Origin: Pseudarthrobacter cellobiosi
Lineage (GTDB): Bacteria; Actinomycetota; Actinomycetes; Actinomycetales; Micrococcaceae
DNA: 64,000 bases
Direction: 5' to 3'
Assembly: GCF_023913755.1 (NCBI RefSeq)
Contig: NZ_JAMXBJ010000036.1
Span: 1-64,000, forward strand
Position numbers and translations under genes: made by a program. The notes beneath the pieces are model-generated. The model was not told the DNA's origin. It made no database searches and worked only from the letters and a program-made list of their open reading frames with translations. Shown one piece after another: positions 1 to 64,000 of this stretch (position 1 is the first letter of the stretch; each line of letters starts with the position of its first letter).

Positions 1-1
1 G

Positions 2-2281
<2,280 letters not shown>

Positions 2282-2303
2282 TTTCGTGTGAAAGGCTTTC
2301 ACA

Positions 2304-3416
2304 ATGACTGAGAACTACACCGCTCTCTACGAAGAGCACAAGAAACTCGGCGCTTCCTTCACCGATTTCGGTGGCTGGCAGATGCCCCTGAAGTACAGCT
2401 CCGAGCTGGCCGAGCACCACGCGGTGCGCAATGCTGCCGGCCTGTTCGACCTCTCCCACATGGGCGAAGTCTGGGTCTCCGGCCTGGAAGCCGGCGCGTT
2501 CCTGGACTACGCACTCGTGGGCAAGCTCTCCGCCATCGCGGACGGCAAGGCCAAGTACTCGCTCATCTGCAACGCCGACGGCGGCATCATCGATGACCTC
2601 ATCGTGTACCGCTTCGGCGACGAGAAGTACCTCGTGGTCCCCAACGCGGGCAACGCCCCCACCGTCGCCGTCGCCCTGGCCGAACGCGCCGCGGCTTTCA
2701 ATGTAAAGGTGGAGGACGCCTCCGCAATCACCTCGCTGATCGCGGTCCAGGGTCCCAAGGCCGAGGCCATCCTGCTCAAGCTGACCGCTGAGGCCCAGCA
2801 CGCACTGGTCACCGACCTGAAGTACTACGCGTTCAACGAGCTCACCGTGGCCGGCCACAACGTCATCCTGGCCCGCACCGGTTACACCGGCGAGGACGGC
2901 TTCGAGCTCTTTGTAGCGAACGACGGCGCCGCCTCCCTGTGGGCGTCCGTCGCCGAAGCGGGGGCCGAGTTCGGCATTGTCCCGTGCGGCCTCGCCTCAC
3001 GCGATTCGCTCCGCCTCGAAGCGGGCATGCCGCTGTACGGCAACGAGCTTTCCCTCGAAGGGTCACCGTTCGACGCCGGCCTGGGTGGCGTTGTGGCGCT
3101 CAAGAGCAAGGAAGGCGACTTCGTGGGCCGCTCCGCCCTGGAAGCTGCCAAGGAAGCCGGATCAAAGCGTAAGCTGGTTGGCTTGAAGGGACTGGGCCGT
3201 CGCGCCGGCCGCGGGCACTATCCGGTGCTCAAGGATGGCGCCGTGGTTGGCGAAGTCACCTCCGGCCAGCCCAGCCCCACCCTCGGCTACCCGGTGGCGA
3301 TGGCCTATGTCGACGTCGAGCACGCCGAGATTGGCACCGCCCTGGACATCGATCTGCGCGGCAAGGCAGAGCCTTTCGAGGTTGTCGCCCTGCCGTTCTA
3401 CAAGCGCCAGAAATAG
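2304..3416 (+). CDS. gcvT: glycine cleavage system aminomethyltransferase (T-protein)
   Basis: T-protein, 370 aa, the usual family length. It releases ammonia from aminomethyl-lipoyl-GcvH and transfers the methylene group to tetrahydrofolate. The N-terminus has HKKLGASFTDFGGWQMPL and GLFDLSHMGEV, the folate-binding fold signature. ARTGYTGEDGFEL lies mid-protein, and the C-terminal barrel has GEVTSGQPSPTLGYPVAMAYV. The ATG at 2304 is preceded by a GAAAGG-type ribosome site. It lies between gcvP and gcvH. Confidence 0.97.
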   Translation: MTENYTALYEEHKKLGASFTDFGGWQMPLKYSSELAEHHAVRNAAGLFDLSHMGEVWVSGLEAGAFLDYALVGKLSAIADGKAKYSLICNADGGIIDDLIVYRFGDEKYLVVPNAGNAPTVAVALAERAAAFNVKVEDASAITSLIAVQGPKAEAILLKLTAEAQHALVTDLKYYAFNELTVAGHNVILARTGYTGEDGFELFVANDGAASLWASVAEAGAEFGIVPCGLASRDSLRLEAGMPLYGNELSLEGSPFDAGLGGVVALKSKEGDFVGRSALEAAKEAGSKRKLVGLKGLGRRAGRGHYPVLKDGAVVGEVTSGQPSPTLGYPVAMAYVDVEHAEIGTALDIDLRGKAEPFEVVALPFYKRQK

Positions 3417-3417
3417 C

Positions 3418-3467
3418 CCAACGCTCTCTCACTTGATGCGGTGTTTGGGCCAACGCTCTCTCACTTG
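3418..3467. repeat. 18-bp direct repeat between gcvT and gcvH
   Basis: CCAACGCTCTCTCACTTG occurs at 3418-3435 and again, identically, at 3450-3467, a period of 32 bp. It fills most of the short gap between gcvT and the gcvH ribosome site. Its function is unknown; it could be a dispersed intergenic repeat or a regulator site. Confidence 0.8.
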
Positions 3468-3494
3468 TTGCACTCCAAACTTAAGGAAACACAC

Positions 3495-3874
3495 ATGGCT
3501 AAGGTTGCCGCTGAACTGAAGTACTCCGCCGAGCACGAGTGGATCTCCACTGATGGCTCTGGGCCGTCCGTTGTTGGCGTGTCCGCTGTTGCCGCTGAGG
3601 CGCTGGGCGACATCGTCTACGTGGACCTGCCGGAGGTTGGCTCCACTGTGACCGCGGGGGAGACCTGTGGCGAGATCGAGTCCACCAAGTCCGTTTCTGA
3701 CCTGTACTCACCGGTGACGGGCGAGGTCACAGAGATCAACGACGACGCCGTCGGCGATCCTGCACTGATCAACTCTGATCCGTACGGTGCCGGCTGGCTG
3801 TTCAAGGTCACCGTTGAGTCCGAGGGCCCGCTGCTGTCCGCCCAGGAATACGCGGAAGTAAACGGTGGCGAACT

Positions 3875-3878
<4 letters not shown>
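3495..3878 (+). CDS. gcvH: glycine cleavage system H-protein
   Basis: Lipoyl carrier protein of the glycine cleavage system, 127 aa. It shuttles the aminomethyl group between the P, T and L proteins. Lys65 in the motif [15 protein letters not shown] is the lipoylation site. An in-frame GTG at 3441 would add 18 residues. The ATG at 3495 is preferred because AAGGA stands just before it (3483-3487) and [16 protein letters not shown] is the normal family start. The stop overlaps the glyA start by four bases (GTGA), implying translational coupling. LipA in this block can supply its lipoate. Confidence 0.96.
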
Positions 3879-5200
<1,322 letters not shown>

Positions 5201-5370
5201 TGGCGCCGGTCCGGCGAGCCGGAGTTTTCACGCGTGCTGCTCCTTCGTCGCTTTGACGCACGCTTTCGAAAACCCCGGCCCGCCGGCCCTGTGGGGGAGC
5301 CCGGGCGTGCGACAGAATGCACAGGATGCCCGGCTCGATCATTAGTAAATTACTTAGTTAGGAAACGCAC

Positions 5371-6768
5371 ATGGCCGTTGGAGTCTTTGATTTGTTCTCC
5401 GTCGGGATCGGGCCGTCGAGCTCTCACACTGTGGGGCCGATGCGCGCTGCCGCAGTGTTTGCCGAGGAGCTCGCGGGCTCCGGCAGCCTGGACAAGGTGG
5501 CGGGGCTGCGGGTGGACCTGTACGGGTCGCTGGCGGCAACGGGCCACGGCCACGGCACCATGACGGCCATCCTGCTGGGCCTGGAGGGTTTCCACCCCGA
5601 AAAGATCCTGCCGGCCGAGGTGGAGGAGCGGCTCGCCGCCATCGCCGAAACCGGCACCCTCCAGCTCGCCGGTTCCGTGCCCCTGCCCTACGGCGTCAAG
5701 GACATGGTCCTGCGCCCGCTGACCGTACTTCCGCGGCACACCAACGGCATGACCTTCACCGTCACTGACGAGGCAGGCGAAACTCTGCACAAGGCCACGT
5801 TCTTCTCCGTGGGCGGCGGTTTCATTGTCCGCGAAGGCGAAGAGGACGCGGCGCTGAAGGAACTCGACGAGTCCAAGAAGGAGCTGCCGCTGCCGTTCCG
5901 CACCGCCGCGGAGCTGCTGGGCCGGTGCCAGTCCAAGGGCCTGTCCATCGGCGAGGTGATGTTCGTCAATGAGCTGGCCTCCCGGTCGGAGGCGGAGATC
6001 CGCGAAGGCCTGCTGCACATCTACTCCGTCATGGAGGAGTGTGTGGCAACCAGCCTCAAGCGCGAGGGGCTGCTGCCCGGCGGACTGAAGGTCCGCCGTC
6101 GTGCTCCCGACTGGCATGAGCGGCTGGAGAAGGAGGACAAGGACCGGGACGCGAAGTACTGGCAGGAATGGGTGAACCTCATCGCCCTGGCAGTGAACGA
6201 GGAGAACGCGTCCGGCGGCCGGGTGGTCACAGCACCCACCAACGGCGCTGCGGGCATCATCCCGGCAGTCCTGTACTACGCACTGCATTTCGCACCCGGC
6301 ATGGACAAAGCCACGCAGGAAGACCGCGACGACGTCGTCGTCAAGTTCCTGCTCACGGCCGGTGCCATCGGGGTGCTGTACAAGGAACAGGCGTCCATTT
6401 CGGGTGCCGAGGTGGGCTGCCAGGGCGAGGTGGGATCGGCGTCGTCCATGGCGGCCGGTGCCCTCGCCGAGGTCATGGGCGGGACACCCCAGCAGGTGGA
6501 AAACGCCGCGGAGATCGCGATGGAACACAACCTCGGCCTGACGTGCGATCCGATCGGCGGGCTGGTCCAGGTGCCGTGCATCGAGCGCAACGCGATCGCG
6601 GCGGCGAAGGCCATCAACGCCGCGAAGATGGCCCTGTGGGGGGACGGTACGCACCGGGTGTCCCTGGATGAGGTGATCGTGACCATGCGCGAGACCGGCA
6701 GGGACATGAGCTCCAAGTACAAGGAAACAGCCATGGGCGGACTCGCCGTCAACGTAGTGGAATGCTAA
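5371..6768 (+). CDS. sdaA: L-serine ammonia-lyase (iron-sulfur type)
   Basis: Single-chain L-serine dehydratase of 465 aa that converts serine to pyruvate and ammonia. The N-terminal beta domain opens with [18 protein letters not shown]. The alpha domain has [13 protein letters not shown], and the cysteines of [20 protein letters not shown] and [12 protein letters not shown] are the expected 4Fe-4S ligands. The ATG at 5371 has AGGAAA upstream. A 170-bp gap with GC-rich inverted runs separates it from glyA, so it may have its own promoter. It completes the route from glycine to pyruvate. Confidence 0.96.
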
Positions 6769-6781
6769 GGGAAGAGAACTG

Positions 6782-7792
6782 ATGACACTGGCACCAGAAG
6801 GCCGGAAGCTGCTGCGCGTTGAGCAGCGCAACTCTGCAGTACCTGTGGAGCGGAAGCCGGAGTGGATCAAGGCGAAGGTCCAGATGGGTCCGGAGTATGT
6901 CCAGCTCAAGAACCTGGTCAAGAAGGAAGGCCTGCACACGGTGTGTGAGGAGGCCGGCTGCCCGAACATTTTTGAGTGCTGGGAAGACAAGGAAGCCACG
7001 TTCCTGATCGGCGGCTCCGAGTGCACCCGGCGCTGTGATTTCTGCCAGATCGACACGGGCAAGCCCTCCCCGGTGGACATGTTTGAGCCCACTAAGGTGG
7101 CCCGCTCGGTCCAGGCCATGCAGCTGCGCTACGCCACCGTGACCGGGGTGGCCCGGGATGACCTGGCCGATGAGGGTGTGTGGCTGTATGCCGAGACGGT
7201 CCGGAAGATCCACGAGCTGAACCCGGGCACCGGCGTGGAGCTGCTGATCCCTGACTTCTCCGGCAAACCCGAACACATCGCGGCGATCTGCGATTCCAAG
7301 CCGGAGGTCTTCGCACACAACGTCGAGACCGTGCCCCGGATTTTCAAGCGCATCCGGCCCGCGTTCCGGTATGACCGGTCCCTGGATGTCATCACCCAGG
7401 GCCGGAAGCTGGGCATGGTGACCAAGTCCAACCTGATCCTGGGCATGGGCGAGACCCGCGAGGAGATCTCCGAGGCGCTGCGGGACCTGCACGAGGCTGG
7501 CTGTGACCTGATCACCATTACCCAGTACCTGCGCCCGTCCGAGCGGCACCTGCCGGTGGACCGCTGGGTCAAGCCGCAGGAGTTCGTGGACCTCCAGGAC
7601 GAGGCCAACGAAATCGGTTTCCTCGGGGTCATGTCCGGGCCGCTGGTCCGTTCCTCCTACCGGGCCGGCCGGCTCTGGGCCACCGCGATGCGCAAGAAGG
7701 GCTGGGAAATCCCCGCCGAACTCGCCCACATCGAGTCCTCCGGCAGCACCCGCCAGGAAGCCAGCTCACTGCTGGCAGCCCACGCCAGCTGA
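6782..7792 (+). CDS. lipA: lipoyl synthase
   Basis: Radical-SAM enzyme of 336 aa that inserts two sulfurs into octanoylated GcvH or E2 domains. Cys55, Cys60 and Cys66 ([12 protein letters not shown]) bind the auxiliary 4Fe-4S cluster. Cys81, Cys85 and Cys88 (CTRRCDFC) bind the radical-SAM cluster. The C-terminal [11 protein letters not shown] carries the serine ligand seen in LipA proteins. It lies 13 bp after sdaA with a GGGAAGAGA ribosome site. Lipoate made here is needed by GcvH. Confidence 0.96.
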
Positions 7793-7819
7793 CCGCCCGA
7801 TATCAGGAAAGGACCGAAG

Positions 7820-8650
7820 ATGTTCCCTACAAGGATCGAAATCATCCCCTCAACCGGGATCGTTGAGCAGGTCCAGGCCCTGGTTCCGCTGACCACCACG
7901 CTGACCATGACGTGCCTGCCGCACCACGGCATCGAGCGGACCATGCGTACCTCGGTGGAGCTGAGCACTCTCGGCTACACCGTCATCCCGCACTTGGCCG
8001 CGCGCAGCATCCATGACCGGGCCGAGCTGACCCGGATCATGCGGGACTGCGACGGCGCCGGCATCGGCGAAGTGTTTGTGATCGGCGGCGACCGGAAGCA
8101 GCCCGCCGGACCGTACGAGTCAGCGCTCCCGCTGCTGGAGGACATCGCCCAGTACACCGGCGGCCGGATGCGCGCCGGCGTGGCAGGCTACCCGGAAGGC
8201 CACCCCACGGTGGCCGCCCTGGACCTGCTCGATGCCCTGCAGGACAAGCAGCACCTGGCCACGCACGTGGTCACCCAGATGTGCTTCGACGCCCCCAAAA
8301 TCCTCGACTACGCGGCGCTCCTGCGCCGTGAAGGCGTGGACCTGCCCGTCTGGGTGGGCGTGGCGGGGTCCGTTCCGCGGACCAAGCTGCTGGCACTCGC
8401 CACGCAGATCGGCGTCGGAAGTTCCCTGAAGTTCCTCAGCAGCAAGGGAACGCTGGCGCGCAAGCTGCTCAGCGGCGACCGCTACTCACCCCACACCCTG
8501 GTGGCCGGGCTCGAAAGCCAGCCCGGCATCGCAGGGATCCATCTTTACAGCTTCAACAACCTCGATGCGGTCCCCAACGAAGTGGGCCCCGCATCTTCCA
8601 CAACGGCACTCCAGCCAGCATTGATTCGAGGAGCAGCACGTGAGTACTAA
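7820..8650 (+). CDS. methylenetetrahydrofolate reductase-like protein (MetF family)
   Basis: A 276-aa TIM-barrel protein of the MetF family. Family members reduce 5,10-methylene-THF with FAD; this one is shorter than classical MetF and may act in the same direction or as a dehydrogenase. Recognisable parts are MTCLPHHGIERTM, the VFVIGGDRKQPAGPYESALP segment, AGYPEGHPTV and THVVTQMCFD. Position after lipA and before a permease and purU suggests it handles methylene-THF made by glycine cleavage. Its last 11 bases overlap the permease start. The exact reaction is inferred from the family. Confidence 0.82.
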   Translation: MFPTRIEIIPSTGIVEQVQALVPLTTTLTMTCLPHHGIERTMRTSVELSTLGYTVIPHLAARSIHDRAELTRIMRDCDGAGIGEVFVIGGDRKQPAGPYESALPLLEDIAQYTGGRMRAGVAGYPEGHPTVAALDLLDALQDKQHLATHVVTQMCFDAPKILDYAALLRREGVDLPVWVGVAGSVPRTKLLALATQIGVGSSLKFLSSKGTLARKLLSGDRYSPHTLVAGLESQPGIAGIHLYSFNNLDAVPNEVGPASSTTALQPALIRGAAREY

Positions 8651-10121
8651 AACCGTCACCACCCCGGGCAACACACCCCATCTTGAGCGGCAGCTCAGCA
8701 ACAGGCACATCCAGCTGATCGCCATTGGCGGCGCCATCGGCACAGGCCTGTTCATGGGCTCAGGCAAAACCATCTCGGCCGCCGGCCCGTCCGTCATTTT
8801 CGTCTACATGATCATCGGCTTCATGCTGTTCTTCGTCATGCGGGCCATGGGCGAACTGCTGCTGTCCAACCTGAACTACAAGTCCTTCAGCGACTTCGCC
8901 GCTGACCTGCTGGGCCCGTGGGCCGGCTTCTTCACCGGCTGGACCTACTGGTTCTGCTGGGTGATCACCGGCATCGCGGATGTCATCGCCATCGCCGCCT
9001 ACTCGGAGGAACTCTGGCCGGGGGTGCCATTGTGGATTCCGGGCATCGCCACCGTGATCATCCTTCTGGTTCTGAACCTCGCAACGGTGCGGGCGTTCGG
9101 TGAGACCGAGTTCTGGTTCGCGCTGATCAAGATCATCGCTATCGCGGCGCTGATCATTGTTGGCCTGTTTATGATTTTCAGCGGTTTCCAATCCGATGCC
9201 GGCCCGGCCACCTTCACCAACCTGTGGAGCCACGGCGGCATGTTCCCGAACGAATTCATGGGCTTTGTAGCCGGCTTCCAGATCGCCGTCTTCGCCTTTG
9301 TGGGTATTGAACTGGTAGGCACCACCGCCGCTGAGGCCAAGGACCCGGAGAAGAACCTGCCCAAGGCCATCAACTCCATCCCCATCCGCGTGCTGCTCTT
9401 CTACGTAGGCGCCCTCATCATCCTGATGTCCGTCACGCCGTGGACCCAGTTCCAGGCCGGCCACAGCCCGTTCATCGCCATGTTCTCCCTGGCGGGCCTC
9501 GGCGCCGCGGCCACTGTGGTGAACCTGGTGGTGCTCAGTTCGGCCATGTCCTCGGCCAACTCCGGCATCTACTCCACCTCCCGCATGGTGTACGGCCTGG
9601 CCCAGGAGGGCGACGCCCCCGCCGTGTTCAGCAACCTGTCCCGCCGCAAGGTCCCGCAGAACGCACTGTTCCTCTCCTGCATCCTGCTGCTCTCCGGCAT
9701 CATCCTGATGTACGCCGGCAAGGACATCGGCAAGGCGTTCGACATGGTCACCACGGTCTCCGCCGTCTGCTTCGTCTTCGTCTGGTCCATCATCCTGGCC
9801 AGCTACCTGAAGTTCCGTTCACGCCGGCCGCACCTGCACGACGCGTCCAAGTACAAGATGCCCGGCGGCATCCCCATGGTCTGGGTGGTCTTCGCGTTCT
9901 TCGCCTTCGTCCTGTGGGCACTGACCACGCAGCCGGACACGCTTGTGGCGCTCCTGGTCACCCCCATTTGGTTCATCATCCTCGGCGTCGCCTGGTTCAT
10001 CCTGCGCAAGCGCCCGGCCCACCTGGCCCGCTACGCGGAGTTCCAGAAGGACCTCGCCGGCGAGAAGGTCGTGGCCGACGAGAAGGCCCTGGCCGACGCG
10101 AAGGCTTCGCGGGAGAACTAA
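8640..10121 (+). CDS. amino acid permease, D-serine/D-alanine/glycine transporter type
   Basis: APC-superfamily amino-acid:proton symporter of 493 aa with about 12 membrane segments. The N-terminal IQLIAIGGAIGTGLFMGSG is the conserved helix-1 motif of CycA/AroP-type permeases. The C-terminal tail is charged. The GTG start at 8640 gives MSTKTV and overlaps the preceding gene. Downstream purU starts right after the stop, so the three genes are co-transcribed. Substrate is inferred from context as glycine or serine; D-alanine or D-serine are alternatives. Confidence 0.88.
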   Translation: MSTKTVTTPGNTPHLERQLSNRHIQLIAIGGAIGTGLFMGSGKTISAAGPSVIFVYMIIGFMLFFVMRAMGELLLSNLNYKSFSDFAADLLGPWAGFFTGWTYWFCWVITGIADVIAIAAYSEELWPGVPLWIPGIATVIILLVLNLATVRAFGETEFWFALIKIIAIAALIIVGLFMIFSGFQSDAGPATFTNLWSHGGMFPNEFMGFVAGFQIAVFAFVGIELVGTTAAEAKDPEKNLPKAINSIPIRVLLFYVGALIILMSVTPWTQFQAGHSPFIAMFSLAGLGAAATVVNLVVLSSAMSSANSGIYSTSRMVYGLAQEGDAPAVFSNLSRRKVPQNALFLSCILLLSGIILMYAGKDIGKAFDMVTTVSAVCFVFVWSIILASYLKFRSRRPHLHDASKYKMPGGIPMVWVVFAFFAFVLWALTTQPDTLVALLVTPIWFIILGVAWFILRKRPAHLARYAEFQKDLAGEKVVADEKALADAKASREN

Positions 10122-10976
10122 GTGGCAACCGAACATGTTCTGACCGTCAACTGCGCGGAGTCCCCGGGGATCGTCCACGCGATCACCGGGTACCTGCTGG
10201 ATCACGACTGCGACATCATCGACACCAAGCACTTCGGTGACCGCCAGGCTCAGCAGTTCTTTATGCGGGTGCATTTCGCAGCCGGCAACAAGTCCTTCAG
10301 CACCGAGGACCTGCGCGGGGATTTCGAGCCGCTGGCGGCTGAGTGGGCCATGAACTGGCAGCTGGAGCCGCACGGCCGCAAGCGCCGTGTGCTGGTGATG
10401 GTGTCCAAGTTCGGGCACTGCCTCAACGACCTGCTGTTCCGGGCCCGCACGGGCGATCTTCCGGTGGAAATCGTGGCAGTGGTCTCCAACCACACGGACC
10501 ACGAGGACCTGGTCAAGTGGCACGGCATCCCGTTCTTCCACCTCCCGGTCACCAAGGAGACCAAGCCGGCGCAGGAAGAGCGCCTGCTGGAGCTCGTGGA
10601 TGAGTTCGAGGTGGAACTGGTGGTCCTGGCCCGCTACATGCAGGTCCTCAGCGATGAGCTGTCGGCCCAGCTGACGGGCCGGACCATCAACATCCACCAC
10701 TCGTTCCTGCCGAGTTTCAAGGGCGCCAAGCCGTACCACCAGGCCTATGACCGCGGGGTGAAAACCGTGGGCGCCACGGCGCACTACGTCAACGCGGAGT
10801 TGGATGAGGGACCGATCATCGCCCAGCAGGTCATCGACGTGGACCACACGTACACGGCCGATGACCTGGTGCGCGTGGGCCGCGACGCTGAGTGCAAGGC
10901 GCTGAGCAACGCGGTGCGGTGGCACTGTGAAGGCCGGGTGATGCTCGACGGCGGGCGCACGGTCGTTCTGCGCTGA
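10122..10976 (+). CDS. purU: formyltetrahydrofolate deformylase
   Basis: Hydrolyses 10-formyl-THF to formate and THF, resetting the folate pool; 284 aa. Residues 1-85 form an ACT regulatory domain (VNCAESPGIVHAITGYL). The rest is a formyl-transferase-like domain with the catalytic stretch NIHHSFLPSFKGAKPYHQAY and the later DEGPII. The GTG start follows directly on the permease stop. In this cluster it would relieve a build-up of one-carbon units during glycine catabolism. Confidence 0.95.
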   Translation: MATEHVLTVNCAESPGIVHAITGYLLDHDCDIIDTKHFGDRQAQQFFMRVHFAAGNKSFSTEDLRGDFEPLAAEWAMNWQLEPHGRKRRVLVMVSKFGHCLNDLLFRARTGDLPVEIVAVVSNHTDHEDLVKWHGIPFFHLPVTKETKPAQEERLLELVDEFEVELVVLARYMQVLSDELSAQLTGRTINIHHSFLPSFKGAKPYHQAYDRGVKTVGATAHYVNAELDEGPIIAQQVIDVDHTYTADDLVRVGRDAECKALSNAVRWHCEGRVMLDGGRTVVLR

Positions 10977-10999
10977 CTGTCCTCCTCGTCCCCAACTGG

Positions 11000-11047
11000 G
11001 TAGCGCTAACTGTCGATTTGAACCTTCAGAACGACAGTTAGCGCTAC
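11000..11047. terminator. perfect 16-bp inverted repeat after purU
   Basis: GTAGCGCTAACTGTCG (11000-11015) pairs perfectly with 11032-11047 around a 16-base loop. It lies between purU (+) and a convergent regulator gene (-), where it could stop transcription from both sides. There is no T-run after it, so it may instead be a dispersed palindromic repeat. A similar 16-16-16 element is at 17191-17238. Confidence 0.6.
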
Positions 11048-11122
11048 TTACATTCGGGGGAGTGGGGTGGGGGCGCGCCACCGTGTGTGGCGCCCATTAA
11101 TGCTCGACGGCGGGGCGCTGCC

Positions 11123-11878
11123 TCAGGCGCGCTGCTGGAAGTGTGTGGGCGGAACCCCGCCCGGGAGCGTGCGCAGCATCCCTTCGGCGACGTCGCGGAT
11201 GGTCAGGTTCCGTTGGCTCGATGCGAGCGTAAGGATCTGGAATGCCGCCTCGTAGGAGCACCGGTTCTGGCCCATGAGCACGCCGCAGGCGATGTTGACC
11301 GCGGTGCGGCTGGCCATGGCTGCGCGGAGATCCGCGGATTGGGCCAGGCCAGCCCGGACCTGCAGTGCCAGGACCAGGCTCCTGGCCGCCACCTCGGAGA
11401 ACGCCAGCGCCTGGCTGGCGACAACCGGGGTGAACATGTTCGTTTCCGCCGAATACACCGTCAGTGCGGCCCGGTAGCCGCGTTCCAGCGGCAACGGCAA
11501 GGCGACAGCGGACCGGAAGCCGGCTGCCCTGAGAACGGCCTGGTACCCATCCCAGCGCTTGTCCAAGGAGTGATCGTTGAGAATGATGGTAAGGCGGCCG
11601 CCAAGTGCCCGTGAGGTGGGACCCCGTCCGGCGAGCTGGTCCCACCGGGAAAGGTCGCCGGCGGCGTCGGTGGTTGCCGCTGTGAAGGGCGTCCCGTCCG
11701 GCCGCACGATGGTCACAGTGCCCTCCACCTCGGAGCCGGCAATGTCGCTCACGGCGGGAGCCGCGATCTGGGCAAGGGCGCACGCCGATGCCGCTTCCGA
11801 GTGTCCGCGGATATCCAGCAGGACCCCCGAGACGCGCCAGTCCACCTGTTGATCGATCATCATGCCCCAGTCCCCCAT
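11123..11878 (-). CDS. GAF-ANTAR regulator
   Basis: A 251-aa protein with an N-terminal GAF-like sensor (about residues 20-165) and a C-terminal ANTAR RNA-binding domain (about 175-235). The ANTAR part shows LRAAMASRTAVNIACGVLMG and a helix with QRNLTIRDVAEGML. ANTAR proteins bind paired RNA hairpins and act as antiterminators; the ligand and target here are unknown. An internal ATG seven codons in (MIDQQVDW) is an alternative start. It has a divergent paralogue at 12588-13322. Confidence 0.85.
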   Translation of the reverse strand: MGDWGMMIDQQVDWRVSGVLLDIRGHSEAASACALAQIAAPAVSDIAGSEVEGTVTIVRPDGTPFTAATTDAAGDLSRWDQLAGRGPTSRALGGRLTIILNDHSLDKRWDGYQAVLRAAGFRSAVALPLPLERGYRAALTVYSAETNMFTPVVASQALAFSEVAARSLVLALQVRAGLAQSADLRAAMASRTAVNIACGVLMGQNRCSYEAAFQILTLASSQRNLTIRDVAEGMLRTLPGGVPPTHFQQRA

Positions 11879-11990
11879 GTGTCGGTACGCCCTTATCCTA
11901 AGAGCCCCTGCCGGGGTGGCACACGAGTAGTGAGTACTCGCTTTTTGCAGGCCCGCTGAAGATTTGGTTTTCTTACGTTTCGTACGTTCT

Positions 11991-11996
11991 TATACT
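11991..11996 (+). promoter_or_regulatory. possible -10 box of the toxin-antitoxin operon
   Basis: TATACT lies about 30 bases ahead of the antitoxin start in a locally AT-rich stretch that stands out from the GC-rich surroundings. No well-spaced -35 hexamer is clear, so this is a weak call. Confidence 0.3.
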
Positions 11997-12026
11997 TCTA
12001 TACAAAACAGGTACTAGACTGTGACT

Positions 12027-12284
12027 ATGGAAACTGAACCCAGCTCCGTCACTGTCGGAGCTCTGCGTGAGCATCTGCCCGACGTCGTCAATAGGGCGAA
12101 CTACGGGCATGAGAGAGTCCAGATCACCCGCCACGGTAAGCCTGTGGCTTTTCTCATCGGCGTCGAGGACTTCGCACGCCTGGAGGAGCTCGAAGACGCA
12201 GTGGATCTCGCCGAATTCCGGGCCGCCAAAGCCGGAGACGATGGCCGTCGAGTGAGCCTGACTGAACTTCAGGCCGAACTCTAA
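12027..12284 (+). CDS. Phd/YefM-type antitoxin
   Basis: An 85-aa antitoxin from the ATG at 12027; a GTG two codons upstream (12021) is the alternative start. The N-terminal half has the Phd/YefM DNA-binding pattern: VGALREHLPDVVNRA, then VQITRHGKPVAFLIGVEDFA. The acidic C-terminus would wrap the toxin. It ends two bases before the toxin start. Such antitoxins usually repress their own operon together with the toxin. Confidence 0.88.
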   Translation: METEPSSVTVGALREHLPDVVNRANYGHERVQITRHGKPVAFLIGVEDFARLEELEDAVDLAEFRAAKAGDDGRRVSLTELQAEL

Positions 12285-12286
12285 AC

Positions 12287-12550
12287 GTGGCCGGCTACGC
12301 GGTCGAATTCACCGCCGGAGCAGCCAAGGAAATCCGCAAACTGGAGACTGGTACGCGCAAGCGAATCCTGGCGTCTGTCGCGGGGCTGGCAAATGATCCC
12401 CGACCAGCTGGATGCAAGAAGCTCGCTGGCGAAGAGACGGCCTGGCGGGTCCGCATTGCTGACTACCGCGTTCTCTACGAAATCCATGACGACGTTCTGA
12501 CCGTCCTCGTTGTGCGGGTCGCGCACCGACGCGAGGTCTACAAGAGGTGA
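12287..12550 (+). CDS. RelE/ParE-type toxin
   Basis: An 87-aa toxin of the RelE superfamily, partner of the upstream antitoxin. Family members cleave mRNA on the ribosome. Signatures are VEFTAGAAKEIRKL, GCKKLAGEETAWRVRIADYR and the C-terminal VLVVRVAHRREVYKR. It uses a GTG start two bases after the antitoxin stop. The pair looks intact. It could maintain the locus or respond to stress; no phage or integrase gene lies nearby. Confidence 0.88.
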   Translation: MAGYAVEFTAGAAKEIRKLETGTRKRILASVAGLANDPRPAGCKKLAGEETAWRVRIADYRVLYEIHDDVLTVLVVRVAHRREVYKR

Positions 12551-12587
12551 CGTCTGCCTGGCTGACGCGGACAACACTGACCAAGCC

Positions 12588-13322
12588 TTACATGTCGAAG
12601 TAGGTGGTTGATCCCTCGCCCGAGACTTTCCGGACGATCTCGTCGGCCACGTCCCGGAGCTTCTGGTTCCGGTGGCTGGAGACCTTCATCAGGATGGACA
12701 TCGCCTCTGCCTGGCTGCAGCGGTTCTGGGCCATGATGATGCCGCCGGCAAGGTTGATGGCGGTGCGGCTCATCATCGCCGCGCTCAGATCATCTGCGGC
12801 GTTCTCGGCGGTTCCCACCCTGACGGCGAGGCGGACGGCACTGCCGGCGACGGCGGCGAAACTGGCTGCCTCACTGATGGTTTCCTCGGTGAATACGCCA
12901 GTGGCCGGCGCGAAGAAGTTCAGGACGGCGGCCGCGTTTTCACCGATTTCGAGGGGGACGCCGAGGACGCTGTGGATGCCCTCCTCAATCAGGCGTTCCT
13001 GATAGGTCGGCCAGCGCGGGTCAGTGCGGACGTCGGCCAGCAGGACGGGGGTCCCCGCCCGCAACGCTGCGATGCAGGGCCCTTCGCCCACAGCCTGTTC
13101 AATGCGGTCCAGGTGGATGGCGCGCTCAGTGCTCCCGCCCACCGTTGTGGTTTTCCTGGCGCGCTTGAGGGTGACCCCGCACTCCACCGTTGCGCCAGCC
13201 GAGCGGCTCAGTGCGGCGGCGGCGATGATGGAGAACCCGCCCAGGAAGTCAGCCACCGATCCTGTGCCGATAATCAGGTCCTGCAGCTCGAGGATCAGCT
13301 CTTGTTCGGGCGAATTGGTCAT
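12588..13322 (-). CDS. GAF-ANTAR regulator
   Basis: A 244-aa two-domain regulator from MTNSPEQE (an ATG two codons upstream is also possible). The GAF domain (about residues 20-160) contains EGPCIAALRAGTPVLLADVR. The ANTAR domain (about 170-235) has LSAAMMSRTAINLAGGIIMA and HRNQKLRDVADEIV. It should bind RNA as an antiterminator after sensing an unknown signal. It is a paralogue of the protein at 11123-11878, and the two flank the toxin-antitoxin pair. Confidence 0.87.
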   Translation of the reverse strand: MTNSPEQELILELQDLIIGTGSVADFLGGFSIIAAAALSRSAGATVECGVTLKRARKTTTVGGSTERAIHLDRIEQAVGEGPCIAALRAGTPVLLADVRTDPRWPTYQERLIEEGIHSVLGVPLEIGENAAAVLNFFAPATGVFTEETISEAASFAAVAGSAVRLAVRVGTAENAADDLSAAMMSRTAINLAGGIIMAQNRCSQAEAMSILMKVSSHRNQKLRDVADEIVRKVSGEGSTTYFDM

Positions 13323-13357
13323 GCCCAAATCTAGGCCGAACGGCGGGCGCTCACAAG

Positions 13358-13573
13358 CTAGCCGGCCGCCTGCGGGGCCGCCACTTTGATGATCTCCAGG
13401 GCGTCAGGATCCAGCAGCTTCCGCGTGCCGGTCCTCGCGTCCCGGATCCAGATCAGTTCCAGGGAATGTACGACGTCGGTCACCCGGCCTTTGTGGAAAA
13501 GCTTGCCGTTGTGCCACGCCTCGATGTGGTCGCCGGGTTGGATTCTTACCGTCTGCACCTTGTCAGTGATCAT
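13358..13573 (-). CDS. small conserved-looking protein of unknown function
   Basis: A 71-aa protein beginning MITDKVQTVRIQPGDHIEAW. It looks like a small beta-rich SH3-like fold with alternating hydrophobic residues (SLELIWIRDARTGTRKLL). No known family was recognised. It lies 35 bp upstream of the GAF-ANTAR gene on the same strand and may share its promoter. The start is supported by a natural N-terminus but no strong ribosome site. Confidence 0.6.
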   Translation of the reverse strand: MITDKVQTVRIQPGDHIEAWHNGKLFHKGRVTDVVHSLELIWIRDARTGTRKLLDPDALEIIKVAAPQAAG

Positions 13574-13680
13574 GCTGTGCCCCCTGCTGGTTGTCCCCGT
13601 CTGCCCAGCATGCCCCGACCAGGTTGCCGCAGTGTTTCTGCCGGGTAAAAGCCCGGTGTTTCGTCCCCACCCGCCCCCTT

Positions 13681-13722
13681 ACCTCGCAAGCTCGGCCAGG
13701 GAACCCGGCGGGCGTGGGCCCA
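13681..13722. repeat. dispersed 42-bp repeat, copy 1
   Basis: This stretch, beginning ACCTCGCAAGCTCGGCCAGG, matches 30620-30661 over nearly its whole length. Here it is intergenic, upstream of the PEP-synthase regulator. The second copy lies inside the 5' end of paaB. Confidence 0.7.
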
Positions 13723-13753
13723 GCTCAACCACCGGATAGTGCAGAATTCCTTC

Positions 13754-14572
13754 ATGACCAATGACGAGATTCGGCCTGTCTACTTCCTTTCGGACAGCAC
13801 GGGCATCACCGCGGAAACGCTCGGCAACACCCTGTTGACGCAGTTCCCCGCGAACAACTTTGACCGCATCACGGTCCCGTTCATTACCACCGTCGAACAG
13901 GCCAGAACCGTGGTGGGCACCATCGACAAACTGGTCGCCACCGGTCCGCAGCCCATCGTTTTTTCCACCGCCGTCGGCGGCGACATCAGGCAGGCCATTG
14001 CAAAGTGCCGGGGGATCATCGTGGATCTCATCGGGACGCATGTGGGTCAGCTGGAGCGGGCCCTCGGCGCGCAGGCCAGCGGTGAACCGGGCAGGGCCCA
14101 CGGCCTGGGCAACGCGGAACGGTACCAATCCCGGATGGCCGCCGTCGAGTATGCCATGGAGCACGACGACGGCCAGAGCCTGCGGGCGCTGGAAAAGGCG
14201 CAGGTCATCCTGGTGGCGCCGTCCCGCTGCGGAAAAACTCCCACGACCATGTACTTGGCGCTCCAGCACGGCATCTTCGCCGCGAACTTTCCGCTGGTGG
14301 ACGAGGACTTTCAGCGCGAAGGGCTGCCCAAGCCGCTGCGGCCTTTTGTGGAGAAGTGTTTCGGGCTGTCCTCCAACCCCCTGCGGCTGAGCCAGATCCG
14401 CACCGAACGGCGCCGCGGCTCGCCCTATGCGTCGCTGCGGCAGTGCGGCTTCGAGCTGCGCAGCGCCGAGCAGTTGTACGTCTCGCACCGGATTCCGTAC
14501 CTTAATTCGGCCACGGTGTCAGTTGAGGAAATGGCCGCCACCATCCTGCAGCGCATGAACCTGAAACATTAG
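13754..14572 (+). CDS. ppsR: PEP synthase regulatory protein (kinase-pyrophosphorylase, DUF299)
   Basis: A 272-aa bifunctional regulator. Members of this family phosphorylate and dephosphorylate PEP synthase or pyruvate phosphate dikinase. The N-terminus shows [19 protein letters not shown]. The nucleotide-binding P-loop is in [15 protein letters not shown]. The C-terminus has [19 protein letters not shown] at 13739 could extend it by five residues; the ATG at 13754 is chosen because the family begins close to the YFLSDSTG strand. It is followed by ppsA, its expected target. Confidence 0.93.
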
Positions 14573-14723
14573 AGAAAATTTTCACAATCCCTGTGTGGCG
14601 CACATCATGTTGGAAAGGTGCTCCGGACCTGTCACTGTAGACAGGATTCGCGCCCACCAACCGGCCACAGCCGCGCGCGGGGCGGCGCCCCCGCATGCCA
14701 TCATCTGCAAAGGAGCAGCAATT

Positions 14724-17126
14724 ATGACAACAGACATCCTGTGGTTCTCAGAACTCGGACTCAAGGACCTTGACCGGGTAGGCGGCAAAAACGCCTCCCT
14801 CGGGGAGATGGTGCAGAACCTGACGTCCGCCGGCGTGCAGGTTCCGGACGGCTTCGCGACCACGGCGGACGCCTACCGCAGCTTCCTGGCTGACTCCGGC
14901 CTGGACCAGAAGATCGTGGACCGGCTGGTCGGCCTGGACACCGACGACGTGACGGCCCTCGCCGCGGCCGGCCAGGAAATCCGGACCCTCATGCGTGAGA
15001 CGCCGTTCCTGCCGGACTTCGAGGCGCAGATCCGGGACTCCTACCAGCAGCTGGTGGACAAGCACGGGGGCTCCGAGGACCTGTCCTGGGCCGTCCGTTC
15101 CAGCGCGACGGCGGAAGACCTCCCGGACGCCTCCTTCGCCGGGCAGCAGGAAACCTTCCTGAACGTCCGCGGCATCGAGAACATCCTGCTCGCCATCAAG
15201 GATGTGTTCGCGTCCCTCTACAACGACCGCGCCATCGCCTACCGCGTGCACCACAAGTTCGAACACGCCGAGGTGGCACTCTCCGCCGGCATCCAGCGGA
15301 TGGTGCGCTCCGACGTCGGGGCCTCCGGCGTGATGTTCACCATGGACACCGAGTCCGGGTTCCAGGACGCCGTGTTCGTCACGTCCTCCTACGGCCTGGG
15401 CGAGGCCGTGGTCCAGGGCGCCGTGAACCCCGATGAGTTCTACGTCTATAAACCCGCACTGCAGGCCGGCCGCCCCGCCATCCTCAAGCGCGGACTGGGC
15501 GAGAAGGCCCTCCAGATGACTTACACGAACAGCCAGGAGATCGGCCGGACCATCGACTTCGTGCCGGTGGAGGCCTCCTTGCGGAACCGCTTCAGCCTCA
15601 GCGACGCCGACGTCGAGCAGCTCGCCCGGCACGCCGTCGCCATCGAGAACCATTACGGCCGCCCCATGGACATCGAATGGGGCAAGGACGGGACCGACGG
15701 CGGCCTGTACATCCTGCAGGCACGCCCGGAGACGGTGCAGTCCCGCCGGGCCGCGGGCAGCCTCAGCCGTTTCCGCCTCAACGGGACCGGCCGGACGCTG
15801 GTGGAGGGCCGTGCCATCGGCCAGCGCATCGGTGCCGGCAGCGTCCGCATCCTCACCGCGATCGACCAGATGGCCGCCTTCAAGACCGGCGATGTCCTGG
15901 TCGCGGACATGACCGACCCGGACTGGGAACCGATCATGAAGCGTGCCTCCGCCATCGTCACCAACCGCGGCGGACGCACGTGCCACGCGGCCATCATCGC
16001 CCGCGAACTGGGGATCCCCGCCGTCGTCGGGACCGGAAGTGCCACGGACGCCCTCTCCGACGGCCTCGAGGTGACCGTCTCCTGCGCCGACGGCGAGACC
16101 GGCACCATTTACGAAGGGCTCCTGGACTTCAGCGTCGAGGAAACCGCCATCACCGAGCTGCCCGAGGCCCCGGTCAAGGTCATGATGAACGTGGGTACCC
16201 CGGAGCAGGCGTTCACCTTCGCGCAGCTGCCCAACCACGGCGTGGGCCTGGCCCGGCTGGAATTCATCATCAACCGTCAGATCGGCATCCACCCCAAGGC
16301 ACTCCTGAATCTGGACAGCCAGCCGGCGGACGTGGCCGCGGAAATCCGGGAACGGATTGCCGCTTACGACAGCCCGCGCGAGTACTACATCAAGCGCCTG
16401 GCCGAAGGCGTGTCCACCATCGCGGCGGCGTTCGCGCCGGAGCCGGTGATTGTGCGCATGTCCGACTTCAAGTCCAACGAGTACGCCAACCTCATTGGCG
16501 GACCGGCCTACGAGCCGCACGAAGAGAACCCGATGCTCGGCTTCCGCGGTGCCTCACGGTACCTGGAGCCGTCCTTCCGGGACTGCTTCGACCTCGAGTG
16601 CGAGGCCCTGTCGTTTGTCCGTAACGAGATGGGCCTGACCAACGTCAAGCTCATGATCCCGTTCGTCCGGACCATGGACGAGGCCCGCGGCGTGATCGAG
16701 CTGCTGGCGGAGAACGGTCTGGTCCGTGGTGAGAACGGCCTCGAGGTGATCATGATGTGTGAGATCCCCTCCAACGCGCTGCTGGCGGACGACTTCCTGG
16801 ACTACTTCGACGGCTTCTCCATCGGCTCCAATGACATGACCCAGCTGGCCCTGGGCCTTGACCGGGATTCGGCGATTGTCTCGGGTGGCTTCGATGAACG
16901 CGATCCTGCCGTCAAGAAGCTCCTGAGCATGGCCATCAAGGCCTGCAAGGCGCGCGGCAAGTATGTCGGCATCTGCGGCCAGGGTCCCAGCGACCACGCG
17001 GACTTCGCCGAGTGGCTGGTCCAGGAAGGCATCGATTCCGTCTCCCTGAACCCCGACACCGTGGTGGACACCTGGCTCCGGCTCGCCGGCGCCACCGGCG
17101 CCACCGCCGCCACAGCCGCGAACTAA
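14724..17126 (+). CDS. ppsA: phosphoenolpyruvate synthase
   Basis: Makes PEP from pyruvate and ATP for gluconeogenesis; 800 aa. The N-terminal ATP-binding domain has [11 protein letters not shown] and [20 protein letters not shown]. The mobile domain carries the phospho-histidine His421 in [20 protein letters not shown]. The C-terminal PEP-binding barrel ends with [18 protein letters not shown]. An upstream in-frame start at 14595 would add 43 unlikely residues; AAAGGAG just before 14724 decides the start. It lets pyruvate made from serine re-enter gluconeogenesis. Confidence 0.96.
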
Positions 17127-17130
17127 ACGC

Positions 17131-17165
17131 ACGACGTCGGCACCCAGGTTGGGTGCCGACGTCGT
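17131..17165. terminator. strong hairpin after ppsA
   Basis: ACGACGTCGGCACCCA (17131-17146) pairs perfectly with 17150-17165 around a three-base loop, five bases after the ppsA stop. It lacks a long T-run but is the expected ppsA terminator. The converging frameshifted gene reads through it. Confidence 0.75.
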
Positions 17166-17190
17166 CCGTTAACGTCCGGCCGGGCGCTGC

Positions 17191-17238
17191 GCATATTCCT
17201 TGGCGCTAGCTGAATATCGGTGGCGCCAGGGAATATGC
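17191..17238. repeat. 48-bp palindromic element
   Basis: GCATATTCCTTGGCGC (17191-17206) pairs with 17223-17238 with one mismatch around a 16-base spacer. The 16-16-16 geometry equals that of the element at 11000-11047, and both contain a GCGCTARCTG core. It also falls inside the lost C-terminal frame of the AbiEi-like gene. Confidence 0.6.
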
Positions 17239-18271
17239 GGGTCACGGTCGGGTTTTGCGCGTCGAAATCCGCGGAACGCGTGCGACGACGGGGCACGCCA
17301 GCCGCTGCCAGCTTGCGTTCCAGCTTCCCGGGCTCCATCAGATCGGCCCAATCCCACCTCACCACGTTGAACCCAGTGGCCTGCTTCCAATAGAAGTCGG
17401 TGTAGCCACCAGGCCGTCCCTGTCGTGGATGGCTTGCTGCAGGACCGGGGCTTCGAAGCCGGCCACGTGGATAAGGGCGCGGCTGTAGGACTCCCCTGCG
17501 GAACCGGACAAAGGGTCCGCGAAAGCCACGGCGGTCAGCACCCCTCGCCCCGCAGCAGTGGAGTACATAGATCCGATACCTGCCTCCAGTTCAGCCGTCG
17601 TCACGGCAGGCAGCCGCAGGGTCCGGTCTGGTCGAAGCACACGGTCCAGGGGAGCGGCAGCTTCGGTGAAAGGCCTGAACGCCGCCAGGTCCAGGACAGT
17701 GCGGATGCGGCCGGTGACGAGCAGGCCCTCCCGCCGGACCACCATCAGACCCGCCGGCGCAGCAAAGTGGCGGCGGACTCCGGCACGTGACCGGCCGCCG
17801 TCGTTCTTCATGGTGAGGGCCTGGACCGGGTGGTTCAGGCCGATGGTGGGTATTCCCCACACGCTGGCGGCGGAGTGCCTGGCGAAGACCGTGGGTTTCT
17901 CGAAGGTTTCCGCAGCTGCCTGGACGCGGAGGCGATACTGCTCCCACGGCTTCAGCCCCTTCCAGACCTGCCCGTCCGTGTAGACGCCGTGCCGTACGCG
18001 GACCAGGGAACCGGCCTTTACGCGCTTGGTAAGGTCGTTCGGGGTCAGCCCGTGAAGGGCGCGGTCGCGGGCCAGGAGAAGCGGTGGAAGATCCGTCATG
18101 TAGCGAAGATGCCAGCTGCGCGCCCTCGGCGCGAGGGGTAGGTGCCGCTATGTGGAGAAGTCCTGGCGACGCGCTTGTCCGTTTCCGACCCTCACCCACC
18201 TCGGCGCAACCGGAATACGGACTGCGTGGAGGAATTTCCGCCTCGAAAACGAATTTACACGTCGAAATCCC

Positions 18272-18292
18272 CGGGTCTCGACAAGCTGGACC
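18272..18292. repeat. dispersed TCGACAAGCT-type repeat
   Basis: GGGTCTCGACAAGCTGGACC resembles the recurring ATTGAGCTTGTCGAAA unit, in reverse orientation, seen near 20000, 21940, 22550, 25565 and 29510. Confidence 0.5.
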
Positions 18293-18300
18293 ACCGGCGG

Positions 18301-19152
18301 CTAGCCTTCAGGCCGGCAGTCGAGGATGAACTCCATGAGCGACGTTGCGTCCGCGTCCGCGTAGAGCGTCACCAGGCTCTGATTGAACTCAAGTCGGCGG
18401 CTAAACGGAATGGAGATCGCGTCGTGCCCGGAGCTCAGCAGGACACCATTCATCATCAGCCGTGAGGTGCGCTTGTTGCCGTCGAAATAGAACTGGTGCC
18501 GGGTCCCGAAGCAGAAGTAGGCGACAGCCCGTTCTATCGGATTCTTCACCCCGGAAAGGAACGCCAGTCCGCGGGTGTATTCGGCCCGCAGCTCCTCCCC
18601 GCCATCTTCGCAGCCGGTGGCTTTGAAAGTGCCGGCTTCACCCAGGTTGACCCTTCCGCCGCCCCGCACAGAACCTTCGCCACGGAAGTGCCCTGCCTCT
18701 ATCGCCTCATGGGGTGCCACTATTCCGTGAAGTCGGTCTGATAAAGGCTTGGAAAGTGCGAAGGTCCCGTCCCGAACAAGGCCGTGGAGCAGGCGGGTGG
18801 ACTCGACCAAGGCCAGGACCTGTTTCTCATCGTCGAGCCGGTGTCCGCCGACGGTGACCCCTTCCAGGAGTGTTTGGACTTCCGGGAGGGTGTAGGGGTT
18901 GCCTTCCAGGGCGGCAGCGTCCCACACATGGCCAGCCAGCTGCGCCTCGAAGCGGGCGAGGGCGCGTGGCACCTCCATACCGGGCATTTCGTCCCAGGGT
19001 ATGCCAGATGAGTCCCAGGAAAAGCCAAGCTCGTCCGTCTGGTCCTTCGCTGCCGACTTGAGCAGGCCGGGGGACGGTTGCGGGCCGTGTGGCCGGGGCG
19101 GCCGCTTCTTGTACTGGTTGGAGCCGACGCCCCATCGTGCCTGCTCAGTCAT
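18301..19152 (-). CDS. Fic-domain protein
   Basis: A 283-aa Fic protein, likely an AMP transferase. The active-site motif HQFYFDGNKRTSR lies at residues 219-231, keeping the catalytic His, the acidic residue, the GNxR core and the final Arg (consensus HxFx(D/E)GNxxxxR). The N-terminal part has AALEGNPYTLPE (residues 80-91), equivalent to the inhibitory helix of class II Fic proteins, but with Ala rather than Ser/Thr four residues before the Glu. The start chosen is MTEQARWG, overlapping the upstream XRE gene by eight bases. The pair looks like a toxin-antitoxin or self-regulated operon. Confidence 0.88.
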   Translation of the reverse strand: MTEQARWGVGSNQYKKRPPRPHGPQPSPGLLKSAAKDQTDELGFSWDSSGIPWDEMPGMEVPRALARFEAQLAGHVWDAAALEGNPYTLPEVQTLLEGVTVGGHRLDDEKQVLALVESTRLLHGLVRDGTFALSKPLSDRLHGIVAPHEAIEAGHFRGEGSVRGGGRVNLGEAGTFKATGCEDGGEELRAEYTRGLAFLSGVKNPIERAVAYFCFGTRHQFYFDGNKRTSRLMMNGVLLSSGHDAISIPFSRRLEFNQSLVTLYADADATSLMEFILDCRPEG

Positions 19153-19876
19153 GGTGCGCCCAGTCTTTCGTGAGTTCCTCGGCAAGGTCATACGTGGCCG
19201 GCATCCCGTAGCAGTCGAGGATGATTTGGATCGGGTCTGCCCAGACGATCCCTTCGTCGTTCCACGCGCCGCCTTCGCTGGCGCCGTCGAGGGGGAGCAG
19301 GAGAACCTCCACCGCGGCCGAACCGGGGCGGTTGATGATGGACGCGACCCTGGCAGGATTCTCGACGTAAAGGATGATGGGCCCGGGCGTCCCTTCTGCC
19401 CCTATCCGTGCCGCGGCCGGTGCGCCGCTGGCGGCCCAACCCTTTCTCGTGGCGGCCACGGCCGAGCAGATGCGCAGGAAATTCCAGTGACTGGTGATCT
19501 CTACGGCGCCGGGGCGGAGGGGCGGGGGAGCGGCCGCACCTGCCTCTCTGGCGAGTGACCTGGGGCGAGGGGTTCCGTCAGTGCTGGCCCAGCGCATGAG
19601 TGTCTCGATCATTACCGCGTCCGCAGCCGGATTGGAGGTGCCGTCTTCAAGGATCGTGCGGGCAGCACGAAGCGCGCGTACATCGCAGAGCGGCTCAGTC
19701 CGGGACGGAAGCTGCAGGCCGGCGGCCGCCAGGATTCGCGTCGCCATGCCAAGGGTCGGGTCGATGTCGCCTTTCTCAACCCGCGTGACAGTGGAGGCCG
19801 ACACTCCGGCTCGTCTGGCAAGCTCGCGGCGGGAGAACCGGGAGTCGCGGATCGCAACCTGGACCACGTTTTGCAT
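19145..19876 (-). CDS. XRE-type HTH protein paired with Fic
   Basis: A 243-aa protein. An N-terminal XRE helix-turn-helix (about residues 10-60: FSRRELARRAGVSASTVTRV) is followed by a domain ending in VWADPIQIILDCYGM. That C-terminal pattern resembles AbiEi-like antitoxin domains, though this is only a resemblance. The start is set by the ATG at 19876. A longer in-frame extension would translate simple repeats and is rejected. A perfect palindrome spans the start codon (19871-19912), so it very likely represses its own operon. Its end overlaps the Fic gene. Confidence 0.8.
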   Translation of the reverse strand: MQNVVQVAIRDSRFSRRELARRAGVSASTVTRVEKGDIDPTLGMATRILAAAGLQLPSRTEPLCDVRALRAARTILEDGTSNPAADAVMIETLMRWASTDGTPRPRSLAREAGAAAPPPLRPGAVEITSHWNFLRICSAVAATRKGWAASGAPAAARIGAEGTPGPIILYVENPARVASIINRPGSAAVEVLLLPLDGASEGGAWNDEGIVWADPIQIILDCYGMPATYDLAEELTKDWAHHD

Positions 19877-19912
19877 ATAAGCAATTCTATGGTTCCTATT
19901 GCTTATATGCAA
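19871..19912. promoter_or_regulatory. palindromic operator over the XRE-Fic start
   Basis: TTGCATATAAGCAAT (19871-19885) pairs perfectly with ATTGCTTATATGCAA (19898-19912), with a 12-base spacer. It covers the XRE start codon and the probable -10 region. It is a strong candidate autoregulatory site and AT-rich compared with its surroundings. Confidence 0.8.
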
Positions 19913-19947
19913 TATCCACGCAGACGCTGCGTATGAGCAACAGCTGG

Positions 19948-20040
19948 TCCGTCGGTGATTGAGCTTGTCCGTCGGTGATTGAGCTTGTCCGTCGGTGGTC
20001 GAGCTTGTCGAGGCCCAGGGTCTCGACAAGCTCAATCACC
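19948..20040. repeat. tandem and inverted repeat cluster
   Basis: The 20-base unit GTCCGTCGGTGATTGAGCTT is present at 19948 and 19968, with a diverged third copy at 19988. It runs into a hairpin with 19-base arms (19994-20012 and 20022-20040, 17 of 19 matching). The shared core is TGATTGAGCTTGTCGA, a unit seen elsewhere in the window. Confidence 0.8.
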
Positions 20041-20050
20041 AGGCTGAATG

Positions 20051-20452
20051 TCAGCCCTGGTTGATGCGGATCATGTTGCCGGACGGGTCGCGGAAGGCGC
20101 AGTCGCGCGGGCCCCACGGCTGGACGATGGGTTCCTGGAGAACCTCGGCGCCTGACACCCGGAGGGTTTCGAAGGTGGCGTCGAGATCGTCCGTGTTGAA
20201 CACGAGCATGGGCATCACGCCCTTGGTGACCAGCTCCTGGATGGCGTCCCCGTCGGCCTGCGAGCGGCCGGCATGCGGCGGGGACAGGACAATCTCAAGG
20301 TCGGGCTGGGCGGCGCTGCCAAGGGTGACCCAGCGCTGTCCGTCCGAGCCGACGTCGTTCCGGACTTCCAGGCCAAGGGCGTCGCGGTAGAACGCGAGGG
20401 ACTCATCGAGATCGTTGACGGTGACGTGTGCGTACTTCAATGAAATGTTCAT
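20051..20452 (-). CDS. VOC-family (glyoxalase/dioxygenase-fold) protein
   Basis: A 133-aa vicinal-oxygen-chelate protein from MNISLKYAHVTVNDLDESLA. The typical GLEVRNDVG and the C-terminal GPRDCAFRDPSGNMIRINQG are present. The substrate is unknown; many relatives are annotated as glyoxalase or resistance-like proteins. An extension to 20494 would translate a duplicated piece of an AraC gene and is rejected. Originally it probably sat next to the AraC regulator at 22068-22493, from which an ATPase gene now separates it. Confidence 0.88.
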   Translation of the reverse strand: MNISLKYAHVTVNDLDESLAFYRDALGLEVRNDVGSDGQRWVTLGSAAQPDLEIVLSPPHAGRSQADGDAIQELVTKGVMPMLVFNTDDLDATFETLRVSGAEVLQEPIVQPWGPRDCAFRDPSGNMIRINQG

Positions 20453-20484
20453 GTCTCCCACGCTAGGGGAGTGGCAGCGGCGAG

Positions 20485-20533
20485 GCTTCTTCAATCCTGC
20501 TCGGTTTGCGCAAGGGCCGGGTGTGCTGCCGGG
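20485..20533. repeat. duplicated 3' end of the AraC gene (left copy)
   Basis: About 48 bases from TTCTTCAATCCTGCTCGG onward match 22078-22126, the 3' end of the AraC gene, almost perfectly. This is an orphan fragment left of the AAA ATPase gene. Confidence 0.85.
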
Positions 20534-20580
20534 CCGCGGTGGCCGCCGTGGGCGTGGCTTTTACTTTCAGCAAAAAGGCG

Positions 20581-20596
20581 CGCGCCTGCAGGCGCG
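20581..20596. repeat. 16-bp perfect palindrome
   Basis: CGCGCCTGCAGGCGCG is self-complementary and lies upstream of the AAA ATPase gene, in a stretch with no gene between 20453 and 20678. Its function is unknown. Confidence 0.5.
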
Positions 20597-20641
20597 GGAC
20601 TGGCCACCCAGACATGGTTACCGTAGCAAGTGTATTGATGG

Positions 20642-20660
20642 TTTATTAACTTTTAATAAA
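20642..20660. promoter_or_regulatory. 19-bp palindrome upstream of AAA ATPase 1
   Basis: TTTATTAA (20642-20649) and TTAATAAA (20653-20660) form a perfect inverted repeat, 17 bases ahead of the ATG. The length equals the palindrome ahead of the paralogue at 34709, though the sequence differs. It is a candidate self-regulatory site for an ATPase with a C-terminal winged helix. Confidence 0.65.
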
Positions 20661-20677
20661 ACACTACTATTCTTGCT

Positions 20678-21904
20678 ATGGACCCACTTGAGAACCCTTA
20701 CACCCCGAACGCCGGCGCGAATCCGCCAGTCCTGGTGGGCCGCACCGATGAGCTTGCCTCATTCAAGCTTCTGCTGGCACGGCTGGCTCGGGGGCGTAGC
20801 GAGCAGTCCATGATCATCACGGGACTTCGCGGGGTCGGCAAAACGGTATTGCTCGGTGCCTTCCGTAAAGAGGCGATTTCCGCTGATTGGGCTGTGATCG
20901 AAATCGAGGTCAGCAAGCACGATGACGGAGACTTCCGGCGCCAATTGGCGGTGGAGTTCCGGAAAGCTCTCCTCGAGATCTCGCCCCGGGCAAAGTGGAC
21001 GGATCGCGCTCGACGGGCAGCCGGAGTCCTGCGATCCTTCACAGTCTCCGTAGACCCCGAAGGTAAGTTCACGGCCGGCTTCGACGTTGAACCAGTGGAA
21101 GGTCAGGCCGATAGCGGTCATTTGGGGGTGGACCTCACAGATCTCTTCCTTGCCCTGGGTGAGGCTGCGCAGGACCATGAAACCGGCTTAGTGCTTCTTT
21201 TTGACGAGGTCCAGTTCCTGTCGAAGGTCCAACTGGAAGCCTTGATCGCCGCACTGCACAAAACGGTCCAGCGCGAACTGCCGATTACCCTGGTCGGGGC
21301 CGGACTGCCCCAGATCGCAGAACTTGCCGGGGAGGCTAAATCCTACTCCGAGCGACTCTTCAAATTTCCAAGAATCGAGATGCTCGACGACGACGACGCC
21401 ATCGAGGCCATCACCCGCCCGGCTCTCGATAGTGGAGTGATTTTCGAGAAAGACGCTATTACGGAAGCCGTGGCCGTCACGGGAGGCTACCCCTATTTCC
21501 TCCAGGAAATGGGATCAGCGGTCTGGAATCTAGCGGAAGATAACGTCATTACGGCCCGGGATGTGAAGGATGCTCACCGCTATGTTGAGGAGAAGCTGGA
21601 CGGCAGTTTCTTCCGCGTCCGGCTTGACCGGACAACGGAGCTGGAACAGGCCTACTTGCGGGCAATGGCTCAGCTGGGGCCAGAACCCCAGCTGGCCAGC
21701 GACGTCGCGACCCTTCTAAATCGCACCTCCCAGCAAGTTAGTCCTACGCGGTCGCAGCTGATTGACAAGGGGCTGCTCTACACGCCGAACCACGGTTATG
21801 CGGCCTTCACCGTTCCGCATTTCGACCGGTTCATGCTCCGGGCCGTTCCGGAATTGAATGTGCCGGAGTTGCGTCAGCGACGAGGCAGGCATACCGCCGG
21901 CTGA
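20678..21904 (+). CDS. AAA-type ATPase with C-terminal winged helix (copy 1)
   Basis: A 408-aa ATP-binding protein. Residues 18-26 (VLVGRTDEL) open the AAA module. Walker A is GLRGVGKT (49-56) and Walker B is LLFDE (173-177). ITLVGAGLPQIAEL and the arginine region SYSERLFKF follow. The last 80 residues contain a predicted winged helix (LLNRTSQQVSPTRSQLIDKG). It resembles standalone ATPases common in actinobacteria whose role is not established. A paralogue lies at 34709-35884. The gene interrupts the VOC-AraC pair and is flanked by duplicated pieces of both. Confidence 0.85.
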   Translation: MDPLENPYTPNAGANPPVLVGRTDELASFKLLLARLARGRSEQSMIITGLRGVGKTVLLGAFRKEAISADWAVIEIEVSKHDDGDFRRQLAVEFRKALLEISPRAKWTDRARRAAGVLRSFTVSVDPEGKFTAGFDVEPVEGQADSGHLGVDLTDLFLALGEAAQDHETGLVLLFDEVQFLSKVQLEALIAALHKTVQRELPITLVGAGLPQIAELAGEAKSYSERLFKFPRIEMLDDDDAIEAITRPALDSGVIFEKDAITEAVAVTGGYPYFLQEMGSAVWNLAEDNVITARDVKDAHRYVEEKLDGSFFRVRLDRTTELEQAYLRAMAQLGPEPQLASDVATLLNRTSQQVSPTRSQLIDKGLLYTPNHGYAAFTVPHFDRFMLRAVPELNVPELRQRRGRHTAG

Positions 21905-21931
21905 CCCCTGCGGTGGGGCCGGACGGCCCAA

Positions 21932-21952
21932 TGATTGAGCTTGTCGAAATCC
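21932..21952. repeat. dispersed TGATTGAGCTTGTCGAAAT unit
   Basis: TGATTGAGCTTGTCGAAATCC lies between the ATPase stop and the VOC remnant; it is a member of the family listed at 19948-20040. Confidence 0.65.
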
Positions 21953-21958
21953 GTCACT

Positions 21959-22025
21959 CCTAGTTGATGCGATCATGTTGCCCGACGGGTCCCGGAAGGC
22001 ATAGCCGCGCGGGCTCCGGTTGGAC
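21959..22025 (-). pseudogene. remnant of VOC gene 3' end (right copy)
   Basis: About 65 bases align with the 3' end of the intact VOC gene (20051-20115): the bases coding for GNMIRINQG and upstream residues are recognisable with small gaps. The rest of the gene is missing, and the remnant joins the AraC 3' end within about 55 bases. It is evidence for a partial duplication around the ATPase gene. Confidence 0.75.
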
Positions 22026-22067
22026 TAGCACTTGGTGAGCAGCACTTGGCGCTCGATGTGTCACCGG

Positions 22068-22493
22068 CTAGGAGGAAGTTTCTTCAATCCTGCTCGGTTT
22101 GCGCGAGGGCCGGGTGTGCTGCCGGGCGATGCACGTGGGCATTGCTTTCACGGCGTGGTGTTCGCGGGCGCGGTAGGCGCTGGGCGTTATGCCGACGATC
22201 TCGGTGAACCGCGAGCTGAAGGAACCCAGGGACGTGGAGCCCACTTCCATGCACGCGTCGGTCACGCTGGCACCGGCGCGCAGCAGCGCCATGGCACGTT
22301 CGATCCGCCGGGTCATGAGGTAGTTGTAGGGCGTCTCACCGTAGGCGGCCTTGAACTGGCGGGAGAAGTGCGCCGCTGACATGAGGGCCCCGGCGGCCAT
22401 GGTGGGCACGTCCAGCGGCCGGGCGTACCCGCGGTCAATCAGGTCACGGGCCCGGCGCAAGTGGGCCAAGTTTGTCAGCTCCTGCGGTGTCAT
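22068..22493 (-). CDS. AraC-family transcriptional regulator
   Basis: A 141-aa regulator consisting mainly of the AraC/XylS DNA-binding domain, with no separate ligand domain. First helix-turn-helix: LDVPTMAAGALMSAAHFSRQFK. Second: VTDACMEVGSTSLGSFSSRF, ending with GITPSAYR. It probably regulated the VOC gene that once lay next to it. Its 3' 48 bases are duplicated at 20485-20533. The start at 22493 (MTPQELTNLAHL) is typical of this short AraC type. Confidence 0.88.
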   Translation of the reverse strand: MTPQELTNLAHLRRARDLIDRGYARPLDVPTMAAGALMSAAHFSRQFKAAYGETPYNYLMTRRIERAMALLRAGASVTDACMEVGSTSLGSFSSRFTEIVGITPSAYRAREHHAVKAMPTCIARQHTRPSRKPSRIEETSS

Positions 22494-22543
22494 GAGGCAA
22501 GTCTAGTAGCGCTCCACGCCCGGTGGTTGATCCTGTCCGCCCA

Positions 22544-22606
22544 GTGATTGAGCCTGCGAAATCCCCCGACGCGGAAACGGCATGGCGCTACGGAAACGGC
22601 CTGGCG
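22544..22606. repeat. repeat unit plus short direct repeats
   Basis: GTGATTGAGCCTGCGAAATC (from 22544) belongs to the dispersed family. It is followed by two near-identical 16-mers, CGGAAACGGCATGGCG (22572-22587) and CGGAAACGGCCTGGCG (22591-22606). Confidence 0.55.
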
Positions 22607-22667
22607 ACACCCGAAATGCTCGGGCAGCCGTGCCGGATAGACAGCTGCGCATGGAGCATACTGAGGC

Positions 22668-22874
22668 ATGACTGACCGCGACGACTTCCTAGCCTGGGTA
22701 AAGTCCGCGCTTTACGAAGCGGAACTAGCCCTTCACAACGGCGATTCGGCCCCGCGCCGGGCAATCTGGTCACGTAACGAACCCGTGAGCATCCTGGGTG
22801 CGTGGCGCAACGCCTATGGCCAGCATGGGCTGGACGGGCTCTTGTCGAGTGACGGTGCCAGGCGCGTCGCGTGA
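22668..22874 (+). pseudogene. SnoaL-like protein, 3'-truncated remnant
   Basis: A 68-residue reading frame whose first 57 residues look like the start of a SnoaL/DUF4440-type protein (AELALHNGDSAPRRAIWSRN, then VSILGAWRNAYG). It ends abruptly in GLLSSDGARRVA where such proteins continue for another 70-90 residues. The family call rests on pattern memory. It is probably a truncated, non-functional gene. Confidence 0.55.
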
Positions 22875-23005
22875 ACCGGGTAGTGATCCGTTGCCGGGCG
22901 TCGAACCGACGTTAGGCACAGGCGGGACACGGCCCTTTACGCCAGAAGGTGGAGAAATAGGGTACGTTTTGTTTTCTTAATTCACCCACGCCCGGTGTAC
23001 TCTTC

Positions 23006-23024
23006 CAAGGTTAGGCTTCCCTAA
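23006..23024. promoter_or_regulatory. IdeR/DtxR-type iron box
   Basis: CAAGGTTAGGCTTCCCTAA matches 17 of 19 positions of the DtxR/IdeR consensus TWAGGTWAGSCTWACCTWA; only the first position and one right-half position differ. It ends 30 bases before the start of the adenylation/acyltransferase gene, overlapping the likely promoter. It implies repression of that gene when iron is plentiful. Inferred from consensus only. Confidence 0.75.
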
Positions 23025-23054
23025 ATCGCCGAAGACTCCTATGGACCACACGCT

Positions 23055-25643
23055 ATGAGCACCCAACTTGACCTTCAACGCCTGTCGTTTGCCGCGAACC
23101 TCGCGAATTACGGGGACAGGACTGCCGTTGCCACCAGCAATGGTGTCTTGACGTATCGGGAACTGGCCGACCGGGTTGAGGAGGTGGGCCGGCGACTCGG
23201 TAGCGAACGTCGCCTGGTGGCCCTGACGGCCGGTAACGATGTTGAATCCCTGGTGGGTTACCTGGCGGCCATGGCGGCCGGTCATCCGCTGATCCTCCTG
23301 CCCGCGGACAAGCCTGCCGCCCTGGAGTCCCTGGTCGCGGCCTACGATCCGGACGTTATCCTTAGTTCCGCGAACGGCCGGACAGTATTGGAGGAGCGAC
23401 GGCCTGGCACCGGACACACCCTGCACCCGGACCTGGCCCTTCTGTTGAGCACCTCAGGTTCCACCGGTTCGCCCAAGCTTGTGCGGTTGTCCTATGAAAA
23501 CCTCCAGGCGAACGCAGAGTCCATCGCGGAATACCTCGGCATCACCGAGTATGACCGGGCTATGACCACGCTGCCCATGTCCTACTGCTATGGACTGTCA
23601 GTGATCAACAGCCACCTGCTGCGTGGTGCCAGCCTGGTCCTGACCGATCTGTCCGTGGTGGACCCCTGCTTCTGGGATCTGTTCCGCCGCGAGGGTGCCA
23701 CATCGTTCGCAGCCGTTCCCTACACCTTCGAGTTGCTCGAGCGGGTGGGGTTCGCCGCAATGAACCTGCCCACGCTCAGGTATGTGACCCAGGCTGGCGG
23801 CAGGCTCGGCCCGGACCTGGTCCGGCGTTACGCAGAACTGGGCGCAAGGAGCGGCTGGGATCTCTTTGTGATGTACGGCCAGACGGAGGCCACGGCACGC
23901 ATGGCCTACCTCCCTCCGCGGCTGGCAGGTACGGCGCCAGGCGCCATCGGAATTCCCATCCCCGGCGGCGCCTTCCGGATAGACCCGGTCCCTGGACTGG
24001 AGCATGGGGAGCTGGTCTATTCAGGGCCCAACGTGATGCTGGGTTACGCCCAGACGCCGGAGGACCTCGGCCTCGGGCGGACGGTGGATGAACTCCGCAC
24101 CGGAGACCTGGCACGCCAGAACGCAGACGGACTGTACGAGGTAGTGGGACGGCGCAGCCGGTTCGTCAAGATCGTCGGCCTGCGCGTCGACCTTGGACAA
24201 GTGGAACGGATCCTTGCAGATCTTGGTATTCAGGCGGCGAGCGCCGGCACGGACCAGGGACTCGTGGTCGCCGTCGAGGGTGAACACGACACTGCGTTGC
24301 TGGGCAAGATCCTCCCCCAGGGCATAGGCCTGCCCCGCGCTGCCCTGCACGTCCAGGCGGTGCCGGAGCTCCCGCGTCTGGCGTCCGGCAAGCTGGACTA
24401 CCCGGCCGTCCTGGCGCTCGCCAAACCCACAGTTCAAGACCAGCCTTCCAGCGCGAACTCCGGAGCTGGCCCGCGGGACAGTGTGGTGCGCATTTTTGAG
24501 GACACGCTGGAGCTGGACGACATTTCCGACGACGACACGTTCGTTTCGCTGGGCGGGGACTCGCTTTCGTATGTGGCAGCGTCGGTGCGGCTTGAGCAGG
24601 CGTTGGGGCATTTGCCCCCGGACTGGCACATCACCCCGGTGGGGGTGCTTGGGGCCCGCCATGAACAGCCGCGGCCGCGGAAGCGCCGCATGTTCGCCCG
24701 GCTTGAAACCAGCATCGTGCTGCGGGCGGTCTCCATTTTCCTGATCGTCAGCACCCACATCGGATTCCTGCACTGGCAGGGTGCCGCCCACGTACTCATG
24801 GCTGTGGCGGGGTTCAACTTCGCCCGGTTCCAGCTGTCCGGGGAACGTATGCCGCGGCTGCGGAAACAAGCCGCCAGCCTGGCCAGGGTCATCATCCCCA
24901 GCATGGCCTTCATCGGCTTCGCCTACCTGATCACCGACAGATACAGCCTGGAGAATATCGTCCTCCTCCACGCCATTATCGGGCCCGAAGAGGTGACCAC
25001 CCGGTCGCATTTCTGGTTCATCGAGGTTCTCGTCTACCTGCTGGTCAGCATGACGGCGTTGCTCGCCCTGCCCTGGGTCAGTCGGGCCGAAAGGCGCTTC
25101 CCGTTCCTCTTTCCGCTGGTGCTGCTCGCCGCCGGACTCCTTACCCGGTATGAGCTTTTTGAGCCGGGAATTCCCCACACGACGCCGGCCCTCTGGCTCT
25201 TCGCGCTGGGATGGGCGGTTGCCAGGGCCCGTCACATCCTTCAGCGAGGCGCCGTCAGTGTCGTTGCCGCTTTGACTATCCCGGGGTTCTTCGACAACCC
25301 CGCCCGTGAACTGACTGTCCTGGCCGGGATACTCCTGCTCCTGTGGCTGCCCAGTCTTCCCGTCCCGGCCGGGCTCCGGCGCCTCACCGTTCTGCTGGCC
25401 GGCGCGTCCTTGCACATCTATCTGGTGCATTGGCTGGTCTACCCGCTGCTGGTTGAGCTCAGCCCCGCGCTCGCCGTCGTGGCCTCACTGGCCGCAGGCT
25501 CCGCGTACTGGGCACTCTGCAGCCTGGCGCCGACGGCCATCGCCCGCGCCAGAACCTGGAGATTGAGCCTGTCGAAATGGAACGGCCGACGGCGGCAGTC
25601 GCCCCGGCAGCCCGCCCCGCCGGCTGCCCCTCCCGGACATTGA
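23055..25643 (+). CDS. adenylation-carrier protein-acyltransferase 3 fusion
   Basis: An 862-aa three-domain protein. Residues 1-460 are an AMP-forming adenylation domain: LLLSTSGSTGSPKLVRL (P-loop), VMYGQTEATARM, RTGDLARQNADG and the ASGKLDYP lysine. A carrier domain follows, with GGDSLSY; Ser503 would hold phosphopantetheine. Residues 545-835 are about ten membrane segments of an acyltransferase-3-like (OatA type) domain with a conserved STHIGFLHW start and HIYLVHWLVYPLL end. It likely activates a small acid, loads it and transfers it across or onto a membrane acceptor. An iron box upstream suggests a siderophore or iron-stress role. The last 30 residues run through a dispersed repeat. Confidence 0.85.
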   Translation: MSTQLDLQRLSFAANLANYGDRTAVATSNGVLTYRELADRVEEVGRRLGSERRLVALTAGNDVESLVGYLAAMAAGHPLILLPADKPAALESLVAAYDPDVILSSANGRTVLEERRPGTGHTLHPDLALLLSTSGSTGSPKLVRLSYENLQANAESIAEYLGITEYDRAMTTLPMSYCYGLSVINSHLLRGASLVLTDLSVVDPCFWDLFRREGATSFAAVPYTFELLERVGFAAMNLPTLRYVTQAGGRLGPDLVRRYAELGARSGWDLFVMYGQTEATARMAYLPPRLAGTAPGAIGIPIPGGAFRIDPVPGLEHGELVYSGPNVMLGYAQTPEDLGLGRTVDELRTGDLARQNADGLYEVVGRRSRFVKIVGLRVDLGQVERILADLGIQAASAGTDQGLVVAVEGEHDTALLGKILPQGIGLPRAALHVQAVPELPRLASGKLDYPAVLALAKPTVQDQPSSANSGAGPRDSVVRIFEDTLELDDISDDDTFVSLGGDSLSYVAASVRLEQALGHLPPDWHITPVGVLGARHEQPRPRKRRMFARLETSIVLRAVSIFLIVSTHIGFLHWQGAAHVLMAVAGFNFARFQLSGERMPRLRKQAASLARVIIPSMAFIGFAYLITDRYSLENIVLLHAIIGPEEVTTRSHFWFIEVLVYLLVSMTALLALPWVSRAERRFPFLFPLVLLAAGLLTRYELFEPGIPHTTPALWLFALGWAVARARHILQRGAVSVVAALTIPGFFDNPARELTVLAGILLLLWLPSLPVPAGLRRLTVLLAGASLHIYLVHWLVYPLLVELSPALAVVASLAAGSAYWALCSLAPTAIARARTWRLSLSKWNGRRRQSPRQPAPPAAPPGH
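25561..25577. repeat. dispersed repeat unit inside a gene end
   Basis: GATTGAGCCTGTCGAAA, a unit of the family at 19948-20040, is translated as part of the C-terminal tail of the adenylation fusion protein (LSLSK). Confidence 0.6.
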
Positions 25644-25670
25644 GTCCGCACTGAACGGCGGAAGGTGGGG

Positions 25671-26528
25671 CTATCCCGCGTCCGCAGGCCGGAATGTCGT
25701 TCCTCCGTCCGTGGAGACAAGGATCCCGTCGGCGGTAGCGGCCCAGATCCAGGGTCTGCCGTCGGCGCCCTTGACTGCGGCGATTGCCATGACCTGGGCG
25801 TCGATGCGGCCCATTTTTGTCCAGGTCTCTCCGGCATCGGCAGAGTAGTGCACCGTACCGTCGGGTTCAACGCCCACAGCCTCGGCTGGGTGCGCGAACG
25901 CGGCGAACTGAATTACCGGGCCGTCTTTCACAGGCTCCCACGTGCTGCCGGCGTCGGTGGAACGCTGGACCCCGTCGGGCGTGGTCGCCAGGAGGGTTCT
26001 GCTGCCCGGATGACCGGCGAGGACGGCGGGGGCGAAGTCAGCGGGAATAGTGTTCCAGGTCTCGCCGTCGGCGCTGGTCCGCAGTGTCCCGTCGAAGGCC
26101 ACGATCCCCGCTTGGGTGGTGGTCATGGCATGGAAGTCCGATTCACCCTGGCGCGAGAGCTGCTCCCACGTAGTGCCGCCGTCGGAGGATTTGAGCAGGC
26201 CCATGGGGTTGGGCAGGTCAGAGCCGGGCCCCGGGTGGCCCGAAGCGTAGAAGACCCCGTCGGCGGGGCCGGCGGTGAATCCCATCAGGTCGTTGGTGCC
26301 ACCGATTTTTTTCGCCGGGCTGGTGGTGACGTCGAAGAGGCCGTCGTGGGTGGCGAGCAGTACCTGGCCGGTGTCACCGCTGACGGTGAGTCCGTGGACG
26401 TGTGTGCTGGGAAGGGGGCTCCCGGCTGCCGTCGTGTGCGGCGTGGTCTGGTTTGTCGCCGGTGCGCAGCCGGCAATGGCGAGAAGGGTGGCCGCGGCGC
26501 CGGCCAGGACTGCGCCGCGTCTGATCAT
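25671..26528 (-). CDS. BNR-repeat lipoprotein (F510_1955-like)
   Basis: A 285-aa secreted lipoprotein. The signal peptide MIRRGAVLAGAAATLLAIAGC ends in a lipobox Cys. The rest is a beta-propeller with Asp-box motifs: SSDGGTTWEQL, STDAGSTWEPV, SADAGETWTKM and STDGGTTFRP. Such proteins occur with DUF305 and copper or metal genes; enzymatic activity is uncertain. An ATG six codons upstream is an alternative start. It is probably an operon partner of the DUF305 lipoprotein upstream, 97 bp away. Confidence 0.82.
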   Translation of the reverse strand: MIRRGAVLAGAAATLLAIAGCAPATNQTTPHTTAAGSPLPSTHVHGLTVSGDTGQVLLATHDGLFDVTTSPAKKIGGTNDLMGFTAGPADGVFYASGHPGPGSDLPNPMGLLKSSDGGTTWEQLSRQGESDFHAMTTTQAGIVAFDGTLRTSADGETWNTIPADFAPAVLAGHPGSRTLLATTPDGVQRSTDAGSTWEPVKDGPVIQFAAFAHPAEAVGVEPDGTVHYSADAGETWTKMGRIDAQVMAIAAVKGADGRPWIWAATADGILVSTDGGTTFRPADAG

Positions 26529-26624
26529 GTGGGAGAGGAAAAACATGGCTAACTCCAGAGTGAAGGGAAATCAGGGACAATGTGGCGCCGGCCCGGTCAG
26601 GCCGGCGCCAACGTGATCGACTCG

Positions 26625-27227
26625 TCAGAGCGTGGTCAGGAGGCCCTGCATTTCCTTGATTTCCGCTTCCTGCGCAGACACGATTTGGTTGCCCAGGTCC
26701 ACGGCCTTGGGGTCTTTGCCGCCGGTCTTTTCAGTGTTGGCCATCATGATGGCGCCTTCGTGGTGGGCGATCATCTGCTTCAGGAACAGTTTGGCGGCCC
26801 CGGTGCCCTGCGCGGCGTCGAGTTCCTTCAGCGAGGCGTCGTCCAGCATGCCGTCCATGGAGTGCCCGGCGTGGCCGGAGGCCATTTCCGTTGGTTCGTT
26901 CCAGTCATCAAGCCAGCCGGTCATGGTCCGGATCTCCGGGCCCTGCGCTTCCTTGATTTTGGTGGCCAGCGCGGTGACGGGGGCGGGGATGTCCTTTTTC
27001 GCGAGGATCATTTCTGCCATCTCCACCGCCTGGGCATGGTGGGGGATCATCATCTGGGCGAACGTCACGTCAGCGGAGTTGTGTTCCGCTGACGGTGCCG
27101 GCGCGCTGCTGGAGCTGCCGTGATTCATTCCGGGCGTGCTCCCGGATCCGGAACCGGATGAGCACCCGGCCAAGGCAATGGCAGCCGCAATGGCCGTTGT
27201 TGAAAGGGTCAATAGCTTCTTATTCAT
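26625..27227 (-). CDS. DUF305 lipoprotein
   Basis: A 200-aa exported lipoprotein: lipobox IALAGC near residue 22, a Ser/Gly-rich linker, then a ferritin-like DUF305 helical domain. Its signatures are MMIPHHAQAVEMAEMIL and a second MIAHHEGAIMMANTE, both histidine-rich. The domain is common in copper-stress loci, and metal binding through these His/Met residues is a family inference. It lies upstream of the BNR lipoprotein on the same strand. Confidence 0.9.
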   Translation of the reverse strand: MNKKLLTLSTTAIAAAIALAGCSSGSGSGSTPGMNHGSSSSAPAPSAEHNSADVTFAQMMIPHHAQAVEMAEMILAKKDIPAPVTALATKIKEAQGPEIRTMTGWLDDWNEPTEMASGHAGHSMDGMLDDASLKELDAAQGTGAAKLFLKQMIAHHEGAIMMANTEKTGGKDPKAVDLGNQIVSAQEAEIKEMQGLLTTL

Positions 27228-27360
27228 GGGAAGTCAGGTCCTTCAAATCTCGACCGCAGGGGGCCGGTGAGCGGGGGAGCATCCTTGCAGATGCCGGGAA
27301 GCGTCTGTTGGGCTCGCTTCATGACGGGGCTGTGCCGTGGGGACGGCGGTGTGCCCAGTT

Positions 27361-27855
27361 CTACGTCCGGCTGATGGACAGCTCACCCGGTGAAGGACCG
27401 CCGGGCAGATAGGCGTAGGAAGAACCGACCGTGTCGGGCAGCCCGCCATGGCCATCCAGGGTTCGGGTGCCCTGCGCGGGTTCAGGGGCGGCCAGTGTCC
27501 CTGTCTGGGCTGAGGGGGTGCATGCTGCGCTCATCGCCTGGATGCTGGCGCAGTCAGCAGAGCACGTGCACGACGCCGGGCCTGCGGCAACAGCCTCAGA
27601 GCCCCGATGTCCCGCGGCCGCCGCTGTTGTTGAGGCAACCGGTTCCGCGTGGGGCGCCGTGGTTTTGTGGTTGGCGTGCCTGTCCCCGACACTCACGGCC
27701 GGGGCCGGTGTGTGCCCGGCGGCGGGGGAGTGCATGGAGTGATTGCCGGTCATGACGTGCATGCCGAAAATCCCGGCGAGGATGGCCAGGATGGCGGTGA
27801 TGATGCCGGCGCGGAGCAGGAACGCCGTGACGGGGCCGCGGAGCACTGCGGTCAT
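27361..27855 (-). CDS. DUF6153-like membrane protein
   Basis: A 164-aa protein with one N-terminal membrane segment (AGIITAILAILAGIFGMHVM), then a His/Met-rich stretch (NHSMHSPAAGHTPAP) and a cysteine cluster (CTCSADCASIQAMSAAC). It resembles the DUF6153 family found beside DUF305 genes. The Met/His/Cys pattern suggests extracytoplasmic metal contact. Same strand as its neighbours, 134 bp upstream of the DUF305 gene. Confidence 0.7.
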   Translation of the reverse strand: MTAVLRGPVTAFLLRAGIITAILAILAGIFGMHVMTGNHSMHSPAAGHTPAPAVSVGDRHANHKTTAPHAEPVASTTAAAAGHRGSEAVAAGPASCTCSADCASIQAMSAACTPSAQTGTLAAPEPAQGTRTLDGHGGLPDTVGSSYAYLPGGPSPGELSISRT

Positions 27856-27961
27856 GGCGTTCCTCCTTCCGTGTTGGTCTGATCCGTCTTCAAGGCTACC
27901 GGCCGGGTCCTTTCCGGCCGGTCAGCGCTTCTGGTTCAACGTACGCGGGACGGATTGAGTT

Positions 27962-28083
27962 TCACCCTCCGCAGCAACTGCGCATTCAGGGCCAATGGCG
28001 ACGTCGGTGCCGGCGCCGATCGCGATTCCCACCTCGGCGCGGGCCAGGGCGGGGGAGTCGTTCACGCCGTCGCCGATCGCAGG
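27962..28083 (-). pseudogene. heavy-metal P-type ATPase fragment
   Basis: About 40 residues match the hinge region of copper or heavy-metal P1B ATPases: [20 protein letters not shown] followed by AGTDVAI. Nothing before or after matches. It overlaps the 3' end of the CDF-thioredoxin gene. It is clearly a leftover of a deleted transporter. Confidence 0.85.
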
Positions 28084-29123
28084 CCACGGTCGGTCAGTGC
28101 CTCCACTACCTGGTCGATGGTCGGAGCGCCTGCCAGACCGCCGGGGGTGGGGTATATCCGGCACGCGAGTTCACTCGTTGGCGTTCCGTCAGGGAAGATG
28201 TCGGCCCCGTCTGCAGTGATGGTCGGCGAACCGGCAAATCGGGTCCCGGCCGTATCTGCCGGAGTCCTGATGCTCCGCAAATGGACCGGGATGTCCTGGC
28301 GCCCCATGGCGACGAGGGCAGCTTCCACCTGCTTGAGTGCTTTTGCTGTGTTTGGGCAGTCATCGATGTGGAGTATTTCTATTCTCATGTGGTCCCTGTC
28401 GGGCTCGCCGGTGCACGGTTCAGGGGCGGCGCAGCAATCATCAGCTTTCCCATCGCGTCCTGCCCCGGCTCGGGCCCCGGCCCGTGGGAAGGCACAACAG
28501 ACGTCCCCTTTCCAGGCGTTAATGCCCTCACGGACGGCGATCCCTGCGATGACCAGCGCCGCGCCGGCATCCGCCCACCACCATCCCAAGGCGCTGTTGA
28601 GGACCAGGCCCACCAGTAGGACGGCGGAGAGGTAGGTGCACAGCAGAGTCTGTTTCGAATCTGCGACGGCGGTGCGGGAGCCAAGTTCGCGGCCCGCGCG
28701 GCGTTGAAGCCAGGACAGGACGGGCATGATGGCCAGGCTCAGGGCGGCGATCACGATGCCCGGAGTGGAAGGCTGTGCCTCGCCGCCTCTGGACAGTGAC
28801 CTGACCGAGTCCATGGAGACGAACAGTGCCAGGGCGAAGAACGAGATCGCGATGATCCGCAGGGTCAGGTGTTCGCGCCGTTCCGGGTCCTTCGCGGAAA
28901 ACTGCCAGGACAGGGCCGCCGCGGAAGCGACTTCAATCACCGAATCAAGGCCGAAGCCGATGAGGGCCGAGGAGTGGGCCAGGTTGCCCGCCCAGAGCGC
29001 GACGGCGGCCTCGACGACGTTGTACGTGATGGTCGCGGCCGCGAACAGGCGGATGCGGCGGCCCAACACGGCGCGGCGGGCGGGCGTAGATGCAAGCTGA
29101 ACCGTGGTGGTCATGTCAGGCAT
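28062..29123 (-). CDS. CDF cation transporter fused to a thioredoxin-like domain
   Basis: A 353-aa protein. Residues 1-205 have about six membrane segments and resemble cation diffusion facilitators ([19 protein letters not shown] and [11 protein letters not shown] carry the likely metal ligands). A cysteine-rich linker follows (CC at 209-210, CC at 230-231, C237). From Met246 a small domain ([20 protein letters not shown]) looks like the thioredoxin-like proteins of mercury or metal operons. Met246 could be a separate start (28062-28388). The last residues run into the P-ATPase scrap. The CmtR-like gene overlaps its start, so Cd/Pb/Zn efflux is likely. Confidence 0.78.
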
Positions 29124-29437
29124 GTCCCGTCCGGGGCGCAGCAGGCAGGATCCACAGCCAGCACCACACCGAGCAGATCCCTGATCGCGTGGCCCAGCCT
29201 GGCGTCAGCGAGCTCATACCGGGTCCGCCGGCCATCCGGGACAGCCGCCACGAGGCCGCAGCCCCGCAAGCACGTCAAGTGATTGGACATGCTCTGCCGC
29301 GAAACCCCCAGCAATTCGGCCAGGTCCGACGGGTACGTGGGCGCATCTGCCAAGGCCAGCAGAATCCGCGCCCGGGTAGGGTCGGAGACCGCGTAGCCGA
29401 ACCGGGCCAGCACTGGGGCATGCGTAAGGGTTTCCAT
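29111..29437 (-). CDS. ArsR/SmtB-family metal sensor, CmtR-like
   Basis: A 108-aa winged-helix repressor from METLTHAPVLARFGYA. It has SDPTRARILLAL, the recognition helix LLGVSRQSMSNHLTCLRGCG and a C-terminal CCAPDGTC. The two cysteines in LTCLRGCG match the Cd/Pb ligands of mycobacterial CmtR. It overlaps the start of the CDF transporter gene by a few bases and should derepress it when metal binds. An ATG three codons upstream is an alternative start. Confidence 0.88.
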   Translation of the reverse strand: METLTHAPVLARFGYAVSDPTRARILLALADAPTYPSDLAELLGVSRQSMSNHLTCLRGCGLVAAVPDGRRTRYELADARLGHAIRDLLGVVLAVDPACCAPDGTCLT

Positions 29438-29502
29438 AAGAGCCAAAGTACATCAGTGCGTGTATTCAGGCAATTATGTATTGCGGCCGTATCGGCTCCA
29501 AC

Positions 29503-29523
29503 CTGATTGAGCCCGTCGAAATC
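29503..29523. repeat. dispersed repeat unit
   Basis: CTGATTGAGCCCGTCGAAATC lies in the gap upstream of paaA; it is a member of the family at 19948-20040. Confidence 0.6.
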
Positions 29524-29551
29524 TTGACGCCCTCCGCACTCCGCGCATATC

Positions 29552-29571
29552 CTGAACGAACGGTCGGTAAA
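29552..29571. promoter_or_regulatory. probable PaaR-type (TetR-family) operator
   Basis: TGAACGAACGGTCGGTAAA reads on the other strand as TTTACCGACCGTTCGTTCA, close to the ACCGNNCG pattern bound by TetR-type PaaR repressors in actinobacteria. It lies about 40 bases ahead of paaA. No paaR gene is in the window. Confidence 0.6.
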
Positions 29572-29609
29572 TAAATGCGACCAATCCAGGCAGGTGCATA
29601 GGAGCAACC

Positions 29610-30602
29610 ATGGAAGCCAACGCCCAGCGCGACGCGGACAGCCAGGCCAAGGACCGCCAAGACGCGGACGGTCAGGCCAACTTTGACCGCGTGATCGCCG
29701 AGGACTCCCGCATTGAACCAAAAGACTGGATGCCGGACGCCTACCGCAAGACCCTCCTGCGCCAGATCTCCCAGCACGCCCACTCCGAGATCATCGGCAT
29801 GCAGCCGGAAGCCAACTGGATTTCCCGCGCCCCGAGCCTGAAGCGCAAGGCCATCCTCATGGCGAAGGTCCAGGACGAGGCCGGCCACGGGCTCTACCTG
29901 TACTCCGCCGCCGAGACGCTCGGTCAAACAAGAGACAAGATGATGGCCGACCTCATCGCCGGCAAGGCCCGCTACTCCAGCATCTTCAACTACCCGGCCC
30001 TGACCTGGGCGGACATGGGTGCCATCGGCTGGCTGGTGGACGGCGCCGCCATCTGCAACCAGGTGCCGCTGTGCCGCGCCTCCTACGGCCCCTACGGCCG
30101 CGCCATGGTGCGCGTCTGCAAGGAAGAGTCGTTCCACCAGCGCCAGGGCTTCGAGATCCTGCTGGAGCTCGCCCACGGCACCCCGGAGCAGAAGGAGATG
30201 GCGCAGGACGCCGTGAACCGCTGGTACGCCCCGGCGCTGATGATGTTCGGCCCGCCGGACGACGATTCGCCCAACTCCCGCCAGTCCATGGCCTGGAACA
30301 TCAAGCGCTTCAGCAACGACGAACTCCGCAGCCGCTTCGTGGGAATGATGGTGGAGCAGGTCCGCGTGCTGGGCCTCACCCTCCCGGACAGCGAGATCCG
30401 CTTCAACGAGGACACCAAAAAGTGGGAGCACGGCCCGCTGGACTGGAACGAGTTCCACGAAGTCCTCGCCGGCCGCGGCCCCTGCAACGCCCAGCGCCTT
30501 GAGCGCCGGAGGGAAGCGCACGACGACGGCGCCTGGGTCCGCGAAGCAGCCGCGGCGTATGCAGCAAAACAGTCACTGAAGACAAAGGAATACGCAGCAT
30601 GA
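29610..30602 (+). CDS. paaA: 1,2-phenylacetyl-CoA epoxidase, subunit A
   Basis: Catalytic di-iron subunit of the PaaABCE monooxygenase, 330 aa; it epoxidises the ring of phenylacetyl-CoA. Iron ligands are in [12 protein letters not shown] and [11 protein letters not shown] (ExxH motifs). The start is supported by AGGAGCAACC just upstream. It ends in a four-base overlap with paaB. It is the first gene of paaABCDE. Confidence 0.97.
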
Positions 30603-30967
30603 TCCCCACCGACTCCCCAACCTCGCAAGCTCGGCCAGGGACCCCTGTCGGCGTGGCCCCAGAGGTGCTCGAGCCTGCCACCGACCGCAACGCCTGGGGC
30701 CTGTGGGAGGTCTTCGTCCGCTCCAGCCGCGGCCTCTCCCACGTCCACGCCGGGTCCCTGCACGCGCCGGATGCCGCCATGGCCCTGCGCAACGCCCGCG
30801 ACCTCTACACCCGCCGCAACGAGGGTGTGTCCATCTGGGTGGTCCCGGCCGACGCCATCGCCGCCAGCGACCCCGACTCCAAGGGTTCGTTCTTCGAGTC
30901 CCCGCAGGGCAAGGACTACCGGCACGCCACGTATTACACCAAGAGCGAAGGCGTGAAGCACCTGTGA
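30599..30967 (+). CDS. paaB: 1,2-phenylacetyl-CoA epoxidase, subunit B
   Basis: A 122-aa structural subunit that bridges PaaAC dimers. The core is [20 protein letters not shown], then [20 protein letters not shown] and a typical [14 protein letters not shown] end. The ATG overlaps the paaA stop. Residues 8-20 ([13 protein letters not shown]) are encoded by a copy of the 42-bp repeat also found at 13681-13722, so this N-terminus is longer than in ordinary PaaB proteins. Confidence 0.95.
30620..30661. repeat. dispersed 42-bp repeat, copy 2 (inside paaB)
   Basis: Begins ACCTCGCAAGCTCGGCCAGG and matches 13681-13722 with a few differences. It lies in frame in the paaB 5' region. Confidence 0.7.
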
Positions 30968-31800
30968 GCAACGAATCCGCCACCCGCATCACCCCCGGCA
31001 ACGCCCTGCGCCCGGAGGACATCGCCTTGGAGGTCCGCACCGGACTGGCCAAGCCCACAGAGGACGTGGCCGAGTACGCGCTGCGCCTGGGGGACGACGG
31101 CCTGGTCCTCGCGCAGCGCCTGGGCCACTGGATCTCCCGCGGCCCCGAGCTGGAGGAGGACGTGGCTCTGGGCAACATCGCACTGGACCAGCTGGGCCAT
31201 GCCCGGAGCTTCCTCACGTACGCGGGCGGCGCCTGGGACAAAACCGAGGACGAGCTGGCGTATTTCCGACGGGAGCCAGAGTTCCGCTCCGCCCACATCT
31301 TTGAGCAGCCCAACGGCGACTTCGCGGCCACCATCGCCCGGCAGTTCGTGGTGAGCTACTACCAGTTCGAGCTCTACCGCCGCCTCACGGAATCCACAGA
31401 CGCCACGCTGGCCGCCATCGCCGCCAAAGCAGTGAAGGAAGTGGACTACCACCGGGACCACAGCGCCCAGTGGGTCCTTCGCCTGGCCGGCGGCACCGAG
31501 GAATCCCGTACCAGGATGATCCAAGGCCTGAAGCAGATGTGGCCCTACGTCGCCGAGCTCTTCCAGGACGACGAGCTGACCACGCGCCTGGCTGAAACCG
31601 GCGCCGCCGTCGAGCCTTCCAGCCTGCGCGCAGACTTTGACCGACTGACCGGGGAGATCCTGGCCGAAGCGGGGCTGGGAGTGCCGGACGGGCCGGCTGC
31701 CCCCGGCGGCGGCCGGCACGGCCGGCACTCCGAGCACCTGGGCTACCTCCTCGCGGAGATGCAGGTGCTCGCCCGGGAGTACCCCGGAGCAAGCTGGTGA
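30964..31800 (+). CDS. paaC: 1,2-phenylacetyl-CoA epoxidase, subunit C
   Basis: A 278-aa ferritin-like structural partner of PaaA. It shows GDDGLVLAQRLGHWISRGPE, LEEDVALGNIALDQLGHAR and VDYHRDHSAQWVLRL. The GTG start at 30964 overlaps the paaB stop. An open frame reaching further upstream runs antiparallel to real paaB codons and is ignored. The stop overlaps paaD by four bases. Confidence 0.95.
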   Translation: MSNESATRITPGNALRPEDIALEVRTGLAKPTEDVAEYALRLGDDGLVLAQRLGHWISRGPELEEDVALGNIALDQLGHARSFLTYAGGAWDKTEDELAYFRREPEFRSAHIFEQPNGDFAATIARQFVVSYYQFELYRRLTESTDATLAAIAAKAVKEVDYHRDHSAQWVLRLAGGTEESRTRMIQGLKQMWPYVAELFQDDELTTRLAETGAAVEPSSLRADFDRLTGEILAEAGLGVPDGPAAPGGGRHGRHSEHLGYLLAEMQVLAREYPGASW

Positions 31801-32318
31801 CCGCCGTGGCCACCGCTGCGCCTGAGCGCACAAAGACACATCAGCAGGCCTGGGACATCGCCGCCACGGTCTGCGATCCGGAAATCCCCGTGCTCACCAT
31901 TGCGGACCTCGGGATCCTCCGCGACGTGCAGGCCGAGGGGAAATGCGTAAGGGTCACCATCACCCCCACGTACTCGGGCTGCCCGGCCATGGACGCCATC
32001 CGCGATGACCTGAAAAAAGCGTTCGCCACAGAGGGCTACACAGCAGAAGTGGACCTGGTGCTCGCACCGGCCTGGACCACGGACTGGATGACGGAGGCCG
32101 GCAAGGCCAAGCTGCAGGAGTACGGCATCGCCCCGCCGTCGGGCATGGCAGCCGCCGCCCGCCACGCCGGGCCCATCCGGCTCAAAATGGCCGTGAAATG
32201 CCCGCAGTGTTCCAGCCTGAACACCAAGGAGCTCACCCGGTTCGGCTCCACGTCCTGCAAGGCGCTGTACGTCTGCAACGACTGCCTGGAACCGTTCGAC
32301 TACTTCAAAGTCCTGTAA
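31797..32318 (+). CDS. paaD: phenylacetate degradation protein PaaD
   Basis: A 173-aa MIP18/DUF59-family protein needed for maturing the epoxidase iron-sulfur cluster. AATVCDPEIPVLTIADLGIL and PTYSGCPAMDAI are the family core. The C-terminus is a zinc-ribbon-like segment with CPQC, a lone Cys and CNDC before FDYFKVL. It uses a GTG start in the GTGA overlap with paaC. Confidence 0.94.
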   Translation: MTAVATAAPERTKTHQQAWDIAATVCDPEIPVLTIADLGILRDVQAEGKCVRVTITPTYSGCPAMDAIRDDLKKAFATEGYTAEVDLVLAPAWTTDWMTEAGKAKLQEYGIAPPSGMAAAARHAGPIRLKMAVKCPQCSSLNTKELTRFGSTSCKALYVCNDCLEPFDYFKVL

Positions 32319-32327
32319 GGAAGCCCC

Positions 32328-33569
32328 ATGCCTGTTGTGCGCCAGACCGCCGCCGAATCGGCGCTAGCCAGCGGCCGCCGTCGTCCGTCCTTCCACACCC
32401 TGACCGTCAATGAGGTGCGCCGGCTGACCGAGGACGCCATCGAGGTGACGTTCGGCGTCCCCCAAGAGCTCGCCGGCCGGTTCGACTATCTGCCCGGCCA
32501 GTACGTGGCCCTGCGCACCACGCTGCAGGATGAGAACGGCGAGCCGCATGAGGTGCGCCGCAGCTACTCCATCTGTGCCGAGCCGCGCAGCTTCCCGGAC
32601 GGCAGCAGCGAGATCCGGGTGGCCGTGAAGCAGGACCTGGGCGGGCTGTTTTCCACGTGGGCCAACGCGGAGCTGAAGGCGGGGGACACGCTGGACGTTA
32701 TGAGCCCCATGGGCGCGTTTGTGTCCAAGCACGGCCGGGACGGCCAGGCCGTGGAGCAGAACGTCATGAACTCCATGAACCACCCGGAGGAGCTGGCGGG
32801 GGAGGCCGCCTCGCAGGGGGCGGGCACTTTTGTGGCCATCGCGGCGGGGAGCGGCATCACCCCGGTGATCGCGATCGCCCGCACGCTGTTGGCGGCCAAC
32901 CCGGGGACGCGCTTTGACCTGATCTACGCCAACAAGGCCGCCATGGACGTGATGTTCCTGGAGGAGCTGGCGGACCTGAAGGACAAGTACCCGCAGCGGC
33001 TGGCCATCCACCACGTGCTGTCCCGCGAGCAGCGGATCGCGCCGCTGCTCAGCGGACGGATCGATGCCGGGAAGCTGCAGCAGCTGCTGGGCACCGCCAT
33101 CCACGCGGACGATGTGGACGAGTGGTTCCTGTGCGGGCCGTTCGAGCTGGTGCAGCTGTGCCGGGACACCCTGGCCGAGCGCGGGGTGAAGCCGGAGCAT
33201 GTGCGGTTCGAACTGTTCACGTCGGGCAAGCCGGACCGCCCGGAGGGCCACGCCGGCCGTCCCGTGGTGGTGGACGAATCGCAGGAGACGTACAAGATCA
33301 CGTTCAAGCTGGACGGCCTGCAGGGCGAGGTGGCCAGCCCCACGCACGCCCGCGAGTCGATCCTGAACGCCGCGCTGCGGGTCCGGGCGGATGTGCCGTT
33401 CGCGTGCGCCGGGGGAGTGTGCGGCACGTGCCGCGCCAAACTGGTCACCGGTACCGTGACCATGGACGAAAACTACGCGCTGGAGCAGGATGAACTGGAC
33501 AAGGGGTACGTCCTGACCTGCCAGAGCCACCCCACGAGCAAAGACGTAACAGTCGACTTCGACGTCTAA
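32328..33569 (+). CDS. paaE: 1,2-phenylacetyl-CoA epoxidase reductase, subunit E (intact copy)
   Basis: A 413-aa reductase that passes electrons from NADPH to PaaA. It has an FAD-binding barrel (YLPGQYVALRT, RRSYSICAEP), an NAD(P) domain (AAGSGITPVIAIARTLL) and a C-terminal plant-type 2Fe-2S domain (CAGGVCGTCRAKLVTG and a later CQSHP). It starts nine bases after paaD. A diverged, 5'-truncated copy is at 36359-37333. Confidence 0.95.
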   Translation: MPVVRQTAAESALASGRRRPSFHTLTVNEVRRLTEDAIEVTFGVPQELAGRFDYLPGQYVALRTTLQDENGEPHEVRRSYSICAEPRSFPDGSSEIRVAVKQDLGGLFSTWANAELKAGDTLDVMSPMGAFVSKHGRDGQAVEQNVMNSMNHPEELAGEAASQGAGTFVAIAAGSGITPVIAIARTLLAANPGTRFDLIYANKAAMDVMFLEELADLKDKYPQRLAIHHVLSREQRIAPLLSGRIDAGKLQQLLGTAIHADDVDEWFLCGPFELVQLCRDTLAERGVKPEHVRFELFTSGKPDRPEGHAGRPVVVDESQETYKITFKLDGLQGEVASPTHARESILNAALRVRADVPFACAGGVCGTCRAKLVTGTVTMDENYALEQDELDKGYVLTCQSHPTSKDVTVDFDV

Positions 33570-33576
33570 GGAACCC

Positions 33577-34359
33577 ATGATCTCCCTCTCCATCGCCAAC
33601 GGCGTCGCCGAAATCGTCCTGGACGCGCCGCACAAGCTGAACTCCCTGGACGAGCAGGCGCTCACTGATTTAACACAGGCGTACGACGACGCCGCTGCCG
33701 CCGCCTCGCGCGGTGAGGTGCGGGCGCTGCTGCTCAGGGGAGAGGGCCGCGCCTTCTGCGCGGGCCGGGACATCTCGGGCGTGACGCCGGAGACGGACGA
33801 CGCCGAAGCGTACCTGGGCGGGCTGGTGCAGCCTTTGCTGCAGAAGATGAGCGCGTTCCCGGCGCCTACGTTTGCCGCGGCACATGGCGCCTGCCTCGGG
33901 GTGGGGCTGGGGCTGCTGCTGGCCACGGACGTGGTGTACGTGGCGGAGAACGCGAAGTTCGGCTCGCCGTTCGCGAAGCTGGGGGCCACGCTGGACTCGG
34001 GCGGGCACTGGTACTTCACCGAGCGGCTGGGCATGCACCGGACGCTGGACCTGATCTACACGGCCGAGCTCATGTCCGGGACGGAGGCCGTGGCCCAGGG
34101 GATGTTCAGCCGGGCGATGCCGGCGGATGAATTGTTGGCCAATACGAGGGAAATTGTGTCGAAGGTTGCCGCCGGCGCCACAGGCGCGTTCACGGCGAGC
34201 AAGGAGCTGGTGGCACACATCCGCGACCAGCGGCTGGGCCTGTGGGACGCCATGGCCGAGGAAAACGCCGAGCAGGCGCGGCTTTGCAAGACCGCGGACT
34301 ACGCCGAGGGCTTCCGTGCCTTCCAGGAGAAGCGGTCACCGGCGTTCAAAGGCCGGTGA
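33577..34359 (+). CDS. enoyl-CoA hydratase/isomerase, PaaG-like (copy 1)
   Basis: A 260-aa crotonase-fold protein. Oxyanion-hole and CoA segments are LLRGEGRAFCAGRDISG and HGACLGVGLGLLLATD. Asp in LGATLDSGGHWY matches the catalytic Asp of PaaG, which isomerises ring-1,2-epoxyphenylacetyl-CoA to the oxepin. It lies seven bases after paaE and is therefore probably part of the pathway operon. A second copy is at 37342-38124. Confidence 0.88.
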   Translation: MISLSIANGVAEIVLDAPHKLNSLDEQALTDLTQAYDDAAAAASRGEVRALLLRGEGRAFCAGRDISGVTPETDDAEAYLGGLVQPLLQKMSAFPAPTFAAAHGACLGVGLGLLLATDVVYVAENAKFGSPFAKLGATLDSGGHWYFTERLGMHRTLDLIYTAELMSGTEAVAQGMFSRAMPADELLANTREIVSKVAAGATGAFTASKELVAHIRDQRLGLWDAMAEENAEQARLCKTADYAEGFRAFQEKRSPAFKGR

Positions 34360-34661
34360 AATGTTCCGGACAAAGTGGGCAGGGTGAAGCCGTCCGAGCC
34401 CTTCGATGCTTGAACGCAGTGCGTCCGGGACCGTCGCCGAATATTGCTCCCCCGCCGGCGTCCACCCGCACCGTCTGCCGCGCAGCGACACGACGTTCAA
34501 CCATGCGCATGACGTGATGAGCATGCGCATTAGGCCGGATGAGCATGCTCATCACTTAGTGGGCATTGGTCTACAAGCTTTGGGGCGCGACCGAGAACGT
34601 TCCGCCCTCTCCTTGATGCCCTGGTGTGTTCTCACGCCGCTGGTAACGAAAGATATGGTCT
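34360..34661. other. gene-poor gap with repeated ATGAGCATGC motifs
   Basis: No supportable gene. It contains an inverted repeat GTGATGAGCATGC (34515-34527) / GCATGCTCATCAC (34543-34555) and the 16-bp perfect palindrome GATGAGCATGCTCATC (34538-34553). Minus-strand open frames in it show no recognisable family. It separates the paa operon from AAA ATPase 2. Confidence 0.6.
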
Positions 34662-34680
34662 TATAACAAAAAGTGTTATA
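34662..34680. promoter_or_regulatory. 19-bp palindrome upstream of AAA ATPase 2
   Basis: TATAACA (34662-34668) and TGTTATA (34674-34680) form a perfect inverted repeat with a five-base spacer, 28 bases ahead of the ATG. TATCAT near 34690 may be a -10 box. The arrangement is like that ahead of the paralogue at 20678. Confidence 0.65.
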
Positions 34681-34708
34681 TCTCGTTAGAAGTAGGTATC
34701 ATTGGGGC

Positions 34709-35884
34709 ATGGATCCAGCACTGAACCCCTTTAACCCCGGCTCCGGCGTCCGGCCTCCGGAGCTTGTCGGCCGTGATGGAGAGATCGATGCCTTCGATCT
34801 ATTGGTCGCACGCGCCAAGTCCAACACCGGGGGGGACCGGGGCATGGTTCTGTCCGGCCTTCGCGGAGTGGGCAAAACCGTTTTGCTGAACGTCTTCGCA
34901 GAGCACGCGCGACGGAACGACTGGCTGGTAATCCAGCTTGAAGCCCAACCAGGGGACGCCGGCAAAAAAGCCACCCGGGCGAAGCTTGCCCGTGAGCTTG
35001 AAGTAGGTGCGCGCAGACTCCGCGGAAAGCCAGCCTGGAGCTTTCTGCAGAATGCCTTGAACAGCATCGGCAACATCTCAGCGAGTTTGGGGGTTGCCGG
35101 CGTCTCCGCGTCGGTGACGACCAAACAAGGGCGCGCCGATTCAGGCAACCTGGACATCGACCTCGAGGAACTTGTCGAGGATGTATCACTCGCGATGCGA
35201 AAAGCCAGGGGCGGGTTCGGCTTGTTCATTGACGAAATGCAAGACCTGGACGAAGAGCTTCTGACCATACTGTTGTCCGTTCAGCACCTTGCGGGCCAGC
35301 GCGGATGGCCTTTTTACATCATCGGCGCGGGCCTACCCAACCTGCCCGGCAAGATCTCCGAGGCCAGGACCTATGGTGAGCGGCTGTTTCTCTACAGGAC
35401 CATAGGCCAGGTCAACGAAGAGGCCGCCTCGGAAGCCCTCGCCTTGCCCATCAACAGGCTCGGCGCCTCCTTGGCGCCTGATGCGCTGTCACTCCTGCTC
35501 TCTGCCGCGAACGGCTACCCCTTCTTCCTTCAGGTCTACGGACGTGCCGCCTGGGAAGCATCATCGGAGAAGATCATCAGCGCTGACGACGCGCACGTGG
35601 CAGTCCGCCACGGCACCAACGACCTGGACCATGGCTTCTTCGAGGCCAGATGGCAGCGTGCCACCAATGCAGAACGCCTCTACCTCAGGGCCATGGCCCA
35701 GGACAGCGATACCCCTTCCTCGACTGGAGAAATCGCCGAACGCCTTGGGAAGTCGACCAGCAAACTTGCCGTCATCCGCTCACGACTCATCGACAAGGGT
35801 GTTGTGTATGCACCCGAATATGGCTCTATTCAGTTCACGGTGCCCGGAATGGCTGCCTTCATCGGGCGCCAGACCGAGGACTGA
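34709..35884 (+). CDS. AAA-type ATPase with C-terminal winged helix (copy 2)
   Basis: A 391-aa paralogue of the protein at 20678-21904. It shares the MDPxxNP start, the LVGRDGEI segment, Walker A GLRGVGKT (50-57), Walker B FGLFIDEMQDL, the FYIIGAGLPNLPG motif, TYGERLF and NGYPFFLQ. The C-terminal winged helix is TGEIAERLGKSTSKLAVIRS. The start at 34709 is chosen over an upstream in-frame ATG (34673) because both paralogues begin MDP. It is inserted between two copies of the paaE-paaG end. Function is unknown. Confidence 0.85.
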   Translation: MDPALNPFNPGSGVRPPELVGRDGEIDAFDLLVARAKSNTGGDRGMVLSGLRGVGKTVLLNVFAEHARRNDWLVIQLEAQPGDAGKKATRAKLARELEVGARRLRGKPAWSFLQNALNSIGNISASLGVAGVSASVTTKQGRADSGNLDIDLEELVEDVSLAMRKARGGFGLFIDEMQDLDEELLTILLSVQHLAGQRGWPFYIIGAGLPNLPGKISEARTYGERLFLYRTIGQVNEEAASEALALPINRLGASLAPDALSLLLSAANGYPFFLQVYGRAAWEASSEKIISADDAHVAVRHGTNDLDHGFFEARWQRATNAERLYLRAMAQDSDTPSSTGEIAERLGKSTSKLAVIRSRLIDKGVVYAPEYGSIQFTVPGMAAFIGRQTED

Positions 35885-36358
35885 CATGCGCTAGTTTCAG
35901 CGCTCGGCTGATTCAGGCGGGTCAGCGTCCGACGCCAGGCGGCCAAGGAGCTACGTAGGCAATCACGTGTGCACCCACCACAACCAGACCACAGCCGCCT
36001 AACCACCACACACGACCCCAGAAACATGCCACAGCACAGCTACCTACAAATCTGACGCACACCCGAACCCGGGTTGCAGCATTCCTGTGTTGAATCCTTG
36101 GTCCGTGACAAGTCTCAGCGGGGACTAAGCGCAGTGAGGGGGCCTGACGCATGGATTGGCTTGCTTGGGGTGCGGCAGACCATCGTGTAGGAGGCCCGCT
36201 CATTTTGGGTAGTGATGTCCTTCGCCGGTCATGGTGGTGGGGGCGCCAGTGATTTCGTACCAGGCAACGATTGCCCCGGCCTGCACGTCCCGGAGGCCTC
36301 TTCTCGGGGAGGGACCGGGCTGGTCGGAAACGCGGTCGTCTGCTCCTGAGCGATCAGG
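35885..36358. other. gap without a supported gene
   Basis: About 470 bases between AAA ATPase 2 and the truncated paaE copy. A minus-strand frame ends near 36200 with VAWYEITGAPTTMTGEGHHY, which looks protein-like but matches no family I can name. No tRNA or clear terminator was seen. Confidence 0.5.
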
Positions 36359-37333
36359 TTGGACGCATCGTTCCCGGACGGCAGCAGTGAGATCCGGGTG
36401 GCCGTGAAGCAGGACCTGGGCGGGTTGTTCTCCACGTGGGCCAACGCCGAGATGAGGGCGGGGGACACCCTGGAGGTGATGAGCCCCATGGGCGCGTTCG
36501 TGTCCAAGCACGGCCGCGACGGCAAAGCCGTGGACCAGAACGTCATGAACTCCATGAACCACCCGGAGGAGCTGGCGGGTGAGCCGGGCAGCTTCGTGGC
36601 CATCGCTGCGGGGAGTGGCATTACCCCGGTGATCGCCATCGCGCGCACTTTGCTGGCGGCCAACCAGGAGACCCGGTTCGACCTGATCTATGCCAACAAG
36701 GCGGCCATGGACGTGATGTTCCTGGAGGAGCTCGCGGACCTGAAGGACAAGTACCCGCAGCGCCTCGCCATCCACCACGTGCTGTCCCGTGAGCAGCGGA
36801 TCGCGCCGCTACTGAGCGGCCGGATCGACGCCGGGAAGCTGCAGCAGCTGCTGGGCACCGCCATCCACGCGGACGATGTGGACGAGTGGTTCCTGTGCGG
36901 TCCGTTCGAGCTGGTGCAGCTGTGCCGGGACACCCTGGCCGAGCGCGGCGTGAAGCCCGAGCACGTCCGGTTCGAACTGTTCACGAGTGGCAAGCCGGAC
37001 CGCCCGGAGGGGCACGCCGGCCGCCCCGTGGTGGTGGACGAATCCCAGGAGACGTACAAGATCACGTTCAAGCTGGACGGCCTGCAGGGCGAGGTGGCCA
37101 CCCCCACCCACGCCCGGGAGTCCATCCTCAACGCCGCGCTGCGGGTGCGCCCGGACGTGCCGTTCGCGTGCGCCGGGGGAGTGTGCGGCACCTGCCGGGC
37201 CAAGCTGGTCACCGGCACCGTGACCATGGACGAAAACTACGCGCTGGAGCAGGATGAGCTGGACAAGGGCTACGTGCTAACCTGCCAGAGCCACCCCACC
37301 AGCAAAGACGTAACAGTCGACTTCGACGTCTAA
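36359..37333 (+). pseudogene. paaE, second copy, 5'-truncated
   Basis: Homology to the intact paaE starts abruptly at about 36370 (FPDGSSEIRVAVKQDLG) and runs to the end: NAD(P) domain, then the 2Fe-2S domain with CAGGVCGTCRAKLVTG. About 85 N-terminal residues holding most of the FAD-binding barrel are missing, and only a TTG precedes the homology. The DNA differs from copy 1 at many synonymous sites and by a few-residue deletion (GEPGSF versus GEAASQGAGTF), so it is not a recent tandem copy. Probably non-functional. Confidence 0.85.
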
Positions 37334-37341
37334 GGAGCCCC

Positions 37342-38124
37342 ATGATCACTCTCTCCATCGCCAACAACGTCGCTGAAGTGGTCCTTGACGCGCCGCAGAA
37401 GCTGAACTCCTTCGACGAGCAGGCCCTGGCGGATTTAACACAGGCGTACGACGACGCCGCTGCCGCCGTTGAGAGCGGGAAGGTGCGGGCCCTGCTGCTC
37501 AGGGGAGAGGGCCGCGCCTTCTGCGCGGGCCGGGACATTTCGGGCGTGATACCGGAGGAGGACGACGCCGCCGCGTACCTGGGCGGGCTGGTGGAGCCGC
37601 TGTTGAAGAAGATGAGCGCGTTCCCGGCTCCCACGTTCGCGGCCGCCCACGGCGCCTGCCTCGGGGTGGGGCTGGGGCTGCTGCTGGCTACGGACGTGGT
37701 GTACGTGGCGGAGAACGCCAAGTTCGGCTCGCCCTTTGCCAAGCTGGGGGCCACGCTGGATTCGGGCGGGCACTGGTACTTCACCGAGCGGCTGGGGATG
37801 CACCGGACGCTGGACCTGATCTATACCGCGGAGTTGATCTCCGGTGCGGAGGCCGTGGCGCAAGGGATGTTCAGCCGGGCCATGCCGGCGGACACTCTTC
37901 TAGATCAGACCCGGGAGATCGTGGGACGGGTGGCCGTGGGTGCAACGGGCGCGTTTGTGGCAAGCAAGCAGCTGGTGGCGCACATCCGGGACCAGCGCCT
38001 GGGACTCTGGGCAGCCATGCGGGAGGAGAACGCTGAGCAGGCGCGTCTCTGCCGGACCGAGGACTACTCCGAGGGTTTCCGGGCTTTCCAGGAGAAGCGG
38101 AACCCGGAGTTTACCGGCGGGTGA
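37342..38124 (+). CDS. enoyl-CoA hydratase/isomerase, PaaG-like (copy 2)
   Basis: A 260-aa full-length paralogue of 33577-34359, keeping FCAGRDISG and LGATLDSGG with the catalytic Asp. It differs mainly at the N-terminus (NNVAEVVLDAPQKLNSF) and C-terminus. Ribosome site AAGGAG precedes the ATG. It may still be made if a promoter lies upstream of the truncated paaE. Confidence 0.88.
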   Translation: MITLSIANNVAEVVLDAPQKLNSFDEQALADLTQAYDDAAAAVESGKVRALLLRGEGRAFCAGRDISGVIPEEDDAAAYLGGLVEPLLKKMSAFPAPTFAAAHGACLGVGLGLLLATDVVYVAENAKFGSPFAKLGATLDSGGHWYFTERLGMHRTLDLIYTAELISGAEAVAQGMFSRAMPADTLLDQTREIVGRVAVGATGAFVASKQLVAHIRDQRLGLWAAMREENAEQARLCRTEDYSEGFRAFQEKRNPEFTGG

Positions 38125-38161
38125 ATTGCCCTTGCCAGAGGCCGTTGAGTAAACCTCACCC

Positions 38162-39052
38162 ATGACATTGGGGAAAGCTGTAACCAAAGCCGTCATTCCT
38201 GCTGCCGGATTGGGAACTCGCTTCCTGCCTGCAACAAAGGCGATGCCGAAGGAAATGTTGCCGGTGGTTGACCGCCCGGCCATCCAGTACGTCGTGGAGG
38301 AAGCCGTCAAGGCCGGCCTCGACGACATTTTGATGATCACGGGGCGCAGCAAGCGTGCCCTTGAGGACCACTTCGACCGTGAACCCGGCCTGGAGCGCGC
38401 ACTGGAGCTGAAGGGCGATCAGGGTCGCCTGGACCTGGTGCATGAGGCGTCCGACTTGGGCCCCATCCACTACGTCCGCCAGGGCGAAGCCAAGGGCTTG
38501 GGCCATGCCGTGCTCTGCGCGCGTCAGCACGTGGGCAACGAGCCCTTCGCTGTCCTGTTGGGTGATGACCTCATCGACGAGGCCGAGACCCTGCTGAGCA
38601 CCATGATGGAGGTGCAGCAGAAGACCGGCGGTTCGGTCATCGCACTCATCGAGGTGGACCACACAGAAATCAGCGCTTACGGCTGCGCTGACATCTCAGC
38701 CATCGAGGGCGAGGACTACGTCCGCGTGAACAGCCTGGTGGAGAAGCCGGCTGCTGGCGAGGCGCCGTCCAACCTGGCCGTCATCGGCCGCTACGTGCTG
38801 CACCCATCGGTCTTCGGCGTCCTGGAGAACACCGAGCCGGGCCGCGGCGGGGAAATCCAGCTTACAGATGCCCTGCAGACCCTTGCCGCCGCGGAAGGTG
38901 AAGGCGCCGGCGTGTACGGCGTGGTTTTTAAGGGCCGCCGCTACGACACCGGCGACAAGCTCAGCTACCTGAAGGCCGTGATTACTCTGGCTTCAGAGCG
39001 CGTGGAGTTCGGCGAGGATTTGAAGACGTGGTTGAAGGCCTTCGTGGGCTGA
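38162..39052 (+). CDS. galU: UTP-glucose-1-phosphate uridylyltransferase
   Basis: Makes UDP-glucose for surface polysaccharides; 296 aa. The nucleotide-binding start AAGLGTRFLPATKAMPKEML is diagnostic; QGEAKGLGHAVLCA and the VEKPAAGEAPSNLAVIGRY segment follow. It heads the polysaccharide region but has its own terminator, so it is likely monocistronic. Confidence 0.95.
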   Translation: MTLGKAVTKAVIPAAGLGTRFLPATKAMPKEMLPVVDRPAIQYVVEEAVKAGLDDILMITGRSKRALEDHFDREPGLERALELKGDQGRLDLVHEASDLGPIHYVRQGEAKGLGHAVLCARQHVGNEPFAVLLGDDLIDEAETLLSTMMEVQQKTGGSVIALIEVDHTEISAYGCADISAIEGEDYVRVNSLVEKPAAGEAPSNLAVIGRYVLHPSVFGVLENTEPGRGGEIQLTDALQTLAAAEGEGAGVYGVVFKGRRYDTGDKLSYLKAVITLASERVEFGEDLKTWLKAFVG

Positions 39053-39074
39053 CGGCTCGCAGTGACGCACTATA

Positions 39075-39100
39075 GGCCCGTCGCTGAAAAGCGGCGGGCC
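39075..39100. terminator. galU terminator hairpin
   Basis: GGCCCGTCGC and GCGGCGGGCC pair (one G-T) around a short GAAA-containing loop, followed by CTTCGTT. It lies 22 bases after the galU stop. Confidence 0.75.
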
Positions 39101-39149
39101 CTTCGTTAAGGCTCTGGGCGATCAGATCCAAGGAACGGCCGGCTTCTGG

Positions 39150-40199
39150 CTAATTTCCGTTCTGCAGGTTCTTCGCCGCGATGTAATCGGAGAGTTTGTC
39201 CTCGGTGAGGGCTTTTGAGACCTCCTGGACAGCGGTTTTATCGCTAAATACGATCGACTGCCCGTCGACCGATGTTCCGATGCCTCCGGTGGGCAGAGTA
39301 AACATAGTCATGTTTTGGGGCCGGACGTCCTTGAGTTCGACGGCCAAGCTCCCAAGGGCGGCTGCGTCAAGGCTCTTGTCCACCGCCACGAACGGCGAGA
39401 ACACGTTGACAAGATTGCTGACGGTCACCGGATTTGAAAGAGTGTCCGCATTGATGGTCTTCGCAAGAACACCCTTGATGAATGCCTGCTGGTTTCGGAC
39501 CCGTTGGTAGTCGCCGTCTGGGAAAGCGTAGCGTTCGCGGACAAACGCGAGTGCCTTGTCACCGCTGAGGGTATTTGTTCCGGCGACGTAGCTGAATGGG
39601 CCAGTGCTGAATGCAACATTCGAGTTAACCTCCACGCCCCCTAGCGCCTCAGTCAGACCCTTGAACCCCTCAAAGTCCAGCGAGGCGACATGATCAATAC
39701 GCTGGCTAAGTATTGACTCCACGGTCTGAACCACCAACGGAACTCCTCCCAGGGCCAGGGCCGCGTTGATTTTCGCTTCACCGTGCCCTGGTATTGAGAC
39801 CCATAGATCGCGCATCAGGGATATGGAGTACACATTCTTGCGGTCCGACGGAATGTGGACCAGCATCAACACGTCGGACCGTTGATCGGAGGGCGCTGCC
39901 GTTTGGGAATCGGGCGCTGCTCCGCGGCTGTCACTTCCCATGAGCAGAATATTCTTTGCCGGTGGCCCGCTCGTAACTTCCGACTTCTGCGGTCGGGTGG
40001 ACTCCTCGGGAAATGCACTCTCGATCTTTTCAGTTTTAGAGTTGAAAGAACCTGCAAGATTTGCGATGTAGCTGCCCGAAAGTACGGCGGCGATGAGGAC
40101 GATGATAGCCATGACAATGATCACGGTCCGGCCAGTGTGCTTCTTGCGTTTCACACCGGTTTCGTCATCCCGCTGTTCGGTTTCGACTGGCAACGTCAT
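39150..40199 (-). CDS. LytR-CpsA-Psr (LCP) family glycopolymer transferase
   Basis: A 349-aa membrane-anchored enzyme that attaches teichoic-acid-like or capsular polymers to peptidoglycan. There is one N-terminal membrane segment (TVIIVMAIIVLIAAVLSGSY). The LCP core contains NILLMGSDSRG, SDVLMLVHIPSDRKNVYSIS, RDLWVSIPGHGEAKINAA and FVRERYAFPDGDYQRVRNQQ with the conserved Arg and Asp residues. It is a logical partner of the downstream polysaccharide operon. A decayed relative is at 46312-46815. Confidence 0.93.
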   Translation of the reverse strand: MTLPVETEQRDDETGVKRKKHTGRTVIIVMAIIVLIAAVLSGSYIANLAGSFNSKTEKIESAFPEESTRPQKSEVTSGPPAKNILLMGSDSRGAAPDSQTAAPSDQRSDVLMLVHIPSDRKNVYSISLMRDLWVSIPGHGEAKINAALALGGVPLVVQTVESILSQRIDHVASLDFEGFKGLTEALGGVEVNSNVAFSTGPFSYVAGTNTLSGDKALAFVRERYAFPDGDYQRVRNQQAFIKGVLAKTINADTLSNPVTVSNLVNVFSPFVAVDKSLDAAALGSLAVELKDVRPQNMTMFTLPTGGIGTSVDGQSIVFSDKTAVQEVSKALTEDKLSDYIAAKNLQNGN

Positions 40200-40637
40200 A
40201 AATTTCCTTGCTGTTGGCGGCGTACGACTGTTGGCGGGGGTGATGCCTCCAATGCAGCCGGCTCGGACGCGGTGGCCCGCTTTTCAGTAAACACGGTGGG
40301 CACGCCTCCCTCCAATTCACATGCCGTGGTGCAGGTCAGTCAATTCGTTGTAGCACTGTAGGGGCTGGGGTGCCGATACCTCAGTGCGGCAACGGCCAGA
40401 GTCGAGAGGGCGCCAAGGAGTGCACGCGCAGCATTTTGCGTCACATCCAAAACGCTTGCGAATCTGCCGGAAAAAGTTGGCCCAGTTCGATGCCGGAGGA
40501 GGTCATTAACAACGATGCGCCAATAGGCCATGCTGATGCCCTCGCTTAGGGCGTGCGGGCCGCACACCTGAGTGAAAAGGGGAGCTGCTGGGAACCGAGG
40601 ACGCGTCTAAGTGATGAATTCGGTGCTTCGGAGTAAT
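40200..40637. other. gap, possible minus-strand gene scrap
   Basis: No convincing complete gene. A minus-strand frame at 40340-40567 reads MAYWRIVVNDLLRHRTGP from an internal ATG and has protein-like composition. It may be a fragment of a glycosyltransferase-like gene, but this is weak. The 40200-40340 part would hold the LCP promoter. Confidence 0.3.
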
Positions 40638-41120
40638 TTAGCGCGTGTCAACATCCTCTAACACCAGAAAAGTCCGCGTGTCCAGGACCCCCGGCATTGA
40701 CTGGAGCTGGTCGAATATCACCCTCCGCAGATCGGCGTTGTCGACGGCCCGCACCAGAAGTATCACATCAAAATCGCCTCCCACCAGCGCGATGTGGTGT
40801 ACCTTCGGGATGGCGCGAAGTTCTTCGCGCAGTTCACGCCAGGAGTGCTGGCTCACATTGAGCGTCACGTAGGCAGAGGACTTGAGGCCGGCTTTGATGG
40901 GGTCCACCAGTGCCGTGAACTTGGTCAGCACACCTTCGCCCGTCAGCCGGGCGATGCGGGTGTAGGCGTGGGCCCGGGAGATATGGACGTTTTCCGACAC
41001 CTGGGTCACGGACATCCTTCCGTCCCTGGTGAGCTCGGCGATGATTCTGCGGTCGACGTCGTCCAGCGCCACGTCGGTGTTGTCGCCTGCAAGTCGTGCC
41101 AATTCGTCCACCGCTCCCAC
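40638..41120 (-). CDS. Lrp/AsnC-family regulator
   Basis: A 160-aa regulator. The N-terminal helix-turn-helix is VDRRIIAELTRDGRMSVTQV with RAHAYTRIARL. The C-terminal RAM domain includes VHHIALVGGDFDVILLVRA. It is divergent from the broken 2-oxoacid dehydrogenase operon. In related actinobacteria such a gene controls bkd genes through branched-chain amino acids, so it may now lack its main target. Confidence 0.92.
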   Translation of the reverse strand: MGAVDELARLAGDNTDVALDDVDRRIIAELTRDGRMSVTQVSENVHISRAHAYTRIARLTGEGVLTKFTALVDPIKAGLKSSAYVTLNVSQHSWRELREELRAIPKVHHIALVGGDFDVILLVRAVDNADLRRVIFDQLQSMPGVLDTRTFLVLEDVDTR

Positions 41121-41262
41121 TCGTGGCCCACATCACACTTGCAGTCCGCCTTTCAGAAGAGGCCTATCTGGCAGAATCTGTCACGATTCCGTGGAGTACT
41201 GGATACGAAACTTCCCCAAGGACCGTACTGGGAACGACTAGTGGCTACAGAAGGACGGACCA

Positions 41263-42426
41263 ATGTCGATTTCCGCGGACCACCCTGCGCCGGACCAGGC
41301 CCAACGTCCGCCGGCCGAAAATGCCGCATCGTAAGCTGTGCGGAAGTTCGGAATCACCGTAGAGGACTACATGCTTCCCGCCTACCTCCAGATTGAGATG
41401 GTGGGCCCGGACGGAAAGCTCAAAGCAGAAACCGAGCAGGGCACCGAACCCGGCTACGAGTACCCGCTCCCCGCCGATGACGAGCTCCTGGCCGCCTTCG
41501 AGCACTCGTCGTCGGGCGCCGGGTCAATGACCAGAATTCGGCGCTCGTCCGCCAGGGGCGGATGGCCGTCTACCCGTCCAGCCACTGGATCTTCCCCGCT
41601 TACCGCGACTCCGTGGCGGTGATGGCACGCGGACTTAACTCGTGGAGACCATGACACTCTTCCGGGGTGACTGGCACAGCGGCTACGATCCCGCGGAGCA
41701 CAAAGTGGGCATCCAGTGCACCCCGCTCACCACCCAGCTCCTGCACGCCGTGGGCGTTGCCCACGCGGCCAAGCTCCGCGGCGAGGACACCATGGTTCTG
41801 GCAATGTGCGGTGACGACGCCACCAGCGTAGGTGACTTCCACGAAGCCCTTAAATTTGCCGCTGTCTTCCACCTGCCCGTGGTCTTCTTCGTCCAGAACA
41901 ACAAGTACGCCTTCTCGGTGCCGCTGTCGCAGCAGCCCGTGGCGCCGTCGCTCGCCCACAAGGCTGTGGCTACGGCATGGCCGGCGAACGCGTGGACGGC
42001 AACGACGTGGTGGCTCTCCTCGCGGTCCTGGACCGCGCAGTCAAGCTGGCCAGGGATGGCTCGGGTCCTCTCCTGGTGGAAGCGAACACCTACCGGATGC
42101 AGGCGCACACCAAAGCCGATGACGGCACGCGATACCGGCCGGGCAGCGAGGTGGCCGAGTGGCTGGCCAAGGATCCGGTCATCCGGATGAAGACCTACCT
42201 TGCGGACCGGGGACTGCTGGACGACGACGGCGCCGCACGGATCGCCGCGAAGGCGGAAGCGGTTGCCACCCAGCTACGGGAGGGCCTCAGCGAGGACGTT
42301 CCCGTGGACCCGCAGGACCTCTTCCGGCACGTGTTCACCGTACCCACACCCCAGCTGAAGGAGCAGTCCGCCATGCTCGCGGATGAACTGTCCCGCGAAG
42401 CGTCACCCAAGGAGCCCGCACAATGA
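41263..42426 (+). pseudogene. branched-chain 2-oxoacid dehydrogenase E1 alpha, decayed
   Basis: Pieces of an E1-alpha subunit spread over all three frames. MSISADHPAPDQAQRPP at 41263 meets an in-frame TAA, then VRKFGITVEDYMLPAYLQIE continues. After a frame change RQGRMAVYPSSHWIFPAYRD shows a small internal deletion. VGIQCTPLTTQLLHAVGVAH and the ThDP motif AMCGDDATSVGDFHEAL (normally GDGATSEGD) follow, then another frameshift near 41975 before VDGNDVVALLAVLDRAVKLA. A nonsense codon and several frameshifts make it dead. It was the first gene of a bkd operon divergent from the Lrp gene. Confidence 0.88.
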
Positions 42427-43259
42427 GTCCCACCGTGACAACGTCCTCCGAAGCGAACGGCAACGTCAGTGCAGCAACCGCCCGGGCGGCTGCTTCCGCC
42501 GCGGCCACTGCTGAGGCATCCGGCCCGCAGTCCGTCATCATGGCCAAAGCCCTGAACACGGCCTTGGCTGATGCGATGCAGGCCGACTCGTCCGTCCTGG
42601 TCTTCGGTGAGGATGTGGGCCTCCTGGGCGACGTCTTCCGGATCACTGACGGACTGACCAAGGCCTTCGGCGAGCAAAGATGCTTTGACACCCCGCTGGC
42701 AGAGTCGGGCATCGTGGGCATGGCGGTGGGCATGGCCATGAACGGCATGCGGCCCGTGATCGAGATGCAGTTCGACGCCTTTGCGTACCCGGCGTTCGAG
42801 CAGATCGTCAGCCACGTGGCCAAAATGCACAACCGCACCAAGGGTGCCGTGAAGCTCCCCATGGTCATCCGCGTTCCCTACGCCGGCGGCATCGGGGGAG
42901 TGGAACACCACTGCGACTCCTCCAAGTCCTACTACGCGCACACTGCCGGGCTGAAGGTGTTCACCCCCGCCACTGTTGCCGACGCTTACCGCAGGCTGCG
43001 GGAGGCGATCGATTCTGAGGATCCGATCATGACCGAAACGCAAGTATTCCGGCTGCCCGATCTGGGCGAGGGCCTCACGGAAGCCGAACTGGTCAACTGG
43101 CTGGTGTCCGTGGGCGATGAGATCCGCGTTGACCAGCCCATCGCGGAGGTGGAGACGGCCAAGTCCATGGTGGAAGTGCCGTCACCCTATGCCGGGACTG
43201 TCACGGTGCTCCATGGCGAACCCGGGCAGACGCTGGAGGTGGGCAAGCCGCTCATCTAG
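42423..43259 (+). pseudogene. E1 beta fused in frame to E2 lipoyl domain (deletion product)
   Basis: Open frame of 278 aa. Residues 1-202 are the N-terminal half of E1-beta ([38 protein letters not shown], and a [13 protein letters not shown] segment). At 43029 it switches exactly to the start of E2: [20 protein letters not shown], with the lipoyl lysine in [16 protein letters not shown]. The frame ends at a TAG. The E2 linker then continues in the same frame to about 43400 (EEEKAGSGNVLIGYGT). The E1-beta C-terminal half is deleted. A stable hybrid protein is possible but cannot be an active E1. Confidence 0.85.
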
Positions 43260-43524
43260 GTGGCGCCGGTGGGGGCTCCGCCGGTTACTCCCGCTGAAGA
43301 GGCCGCCGATACTTACCGGGAAGAAGAGAAAGCCGGCTCGGGGAATGTGCTGATCGGGTACGGGACGCCCGGCGGCAGTGGGGGAATGAAACGGACCAGG
43401 GCTCCCCGGAGGGTGGCTTCGTTGAGCTACGACAAGGACAGTGCACCGCGCCGGAGCCTGACGCGCAGAAGGCGGCCGACGATCTGCTGCTGCTCCGCAC
43501 GCGCGTCCCGGGGAAGTTGGCGCA

Positions 43525-44320
43525 GTCATATTACCGCTTGTCCGGCGGATGGCCCGGGAGCATGGCGTTGACCTCGGAGCGGTCCAAGACCCACGGCTTG
43601 TCAATAATCCGGCCGACGCCGAGAATGGCCACCTCGGGATGATTGATGATGGCCGCGGAGCCGTCCACCCCAAACACACCATAGTTGTTCAGCGTGAAGG
43701 TGCCGCTGCCCAGTTCCTGCGGCGTCGCCTTACCTTCGCGGACGACGGCGGTGAGCCGGCGGATCTCCGCATCCAGTTCCCGGGCGCTGAGTCTGTCCGC
43801 GTTGCCGATGGAGGGAACCATCAGGCCGCGGTCCGTCTGTGCCGCGAAGCCAAGGTTGACTCCTGCGAACGCAACAATTTCCTGGGCGCCTTACGTGATA
43901 GTTTCGAGGCGGGTGTTCAGCTCGGGAAATCGTTTTAGCCCAGCTGTGACGAACGGGCGATGAAAGCCAGCAGGCCCGGAGTTTCCCGCGGATCAGACAT
44001 CTTGAGCCCTGCCCGCAGTTCAACCAGCCCGGTGGCATCCACATCCACCCAGACAGTCGCTTCCGGGATCTCGGAGCGGCTGCGGGCCATGTTGACCGCA
44101 ACGGCTTTGCGGACTCCCTTGATGGGCGTCCGCGAGGAAATGCCCAAGCCGCTGCGGGCGTCAATTTCGGTGGAGCCAGCCGAAACCTCATCGGTTGAGA
44201 CACTCCAAACCACATTGGCAGATCCCGTTGACGCAGCCGGGCTGCCGGTAGCCGCTTCGACATCACGCCGCCGGATCAGCCCGCTCTCACCTGACCCTGT
44301 CCACGAGCTGCCCCGGGTGT
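43525..44320 (-). pseudogene. E2 (dihydrolipoyl acyltransferase) middle part, inverted
   Basis: On the minus strand, from about 44320: GLIRRRDVEAATG (end of the subunit-binding domain), then TPIKGVRKAVAVNMARSRSE and VWVDVDATGLVELRAGLKMS. After a frame break come DRLSARELDAEIRRLTAV, GTFTLNNYGVFGVDGSAAI and GVGRIIDKPWV. This is the catalytic domain of the E2 whose lipoyl part lies on the plus strand just upstream. It is frameshifted and detached from both ends. Confidence 0.85.
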
Positions 44321-44376
44321 CCGTTATGGGTCAAGAGTGCTGGAACTGGTAACGCTGGATAGATTGCTGCCGCCGC

Positions 44377-44886
44377 TTAGTGCGTTGGGCTCTCTCGTGT
44401 GGTGAAAGTGCGGATGATGGTTGCGGGAGTCCCGGCGATCAGGACATTGTCAGGAAACTCTCCGCGTACCAGTGAGCCGGCAGCGACCATGCAGCCGGCG
44501 CCGACGATGGCGCCAGCCAGGAACGTCGCACGTGCGCCAACCCATGTGCCGTCACCGATGGTAATATCCTCCGAACGTCCCGCCCCGGCGCGGCGTTCGG
44601 AGGTCCCCAACGCATGGGTTCCAGTCACGAACATGACCTCGGTGCCAATGTCACAACGCGCACCGACCCGCGCAGCTGACTCAGCAGTGGAAATTACCTG
44701 AGCCCCGGCACCAAGCCAAGTGCCCTCGCCTATTGACACGTTCGGGAAGTGGATGCGTGCGGTGCCGTTGATCTTTGCCGTGGGTGCCACATCCACTCCG
44801 GCAGCACGGTACGCCGCCCGCCGTACACCGAAGCATCTGGTTTGCGGGGATATCAGGGACACTAGGTTAGTCAGCCAGAGACTCAT
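44377..44886 (-). CDS. left-handed beta-helix acyltransferase (WcaF/LacA-like)
   Basis: A 169-aa hexapeptide-repeat protein, probably an O-acetyltransferase acting on sugars. Repeat-like triplets include VSIGEGTWLGAGAQVIS, ARCDIGTEVMFVTGTHALG with the likely catalytic His, ITIGDGTWVGARATFLAG and ends with GTPATIIRTF. The start overlaps the upstream small membrane gene by four bases. It is intact although it sits between two fragments of a dead E2 gene. It probably modifies the exopolysaccharide. Confidence 0.88.
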   Translation of the reverse strand: MSLWLTNLVSLISPQTRCFGVRRAAYRAAGVDVAPTAKINGTARIHFPNVSIGEGTWLGAGAQVISTAESAARVGARCDIGTEVMFVTGTHALGTSERRAGAGRSEDITIGDGTWVGARATFLAGAIVGAGCMVAAGSLVRGEFPDNVLIAGTPATIIRTFTTRESPTH

Positions 44887-45086
44887 GTCCGTGCCGCCCG
44901 GCCTTCGTTCTTAGGATCGGCCTTCCATGCATAGGACGACCAGGCACTAATCGTTGCTATATAAACAAAACCGCCCAGCAGGAACGAAGGCTGGCCTTGC
45001 GCCACGCCCTGCCGGATAAACGGGACGGCAGTGGCGACTCCCAAAGCCAATAGCAAGTACATAGGGCGGTTCAAGCAGTCCCCCAA
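44883..45086 (-). CDS. small membrane protein
   Basis: A 67-aa protein with two predicted membrane segments (YLLLALGVATAVPFIR and FLLGGFVYIATISAWSSYAW) and a charged C-terminus. It is coupled to the acetyltransferase gene by a four-base overlap. An internal ATG (45062) is an alternative start. No family was recognised. Confidence 0.55.
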   Translation of the reverse strand: MGDCLNRPMYLLLALGVATAVPFIRQGVAQGQPSFLLGGFVYIATISAWSSYAWKADPKNEGRAART

Positions 45087-45148
45087 GCTAAGTAATTACC
45101 CCGATTCTACGGGCGGATAGGATCGGCCAAGTTCCCTGAACCAAATTA

Positions 45149-45310
45149 TTACAGCTCCGCCACTACCGACCCCGGGTTCTCCATGCCATCCGCCACAAAC
45201 CGGAGGAAGCCCGCAGCCGTGCCGCCGTCGCACACGCGGTGGTCGAAGGTGAGCGTCAGCTCGGTGACCTTGCGGTCAGTCAGCTGCCGGTCCACCGGCT
45301 TCGCAGCGAC
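45149..45310 (-). pseudogene. E2 C-terminal end fragment
   Basis: Minus-strand frame reads RKVTELTLTFDHRVCDGGTA, then a stretch ending MENPGSVVAEL and a stop. This is the catalytic His motif (HRVCDGG, normally HRxxDG) and natural C-terminus of the broken E2. It lies about 0.8 kb beyond the inverted middle part, in the wrong order for a simple inversion. Confidence 0.85.
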
Positions 45311-45428
45311 AGCACCCTCGGGTGCTGTCACTGCCCGCGAGTAGCTGCGGCACGAGCCCTTCTCTGACCGGTCGCAGTACGAGGCAGCGCAATGTCGCTG
45401 CCTGACGCCGGCCGGTATGATTTGCCTA

Positions 45429-46256
45429 ATGATGAGTAACGGTGAGGGCCTCAGTGCGAACAAGCGGCAGTGGATAAAATACGGTGCCCTCTTGATGCTG
45501 GCCGTCGTGGCGTTCGGGTTGGCCGGGCTTGCACTGGCGAAACAACGCGGCCCAACAGAAGCCGCAAATACTGCGACGGCAGCGCAGCCCGCGGTGACTC
45601 AGACTGCAACAGCAGCGCCAACACCCACTCAGACTGCTGCCGCTGTTCAACAGCCAAGGATTCAGCTTCCCGCCGAGCCCGTTGTTCTGATTCTGGGCGA
45701 TTCATATACTGCCGGCGTAGGCGCAGATGAGCCAGAGCAGGGGTGGGCGTATGTCGTTGCAGGCTCTCTCGGGTTCCCCACCAACATAGAAGGCGTGCCC
45801 GGAACTGGCTTTGCGTGGGGCGGCGGTGCGCAGGATGATCTCGCCCTTGAATACGGTGTCCGGTTGCAGAAAATCGCGGACGACCCGACCTTTATCCCCA
45901 ACGTCCTTATTTTGCAGGGAGGTCAGAACGACTCTTTGATCGGTAACCCCGATGAAATCCAATCCGCGACAGCCGCCACCATCGAGTCGGCCCGCAAGTT
46001 CTGGCCAGGCGTCCAGGTGGTTGTTCTCGGGCCCTCAGCCCCACAGCCATTCGCGGAGGAACTTCGAGACACGAACACCGCCGTCCGCGCCGGTGCCGCG
46101 GCAGCCAAAGCACCCTTCATTGACGCCAGCGAGTCTGGCTGGTTCACAGCGGCCAACAGCCAGCGATTCAACTTCGACGGCTCGCACGTGAATACCGCAG
46201 GGCACCGCTACATCGCTGAAAAGTTCCTGGAGTCGTGGACGGGCCTGACTCAATGA
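45429..46256 (+). CDS. membrane-anchored SGNH/GDSL hydrolase
   Basis: A 275-aa exported hydrolase with one N-terminal membrane segment (YGALLMLAVVAFGLAGLALA), then a Thr/Ala/Gln-rich linker and an SGNH domain. Catalytic Ser is in LILGDSYTAG, the block III Asn in ILQGGQNDSL, and the Asp/His pair in FDGSHVNTAGHRY. It probably de-O-acetylates or acylates cell-surface glycans. Several close starts exist (45417, 45429, 45432). Confidence 0.85.
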   Translation: MMSNGEGLSANKRQWIKYGALLMLAVVAFGLAGLALAKQRGPTEAANTATAAQPAVTQTATAAPTPTQTAAAVQQPRIQLPAEPVVLILGDSYTAGVGADEPEQGWAYVVAGSLGFPTNIEGVPGTGFAWGGGAQDDLALEYGVRLQKIADDPTFIPNVLILQGGQNDSLIGNPDEIQSATAATIESARKFWPGVQVVVLGPSAPQPFAEELRDTNTAVRAGAAAAKAPFIDASESGWFTAANSQRFNFDGSHVNTAGHRYIAEKFLESWTGLTQ

Positions 46257-46311
46257 GCCGCATTCTCCGCGGGCTCGTCCAAGGCAGAATGCTCGACGCC
46301 GGGGGGTCAGT

Positions 46312-46815
46312 TTCCCTTTGAAAGTTGTTGCAATGTACTCGCCGAGTTTTTCAGCCGTGAAAGCGGCGGAAATGCCCCTTCTTGCGTCCGGATCGGTCAG
46401 GACTATTGACTGGCCGTCGCTTGACATTCCGACACTGATGGTCAGCCAAAGACCACCCATCATGGAAATGGGATAGACGTTTCCCGGTCCGCCGGTCCGC
46501 AGGCAGCATTATCGTGTCCGCCCGGTTGCCAGACGAAGCCTCGACCCGGCATCGACCGCTTCATGCCAGGGGTTATCACTGCCCGTCAGCAAACGTTCAC
46601 TACGGCGGGCCCGCTCCCGGCGTCGGTCTTCTGAGCCCGTGGGGACTCTTCCGGGAACGCGTCCTGGATCTTCTCCGTCCGGGAGTTAAAGTGTGTGCCA
46701 AGTTTACGATGTAACTGCCATAAACTACGGCGGCCACGAGAGCAAATACACCCATGACGAGCAGTTCTGTGCGTCCCCTATGGCTCGTCCGCTCCTTGAC
46801 TATCTTCAGACTGGC
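46312..46815 (-). pseudogene. LCP-family gene, decayed
   Basis: N-terminal part: HRGRTELLVMGVFALVAAVV, one membrane segment, then in another frame NSRTEKIQDAFPEESPRAQK. The C-terminal part, NVYPISMMGGLWLTISVG joined directly to MSSDGQSIVLTD, shows that most of the catalytic domain is deleted. It resembles the intact LCP at 39150-40199 (same NSxTEKI and SDGQSIV segments). Confidence 0.8.
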
Positions 46816-46906
46816 CGGGGGCTTGGCTATTCGGCTGTAATGGGGAGAGTCATGGTATTCCCAAAGTGTCGGGGCAGGCCTCTCGGCGGAGAAGAACGTG
46901 CGCGTA

Positions 46907-47044
46907 TCAGCGCAACAGCGATAGCGTGGACATGCCAGTTGCCACAATTGCCAGCCCGGCGAGAAAGATGTATGGCACTGCCTCTCTCGGTGGCACGATG
47001 CTGAAACCCTGCCACCAGCGAAGCCTTCGCCAGTGTCTACCCAT
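46907..47044 (-). CDS. possible 45-aa single-pass membrane protein
   Basis: A short frame, MGRHWRRLRWWQGFSIVPPR followed by a hydrophobic segment VPYIFLAGLAIVATGMSTLS. The basic N-terminus with one membrane helix is a plausible small membrane protein. It lies just upstream of the dead LCP gene on the same strand. There is no clear ribosome site, so it may be a scrap. Confidence 0.35.
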   Translation of the reverse strand: MGRHWRRLRWWQGFSIVPPREAVPYIFLAGLAIVATGMSTLSLLR

Positions 47045-47295
47045 ACCTAATTTTTACCACGGGCGTCCAGAATCCTGGCCAAATCGCTTGGCGGAGCCTC
47101 GACGGCGCAGCCCAGCACTCAAGGCCTCGCGTTCGCACTGTCTGGGTGAATGTGTCCTACACTACCGCCGCGATCCGTCCTCGAATGAAAGTTTGCATAG
47201 GCGGCGTGTTTTAATCAGAAGCGGCGTGCCTAGCGCCTCAAGGATTCGTATTGCCATGGAGCTGCTTCGGTGGCGGAAAAATGCCGGGGGAACTT
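47045..47295. promoter_or_regulatory. likely promoter region of the polysaccharide operon
   Basis: About 250 bases without a gene ahead of the Wzz/kinase gene. A locally AT-rich patch lies near 47190-47220 (GTTTTAATCAGAAG). No distinct operator was recognised, so the promoter position is inferred from the operon layout. Confidence 0.35.
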
Positions 47296-48690
47296 ATGGA
47301 GTTGAAAGACTACTTGCGTGTCGTCCGGCAACGATGGATCTCCATCGTTGCCGCCGCATTGATTGGGCTGGCCTTGGCGGCCGGGTACACCTACATTCAG
47401 ACTCCACAGTATGAGGCGAAGAGCCAGCTGTTCGTGTCGGTCAAAGGCGGTGCGACGTCCACGGACGTTATCCAAGGAAACTCCTTCGCCGAGAAGCGAG
47501 TCACATCGTACGTGAGCCTCGCAACGAGCCCTCGGGTTCTTCAGGCCGTGGCCGGAGACCTCAACTTGGAGGGTGGTGCCCTCGCTGGAAAGGTCGTGGC
47601 GACTACCCCTCCCCAGACGGTACTGATAGACATCACGGCTACTGCTACGAATCCGCAGCTCGCTGCGGATATCGCAAATTCTTCCGCCAGGCAGCTCATC
47701 GGCGCGGTCAGTCAGGTTGAAGACGTCACCATTGTAAGGTTGAGCGTTTTCCAGGAAGCGACCCCCTCAATGGCCCCTTCATCGCCGAAAGTCCCATTGA
47801 ACCTGGCCCTTGGATTGCTGCTTGGCCTCATGATAGGGGCCGCCTCTGCGCTCCTTAGAGAGGTCCTTGATACCCGGATCCGAAGCCAAGCCGACGTCGA
47901 ACGCACGGTCAAAGCGGGCATTCTTGGTACGTTTTCCACTGACTCAAGCGTTGAAAAAGAACCCTTGGTTACTCAAGGCGATCAATTCAGCCACAGGGCT
48001 GAAAGCTTCCGTCAACTGCGAACACATCTACACTTTACGAATATCTCCGGAGGAGCGCAGACTGTTGTTGTCTCGTCGTCAATCCCTGGCGAGGGAAAGA
48101 CCTCGACGGCGGTCAACCTGGCCATAATGCTTGCCGAAAGCGGGACTCGGGTCCTGCTTGTCGACGCGGACCTTAGGCGTCCGCGCGTTGCCAAATACCT
48201 TGGCGTTGAAGGGTCGGTGGGCCTGTCTGGAGTCCTTTCACATTCGGTGGAGCTGGAAGACGCAATCCAGACGTGGGGCCGTGGCGGAGCACTTCACGTC
48301 CTGGCCTCCGGACGCTCGGCGCCTAACCCCAGCGAACTCCTCGGATCACCAACCATGGAAAAGCTCATTGCCCGCTTCGAAGCCGAATACGAGGTGGTGA
48401 TCATCGACGCGCCCCCGCTCCTGCCGGTCACCGACCCGGCGGTTCTCGGTTCCATGGCGAGTGGTGTTGTCCTTGTGGCCAGCGCCGATGGCCGGACCAA
48501 CCGTGCCGATCTCACGCAGGCCGTTGCGAATCTCGAGGCCGTCAATGCCCGGTTGCTTGGGGTAGTCGTCAACCGGCTGGAAAGGTCAGCCAGCGCGCAC
48601 TCCTATTATGACTACCGGCCCGAATTTGCGGAGACCGGCAAGCGCGGCAAGTCATTGCCAAAGAAGGCTACGTTCAGTTCCCAAGGCTGA
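47296..48690 (+). CDS. Wzz-domain tyrosine autokinase (BY-kinase)
   Basis: A 464-aa fused chain-length regulator and tyrosine kinase. Residues 1-200 are a Wzz domain with two membrane helices (ISIVAAALIGLALAAGYTYI and LNLALGLLLGLMIGAASALL). The kinase has Walker A SSIPGEGKTSTAVNLA, Walker A' VLLVDADLRRP and Walker B VVIIDAPPLLPVTD. The Tyr-rich tail HSYYDYRPEF is the probable autophosphorylation site. Start ATG at 47296 is preceded by GGGGGA. It is the first gene of the operon; no cognate phosphatase was seen in the window. Confidence 0.92.
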   Translation: MELKDYLRVVRQRWISIVAAALIGLALAAGYTYIQTPQYEAKSQLFVSVKGGATSTDVIQGNSFAEKRVTSYVSLATSPRVLQAVAGDLNLEGGALAGKVVATTPPQTVLIDITATATNPQLAADIANSSARQLIGAVSQVEDVTIVRLSVFQEATPSMAPSSPKVPLNLALGLLLGLMIGAASALLREVLDTRIRSQADVERTVKAGILGTFSTDSSVEKEPLVTQGDQFSHRAESFRQLRTHLHFTNISGGAQTVVVSSSIPGEGKTSTAVNLAIMLAESGTRVLLVDADLRRPRVAKYLGVEGSVGLSGVLSHSVELEDAIQTWGRGGALHVLASGRSAPNPSELLGSPTMEKLIARFEAEYEVVIIDAPPLLPVTDPAVLGSMASGVVLVASADGRTNRADLTQAVANLEAVNARLLGVVVNRLERSASAHSYYDYRPEFAETGKRGKSLPKKATFSSQG

Positions 48691-48762
48691 TGAGGAAGCT
48701 CTCATGACCTTGGGTGCTAAACGATGTATCAAAGACCAAATTTCTATTGGGGGACAGCCCGC

Positions 48763-50550
48763 ATGAGCGGCACTACTACGCGGCTGAAGTCGCCGATGAT
48801 TTTCCGGTGGCGGGAATACCTAATGGACGCGGCCGTCTGGGCAGTTGCACTTCCAGTCGCCTCGTTGATGCGGCTCGACTTCGATCCAACACAGATCGCT
48901 CCCGTTGTTGTCGCCTTCGCGATCCTCGTGGCTGCGGTTCTTCAGGCCACTTTCGGGTGGATAATTGGCGTGTACCGGTACCGGCACCCTTACGGCTCCC
49001 GGCAGGACGCATACAGTCTCATGCTGGTGGTCGCCAGCGTTGGGGTGACCCTGACAATTGGTCGGCTCCTGGTGCCGGCATCAGAGGACTTCCCTCGCAG
49101 CGTGCCGTTCATTGGACTCCTGGTCGCTTTTGTGTTGATGGCAGGCGTCCGGTTGTTCCACAGGGCCCATCGGGAACGGGTTTACCGTCCCGATGAAACG
49201 GCAGCACCGGCGCTTATCTATGGTGCGGGGCACGTTGGACAGCACGTCATTCAGCAGATGAACAGGGATCGGTTCTCGCCTTTTCGCCCCGTGGGCGTCA
49301 TCGACGACGACCCACGGCTCCAACAGTTCCGGGTGGAGGGAGTACCTGTTCTCGGCAGCGGAGCGCAGTTGACCGCGGCGGCCCGGCAAACAGGAGCCGA
49401 AGTATTGATTTTCGCAATTGCGCGAGCCGATGCTTCGCTCTTGCGCAGAGTTTCGGACGACGCTGACTCGGCTGGCCTTCGTCTACTGGTCCTTCCGCTG
49501 CTCGCCGATGTTCTCGAAGGGCATGCCCAACTTGGGGACTTGCGGGACGTCTCCATTGCCGACATCATCGGCCGCCATCCGGTTGATACTGAATTGGACT
49601 CCATAGCTCACTACGTAACTGGCAAGCGAATCCTCGTGACCGGCGCCGGAGGATCCATCGGCTCGGAATTGTGCCGCCAGTTGTGGAGGTTCTCCCCGGC
49701 TGAGGTTCTTATGCTGGACAGGGACGAATCCGGTCTGCATGGTACCCAGATGTCCGTGTTCGGTCACGGTCTCCTGGATACAAATGACGTGATCCTCGCG
49801 GATATCCGCGACCAGGAAGCGCTGTCGGCCATCTTGGCTGAACGGCAGCCGGACGTGGTATTTCACGCTGCCGCGCTCAAGCATCTGCCGATGCTTGAGC
49901 AGTACCCGGAGGAAGCCTGGAAGACCAACGTACTGGGAACACTGAACGTTCTTGAAGCCAGTAGGGCCGCTGGAGTACGGACGCTTGTGAACATCTCGAC
50001 AGACAAAGCGGCCGACCCCACCAGCTTCCTGGGACGGTCAAAAAGGATTGCTGAGCAACTCACCGCGTGGATGGCGCATGACACGGGACTGGATTACCTT
50101 TCGGTGCGTTTTGGCAACGTCATCGGCAGCAGAGGGTCTATGTTCCCCACATTTTTGGCCCAGATCGAGGCTGGCGGCCCGGTCACCGTCACGGACCCCG
50201 ACGTTACCCGCTTCTTCATGACCATCCCGGAGGCCTGTCAGTTGGTTGTCCAGGCGGCCGCGATAGGCAGGCCAGGCGAAGTGCTCATCCTGGATATGGG
50301 GCAGCCCATTCGTATCCTGGATGTCGCTGAGCGCATGATCGCCATGTCAGGTAAGCAAATCGACATCAGTTTCACCGGCTTGAGGCACGGCGAGAAACTG
50401 CACGAGGCGCTGATAGACGTTGGAGAGACGGACGAACGGCCGTTCCACCCGAGTATTTCGCATTCTTCCATTCCAGGACTCCACCCGCGAGACTTGGCGG
50501 AGTCCCATGCCGTTTTCACGGATCCTGCTGTTAAGGGTTCTCCGGCGTGA
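48763..50550 (+). CDS. nucleoside-diphosphate-sugar 4,6-dehydratase, WbpM/CapD-like
   Basis: A 595-aa membrane protein with about four N-terminal helices, a CoA-binding-like NAD domain (APALIYGAGHVGQHVIQQM) and an extended SDR domain (VTGAGGSIGSELCRQL, FHAAALKHLPMLEQYPEEAW, VNISTDKAADPTSFLGRSKR). WbpM-type enzymes convert UDP-GlcNAc to its 4-keto-6-deoxy form. Start at 48763 follows GGGGGA; 48724 is a longer alternative. With the next two genes it forms a WbpM-WbpL-WbpV-like set. Confidence 0.9.
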   Translation: MSGTTTRLKSPMIFRWREYLMDAAVWAVALPVASLMRLDFDPTQIAPVVVAFAILVAAVLQATFGWIIGVYRYRHPYGSRQDAYSLMLVVASVGVTLTIGRLLVPASEDFPRSVPFIGLLVAFVLMAGVRLFHRAHRERVYRPDETAAPALIYGAGHVGQHVIQQMNRDRFSPFRPVGVIDDDPRLQQFRVEGVPVLGSGAQLTAAARQTGAEVLIFAIARADASLLRRVSDDADSAGLRLLVLPLLADVLEGHAQLGDLRDVSIADIIGRHPVDTELDSIAHYVTGKRILVTGAGGSIGSELCRQLWRFSPAEVLMLDRDESGLHGTQMSVFGHGLLDTNDVILADIRDQEALSAILAERQPDVVFHAAALKHLPMLEQYPEEAWKTNVLGTLNVLEASRAAGVRTLVNISTDKAADPTSFLGRSKRIAEQLTAWMAHDTGLDYLSVRFGNVIGSRGSMFPTFLAQIEAGGPVTVTDPDVTRFFMTIPEACQLVVQAAAIGRPGEVLILDMGQPIRILDVAERMIAMSGKQIDISFTGLRHGEKLHEALIDVGETDERPFHPSISHSSIPGLHPRDLAESHAVFTDPAVKGSPA

Positions 50551-51554
50551 TTTCCACCCTCATCATTACTGCGGGCATACTCTTGGCGCTCATTCTTCCA
50601 CGGTGGATCTATCCAGTCTTGAACCGCCTCGGCGTCGTTGACGTGCCTAACGAGCGTTCTTCACATGAAGTTCCCACCATCCGGGGCATGGGGGCGGCCC
50701 TCGCCATTGCGGCATGCGTTACTACCGCCGTGCTCGCTGCCGTCATCGGCGACGGCTACGTGAATATCCTTGCCATGACGTTGCTGGGAGTCGCAGCTGC
50801 CGCCTTAGGCTTCGTGGAGGACTTGCGGGGAATACGCGTAACCAAACGCGCCGGGCTCCAGGTCATCATTGGCGCAGCCTTCGGTTGTCTTGTTGTCTGG
50901 ACGTCCGGAGCCGGCTGGATTTGGATTCCGCTTAGTGCGGTGGCAGTCGCCGCCTACATCAACGTGGCAAATTTCATGGATGGCATCAACGGCATATCCG
51001 GCTTGCACGGTGGCGTCGCTGGAATCTCCTATGCCATCCTTGGGGCGGTTACCGACCGACCTTGGATGATCCAACTCGGGCTACTTGCGGCGGGCGTTTT
51101 TCTTGCCTTTCTCCCCTGGAATCTTTCACGTCGGAGGGTCTTCCTCGGTGACGTGGGCAGCTACTTTCTCGGGGCCTGGATAGCCGGGATAGCTGTCTTG
51201 GCAGTGGCATCGGGACTCAACCCGCTCTTGGCGGTTGGGCCGACAGTCGTCTACCTCGCTGATACCGGCTTTACTCTCATTCGTAGGATCAGCCGCCGTG
51301 AGCGCTGGTTCGAAGCCCACCGCAGCCATGTGTACCAGCAACTCACATCACGCGGCGGTAATCACGTAGCAGTTGCCCTTTTGGTGGCAGGATTCTCCGC
51401 GCTCACGGCGCTGGTCTCGTTTTTGGCACTGCTGCAAACCTGGATTGCGTCGGCCGGAGCGGTTGTGTTGATGGTCCTGATCACGTCCGTCTATTTGTGC
51501 CTGCCCAGAATCCTTAGTAGAAGTGGACGAGAATTGGTAGGGGACCCAGCATGA
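50547..51554 (+). CDS. polyprenyl-phosphate glycosyl-1-phosphate transferase, WecA/WbpL-like
   Basis: A 335-aa MraY/WecA-family membrane protein that should start repeat-unit synthesis on undecaprenyl phosphate. Motifs: DVPNERSSHEVPTIRGMG, the Asp-containing VEDLRGIRVTKR, NFMDGINGISGLHGG, VFLGDVGSYFLGAW and HRSHVYQQL. It uses a GTG start overlapping the previous stop. Neighbours suggest the first sugar is N-acetylquinovosamine or a related 6-deoxyHexNAc. Confidence 0.9.
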   Translation: MISTLIITAGILLALILPRWIYPVLNRLGVVDVPNERSSHEVPTIRGMGAALAIAACVTTAVLAAVIGDGYVNILAMTLLGVAAAALGFVEDLRGIRVTKRAGLQVIIGAAFGCLVVWTSGAGWIWIPLSAVAVAAYINVANFMDGINGISGLHGGVAGISYAILGAVTDRPWMIQLGLLAAGVFLAFLPWNLSRRRVFLGDVGSYFLGAWIAGIAVLAVASGLNPLLAVGPTVVYLADTGFTLIRRISRRERWFEAHRSHVYQQLTSRGGNHVAVALLVAGFSALTALVSFLALLQTWIASAGAVVLMVLITSVYLCLPRILSRSGRELVGDPA

Positions 51555-52507
51555 AGATATTGGTCACTGGAGCGAACGGGTTTGTTGGCACTCACCTCTG
51601 TGAGCACCTGCTAAGGGACGGGCACCATGTTGTGGCGGCGGTGCGCAGCCCGCACACCGCTCCTGATCAAACTGAAGAACTTGCCTACGGCGATCTCTTG
51701 GGCCCGGTGGACTGGACGAGTGCTTTGGAAGGCGTCCACACGGTAGTGCACTTGGCTGCACGCGTTCATGTGATGAAGGACGATTCCAGCGATCCAGCGG
51801 CGGAATTCCGGAAAACCAATGTTGACGGAACCATGAAGCTTGCCATGGCCGCTGCGGCGGCTGGAGTGCGGCGTTTTGTGTACATGAGCAGCATCAAAGT
51901 CAACGGCGAACGAACCCAGGCCAACCACCCCTTCGATGCCTCGTCGGCGCCCAATCCACTGGACCCGTACGGTGCCTCCAAGTGGCAGGCGGAGCTGGCA
52001 CTGACCGAATTGGCGGGATCAACCGGCATGACGGTCATCTGTGTTCGGACACCGTTGGTTTACGGGCCCGGCGTTCGGGGAAACATGGCGCGGCTCGTGC
52101 GCATGGCGTCGGCTGGTTACCCCTTGCCCCTCGGGGGCATTCGAAACAACCGAACGATGATTTCTGTTTGGAATCTTGCGGATCTCTTAGCCTCGTGCTC
52201 CACCGCAGACGGACTAAGTTCGGGTTTGGTCCTGGCCGGCGACGTGCATAGTCCGTCCACTCCCGAGCTGTATCGCGAATTGGCCGCAGCGGTCGGCAGA
52301 AAGCCGCGCACCTTGAACGTTCCCGTTGCGCTCCTGTCCGCGCTGGGCCGGATCAGCGGGAAGTCCGACGTGGTTTCCAGGCTTTCCGATTCCCTGGAAG
52401 TTACTACCAGCTCAACCATCGATGGCTTCGACTGGACGGCCCCGCACTCTTTTCAAGACGGAGTGCGCAGATTCGGATCGCGGTGGATGAAGAACGGTGC
52501 ACGATGA
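51551..52507 (+). CDS. NAD-dependent sugar epimerase/reductase, WbpV-like
   Basis: A 318-aa extended SDR. It has MKILVTGANGFVGTHLCEHL, VVHLAARVHVMKDD, SSIKVNGE and PLDPYGASKWQAE with the YxxxK catalytic pair, then PLVYGPGVRGN. WbpV-type reductases turn UDP-4-keto-6-deoxy-GlcNAc into UDP-QuiNAc. The order WbpM, WbpL, WbpV supports that assignment. Start and stop overlap both neighbours by four bases. Confidence 0.87.
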   Translation: MKILVTGANGFVGTHLCEHLLRDGHHVVAAVRSPHTAPDQTEELAYGDLLGPVDWTSALEGVHTVVHLAARVHVMKDDSSDPAAEFRKTNVDGTMKLAMAAAAAGVRRFVYMSSIKVNGERTQANHPFDASSAPNPLDPYGASKWQAELALTELAGSTGMTVICVRTPLVYGPGVRGNMARLVRMASAGYPLPLGGIRNNRTMISVWNLADLLASCSTADGLSSGLVLAGDVHSPSTPELYRELAAAVGRKPRTLNVPVALLSALGRISGKSDVVSRLSDSLEVTTSSTIDGFDWTAPHSFQDGVRRFGSRWMKNGAR

Positions 52508-53748
52508 AGATTCTTATAATCAGCCAATACTACGATCCGGAGCCGATCTATATTCCGGCGACTGTGGCGCGCGGTCTGGCCGAGCGGGATCACGAGGTCA
52601 CTGTGATTACAGGTTTCCCGAACTACCCTCACGGTCGGATCTACGACGGATTTACTCAGGGGCTGGGCCGTACGGAACGGGACGGGCGCGTAAAGGTCCT
52701 CCGGACACCCCTGGTGATCAGCCACTCCGAGAACCCAATCGGGCGGCTGGTGAACTACCTGACCTTCGCGTTGTCGGCAATGGTTTCGAGCTGGCGGGTG
52801 CGCGGTGTGGATGTGGTTTACGTATACGCCACGCAGATGACACCGGCACTCGGTCCCTCCATCATGAGGGCGTTCGGGGGAGCGCCCTACGTCATGCACG
52901 TCCAGGATCTGTGGCCTGAATCAGTCACAGGGTCGTCGATGGTTGGCGGAGGCAGTGCCTCTCGGGTGATCGCGGGTGTCCTCAAGCCTTGGCTGCGTTT
53001 TCTCTATAAGCAAGCGACGGCGACCATTGCGATAGCACCCACCATGGCGCGAATGCTCGTTGACCGGGGAGTACCGTCGTCGCGCGTCAAGATGGTATTT
53101 AACTGGGCAAACGAAAACGTAAAAGATGCGGTCTCCGGCAGGGCAAAACAACGAGTGGACGGGCAGTTAAAGTCTGACCGCGTACTGATTGTCTACGCTG
53201 GCAACCTGGGCGACCACCAAGACCTCGAAACCGTCATTCGCGCCGCCAAGGCTGTCGAGGATGAGAAAAACGTGCGTTTTGAATTCTACGGTTCGGGTAT
53301 GGCGAAGGACCGCTTGGAAGCCCTGGCAACTGAGCTCGACGTCAAGAACCTTACTTTTTGTGGTTCCGTGAGCGCCGCCGATATGGAAGGCGTCTACGAC
53401 AGGGCGGACTTCCAGCTTGTCACCCTGAAGGATCGCGAAATCTTCAGGGGAACGATTCCCTCCAAGCTTCAGGCCTCCCTGTTCAACGGTTCAGCGGTGA
53501 TGTCGAACGTTGCCGGTGACGTTGCTGAGATATGCTCCAGTGAGCAGGTCGGGCTGACCTGTAAGCCGGGATCCGTTGATTCCATGGCCGAAATGTTCCG
53601 CACCGGCGCGCAGACGACCACCGAGACCCGACGCCAAATGGCAGCAAATGGACGTGATTTCTACTTGAACAAAATGTCACTCGATCAAGGAATGGACGCA
53701 TTGGAAAAGATTCTGCTCGAGGCCGCAGCCGCCGGGAAAAGCAAATGA
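52504..53748 (+). CDS. glycosyltransferase family 4, WbuB-like
   Basis: A 414-aa GT-B transferase: MKILIISQYYDPEPIYIPAT at the N-terminus, VITGFPNYPHGRIYDG, HVQDLWPES, and a C-terminal donor domain with YAGNLGDHQDLETVI. WbuB, next to fnlABC in enterobacterial O-antigen clusters, transfers L-FucNAc; the same neighbourhood here supports that role. It overlaps both neighbours by four bases. Start at 52504 is favoured by the start/stop overlap. Confidence 0.88.
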   Translation: MKILIISQYYDPEPIYIPATVARGLAERDHEVTVITGFPNYPHGRIYDGFTQGLGRTERDGRVKVLRTPLVISHSENPIGRLVNYLTFALSAMVSSWRVRGVDVVYVYATQMTPALGPSIMRAFGGAPYVMHVQDLWPESVTGSSMVGGGSASRVIAGVLKPWLRFLYKQATATIAIAPTMARMLVDRGVPSSRVKMVFNWANENVKDAVSGRAKQRVDGQLKSDRVLIVYAGNLGDHQDLETVIRAAKAVEDEKNVRFEFYGSGMAKDRLEALATELDVKNLTFCGSVSAADMEGVYDRADFQLVTLKDREIFRGTIPSKLQASLFNGSAVMSNVAGDVAEICSSEQVGLTCKPGSVDSMAEMFRTGAQTTTETRRQMAANGRDFYLNKMSLDQGMDALEKILLEAAAAGKSK

Positions 53749-54803
53749 CGACATACCAGTCCTATGAGGGCAAAAAGGTTTTGATTACCGGGGGTACCGG
53801 TTCCTTTGGCCACACCGTGGCCAAGAAGTTACTGGAGACCGGTGTGGAGCAGATTCGGATCCTGAGCAGGGACGAGGCGAAGCAGGACGCCATGCGGCAT
53901 GAAGTTCCCGACTCGCGCCTGAAGTTCTACGTGGGCGACATCCGGGATTTCGACAGCGTTGATCGAGCAACGAAGAATGTGGACTACGTCTTCCATGCTG
54001 CAGCCCTTAAGCAAGTCCCGTCCTGCGAGTTCTTTCCGATGGAGGCAGTCAAAACCAACATCACAGGCAGTGAAAACGTGGTGCGCGCTTCGGAGAAAAA
54101 CGGCATTTCATCTTTGGTGTGCCTGAGCACTGACAAAGCCGTATACCCAGTCAATGCGATGGGCATGAGCAAGGCCATGATGGAAAAGGTGGCCCAGTCA
54201 CATGGTCTGAACAATCCAAATGCCGAGACAATCGTCTCCTGCGTCCGCTATGGCAATGTCATGTATTCGCGCGGATCGGTCATTCCACTGTTCATCAATC
54301 AAATCAAAGCCGGCAAACCCCTGACCGTCACCAACCCCGGAATGACCCGCTTCCTGATGTCGCTCGCGGACTCCGTGAGCCTCGTGCAGTTCGCGTTTGA
54401 GCATGCGCGCCAGGGTGATCTCTTTGTCAAGAAAGCGGCATCGTCCACCATCGCTGACTTGGCTCAGGCAGTGGCCAATCTCTTTGAGTCCAAAGGTAAG
54501 ATCCGGGTCATCGGCACTCGGCACGCCGAAAAGCTGTCCGAAGCCTTGGCCACCAGGGAGGAGCTGACACGGGCGCAGGACATGGGCGATTACTTCAAGG
54601 TGCCGGCTGACAATCGTGATCTAAACTACAGCGTCTTCTTCGAGTCCGGTGACGTCAACCAGGCCAATTACTCGGACTACGATTCCCACACCGTGGAGCG
54701 GATGAACGTCGGCCAGATCGAAGACCTTCTCCTGACTCTTCCGGAAGTCCGCCGGGAGCTCGCCTTGGCGGGCAAGACCGAACGGATCGGTGCGGCCCTG
54801 TGA
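53745..54803 (+). CDS. capE: UDP-GlcNAc inverting 4,6-dehydratase, CapE/FnlA
   Basis: A 352-aa SDR for the first step to UDP-L-FucNAc. VLITGGTGSFGHTVAKKLL binds NAD, followed by FHAAALKQVPSCEFFPMEAV and LSTDKAVYPVNAMGMSKAMM. In the active site Met replaces the usual Tyr before SKAMMEK, which is characteristic of CapE/FlaA1 enzymes. It is followed by CapF and CapG. Confidence 0.92.
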   Translation: MTTYQSYEGKKVLITGGTGSFGHTVAKKLLETGVEQIRILSRDEAKQDAMRHEVPDSRLKFYVGDIRDFDSVDRATKNVDYVFHAAALKQVPSCEFFPMEAVKTNITGSENVVRASEKNGISSLVCLSTDKAVYPVNAMGMSKAMMEKVAQSHGLNNPNAETIVSCVRYGNVMYSRGSVIPLFINQIKAGKPLTVTNPGMTRFLMSLADSVSLVQFAFEHARQGDLFVKKAASSTIADLAQAVANLFESKGKIRVIGTRHAEKLSEALATREELTRAQDMGDYFKVPADNRDLNYSVFFESGDVNQANYSDYDSHTVERMNVGQIEDLLLTLPEVRRELALAGKTERIGAAL

Positions 54804-55897
54804 AGCTTGCCCTGACCGGGGCCGGGGGTTTCCTCGGTCTGCACACCAGAGCCTTGGTGCACAGTCTGGGCGGTTCCAGCGAAGCCATCGGCCTCGGGGA
54901 CAAATTTGACCTTGACCAGGCCAGAACAAGCGTTGACGGAAGCGACCGCTTGCTTCACCTGGCCGGGGTGAACCGAGGGGCCGACGCCGAAGTCAGGGAC
55001 GGGAACTTGAAGTTCGCGAAACAACTGGCAGAGGTACTGGGCTCAGTAGCGTCGCCTCCGAAGGAGGTGGTCTACGCCAACTCCGTCCAAGCCGGTAACG
55101 GTTCGGTTTACGGTGAGGCCAAGTCGGAAGCATCGGACGTTCTGCGCGTCGCAGCTGAATCGGCCGGTGCCAAATTCACTGATGTGCTCCTGCCTAACCT
55201 GTTTGGTGAGCACGGGCGGCCTTTCTATAACTCTGTGGTGGCCACATTCTGCCACGTCCTCCAGGCAGGACAGTTGCCGGAGGTAAAGGATGACAAGGAA
55301 TTGGTTCTGCTGCACGCGCAGAACGCAGCTGAAGTGCTCGTCGGCATTGTGGATGTTGACGACATGGAATCTCTCACGACCAGTCGGATGGTCTCGGAAA
55401 TCCTGGGCCAGCTGCAGGGCATCGCGGAGACCTACCGGAACGGTGACGTCCCGAATATCGGCAGTTACTTCGACCGGGATTTGTTCAATACCTATCGTTC
55501 GTTCCGCCTGCAGGAACACCCCGATCTGCCCTTCGCGCTGGACCGTCGAGCTGATGCCCGGGGGAGCTTTTTTGAGGTTTGCCGCTCCCACGGTGGAGAC
55601 GGACAAACGTCCTTCTCGACGACGGTTCCCGGAATTACTCGTGGCCAGCACTTCCATCGACGCAAAGTGGAACGGTTCGTGGTTCTCGCCGGCACGGCAC
55701 AGATAGCCATGCGGCGACTATTCACCGACGAAGTGCTCAGATTCAATGTTGACGGTTCCACGCCGGTGGCCATCGACATGCCGACGCTCTGGACACACAA
55801 CATCACCAACACGGGCGACTCCGAGCTTTACACCATGTTTTGGACGAACGACATTTTCGATCCGGAAAATCCCGATACGTTCGCAGAGGAAGTTTAA
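54800..55897 (+). CDS. capF: UDP-4-keto sugar 3-epimerase/reductase, CapF/FnlB
   Basis: A 365-aa bifunctional enzyme. The N-terminal SDR part (LALTGAGGFLGLHTRALV, LLHLAGVNR) reduces the keto sugar. The C-terminal cupin (about 255-360: RRADARGSFFEVCRSHGG, GITRGQHFHRRKVERF) does the 3-epimerisation and binds zinc in known CapF. The product is UDP-L-TalNAc. The GTG start overlaps capE. Confidence 0.92.
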   Translation: MKLALTGAGGFLGLHTRALVHSLGGSSEAIGLGDKFDLDQARTSVDGSDRLLHLAGVNRGADAEVRDGNLKFAKQLAEVLGSVASPPKEVVYANSVQAGNGSVYGEAKSEASDVLRVAAESAGAKFTDVLLPNLFGEHGRPFYNSVVATFCHVLQAGQLPEVKDDKELVLLHAQNAAEVLVGIVDVDDMESLTTSRMVSEILGQLQGIAETYRNGDVPNIGSYFDRDLFNTYRSFRLQEHPDLPFALDRRADARGSFFEVCRSHGGDGQTSFSTTVPGITRGQHFHRRKVERFVVLAGTAQIAMRRLFTDEVLRFNVDGSTPVAIDMPTLWTHNITNTGDSELYTMFWTNDIFDPENPDTFAEEV

Positions 55898-57055
55898 GTG
55901 GCCATGACGTTCAAACTTAAAGTTGCCACCGTGGTTGGCACCAGGCCCGAGATTATTCGCCTTGCAGCCACGATCAAACGTCTGGACAAGTACACAGACC
56001 ACGTTCTGATTCATACCGGACAGAATTACGACTATGAACTGAACGAGATCTTCTTTGAGGATCTCGGCCTGCGCAAGCCCGATCATTTCCTGCAAGCTGA
56101 CGTATCGTCCCTCGGTGCTGTGCTTGGCTCCATCTTGACCAACGTCGAGGCGGTCCTGTTGGAAGAAAAGCCTGACGCAATGGTTGTGTTGGGGGATACC
56201 AACAGCTGCATATCAGCCGTGATGGCCCGCCGCATGAAAATCCCTGTGTTCCACATGGAAGCGGGAAACCGCTGCTTTGATGAAAACGTTCCCGAGGAGG
56301 TGAACCGGCGCCTGGTGGATCACGTTTCAGACTACAACTTGGTCTACACGGAACATGCGCGGCGGAATTTGCTGGCCGAGGGAATCCATCCGGCACGGAT
56401 CTTGCTCACCGGTTCCCCCATGAAAGAAGTCCTCAAAGCCAATGCCACGGCCATCGATGCCAGTGACATTCTGGAACGACAAGGCCTCCAGACGGGCCAG
56501 TACGTGTTGGTCAGCCTCCACCGCGAGGAAAATGTGGACAGCCCCGAGCGTCTGCGGACCGTTCTTGAAGCGCTGAATGCTGTTGGCGCCCATTATGGTG
56601 TGCCAGTGTTGTTGTCAACGCATCCTCGGACCCGCAAGCGCCTTGAAGGTCAGCCAGAGGAACTCAAGGCCGGCGTCGTCCTCCACCCGCCATTCGGATT
56701 TAACGACTACGTTAAGCTGCAAAAGGAAGCTCTGATAGTGCTTTCTGACAGCGGAACGATCAGCGAGGAGTCTTCCCTGCTCGGTTTTGCCGCGGTAACG
56801 CTGCGTGACTTCATCGAGCGGCCTGAGTCGCTGGACACGGCCAGCATCGTGACTTCGGGGCTGCACAAGGAGAGCATCCTGGACGCCATCGAGCTGACCC
56901 TTGGGCAGATAAGTGACGATGGCTACGTTGCTCCTCCAACGGATTACCAGATAGATGACGCTTCCCGTCGCGTTGTGACCTTCATTCGGTCGGCTGCACA
57001 TGCTCACCACCTGAGGGCCGGCCTCCGCCGCCGCATCGGTGACAATGGGAGCTAG
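55898..57055 (+). CDS. capG: UDP-GlcNAc 2-epimerase family enzyme, CapG/FnlC
   Basis: A 385-aa non-hydrolysing 2-epimerase that converts UDP-L-TalNAc to UDP-L-FucNAc. It shows VVGTRPEIIRLAATIK, VLIHTGQNYDYELNEIFF, HMEAGNRCFDENVPEEVNRR and LSDSGTISEESSLLGF. The GTG at 55898 directly follows capF; an ATG two codons in is an alternative. It completes capEFG. Confidence 0.93.
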   Translation: MAMTFKLKVATVVGTRPEIIRLAATIKRLDKYTDHVLIHTGQNYDYELNEIFFEDLGLRKPDHFLQADVSSLGAVLGSILTNVEAVLLEEKPDAMVVLGDTNSCISAVMARRMKIPVFHMEAGNRCFDENVPEEVNRRLVDHVSDYNLVYTEHARRNLLAEGIHPARILLTGSPMKEVLKANATAIDASDILERQGLQTGQYVLVSLHREENVDSPERLRTVLEALNAVGAHYGVPVLLSTHPRTRKRLEGQPEELKAGVVLHPPFGFNDYVKLQKEALIVLSDSGTISEESSLLGFAAVTLRDFIERPESLDTASIVTSGLHKESILDAIELTLGQISDDGYVAPPTDYQIDDASRRVVTFIRSAAHAHHLRAGLRRRIGDNGS

Positions 57056-58465
57056 TTTCGCTCGAATCGGGAGTGCTGCTTCAGCTGTAGGCTTCGCAAG
57101 GGTTTTCTCGTTGGTTGCCGCGGCTGTGCAACTTCCGGTTCTCACGAGAATGCTTACTACGGCCGACTTCGCCCTAGTATCACTGTCGATAGCCGCGGGT
57201 CTCTACTTCAGTCTGCTTTCAGCCGAGCGGACGATCCTGCCCTTTCAGCGGTTTCCCGGTTCGTTCGACAACAGACAGAATTTCTTGTTCGCTTTCAACC
57301 GACTCCTCCTGTCAGTTGGCCTACTCGGCGTCCTCGTAATGCTGGGGGGCTTCCTTGTCGGAAGCCCGGACGTAGCCTTCGGGCTGCTGGGGTGGGGGTG
57401 TGGCATTGCTTTCAACCGTCTTGTGGCGACCGCTTGGATCATGTGGGAGAAGCCGTGGCCGTACTCGTGGACCCTAATCTTAGGCACAGGCGTTCGCGTA
57501 GTTGCCTTGATTTGCTCGCTTGCTGTGGGAGTTGCGCCCACAATAGCTGTAGGTCTGGCGGGCCTGCTGTCTGGCGTGGCGGTTCTAGCCGTCGTGCCCC
57601 GGAGCCGTGCCGGAACGCCGGAACTAGGATCGGGGGCGCCGCGGCGTCCTAGGCGTCCCTGGAAGGTCCACGTTGGGATCTCTCTGGCGCTGGCGTCGAT
57701 GGCATTTACAGTCTTATTGAACCTCAACCTGTTGATACTTCCGCTCGCGGCTTCGACAGACGATGTTGGCATATATGCTGCGATGAACCAGGTCGCAACA
57801 CTTACACTGGGTGCGGCGCTCGGCGTAGTCAATACGCTCTTGTATCCCAGGGTCCAGAACATCTGGACTTCTGGGGGGGGCGGAGCTATGTCGATGCGTT
57901 GGTATCCTTCCTCTGTACAATCTCACTGTGCGTGGGCCTCGTTGCCCTCGTCCTGGTTCACCTATTCGGTGAGGTGGTGTTGAACCTGATTGTGGGTCCC
58001 TCGTACACATACGTGCTGGCGCTGAAACTTCAACTGGCAGCAGCCGTTCTGAGTAATGTGGGCCAGTATCTGTCATGGCTCCATCTGCTCAACGTTAAGT
58101 CGAGCCGGATCAGGAACGTGTCCGTGTTGGCCGCAACGACTGGAACCATGGTTTCCTTCTACCTAATTTCGAAATTCGGGCTCACCGGTGCCGGGGTGGG
58201 GATCCTTCTAAGTTTCTTTATCTATGCAGTTCTGATGTCATTTGCGTCGCCGGCAGGCGCGAGAGTTCGACCCCAGATATTCGCATATGCGCTTGCTTCA
58301 TTGGCTGCTGTCTTTGTTGACGGGGGTTTATTCGTAGGACTAATGGCTGGCTTAGCCGTCGCCTTCTCGGTTTTTTCCTGGCGCGCGTACCGCCGGATCC
58401 GCCCTGAGGTGGACGAAGACCGCGAAGCCGTCGCCTCCAAAGAATCAGTTGGGCCGGATGACTAG
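57045..58465 (+). pseudogene. Wzx-type polysaccharide flippase split by a G8 tract
   Basis: Two frames together give one membrane protein of about 470 aa. Frame A starts MGASFARIGSAASAVGFARV, has about nine helices and stays natural to NIWTSG. Beyond the G8 run (57873-57880) it ends in nonsense at 57983. Frame B takes over as RSYVDALVSFLCTISLCVGL and continues to 58465. A run of nine or six Gs would restore one frame. It should export the lipid-linked repeat unit. It may be a phase-variable gene, a true mutation or a sequencing error. Confidence 0.8.
57873..57880 (+). repeat. G8 homopolymer in the flippase gene
   Basis: Eight consecutive Gs at the exact point where the reading frame breaks. 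Slippage by one base would reopen the gene. Confidence 0.85.
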
Positions 58466-58540
58466 GCGCAATCGAGGCGGGTGGCATGGAGTGTCAAGGG
58501 GACTTTTCGTGAGTACACGACGAAGCTTGGAAGTTTTGAA

Positions 58541-59647
58541 TTGAAAAAGCTGGTCTTCTGGCAGAATTGCATCTCTATTCATCAGGCGCCGCTCCTGAGA
58601 GAGTTGAGCGCGACCCCAGGTGTTGACGTCACAGTCATCGCGGACGAGGACATCCCTCTTGAACGGCAGTCTATGGGCTGGGAGACGGCTGATTACGGCT
58701 CCTGCGAGGTGATAATAGGTCCGAGTCCTTCACAGAGGGCGCTGATCCTGAAGAGGCTGAGGAACGCTGATGCTCATTTGTTTTCGGGCCTTGCCTCCTA
58801 CCCGGGACCGACTTCCTCATTCAAGGATTTGCTGAGAGGGAAGCGTAATCATGTTTCTATCATCAGTGAATCTTGGGACCCGAGAGGTGCCCGGGCTAGC
58901 TTGAGAACCCTTCTCTACAAGCATAAGGTGGCCAAATATGGAAATGCTGTCGACTCAATCCTGACCATCGGAGAACTGGCACGCAAGCAATTTGAGCGAG
59001 CAGGGATTGCGTCCGGGAAGCTTCAGCCCTTTGGATATTTTGTTGACAAATCAGAAGCGCTACGGATGCCGACTGAAGGGCGTCCCTTTCGTGTTTTGTT
59101 TGTCGGATCCATGAGCGCACTTAAGAAGCCTCTGATGTTGCTCGAATCTCTGGCGTCCTTCCCCGATCATGACTGGGAACTTCGTTACGTTGGAGAAGGG
59201 TCCGAGCTCGGTAAAGTGCGACGATCGGCGGAGTTCGCTGGTGTTGGACAGCGCGTTTCATTTCTACCGTTCGGTAGTAATCGACAGGTTCGTCAGGAAA
59301 TGGCGGACGCTGACTTGTTGGTCCTTCCAAGCTCCTACGACGGCTGGGGAGTTGTTGTGAACGAGGCGCTCCAATCCGGAACACGAGTGGCAGTCAGTAG
59401 CGCCGCTGGTGCGAGTGAACTTGTGCGGGGTGAGCTCCAGGGTTGGACATTCTCACCAGCCCACCCGACGGAACTGGCAGACGTGATAAGTTCGGCCAGA
59501 CAACAACTCGGGAGTGATCGGCGTCGATTGATTGAATGGTCTGAAACTGCGATATCGCCTCAGGCTGCTGCACAGTACTTGCTTGCCGTGGTCGAGCTCG
59601 ACGGAAGAGGCGAAGACGATGCGAAGGCGGCGCCATGGTTGATCTAG
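58541..59647 (+). CDS. glycosyltransferase family 4
   Basis: A 368-aa GT-B transferase beginning LKKLVFWQNCISIHQAPLLR from a TTG with GGAAG seven bases upstream. A GTG at 58481 would add 20 atypical residues. The C-terminal donor site shows LFVGSMSALKKPLMLLES, RYVGEGSEL and LPSSYDGWGVVVNEALQSG with the conserved EALQSG-type loop. The sugar is unknown. The gene is AT-richer than the upstream operon. Confidence 0.82.
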   Translation: MKKLVFWQNCISIHQAPLLRELSATPGVDVTVIADEDIPLERQSMGWETADYGSCEVIIGPSPSQRALILKRLRNADAHLFSGLASYPGPTSSFKDLLRGKRNHVSIISESWDPRGARASLRTLLYKHKVAKYGNAVDSILTIGELARKQFERAGIASGKLQPFGYFVDKSEALRMPTEGRPFRVLFVGSMSALKKPLMLLESLASFPDHDWELRYVGEGSELGKVRRSAEFAGVGQRVSFLPFGSNRQVRQEMADADLLVLPSSYDGWGVVVNEALQSGTRVAVSSAAGASELVRGELQGWTFSPAHPTELADVISSARQQLGSDRRRLIEWSETAISPQAAAQYLLAVVELDGRGEDDAKAAPWLI

Positions 59648-60963
59648 ATACACGGCGACGAAATGTAAAATTTCGTTCTGCTGCAGGCGTTCTCACTTTT
59701 ATGGCCTGGTTAGTGTCTTGCGCGGCAATCGTAATGGGTCCGTCCTTCATTCTGGGACTTTGCGGCGTCGTTTTGCTCCTTGCGCTTATGGTTGTTAGGG
59801 CCAGTCCGTCGCTTTGGATATTTCTTGCCAGTATTTGTATTGTGCTGTCTTCAAGTTTATGGACTTCAGAATCTGGCGTCCTATCCGCAGCGTATCGATT
59901 TACCGCGATCATCTTCATTATCCTAAGTTTTGTGGCAGGTTCACGGTCTGCGTCCACGTCCGTATCATCAGGCTCACCAAGGATGTACGGGATCCTTGGT
60001 CCCTTGTTCATTTATCTCATTGCAGCCATGCTTGCTCACAATTCTTGGGGCGACTTTATTGGCTATAGTGCTGCGCTAATTATCTTGATGTTTGGCCTCG
60101 GTGTTCTTCCGCGCGTGTCCCCCCAGCACCTGTACTTTGGCTTGTTGGCGGCCCTGCTCGTCGTAGCTGCATCATCTTTAGCGGCCGGAATCATCCTTCC
60201 CGAGACCGCCTTGGCAGGTGGACGCTTGCGTGGATTGACAACGAACGCCAACCTTCTAGGTTTCTACTCGTTCTGTTTGATAGCGCTTGCCATCCTTTAT
60301 AGGCCACGCTCCCTAATTTCTCGAATTGGCCTTTGTGTGGGAATCCTGTCTCTATTCTGGACCGGAAGTCGGGCTAGTCTACTTGCCGTCGGTGTACTTG
60401 TCCTGGGTCGGATTTTTTTCGGTTCAAAGCAGAAGCGTGGTTTGTCTTGGCTACTAATGGGATTTCTTATGCTCACTCTCTTTGCATTGGGAATAGGTGA
60501 TACGTTTTTGGACAAGGCCTTGATCGCAGATTCTAATTCGCGGATTGGTACTTTGAATGAGGCGCAGCGCGTTCTTCAGTTGGCGCCTTGGACGGGTATT
60601 GGTCTGAACGAAAGCGTTGAGGTTGCAAGTAGTCCACTTCGTGCGTTCGTACATGCTGGGTTCTGGGGAGTGATGGCGGTTGCTGCGATGTGGGTTTCCC
60701 TGCTTGTCTCTGGAAAATCCTTTGGCTGGCGCAGCGTGGTACTAGCCTTAGCAGTAATCGCTCATAGTTGCTTTGAGGGTTGGATGCTATCTCCGATCGG
60801 CCCGATATTCATGATCTTCATGCTGATGTGGTTCGCAGTATGCAGGATAGGAACTGCGGCTCAAAAAAACGGCAACCAAGATGCGGCGAGTCCCCTGCGT
60901 CAGCAGCAGGGGGACAATGAGCAACCCCAGCGCCGTCATTCGCCACAAGCTGAGCAGCAATAA
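59635..60963 (+). CDS. O-antigen ligase/polymerase-like membrane protein (Wzy candidate)
   Basis: A 442-aa protein with 10-12 hydrophobic segments and a large extracellular loop (about residues 290-330: DSNSRIGTLNEAQRVLQLAP). NANLLGFYSFCLIALAILY and WTGSRASLLAVGVLVLG resemble the Wzy_C/O-antigen ligase motif. It probably polymerises repeat units outside the membrane. The charged tail is glutamine-rich. Codon use is noticeably AT-richer than the core genes, suggesting transfer. Confidence 0.78.
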   Translation: MVDLDTRRRNVKFRSAAGVLTFMAWLVSCAAIVMGPSFILGLCGVVLLLALMVVRASPSLWIFLASICIVLSSSLWTSESGVLSAAYRFTAIIFIILSFVAGSRSASTSVSSGSPRMYGILGPLFIYLIAAMLAHNSWGDFIGYSAALIILMFGLGVLPRVSPQHLYFGLLAALLVVAASSLAAGIILPETALAGGRLRGLTTNANLLGFYSFCLIALAILYRPRSLISRIGLCVGILSLFWTGSRASLLAVGVLVLGRIFFGSKQKRGLSWLLMGFLMLTLFALGIGDTFLDKALIADSNSRIGTLNEAQRVLQLAPWTGIGLNESVEVASSPLRAFVHAGFWGVMAVAAMWVSLLVSGKSFGWRSVVLALAVIAHSCFEGWMLSPIGPIFMIFMLMWFAVCRIGTAAQKNGNQDAASPLRQQQGDNEQPQRRHSPQAEQQ

Positions 60964-61053
60964 GTCGGCGCGTCCCTTTCGGGTCCAATGGTCGATCCTC
61001 GATAGGCCACAGCGAAGTTCCAGGACATTTACAAGCGAAGAATTGATGGAAAT

Positions 61054-62196
61054 TTGAGAGTCGTAGTTTACAGCGCATTTTTCCCCCCCTCATTTCTGGG
61101 CGGAGGGGCTCTAAAATCGGTATCCGCTATAGTGTCACAAGCACCGGAACGTTTCGATACCACTGTCATCTGTTCTGATACTGATCTTGGTCAGACCACT
61201 CCACTTGACGTTGTGAGAAACGCGCCCACGCGGTGGGAGAGCGCGAGCGTTCTCTACACAACGGTGGGCTCTGCGGTCGACTTAGTGCGGTCTCTCCTTT
61301 ACGCCCGGAATCTCAGACCCGAAATAGTCTACGTTAACAGTTTTTTCGACCCTTTGTTTTCAATCTTGCCATTTATTATTTGGCGCCTGAATCCACTTAG
61401 TCGAACTAGGTTCGTAATTGCGCCACGGGGCGAATTCGGCCCTGCAGCCCTCCTGCTTGGGAAGGAAAAGAAGTCTGCCTTCCTTTTTCTTTTCCGAAGA
61501 ATGTATTCAAGCCAGCGGATCACATGGCATGCATCAAGTCCGATTGAGTCCGAGGATATCCATAAGACCATCGGACAGCAGGTGATGGTCATAGTCCAAG
61601 AGGACAACACGGTTTTACCAGAAGAACCGTTGAGTCCTGCTCGGGGAGGTACAACCCTTCGCGCTGCCGTATTAGGCCGACTTGTTCCCGTAAAGGGTAT
61701 CGAGGAATTATTGATCTCTCTTCGTAATGCACGCGCCCAAATTGTGTTGGATATCTTCGGTCCCGAGGAAGATGCTGAATATTCCAAACGTTGCTATGTA
61801 GTCGCAGAGTCGTTGCCGCCAAATATCACAGTCACATTCAAGGGCAGCCTCGACAGTTCGGTCGTTGTGCAGACTCTCAACGGTTACGATGTCCTCTTGC
61901 ACCCCACTCGGGGAGAAAACTTTTCGCATGTCATCGCTGAGGCGCTTTCTGCCTCACTTCCAGTCATGTGTGCCGACGTTACGCCTTGGACTCCACGATT
62001 AAAGGCCGGAGGGGGTGTCGTACTACCGGAATGCTCCGTGGAGTCTTGGACTTCTGCGGTCTCAGCATATGCAGGACTCCATCCTGATGAGCGGCTCCGT
62101 CGGCGCTTAGAGGCGGGCCGAGCATACAGGTTGTGGAGAAGGTCATCGGCACAGAGGCATCATATTTTTGAGCTCGTTGAAGAGCGCCATTTGTAG
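61054..62196 (+). CDS. glycosyltransferase family 4
   Basis: A 380-aa GT-B protein: MRVVVYSAFFPPSFLGGGAL at the N-terminus, then VIAPRGEFGPAALLLGKEKK, AAVLGRLVPVKGIEELLISL and LHPTRGENFSHVIAEALSAS. It uses a TTG start with a weak ribosome site. It lies 90 bases after the polymerase gene and is the last gene of the polysaccharide operon before the IS elements. It is AT-rich. Confidence 0.85.
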   Translation: MRVVVYSAFFPPSFLGGGALKSVSAIVSQAPERFDTTVICSDTDLGQTTPLDVVRNAPTRWESASVLYTTVGSAVDLVRSLLYARNLRPEIVYVNSFFDPLFSILPFIIWRLNPLSRTRFVIAPRGEFGPAALLLGKEKKSAFLFLFRRMYSSQRITWHASSPIESEDIHKTIGQQVMVIVQEDNTVLPEEPLSPARGGTTLRAAVLGRLVPVKGIEELLISLRNARAQIVLDIFGPEEDAEYSKRCYVVAESLPPNITVTFKGSLDSSVVVQTLNGYDVLLHPTRGENFSHVIAEALSASLPVMCADVTPWTPRLKAGGGVVLPECSVESWTSAVSAYAGLHPDERLRRRLEAGRAYRLWRRSSAQRHHIFELVEERHL

Positions 62197-62458
62197 CGAG
62201 CAGCTGAAACTTAGCAACTCGTTCCTTCCAGAGCGCTAACATCGGCTGTCTTAGCCTTGATCCACCGATCCGCGGTTGGTCCTGCTTGATTTCGGGGCCG
62301 GCCGCGGTTTTGTGGCTTGTATCTCTTGAGTACCCCCTGTTGAGGTGGGTGGTCGTCGTTTACGGGCCCTTCGCAGATTGGTTGGGTCCCCGGATAGAAG
62401 TCCAGTGTTTGTGTGAGTTTCGTGTCCGAGAATGGACACAGGAGGAAATTCACGAATC

Positions 62459-62737
62459 ATGGCACGCAGACACACCCCCGAGCAGGTCATCGCCAAAGTC
62501 CGGCAAGGCCAGAAAATGCTCAATGACGGACGTCCGATGGTCGAGGTCATCAAGGAGCTCCAGGTCACCGAGGCGACCTGGTATCGGTGGCTGAATCAGT
62601 ACGGGTCCGAGAAGAACGCCGAAGCGTCCAAACGGACCAAAGAGTTGGAGAAGGAGAACGCCCGGCTCAAGCGTCTGCTGGCGGAGAAGGAACTGGCCAT
62701 CGACAACCTCAACGAGGTAGCCAAGGGAAAATTCTGA
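62459..62737 (+). CDS. IS3-family transposase OrfA
   Basis: A 92-aa helix-turn-helix protein: MARRHTPEQVIAKVRQGQKM, VIKELQVTEATWYRWLNQYG and a leucine-zipper-like LEKENARLKRLLAEKELAID. Start ATG at 62459 is preceded by GGAGGAAATT. It ends at TGA in GGAAAATTCTGA, where a -1 slip on the A run would produce the OrfAB transposase. Confidence 0.92.
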   Translation: MARRHTPEQVIAKVRQGQKMLNDGRPMVEVIKELQVTEATWYRWLNQYGSEKNAEASKRTKELEKENARLKRLLAEKELAIDNLNEVAKGKF

Positions 62738-63607
62738 GCCCCGAACCCCGCCGCCGTGCCGTGCGCATGGCGGTGGAGAAGTTCGGGGCGTCCGAACGCT
62801 TCGCTTGCGCGGTCCTGGGCCAGAACCGGTCAGCGTTCCGCAAGAGGAAACCCGACATGGGCTTCGAGGAAGCCCAGCTCCGCGCAGCCCTGCGCACCGT
62901 CGCCGGGAAGCACCCCGCTTGGGGCTGGCGGAAGGCCCGCTGGCACCTGCTGGACCAGCCCGAGTGGGACGGCGTGGCGCTGAACCGGAAGCGGGTGCGC
63001 CGGCTCTGGCGCGACGAAGGGCTGACCTGTAAACCAAGGGCGCGGAAGAAGCGCCGCACCGGGCCCGGCGCCGGTGAGCAGAAACGGCTCACGGCCAAGT
63101 ACCCGATGCACGTGGTCAGCTTCGACTTCCAGTCCGATGTGACCTCCTGCGGCCGGCACATCCGGTTCTTCAACGTCATCGACGAATACACCCGCACCGC
63201 GCTGGCCATCATCCCGCGCCGGTCATTCAAAGCCACCGACGTCGTCGCGGTGCTGGAGAACATCATCGCCGAAACCGGCACCGCCCCCGACCTACGTCCG
63301 GTGCGACAACGGGCCGGAATTCACCGCCGCCGCATTGGTCGACTGGTGCAACACCGCCGGGGTCGACACCGCATTCATCGACCCGGGATCGCCTTGGCAG
63401 AACGGCTTCATTGAATCCTTCAACGCCCAATTCAGAAGGGAACATCTCTCCGGAGAAATCATGGACACCATGGCCGAAGCGAAGTATTTGGCCGACGAAT
63501 GGAAAGCTATCTACAATCATGAACGGCCCCACGGATCCCTGGACGGCATGACGCCGAAACGCTACTGGGAAACGTGGACCGAAAAAACCACATTAGCTAT
63601 CGCATAG
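62728..63607 (+). pseudogene. IS3-family transposase OrfB, frameshifted
   Basis: Begins in the -1 frame of OrfA (KILSPEPRRRAVRMAVEKFG). The DDE domain has VSFDFQSDVTSCGRHIRFFN with the first Asp. At a C5 run (63284-63288) the frame breaks: one C less would give TYVRCDNGPEFTAAALVDWC with the second Asp, continuing to SPWQNGFIESFNAQFRREHL with the Glu. The C-terminal frame then runs to 63607. The full catalytic triad is present but split. Confidence 0.85.
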
Positions 63608-63637
63608 ACGCTGGACTGCTAACGGGGGCCCAACCAA

Positions 63638-63723
63638 GCATAAACAGACGGGTATTCGGACAACCGATCCAAGGTCATGCGCACTGCACGGTCACGGACT
63701 TCGGGAGGGAACTGCTTGGGCAT
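63638..63723 (-). pseudogene. fragment of a second IS transposase OrfA
   Basis: Minus strand ATG at 63723 reads MPKQFPPEVRDRAVRMTLDR and on to SEYPSVYA, where the IS3-family element interrupts it. It looks like the N-terminus of an IS3/IS911-type OrfA and belongs to the older element bounded at 62314-62343 and 63772-63801. Confidence 0.7.
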
Positions 63724-63801
63724 AATCACTATCTTTCTCACAGAAGATAGCGGCATCAAACCCGGGACGGTTCAACAGGGGGTACTCAAGAGATACAAGC
63801 C

Positions 63802-64000
63802 GCCAAAGGAGATCACCGAACAGACAGCCGCCCAACTCCCGTTGGTACCGTTCAGCTTGAAAAATTCCGCAGCGGCGGCGGGCTACTCCTCGCGGATAGT
63901 CGCAGCACTTCGCTTGGCAAAGCCCGACATCAAAGTTTTGTGCTTCGTTTGGCTGCAGAGCATTAGCAGGGGAAGAGCGACGAATAGAAAGTATGAAACC
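63802..64000 (+). other. unassigned open frame running off the window
   Basis: A plus-strand frame stays open from the IS edge to base 64000 and reads SLKNSAAAAGYSSRIVAALR, then RLAKPDIKVLCFVWLQSISR. AAGGAG at 63805-63810 could be a ribosome site, but no good start follows at the right distance. It may be a gene interrupted by the IS or chance. Confidence 0.25.

Follow-up and report, generated by a model that had tools for sequence, protein, structure and literature searches.

Orphan AAA+ ATPase genes at the joints of duplicated host segments in Pseudarthrobacter cellobiosi and at related loci

The window, a 64,000-nucleotide stretch of P. cellobiosi DNA (contig NZ_JAMXBJ010000036.1), contains an orphan AAA+ ATPase gene (gene 1; 20678..21904, + strand; 408 aa; Pfam AAA_16) between a VOC/glyoxalase-family gene and the gene of an AraC-type regulator. 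The intact VOC gene (20051..20452, − strand; Pfam Glyoxalase, 5e-20) belongs to a left copy that is closed by a remnant of an AraC 3′ end (20482..20534), identified from the repeat and the relatives' alignment. A stretch without counterpart in the compared relatives' loci (20535..20624) leads to an AT-rich imperfect dyad (20625..20677; arms of 25 with 19 matches) immediately 5′ of the ATPase gene. To its right lie half of a REP-like repeat (21932..21952), found by repeat search and in the opposite orientation to another that lies downstream of the left VOC gene; a right VOC copy recognised by alignment, decayed and with internal deletions (21953..22075, − strand); and the right copy of the AraC 3′ end (22075..22127, from the repeat) within the intact AraC-type gene (22068..22493, − strand; Pfam HTH_18, 1.2e-20). 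The AraC remnant, the stretch without counterpart, the dyad, the half repeat and the right AraC end were assigned no strand. Pfam domains near gene 1 were AbiEi, Fic, HTH, VOC and AraC, and the six proteins at 17.4-22.5 kb included no integrase or transposase by Pfam, as the preliminary description had said.

That description had also placed the ATPase among partial duplicates of both neighbours, and two direct repeats confirmed this. The AraC 3′ end at 20482-20534 recurs at 22075-22127 (53 nt, 94%), and the VOC 3′ end at 20069-20115 recurs at 21971-22017 (47 nt, 87%). BLAST of the left against the right flank of gene 1 gave E values of 2e-19 (48 nt) and 1e-16 (76 nt); these repeats exceed chance. 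The right VOC piece had been taken for the 3′ end of the gene. That end is present, but the piece extends further: blocks at 21953-22028, ~22030-22051 and ~22058-22075 correspond, in this order, to the end, the middle and the start region of VOC, so the remnant represents a complete VOC gene that has undergone internal deletions. To judge from the sequence, the duplication may continue beyond the VOC stop into the REP-like repeat (21932-21952 versus 20001-20040). Since the copies are inexact, an assembly artefact is an unlikely source of these repeats.

In all 29 loci of the genus (L011-L039), VOC and AraC are adjacent, 23-141 nt apart and in single copy within the fetched stretch. These empty sites, with their junctions aligned, bear out the claim that the two genes were formerly neighbours. 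In the closest relatives, the left-hand match breaks off at 20534 and the right-hand match begins at ~22062-22080, and 48-53 nt of their sequence match on both sides; the left segment (20051-20534) is 96% alike in G030 and G042. The junctions thus support the earlier statement that the ATPase came with host sequence duplicated around the insertion. Together, the duplicate pieces and the adjacent single genes in relatives indicate that a segment of VOC and the AraC 3′ end is duplicated, with gene 1 at the joint. None of the 35 VOC-AraC loci checked carried the duplication without the ATPase, and neither VOC nor AraC was found beside the ATPase in the 102 other unique ATPase loci (103 including the window; most with ~1.5 kb per side).

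A second orphan AAA+ ATPase gene of the window (gene 2; 34709..35884, + strand), 36% identical to gene 1, also lies between two copies of a host segment. Its genes we take to be paaE and paaG, from their Pfam type. The left copy (32592..34363, + strand) holds the 3′ part of paaE and paaG and matches at 88.2% identity, over 1773 nt, the right copy (36371..38128, + strand), which has a 5′-truncated paaE′ and an intact paaG′ and is followed by an ORF that appeared galU-like by eye. The left copy is 94% identical to G042 and G030, and two full copies of the segment were found in P. cellobiosi alone among the genomes listed. Between the paaE copies, synonymous codons account for 61 differences and changed codons for 13, and this mostly synonymous pattern suggests that the truncated paaE copy evolved as a working gene; it therefore seems to be a donor copy rather than an old local duplicate, whereas the paaG copies (61 synonymous-codon and 60 changed-codon differences) do not have that pattern. 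Either copy may be the native one. Genome G029, compared for this segment only, has a second, partial paaE-paaG copy ~12 kb away, which indicates that duplications of this type can arise otherwise.

Similar arrangements were found elsewhere in the ATPase family. In G159, at a Wadjet locus, the ATPase is preceded by a jetD 3′ end (73 nt, 88%) and a further piece (135 nt, 94%), presumably jetC, and full counterparts of both sit downstream of the ATPase. On contig C18 of P. cellobiosi itself, an ATPase relic adjoins a jetD-like gene, the arrangement expected of a donor in the G159 case. At another locus the ATPase is accompanied by copies of a ychF 3′ end that differ by four synonymous changes and one other in 36 nt, and G136 and G215 share a single event in which the 3′ end of a gene is repeated on both sides of the ATPase.

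The frequency of such repeats was compared with that around control genes. In the first repeat test, 5/71 ATPase loci fell below 1e-8. A control of random positions (7/400 below 1e-8) had been drawn mostly from the window, perhaps including the finding, and was replaced by matched genes, of which 1/150 with 600-bp flanks passed the cut-off; this one was a SAM-IV riboswitch pair. The 600-bp test was blind to long duplications and missed gene 2; the flanks were therefore extended to 5 kb, which left out five of 100 loci with flanks below 1000 bases (L223, L245, L266, L297 and L087). Any repeat within 5 kb was present in 14/95 ATPase loci and 6/95 control genes (the six from three regions) and not found in the flanks of 81/95 ATPase loci; the loci in this test are partly non-independent. 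Direct repeats lying no more than 500 bp from the gene on each side, a distance set after the data were seen, occurred at 8/95 ATPase loci (seven events) and 0/95 control genes, and range from 37 nt to 1773 nt, differing at each locus. This near-case count leaves out six of the 14 positive loci, whose repeat lies at a long distance from the gene on at least one side (L214, L224, L268, L278, L285 and L251; the copies at L251 resemble tRNA sequence). Without the two loci of the window and with G136/G215 counted once, the figures were 5/92 and 0/95 (p 0.03); with the same exclusions, coding cases alone gave 3/92 (p 0.12). A translated flank-versus-flank search was swamped by G+C-rich frames and was disregarded unless DNA agreed. 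Searches around L055 and L058 found no clean joint.

The extent of the ATPase unit was estimated from pairs of homologues. One pair in two genera is 90.6% identical from −105 to +19 without other common flank, which indicates that cassettes can move alone. Most pairs that are 78-93% identical and share no flanks lose their similarity between about −50 and −105 before the start and between −23 and +23 around the stop; longer common flanks were found in L059/L060 (−174 to +206) and L072/L077 (from about −475). An upstream dyad scoring at least 10 was present in 28/100 family members and 6/162 control genes. We rejected an RNA role of the dyad, as its mismatches (GT 34, AC 38, other 110) showed neither a strand bias nor any sign of an RNA. 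No common motif or sequence was seen by eye on the 3′ side of the homologues in the printed sequences, where an integron gene cassette would have its attC site.

The gene 1 protein has Pfam domains of the AAA type only. Its structure model (pLDDT 82) predicts an AAA+ core and a C-terminal domain that we read as a winged helix. The best matches, archaeal PABY2304 (2qen; Z 24.6, rmsd 3.7, 324 residues aligned) and SSO1545 (2fna; Z 23.8, rmsd 3.6, 326 residues), span model residues 5-388, so that the model has the SSO1545/PABY2304-type fold across both domains. The likeness is one of fold, at 17-18% identity; gene 1, unlike these, comes from a bacterium and is preceded by a dyad. Orc1/Cdc6 and TnsC/MuB share the AAA+ domain (Z 14-20, with TnsC and MuB weaker), although TnsC/MuB systems differ in that no transposase was present among the scanned neighbours of gene 1. 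NCBIfam gave weak matches to Hda and orc1/cdc6, far below the curated cut-offs; for the Orc1/Cdc6 replication initiators, TIGR02928 scored 21.2 bits against a cut-off of 181.3. The 50 chains listed in the structure comparison included no nuclease or recombinase fold.

The gene 1 insert has no transposase and its only Pfam domains are of the AAA type, and the repeats of 37-1773 nt are locus-specific; these features do not match an IS element or transposon with a fixed short target duplication. Nor does an element that inserts at a gene 3′ end by its own tyrosine integrase fit, as no integrase domain was found in the proteins scanned around gene 1 and the duplicated segment is a whole VOC gene with the AraC end, not a short att core. 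Both ATPases of the window have the marks of single-crossover or one-sided insertion-duplication, that is, a host segment directly repeated to the left and right of the gene and a single-copy empty site. Our best explanation, which we consider to stand an even chance of being correct, is that a bare ATPase gene arrived linked to homologous host DNA and was taken in through a single crossover or through recombination on one side. The ATPase with its upstream dyad would be a horizontally acquired single-gene cassette, and the incoming DNA would have carried it fused to a homologous host piece (REP, VOC and AraC 3′ end). Host homology would have served the integration at just one side. The simplest route would be an end-joined circle followed by a single crossover; alternatively, a linear piece may have recombined at one end and been joined illegitimately at the other. 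Either route would leave the homologous segment as direct repeats flanking the new gene. The left VOC and the right AraC would have stayed functional, so the redundant second VOC would have decayed. The layout of the donor, a circular or linear intermediate and the participation of RecA and of Ku-type joining are our proposals; a Ku gene is present. The suggestion that the cassette spreads through flanking homology is favoured by the gene 2, G159, ychF and G136/G215 cases, but a donor with VOC was not found among the other ATPase loci, and at most loci no flanking repeat was detected.

The same traces might arise if a local tandem duplication of VOC and the AraC 3′ end, by slippage or unequal crossover, came first and the ATPase was captured at or near the joint later. 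We regard this order of events as unlikely, though it has evidence of its own. The VOC remnant is closest to the VOC genes of P. cellobiosi and G042 (both 0.84; G030 and several others 0.82), which leaves a distant donor unsupported, and eight of its 14 in-gene substitutions are absent from every other row of the alignment; going by these sequences, a local duplication would fit as well. The REP-like repeats at the right edge and by VOC could have mediated it, and the even split of differences between the paaG copies also agrees with it. However, it needs two events at one point, again at gene 2, G159, ychF and G136/G215; the paaE and ychF copies differ mostly synonymously; and none of the VOC-AraC loci checked had the duplication alone.

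A dedicated mobile element, made of the ATPase and dyad with perhaps a host nuclease or polymerase and producing target duplications of 37 nt to ~2 kb at gene ends, seems improbable to us. The narrow limits shared by most pairs, the excess of dyads and the predicted resemblance of the fold to archaeal ATPases, ORC/Cdc6 and, more weakly, TnsC and MuB are in its favour. Against it, the ATPase has AAA-type domains only, the 3′ side lacks a common motif in the printed sequences, the duplications are of differing length and went undetected at most loci, some pairs share more flank, and the differences between some copies (ychF, paa) point to separate sources. In a similarly improbable version, the solitary ORC/TnsC-like ATPase and its dyad would be a minimal mobile element of ~1.3 kb that drives or attracts its own insertion by gene ends and copies tens to thousands of target bases without its own recombinase, for example if dyad binding steered break repair or template switching. 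It is very improbable that the ATPases are remnants of site-specific integrative elements that once attached at gene 3′ ends and have since lost their integrase: the repeats do copy gene 3′ ends (AraC, jetD, ychF and one gene in G136/G215) and at one locus overlap the very start of a tRNA-Arg gene, and in two Arthrobacter plasmids an ATPase gene and a site-specific integrase gene are separated by 2.0 and 4.3 kb, but the duplicates exceed a core (whole VOC, 1.77 kb of paaE-paaG, jetD plus a piece 2 kb away), the targets differ between loci, and no integrase was among the proteins scanned around gene 1.

Entry through one-sided homology has precedents. In E. coli, 56/60 clones gave a product with partial target duplication (109-950 bp in the 14 sequenced); that report describes insertion-duplication after recircularisation, beside homology-facilitated illegitimate recombination, in which foreign DNA becomes flanked by a partial duplication of its target (PMC3240628). 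Those clones and the ATPase loci are alike in having no recombinase of their own, but the ATPase loci are natural, repeated in one gene family and have diverged copies. The reaction is an established one; at the ATPase loci it would recur within a single gene family. In T6SS effector displacement, as proposed in PMC5361080, a gene enters via one-sided homology and older genes or fragments stay beside it; the anchor there is always one cluster, whereas the ATPase insertions involve varying host genes and their cargo is an ATPase. Within a narrow search, no earlier account of such ATPase cassettes was found in the literature.

Single genes without a recombinase move between bacterial genomes, and their route is seldom visible. 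The duplicated, partly decayed host genes would be scars of one possible route, at several loci of one family, and the divergence between copies may preserve a record of donor and recipient. If this is true, a genome-wide search for genes at the joints of xenologous duplications would gauge such gene gain, and the question arises why an ATPase with a predicted fold of the DNA-binding type is so often the cargo. The VOC-AraC site accepts further inserts too: of 60 genomes of the genus that were searched, at least five have other DNA of ~1.5 kb between the two genes, with no ATPase in the two that were read.

The repeats reported in the preliminary description around ATPase gene 1 proved to be genuine. 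This gene, a 408-aa ORF at 20678–21904 (+) whose product has an AAA_16 domain (Pfam, E 1.9e-17), is flanked by a duplicated AraC 3′ end (20482–20534 and 22075–22127; 53 nt, 94% identity) and a duplicated VOC 3′ end (20069–20115 and 21971–22017; 47 nt, 87%). The right VOC piece had been described as a 3′ end only. The 3′ end is indeed there, but the middle and start also align: in pairwise alignment 21953–22028, ~22030–22051 and ~22058–22075 follow the order of the end, middle and start of VOC. Judged from these alignments, this decayed copy (VOC′) is an entire VOC gene that has lost internal pieces, immediately preceding the intact AraC gene. The simplest structure is VOC–AraC 3′ end, ATPase gene 1, decayed VOC′–AraC. 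The 3′ end of VOC′ is closest to the VOC genes of its own genome and of the close relative G042 (0.84 each), followed by the other close relative, G030, and several others (0.82). Of the 14 VOC′ substitutions within the gene, 8 are unique among 36 rows and 2 more occur in one or two rows. VOC′ looks like an own-clade copy that later decayed.

VOC and AraC were neighbours in all 29 of the best-matching congeneric loci (L011–L039), 23–141 nt apart and with one match to each gene per stretch compared. The empty site was thus found, and the earlier claim that the two genes were once adjacent stands. Alignment of the junctions with the closest relatives agreed with it: similarity on the left stops at 20534 and restarts on the right at ~22062–22080, the AraC end being counted twice. 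No match to ATPase gene 1 was found in any other genome's locus among those compared. VOC and AraC are separated by 1.3–1.6 kb in six more loci (L040–L044, from the genus, and L051, from elsewhere in the order). A different insert of ~1.5 kb is present in L040–L044 (genomes G054, G045, G043, G051 and G012); in L040 and L044 its ORFs, inspected by eye, resemble a molybdate-binding or molybdate-uptake-like protein and a DNA-binding protein.

ATPase gene 2 (34709–35884, +; AAA_16, 36% identical to gene 1) is also flanked by two copies of a host segment, at 32592–34363 and 36371–38128 (88.2% over 1773 nt). Each copy comprises the 3′ part of a gene that we take to be paaE (Pfam Fer2/NAD_binding_1/FAD_binding_6) and an entire enoyl-CoA hydratase gene (ECH_1), presumably paaG. 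The segment was matched in 147 of 150 genus genomes, and among the rows listed only the own genome has two full copies, the other double matches being mostly two halves. Two matches in G029 (C1:74884–75866 and 87393–89161), one full and the other a partial second copy (83%, 962 nt of query), lie ~12 kb apart. The left copy is 94.2–94.5% identical to G042 and G030 and the right copy 88.7–90%; the single-copy left flank is 90.5–92% and the right galU-like region 84–90% identical to these two genomes, and either copy may be the native one. Of the differences between the paaE copies, 61 fall in codons that are synonymous and 13 in codons that are changed. The truncated paaE′ thus seems to have been under selection as it evolved, a hint that the two copies came from different sources. 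The paaG copies (61 versus 60) give no such sign.

Similar arrangements were found at other ATPase loci. One of them, in G159 (L056/L209), involves an ATPase that shares 62% identity with gene 1: an intact jetD (Pfam JetD_C) stands on one side and remnants of a second copy on the other, namely 73 nt of the jetD 3′ end (88%) and a 135-nt piece (94%), presumably jetC, whose counterpart is 2 kb further on. On contig C18 of the own genome (L008, ~2110–1490, minus strand), an ATPase relic directly follows a jetD-like 3′ end, and 1.46 kb here is 70% identical to L056 at the DNA level. A donor for the G159 case would have this layout. Of the matched residues, the relic retains 36 at the start and 31 at the end, separated by ~330 nt of other sequence, and an upstream dyad can be made out by eye. 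In L092 (a Frankiaceae bin), the ATPase is followed by a 38-nt repeat of the 3′ end of ychF (Pfam YchF-GTPase_C). Five changes separate the copies over 36 nt, four of them synonymous, and neither copy has lost its stop. A single event is assumed for G136 and G215 (L178/L273 and L076/L274), where a gene end recurs downstream of the ATPase for 139 or 94 nt; the 112.8-kb contig C3 of G136 may be a plasmid. The 105-nt repeat of L112/L232 is apparently intergenic, and the 37-nt repeat of L165/L246 overlaps the first ~ten bases of a tRNA-Arg gene.

With 5-kb flanks (repeats of at least 35 nt and 72%), a direct repeat spanned the gene in 14 of 95 ATPase loci and 6 of 95 control ORFs, the latter drawn from 20 regions of 20 genomes; 5 further ATPase loci had short flanks and were left out. 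The near edges of both copies lay within 500 bp of the gene in 8/95 ATPase loci (7 events) versus 0/95 controls (Fisher p 0.003), in 5/92 versus 0/95 once the two window loci were removed and G136/G215 was counted as one event (p 0.03), and in 3/92 when only coding cases outside the window were kept (p 0.12). These near-repeat counts are a guide only, since the 500-bp rule was set after the data had been seen and the ATPase loci are not all independent. With 600-bp flanks, 5 of the 71 ATPase loci had a repeat below 1e-8; among 150 matched control genes there was one such repeat, a pair of SAM-IV riboswitches.

The topology of insertion-duplication is identical to the arrangement around ATPase gene 1. 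A circle carrying the ATPase and a host segment would, after one recombination with the chromosome, leave that segment on both sides. An E. coli study reports a product diagnostic of partial target duplication in 56 of 60 clones (109–950 bp in 14 sequenced clones), attributed to a single crossover of recircularised molecules, and apparently one-sided events in the other 4 (PMC3240628). A one-sided model has likewise been proposed for T6SS modules (PMC5361080). A Ku gene is present in the own genome, so end joining is possible. We regard entry of the ATPase by one-sided recombination or a single crossover as the most likely reading, with middling confidence. The proposal that the cassette spreads through flanking homology was borne out in part: the second window gene is flanked in the same way, but no donor with an ATPase beside VOC was found among the ATPase loci compared. 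Local duplication followed by capture of the ATPase ranks second and is unlikely; carriage by a dedicated element is less probable again. An integrase relic is very improbable.

Most ATPase pairs with 78–93% DNA identity and no shared flanks are similar only from about −50 to −105 relative to the ATPase start through −23 to +23 around its stop. L058 and L098, from two genera, share 90.6% identity from −105 to +19. Longer shared stretches occur in L059/L060, L072/L077, L070/L074/L076 and L119/L120. L070, L074 and L076/L178 have a common left flank (~95%) and three different right flanks, beginning within ~26 nt of the ATPase stop. The shared upstream region is AT-rich (0.61 versus 0.37 further upstream) and tends to contain an imperfect palindrome, or dyad, centred near −37, which scored at least 10 in 28 of 100 members versus 6 of 162 control genes. 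Mismatches in the arms (GT 34, AC 38) have no strand bias, a pattern more in keeping with a DNA site than with an RNA hairpin. In L109, L113, L066, L080, L119/L120 and others, near-perfect dyads have arms 18–27 nt long, and arm sequence varies by lineage with the symmetry retained.

The distribution of the gene family is patchy. At E ≤ 1e-100, relatives were present in 10 of 395 genomes of the taxonomic family and 21 of 396 of the order (own genome counted in each); at E ≤ 1e-5 they turned up on 119 plasmid records and a single phage record. On the Arthrobacter plasmids p2MP (L122) and pYA7-1a (L123), a family ATPase lies downstream of mobC–relaxase genes, with a site-specific integrase gene 2.0 kb and 4.3 kb away, respectively.

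The structure model of the gene 1 product (pLDDT 82, pTM 0.72) has an AAA+ domain and a C-terminal domain that was read as a winged helix. Its top fold matches were the archaeal ATPases 2qen (Z 24.6, rmsd 3.7, 324 residues) and 2fna (Z 23.8, rmsd 3.6, 326 residues), followed by weaker matches to archaeal ORC2 (Z 20.2), NB-ARC proteins, and TnsC and MuB (Z 14–15); such predicted similarity is no evidence of function.

Beside the site of ATPase gene 1, a Fic-like gene (18301–19191; weak Pfam match, under the cut-off) and an HTH gene (19145–19879; Pfam) occupy 18268–20050, between an AbiEi-like gene and VOC. This segment looks like a second accessory insertion, because in G030 the equivalent of 18000–18267 directly adjoins VOC. 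REP-like repeats lie close to both of its edges, and at 19942–20009 a REP-like unit occurs three times, 20 nt apart.
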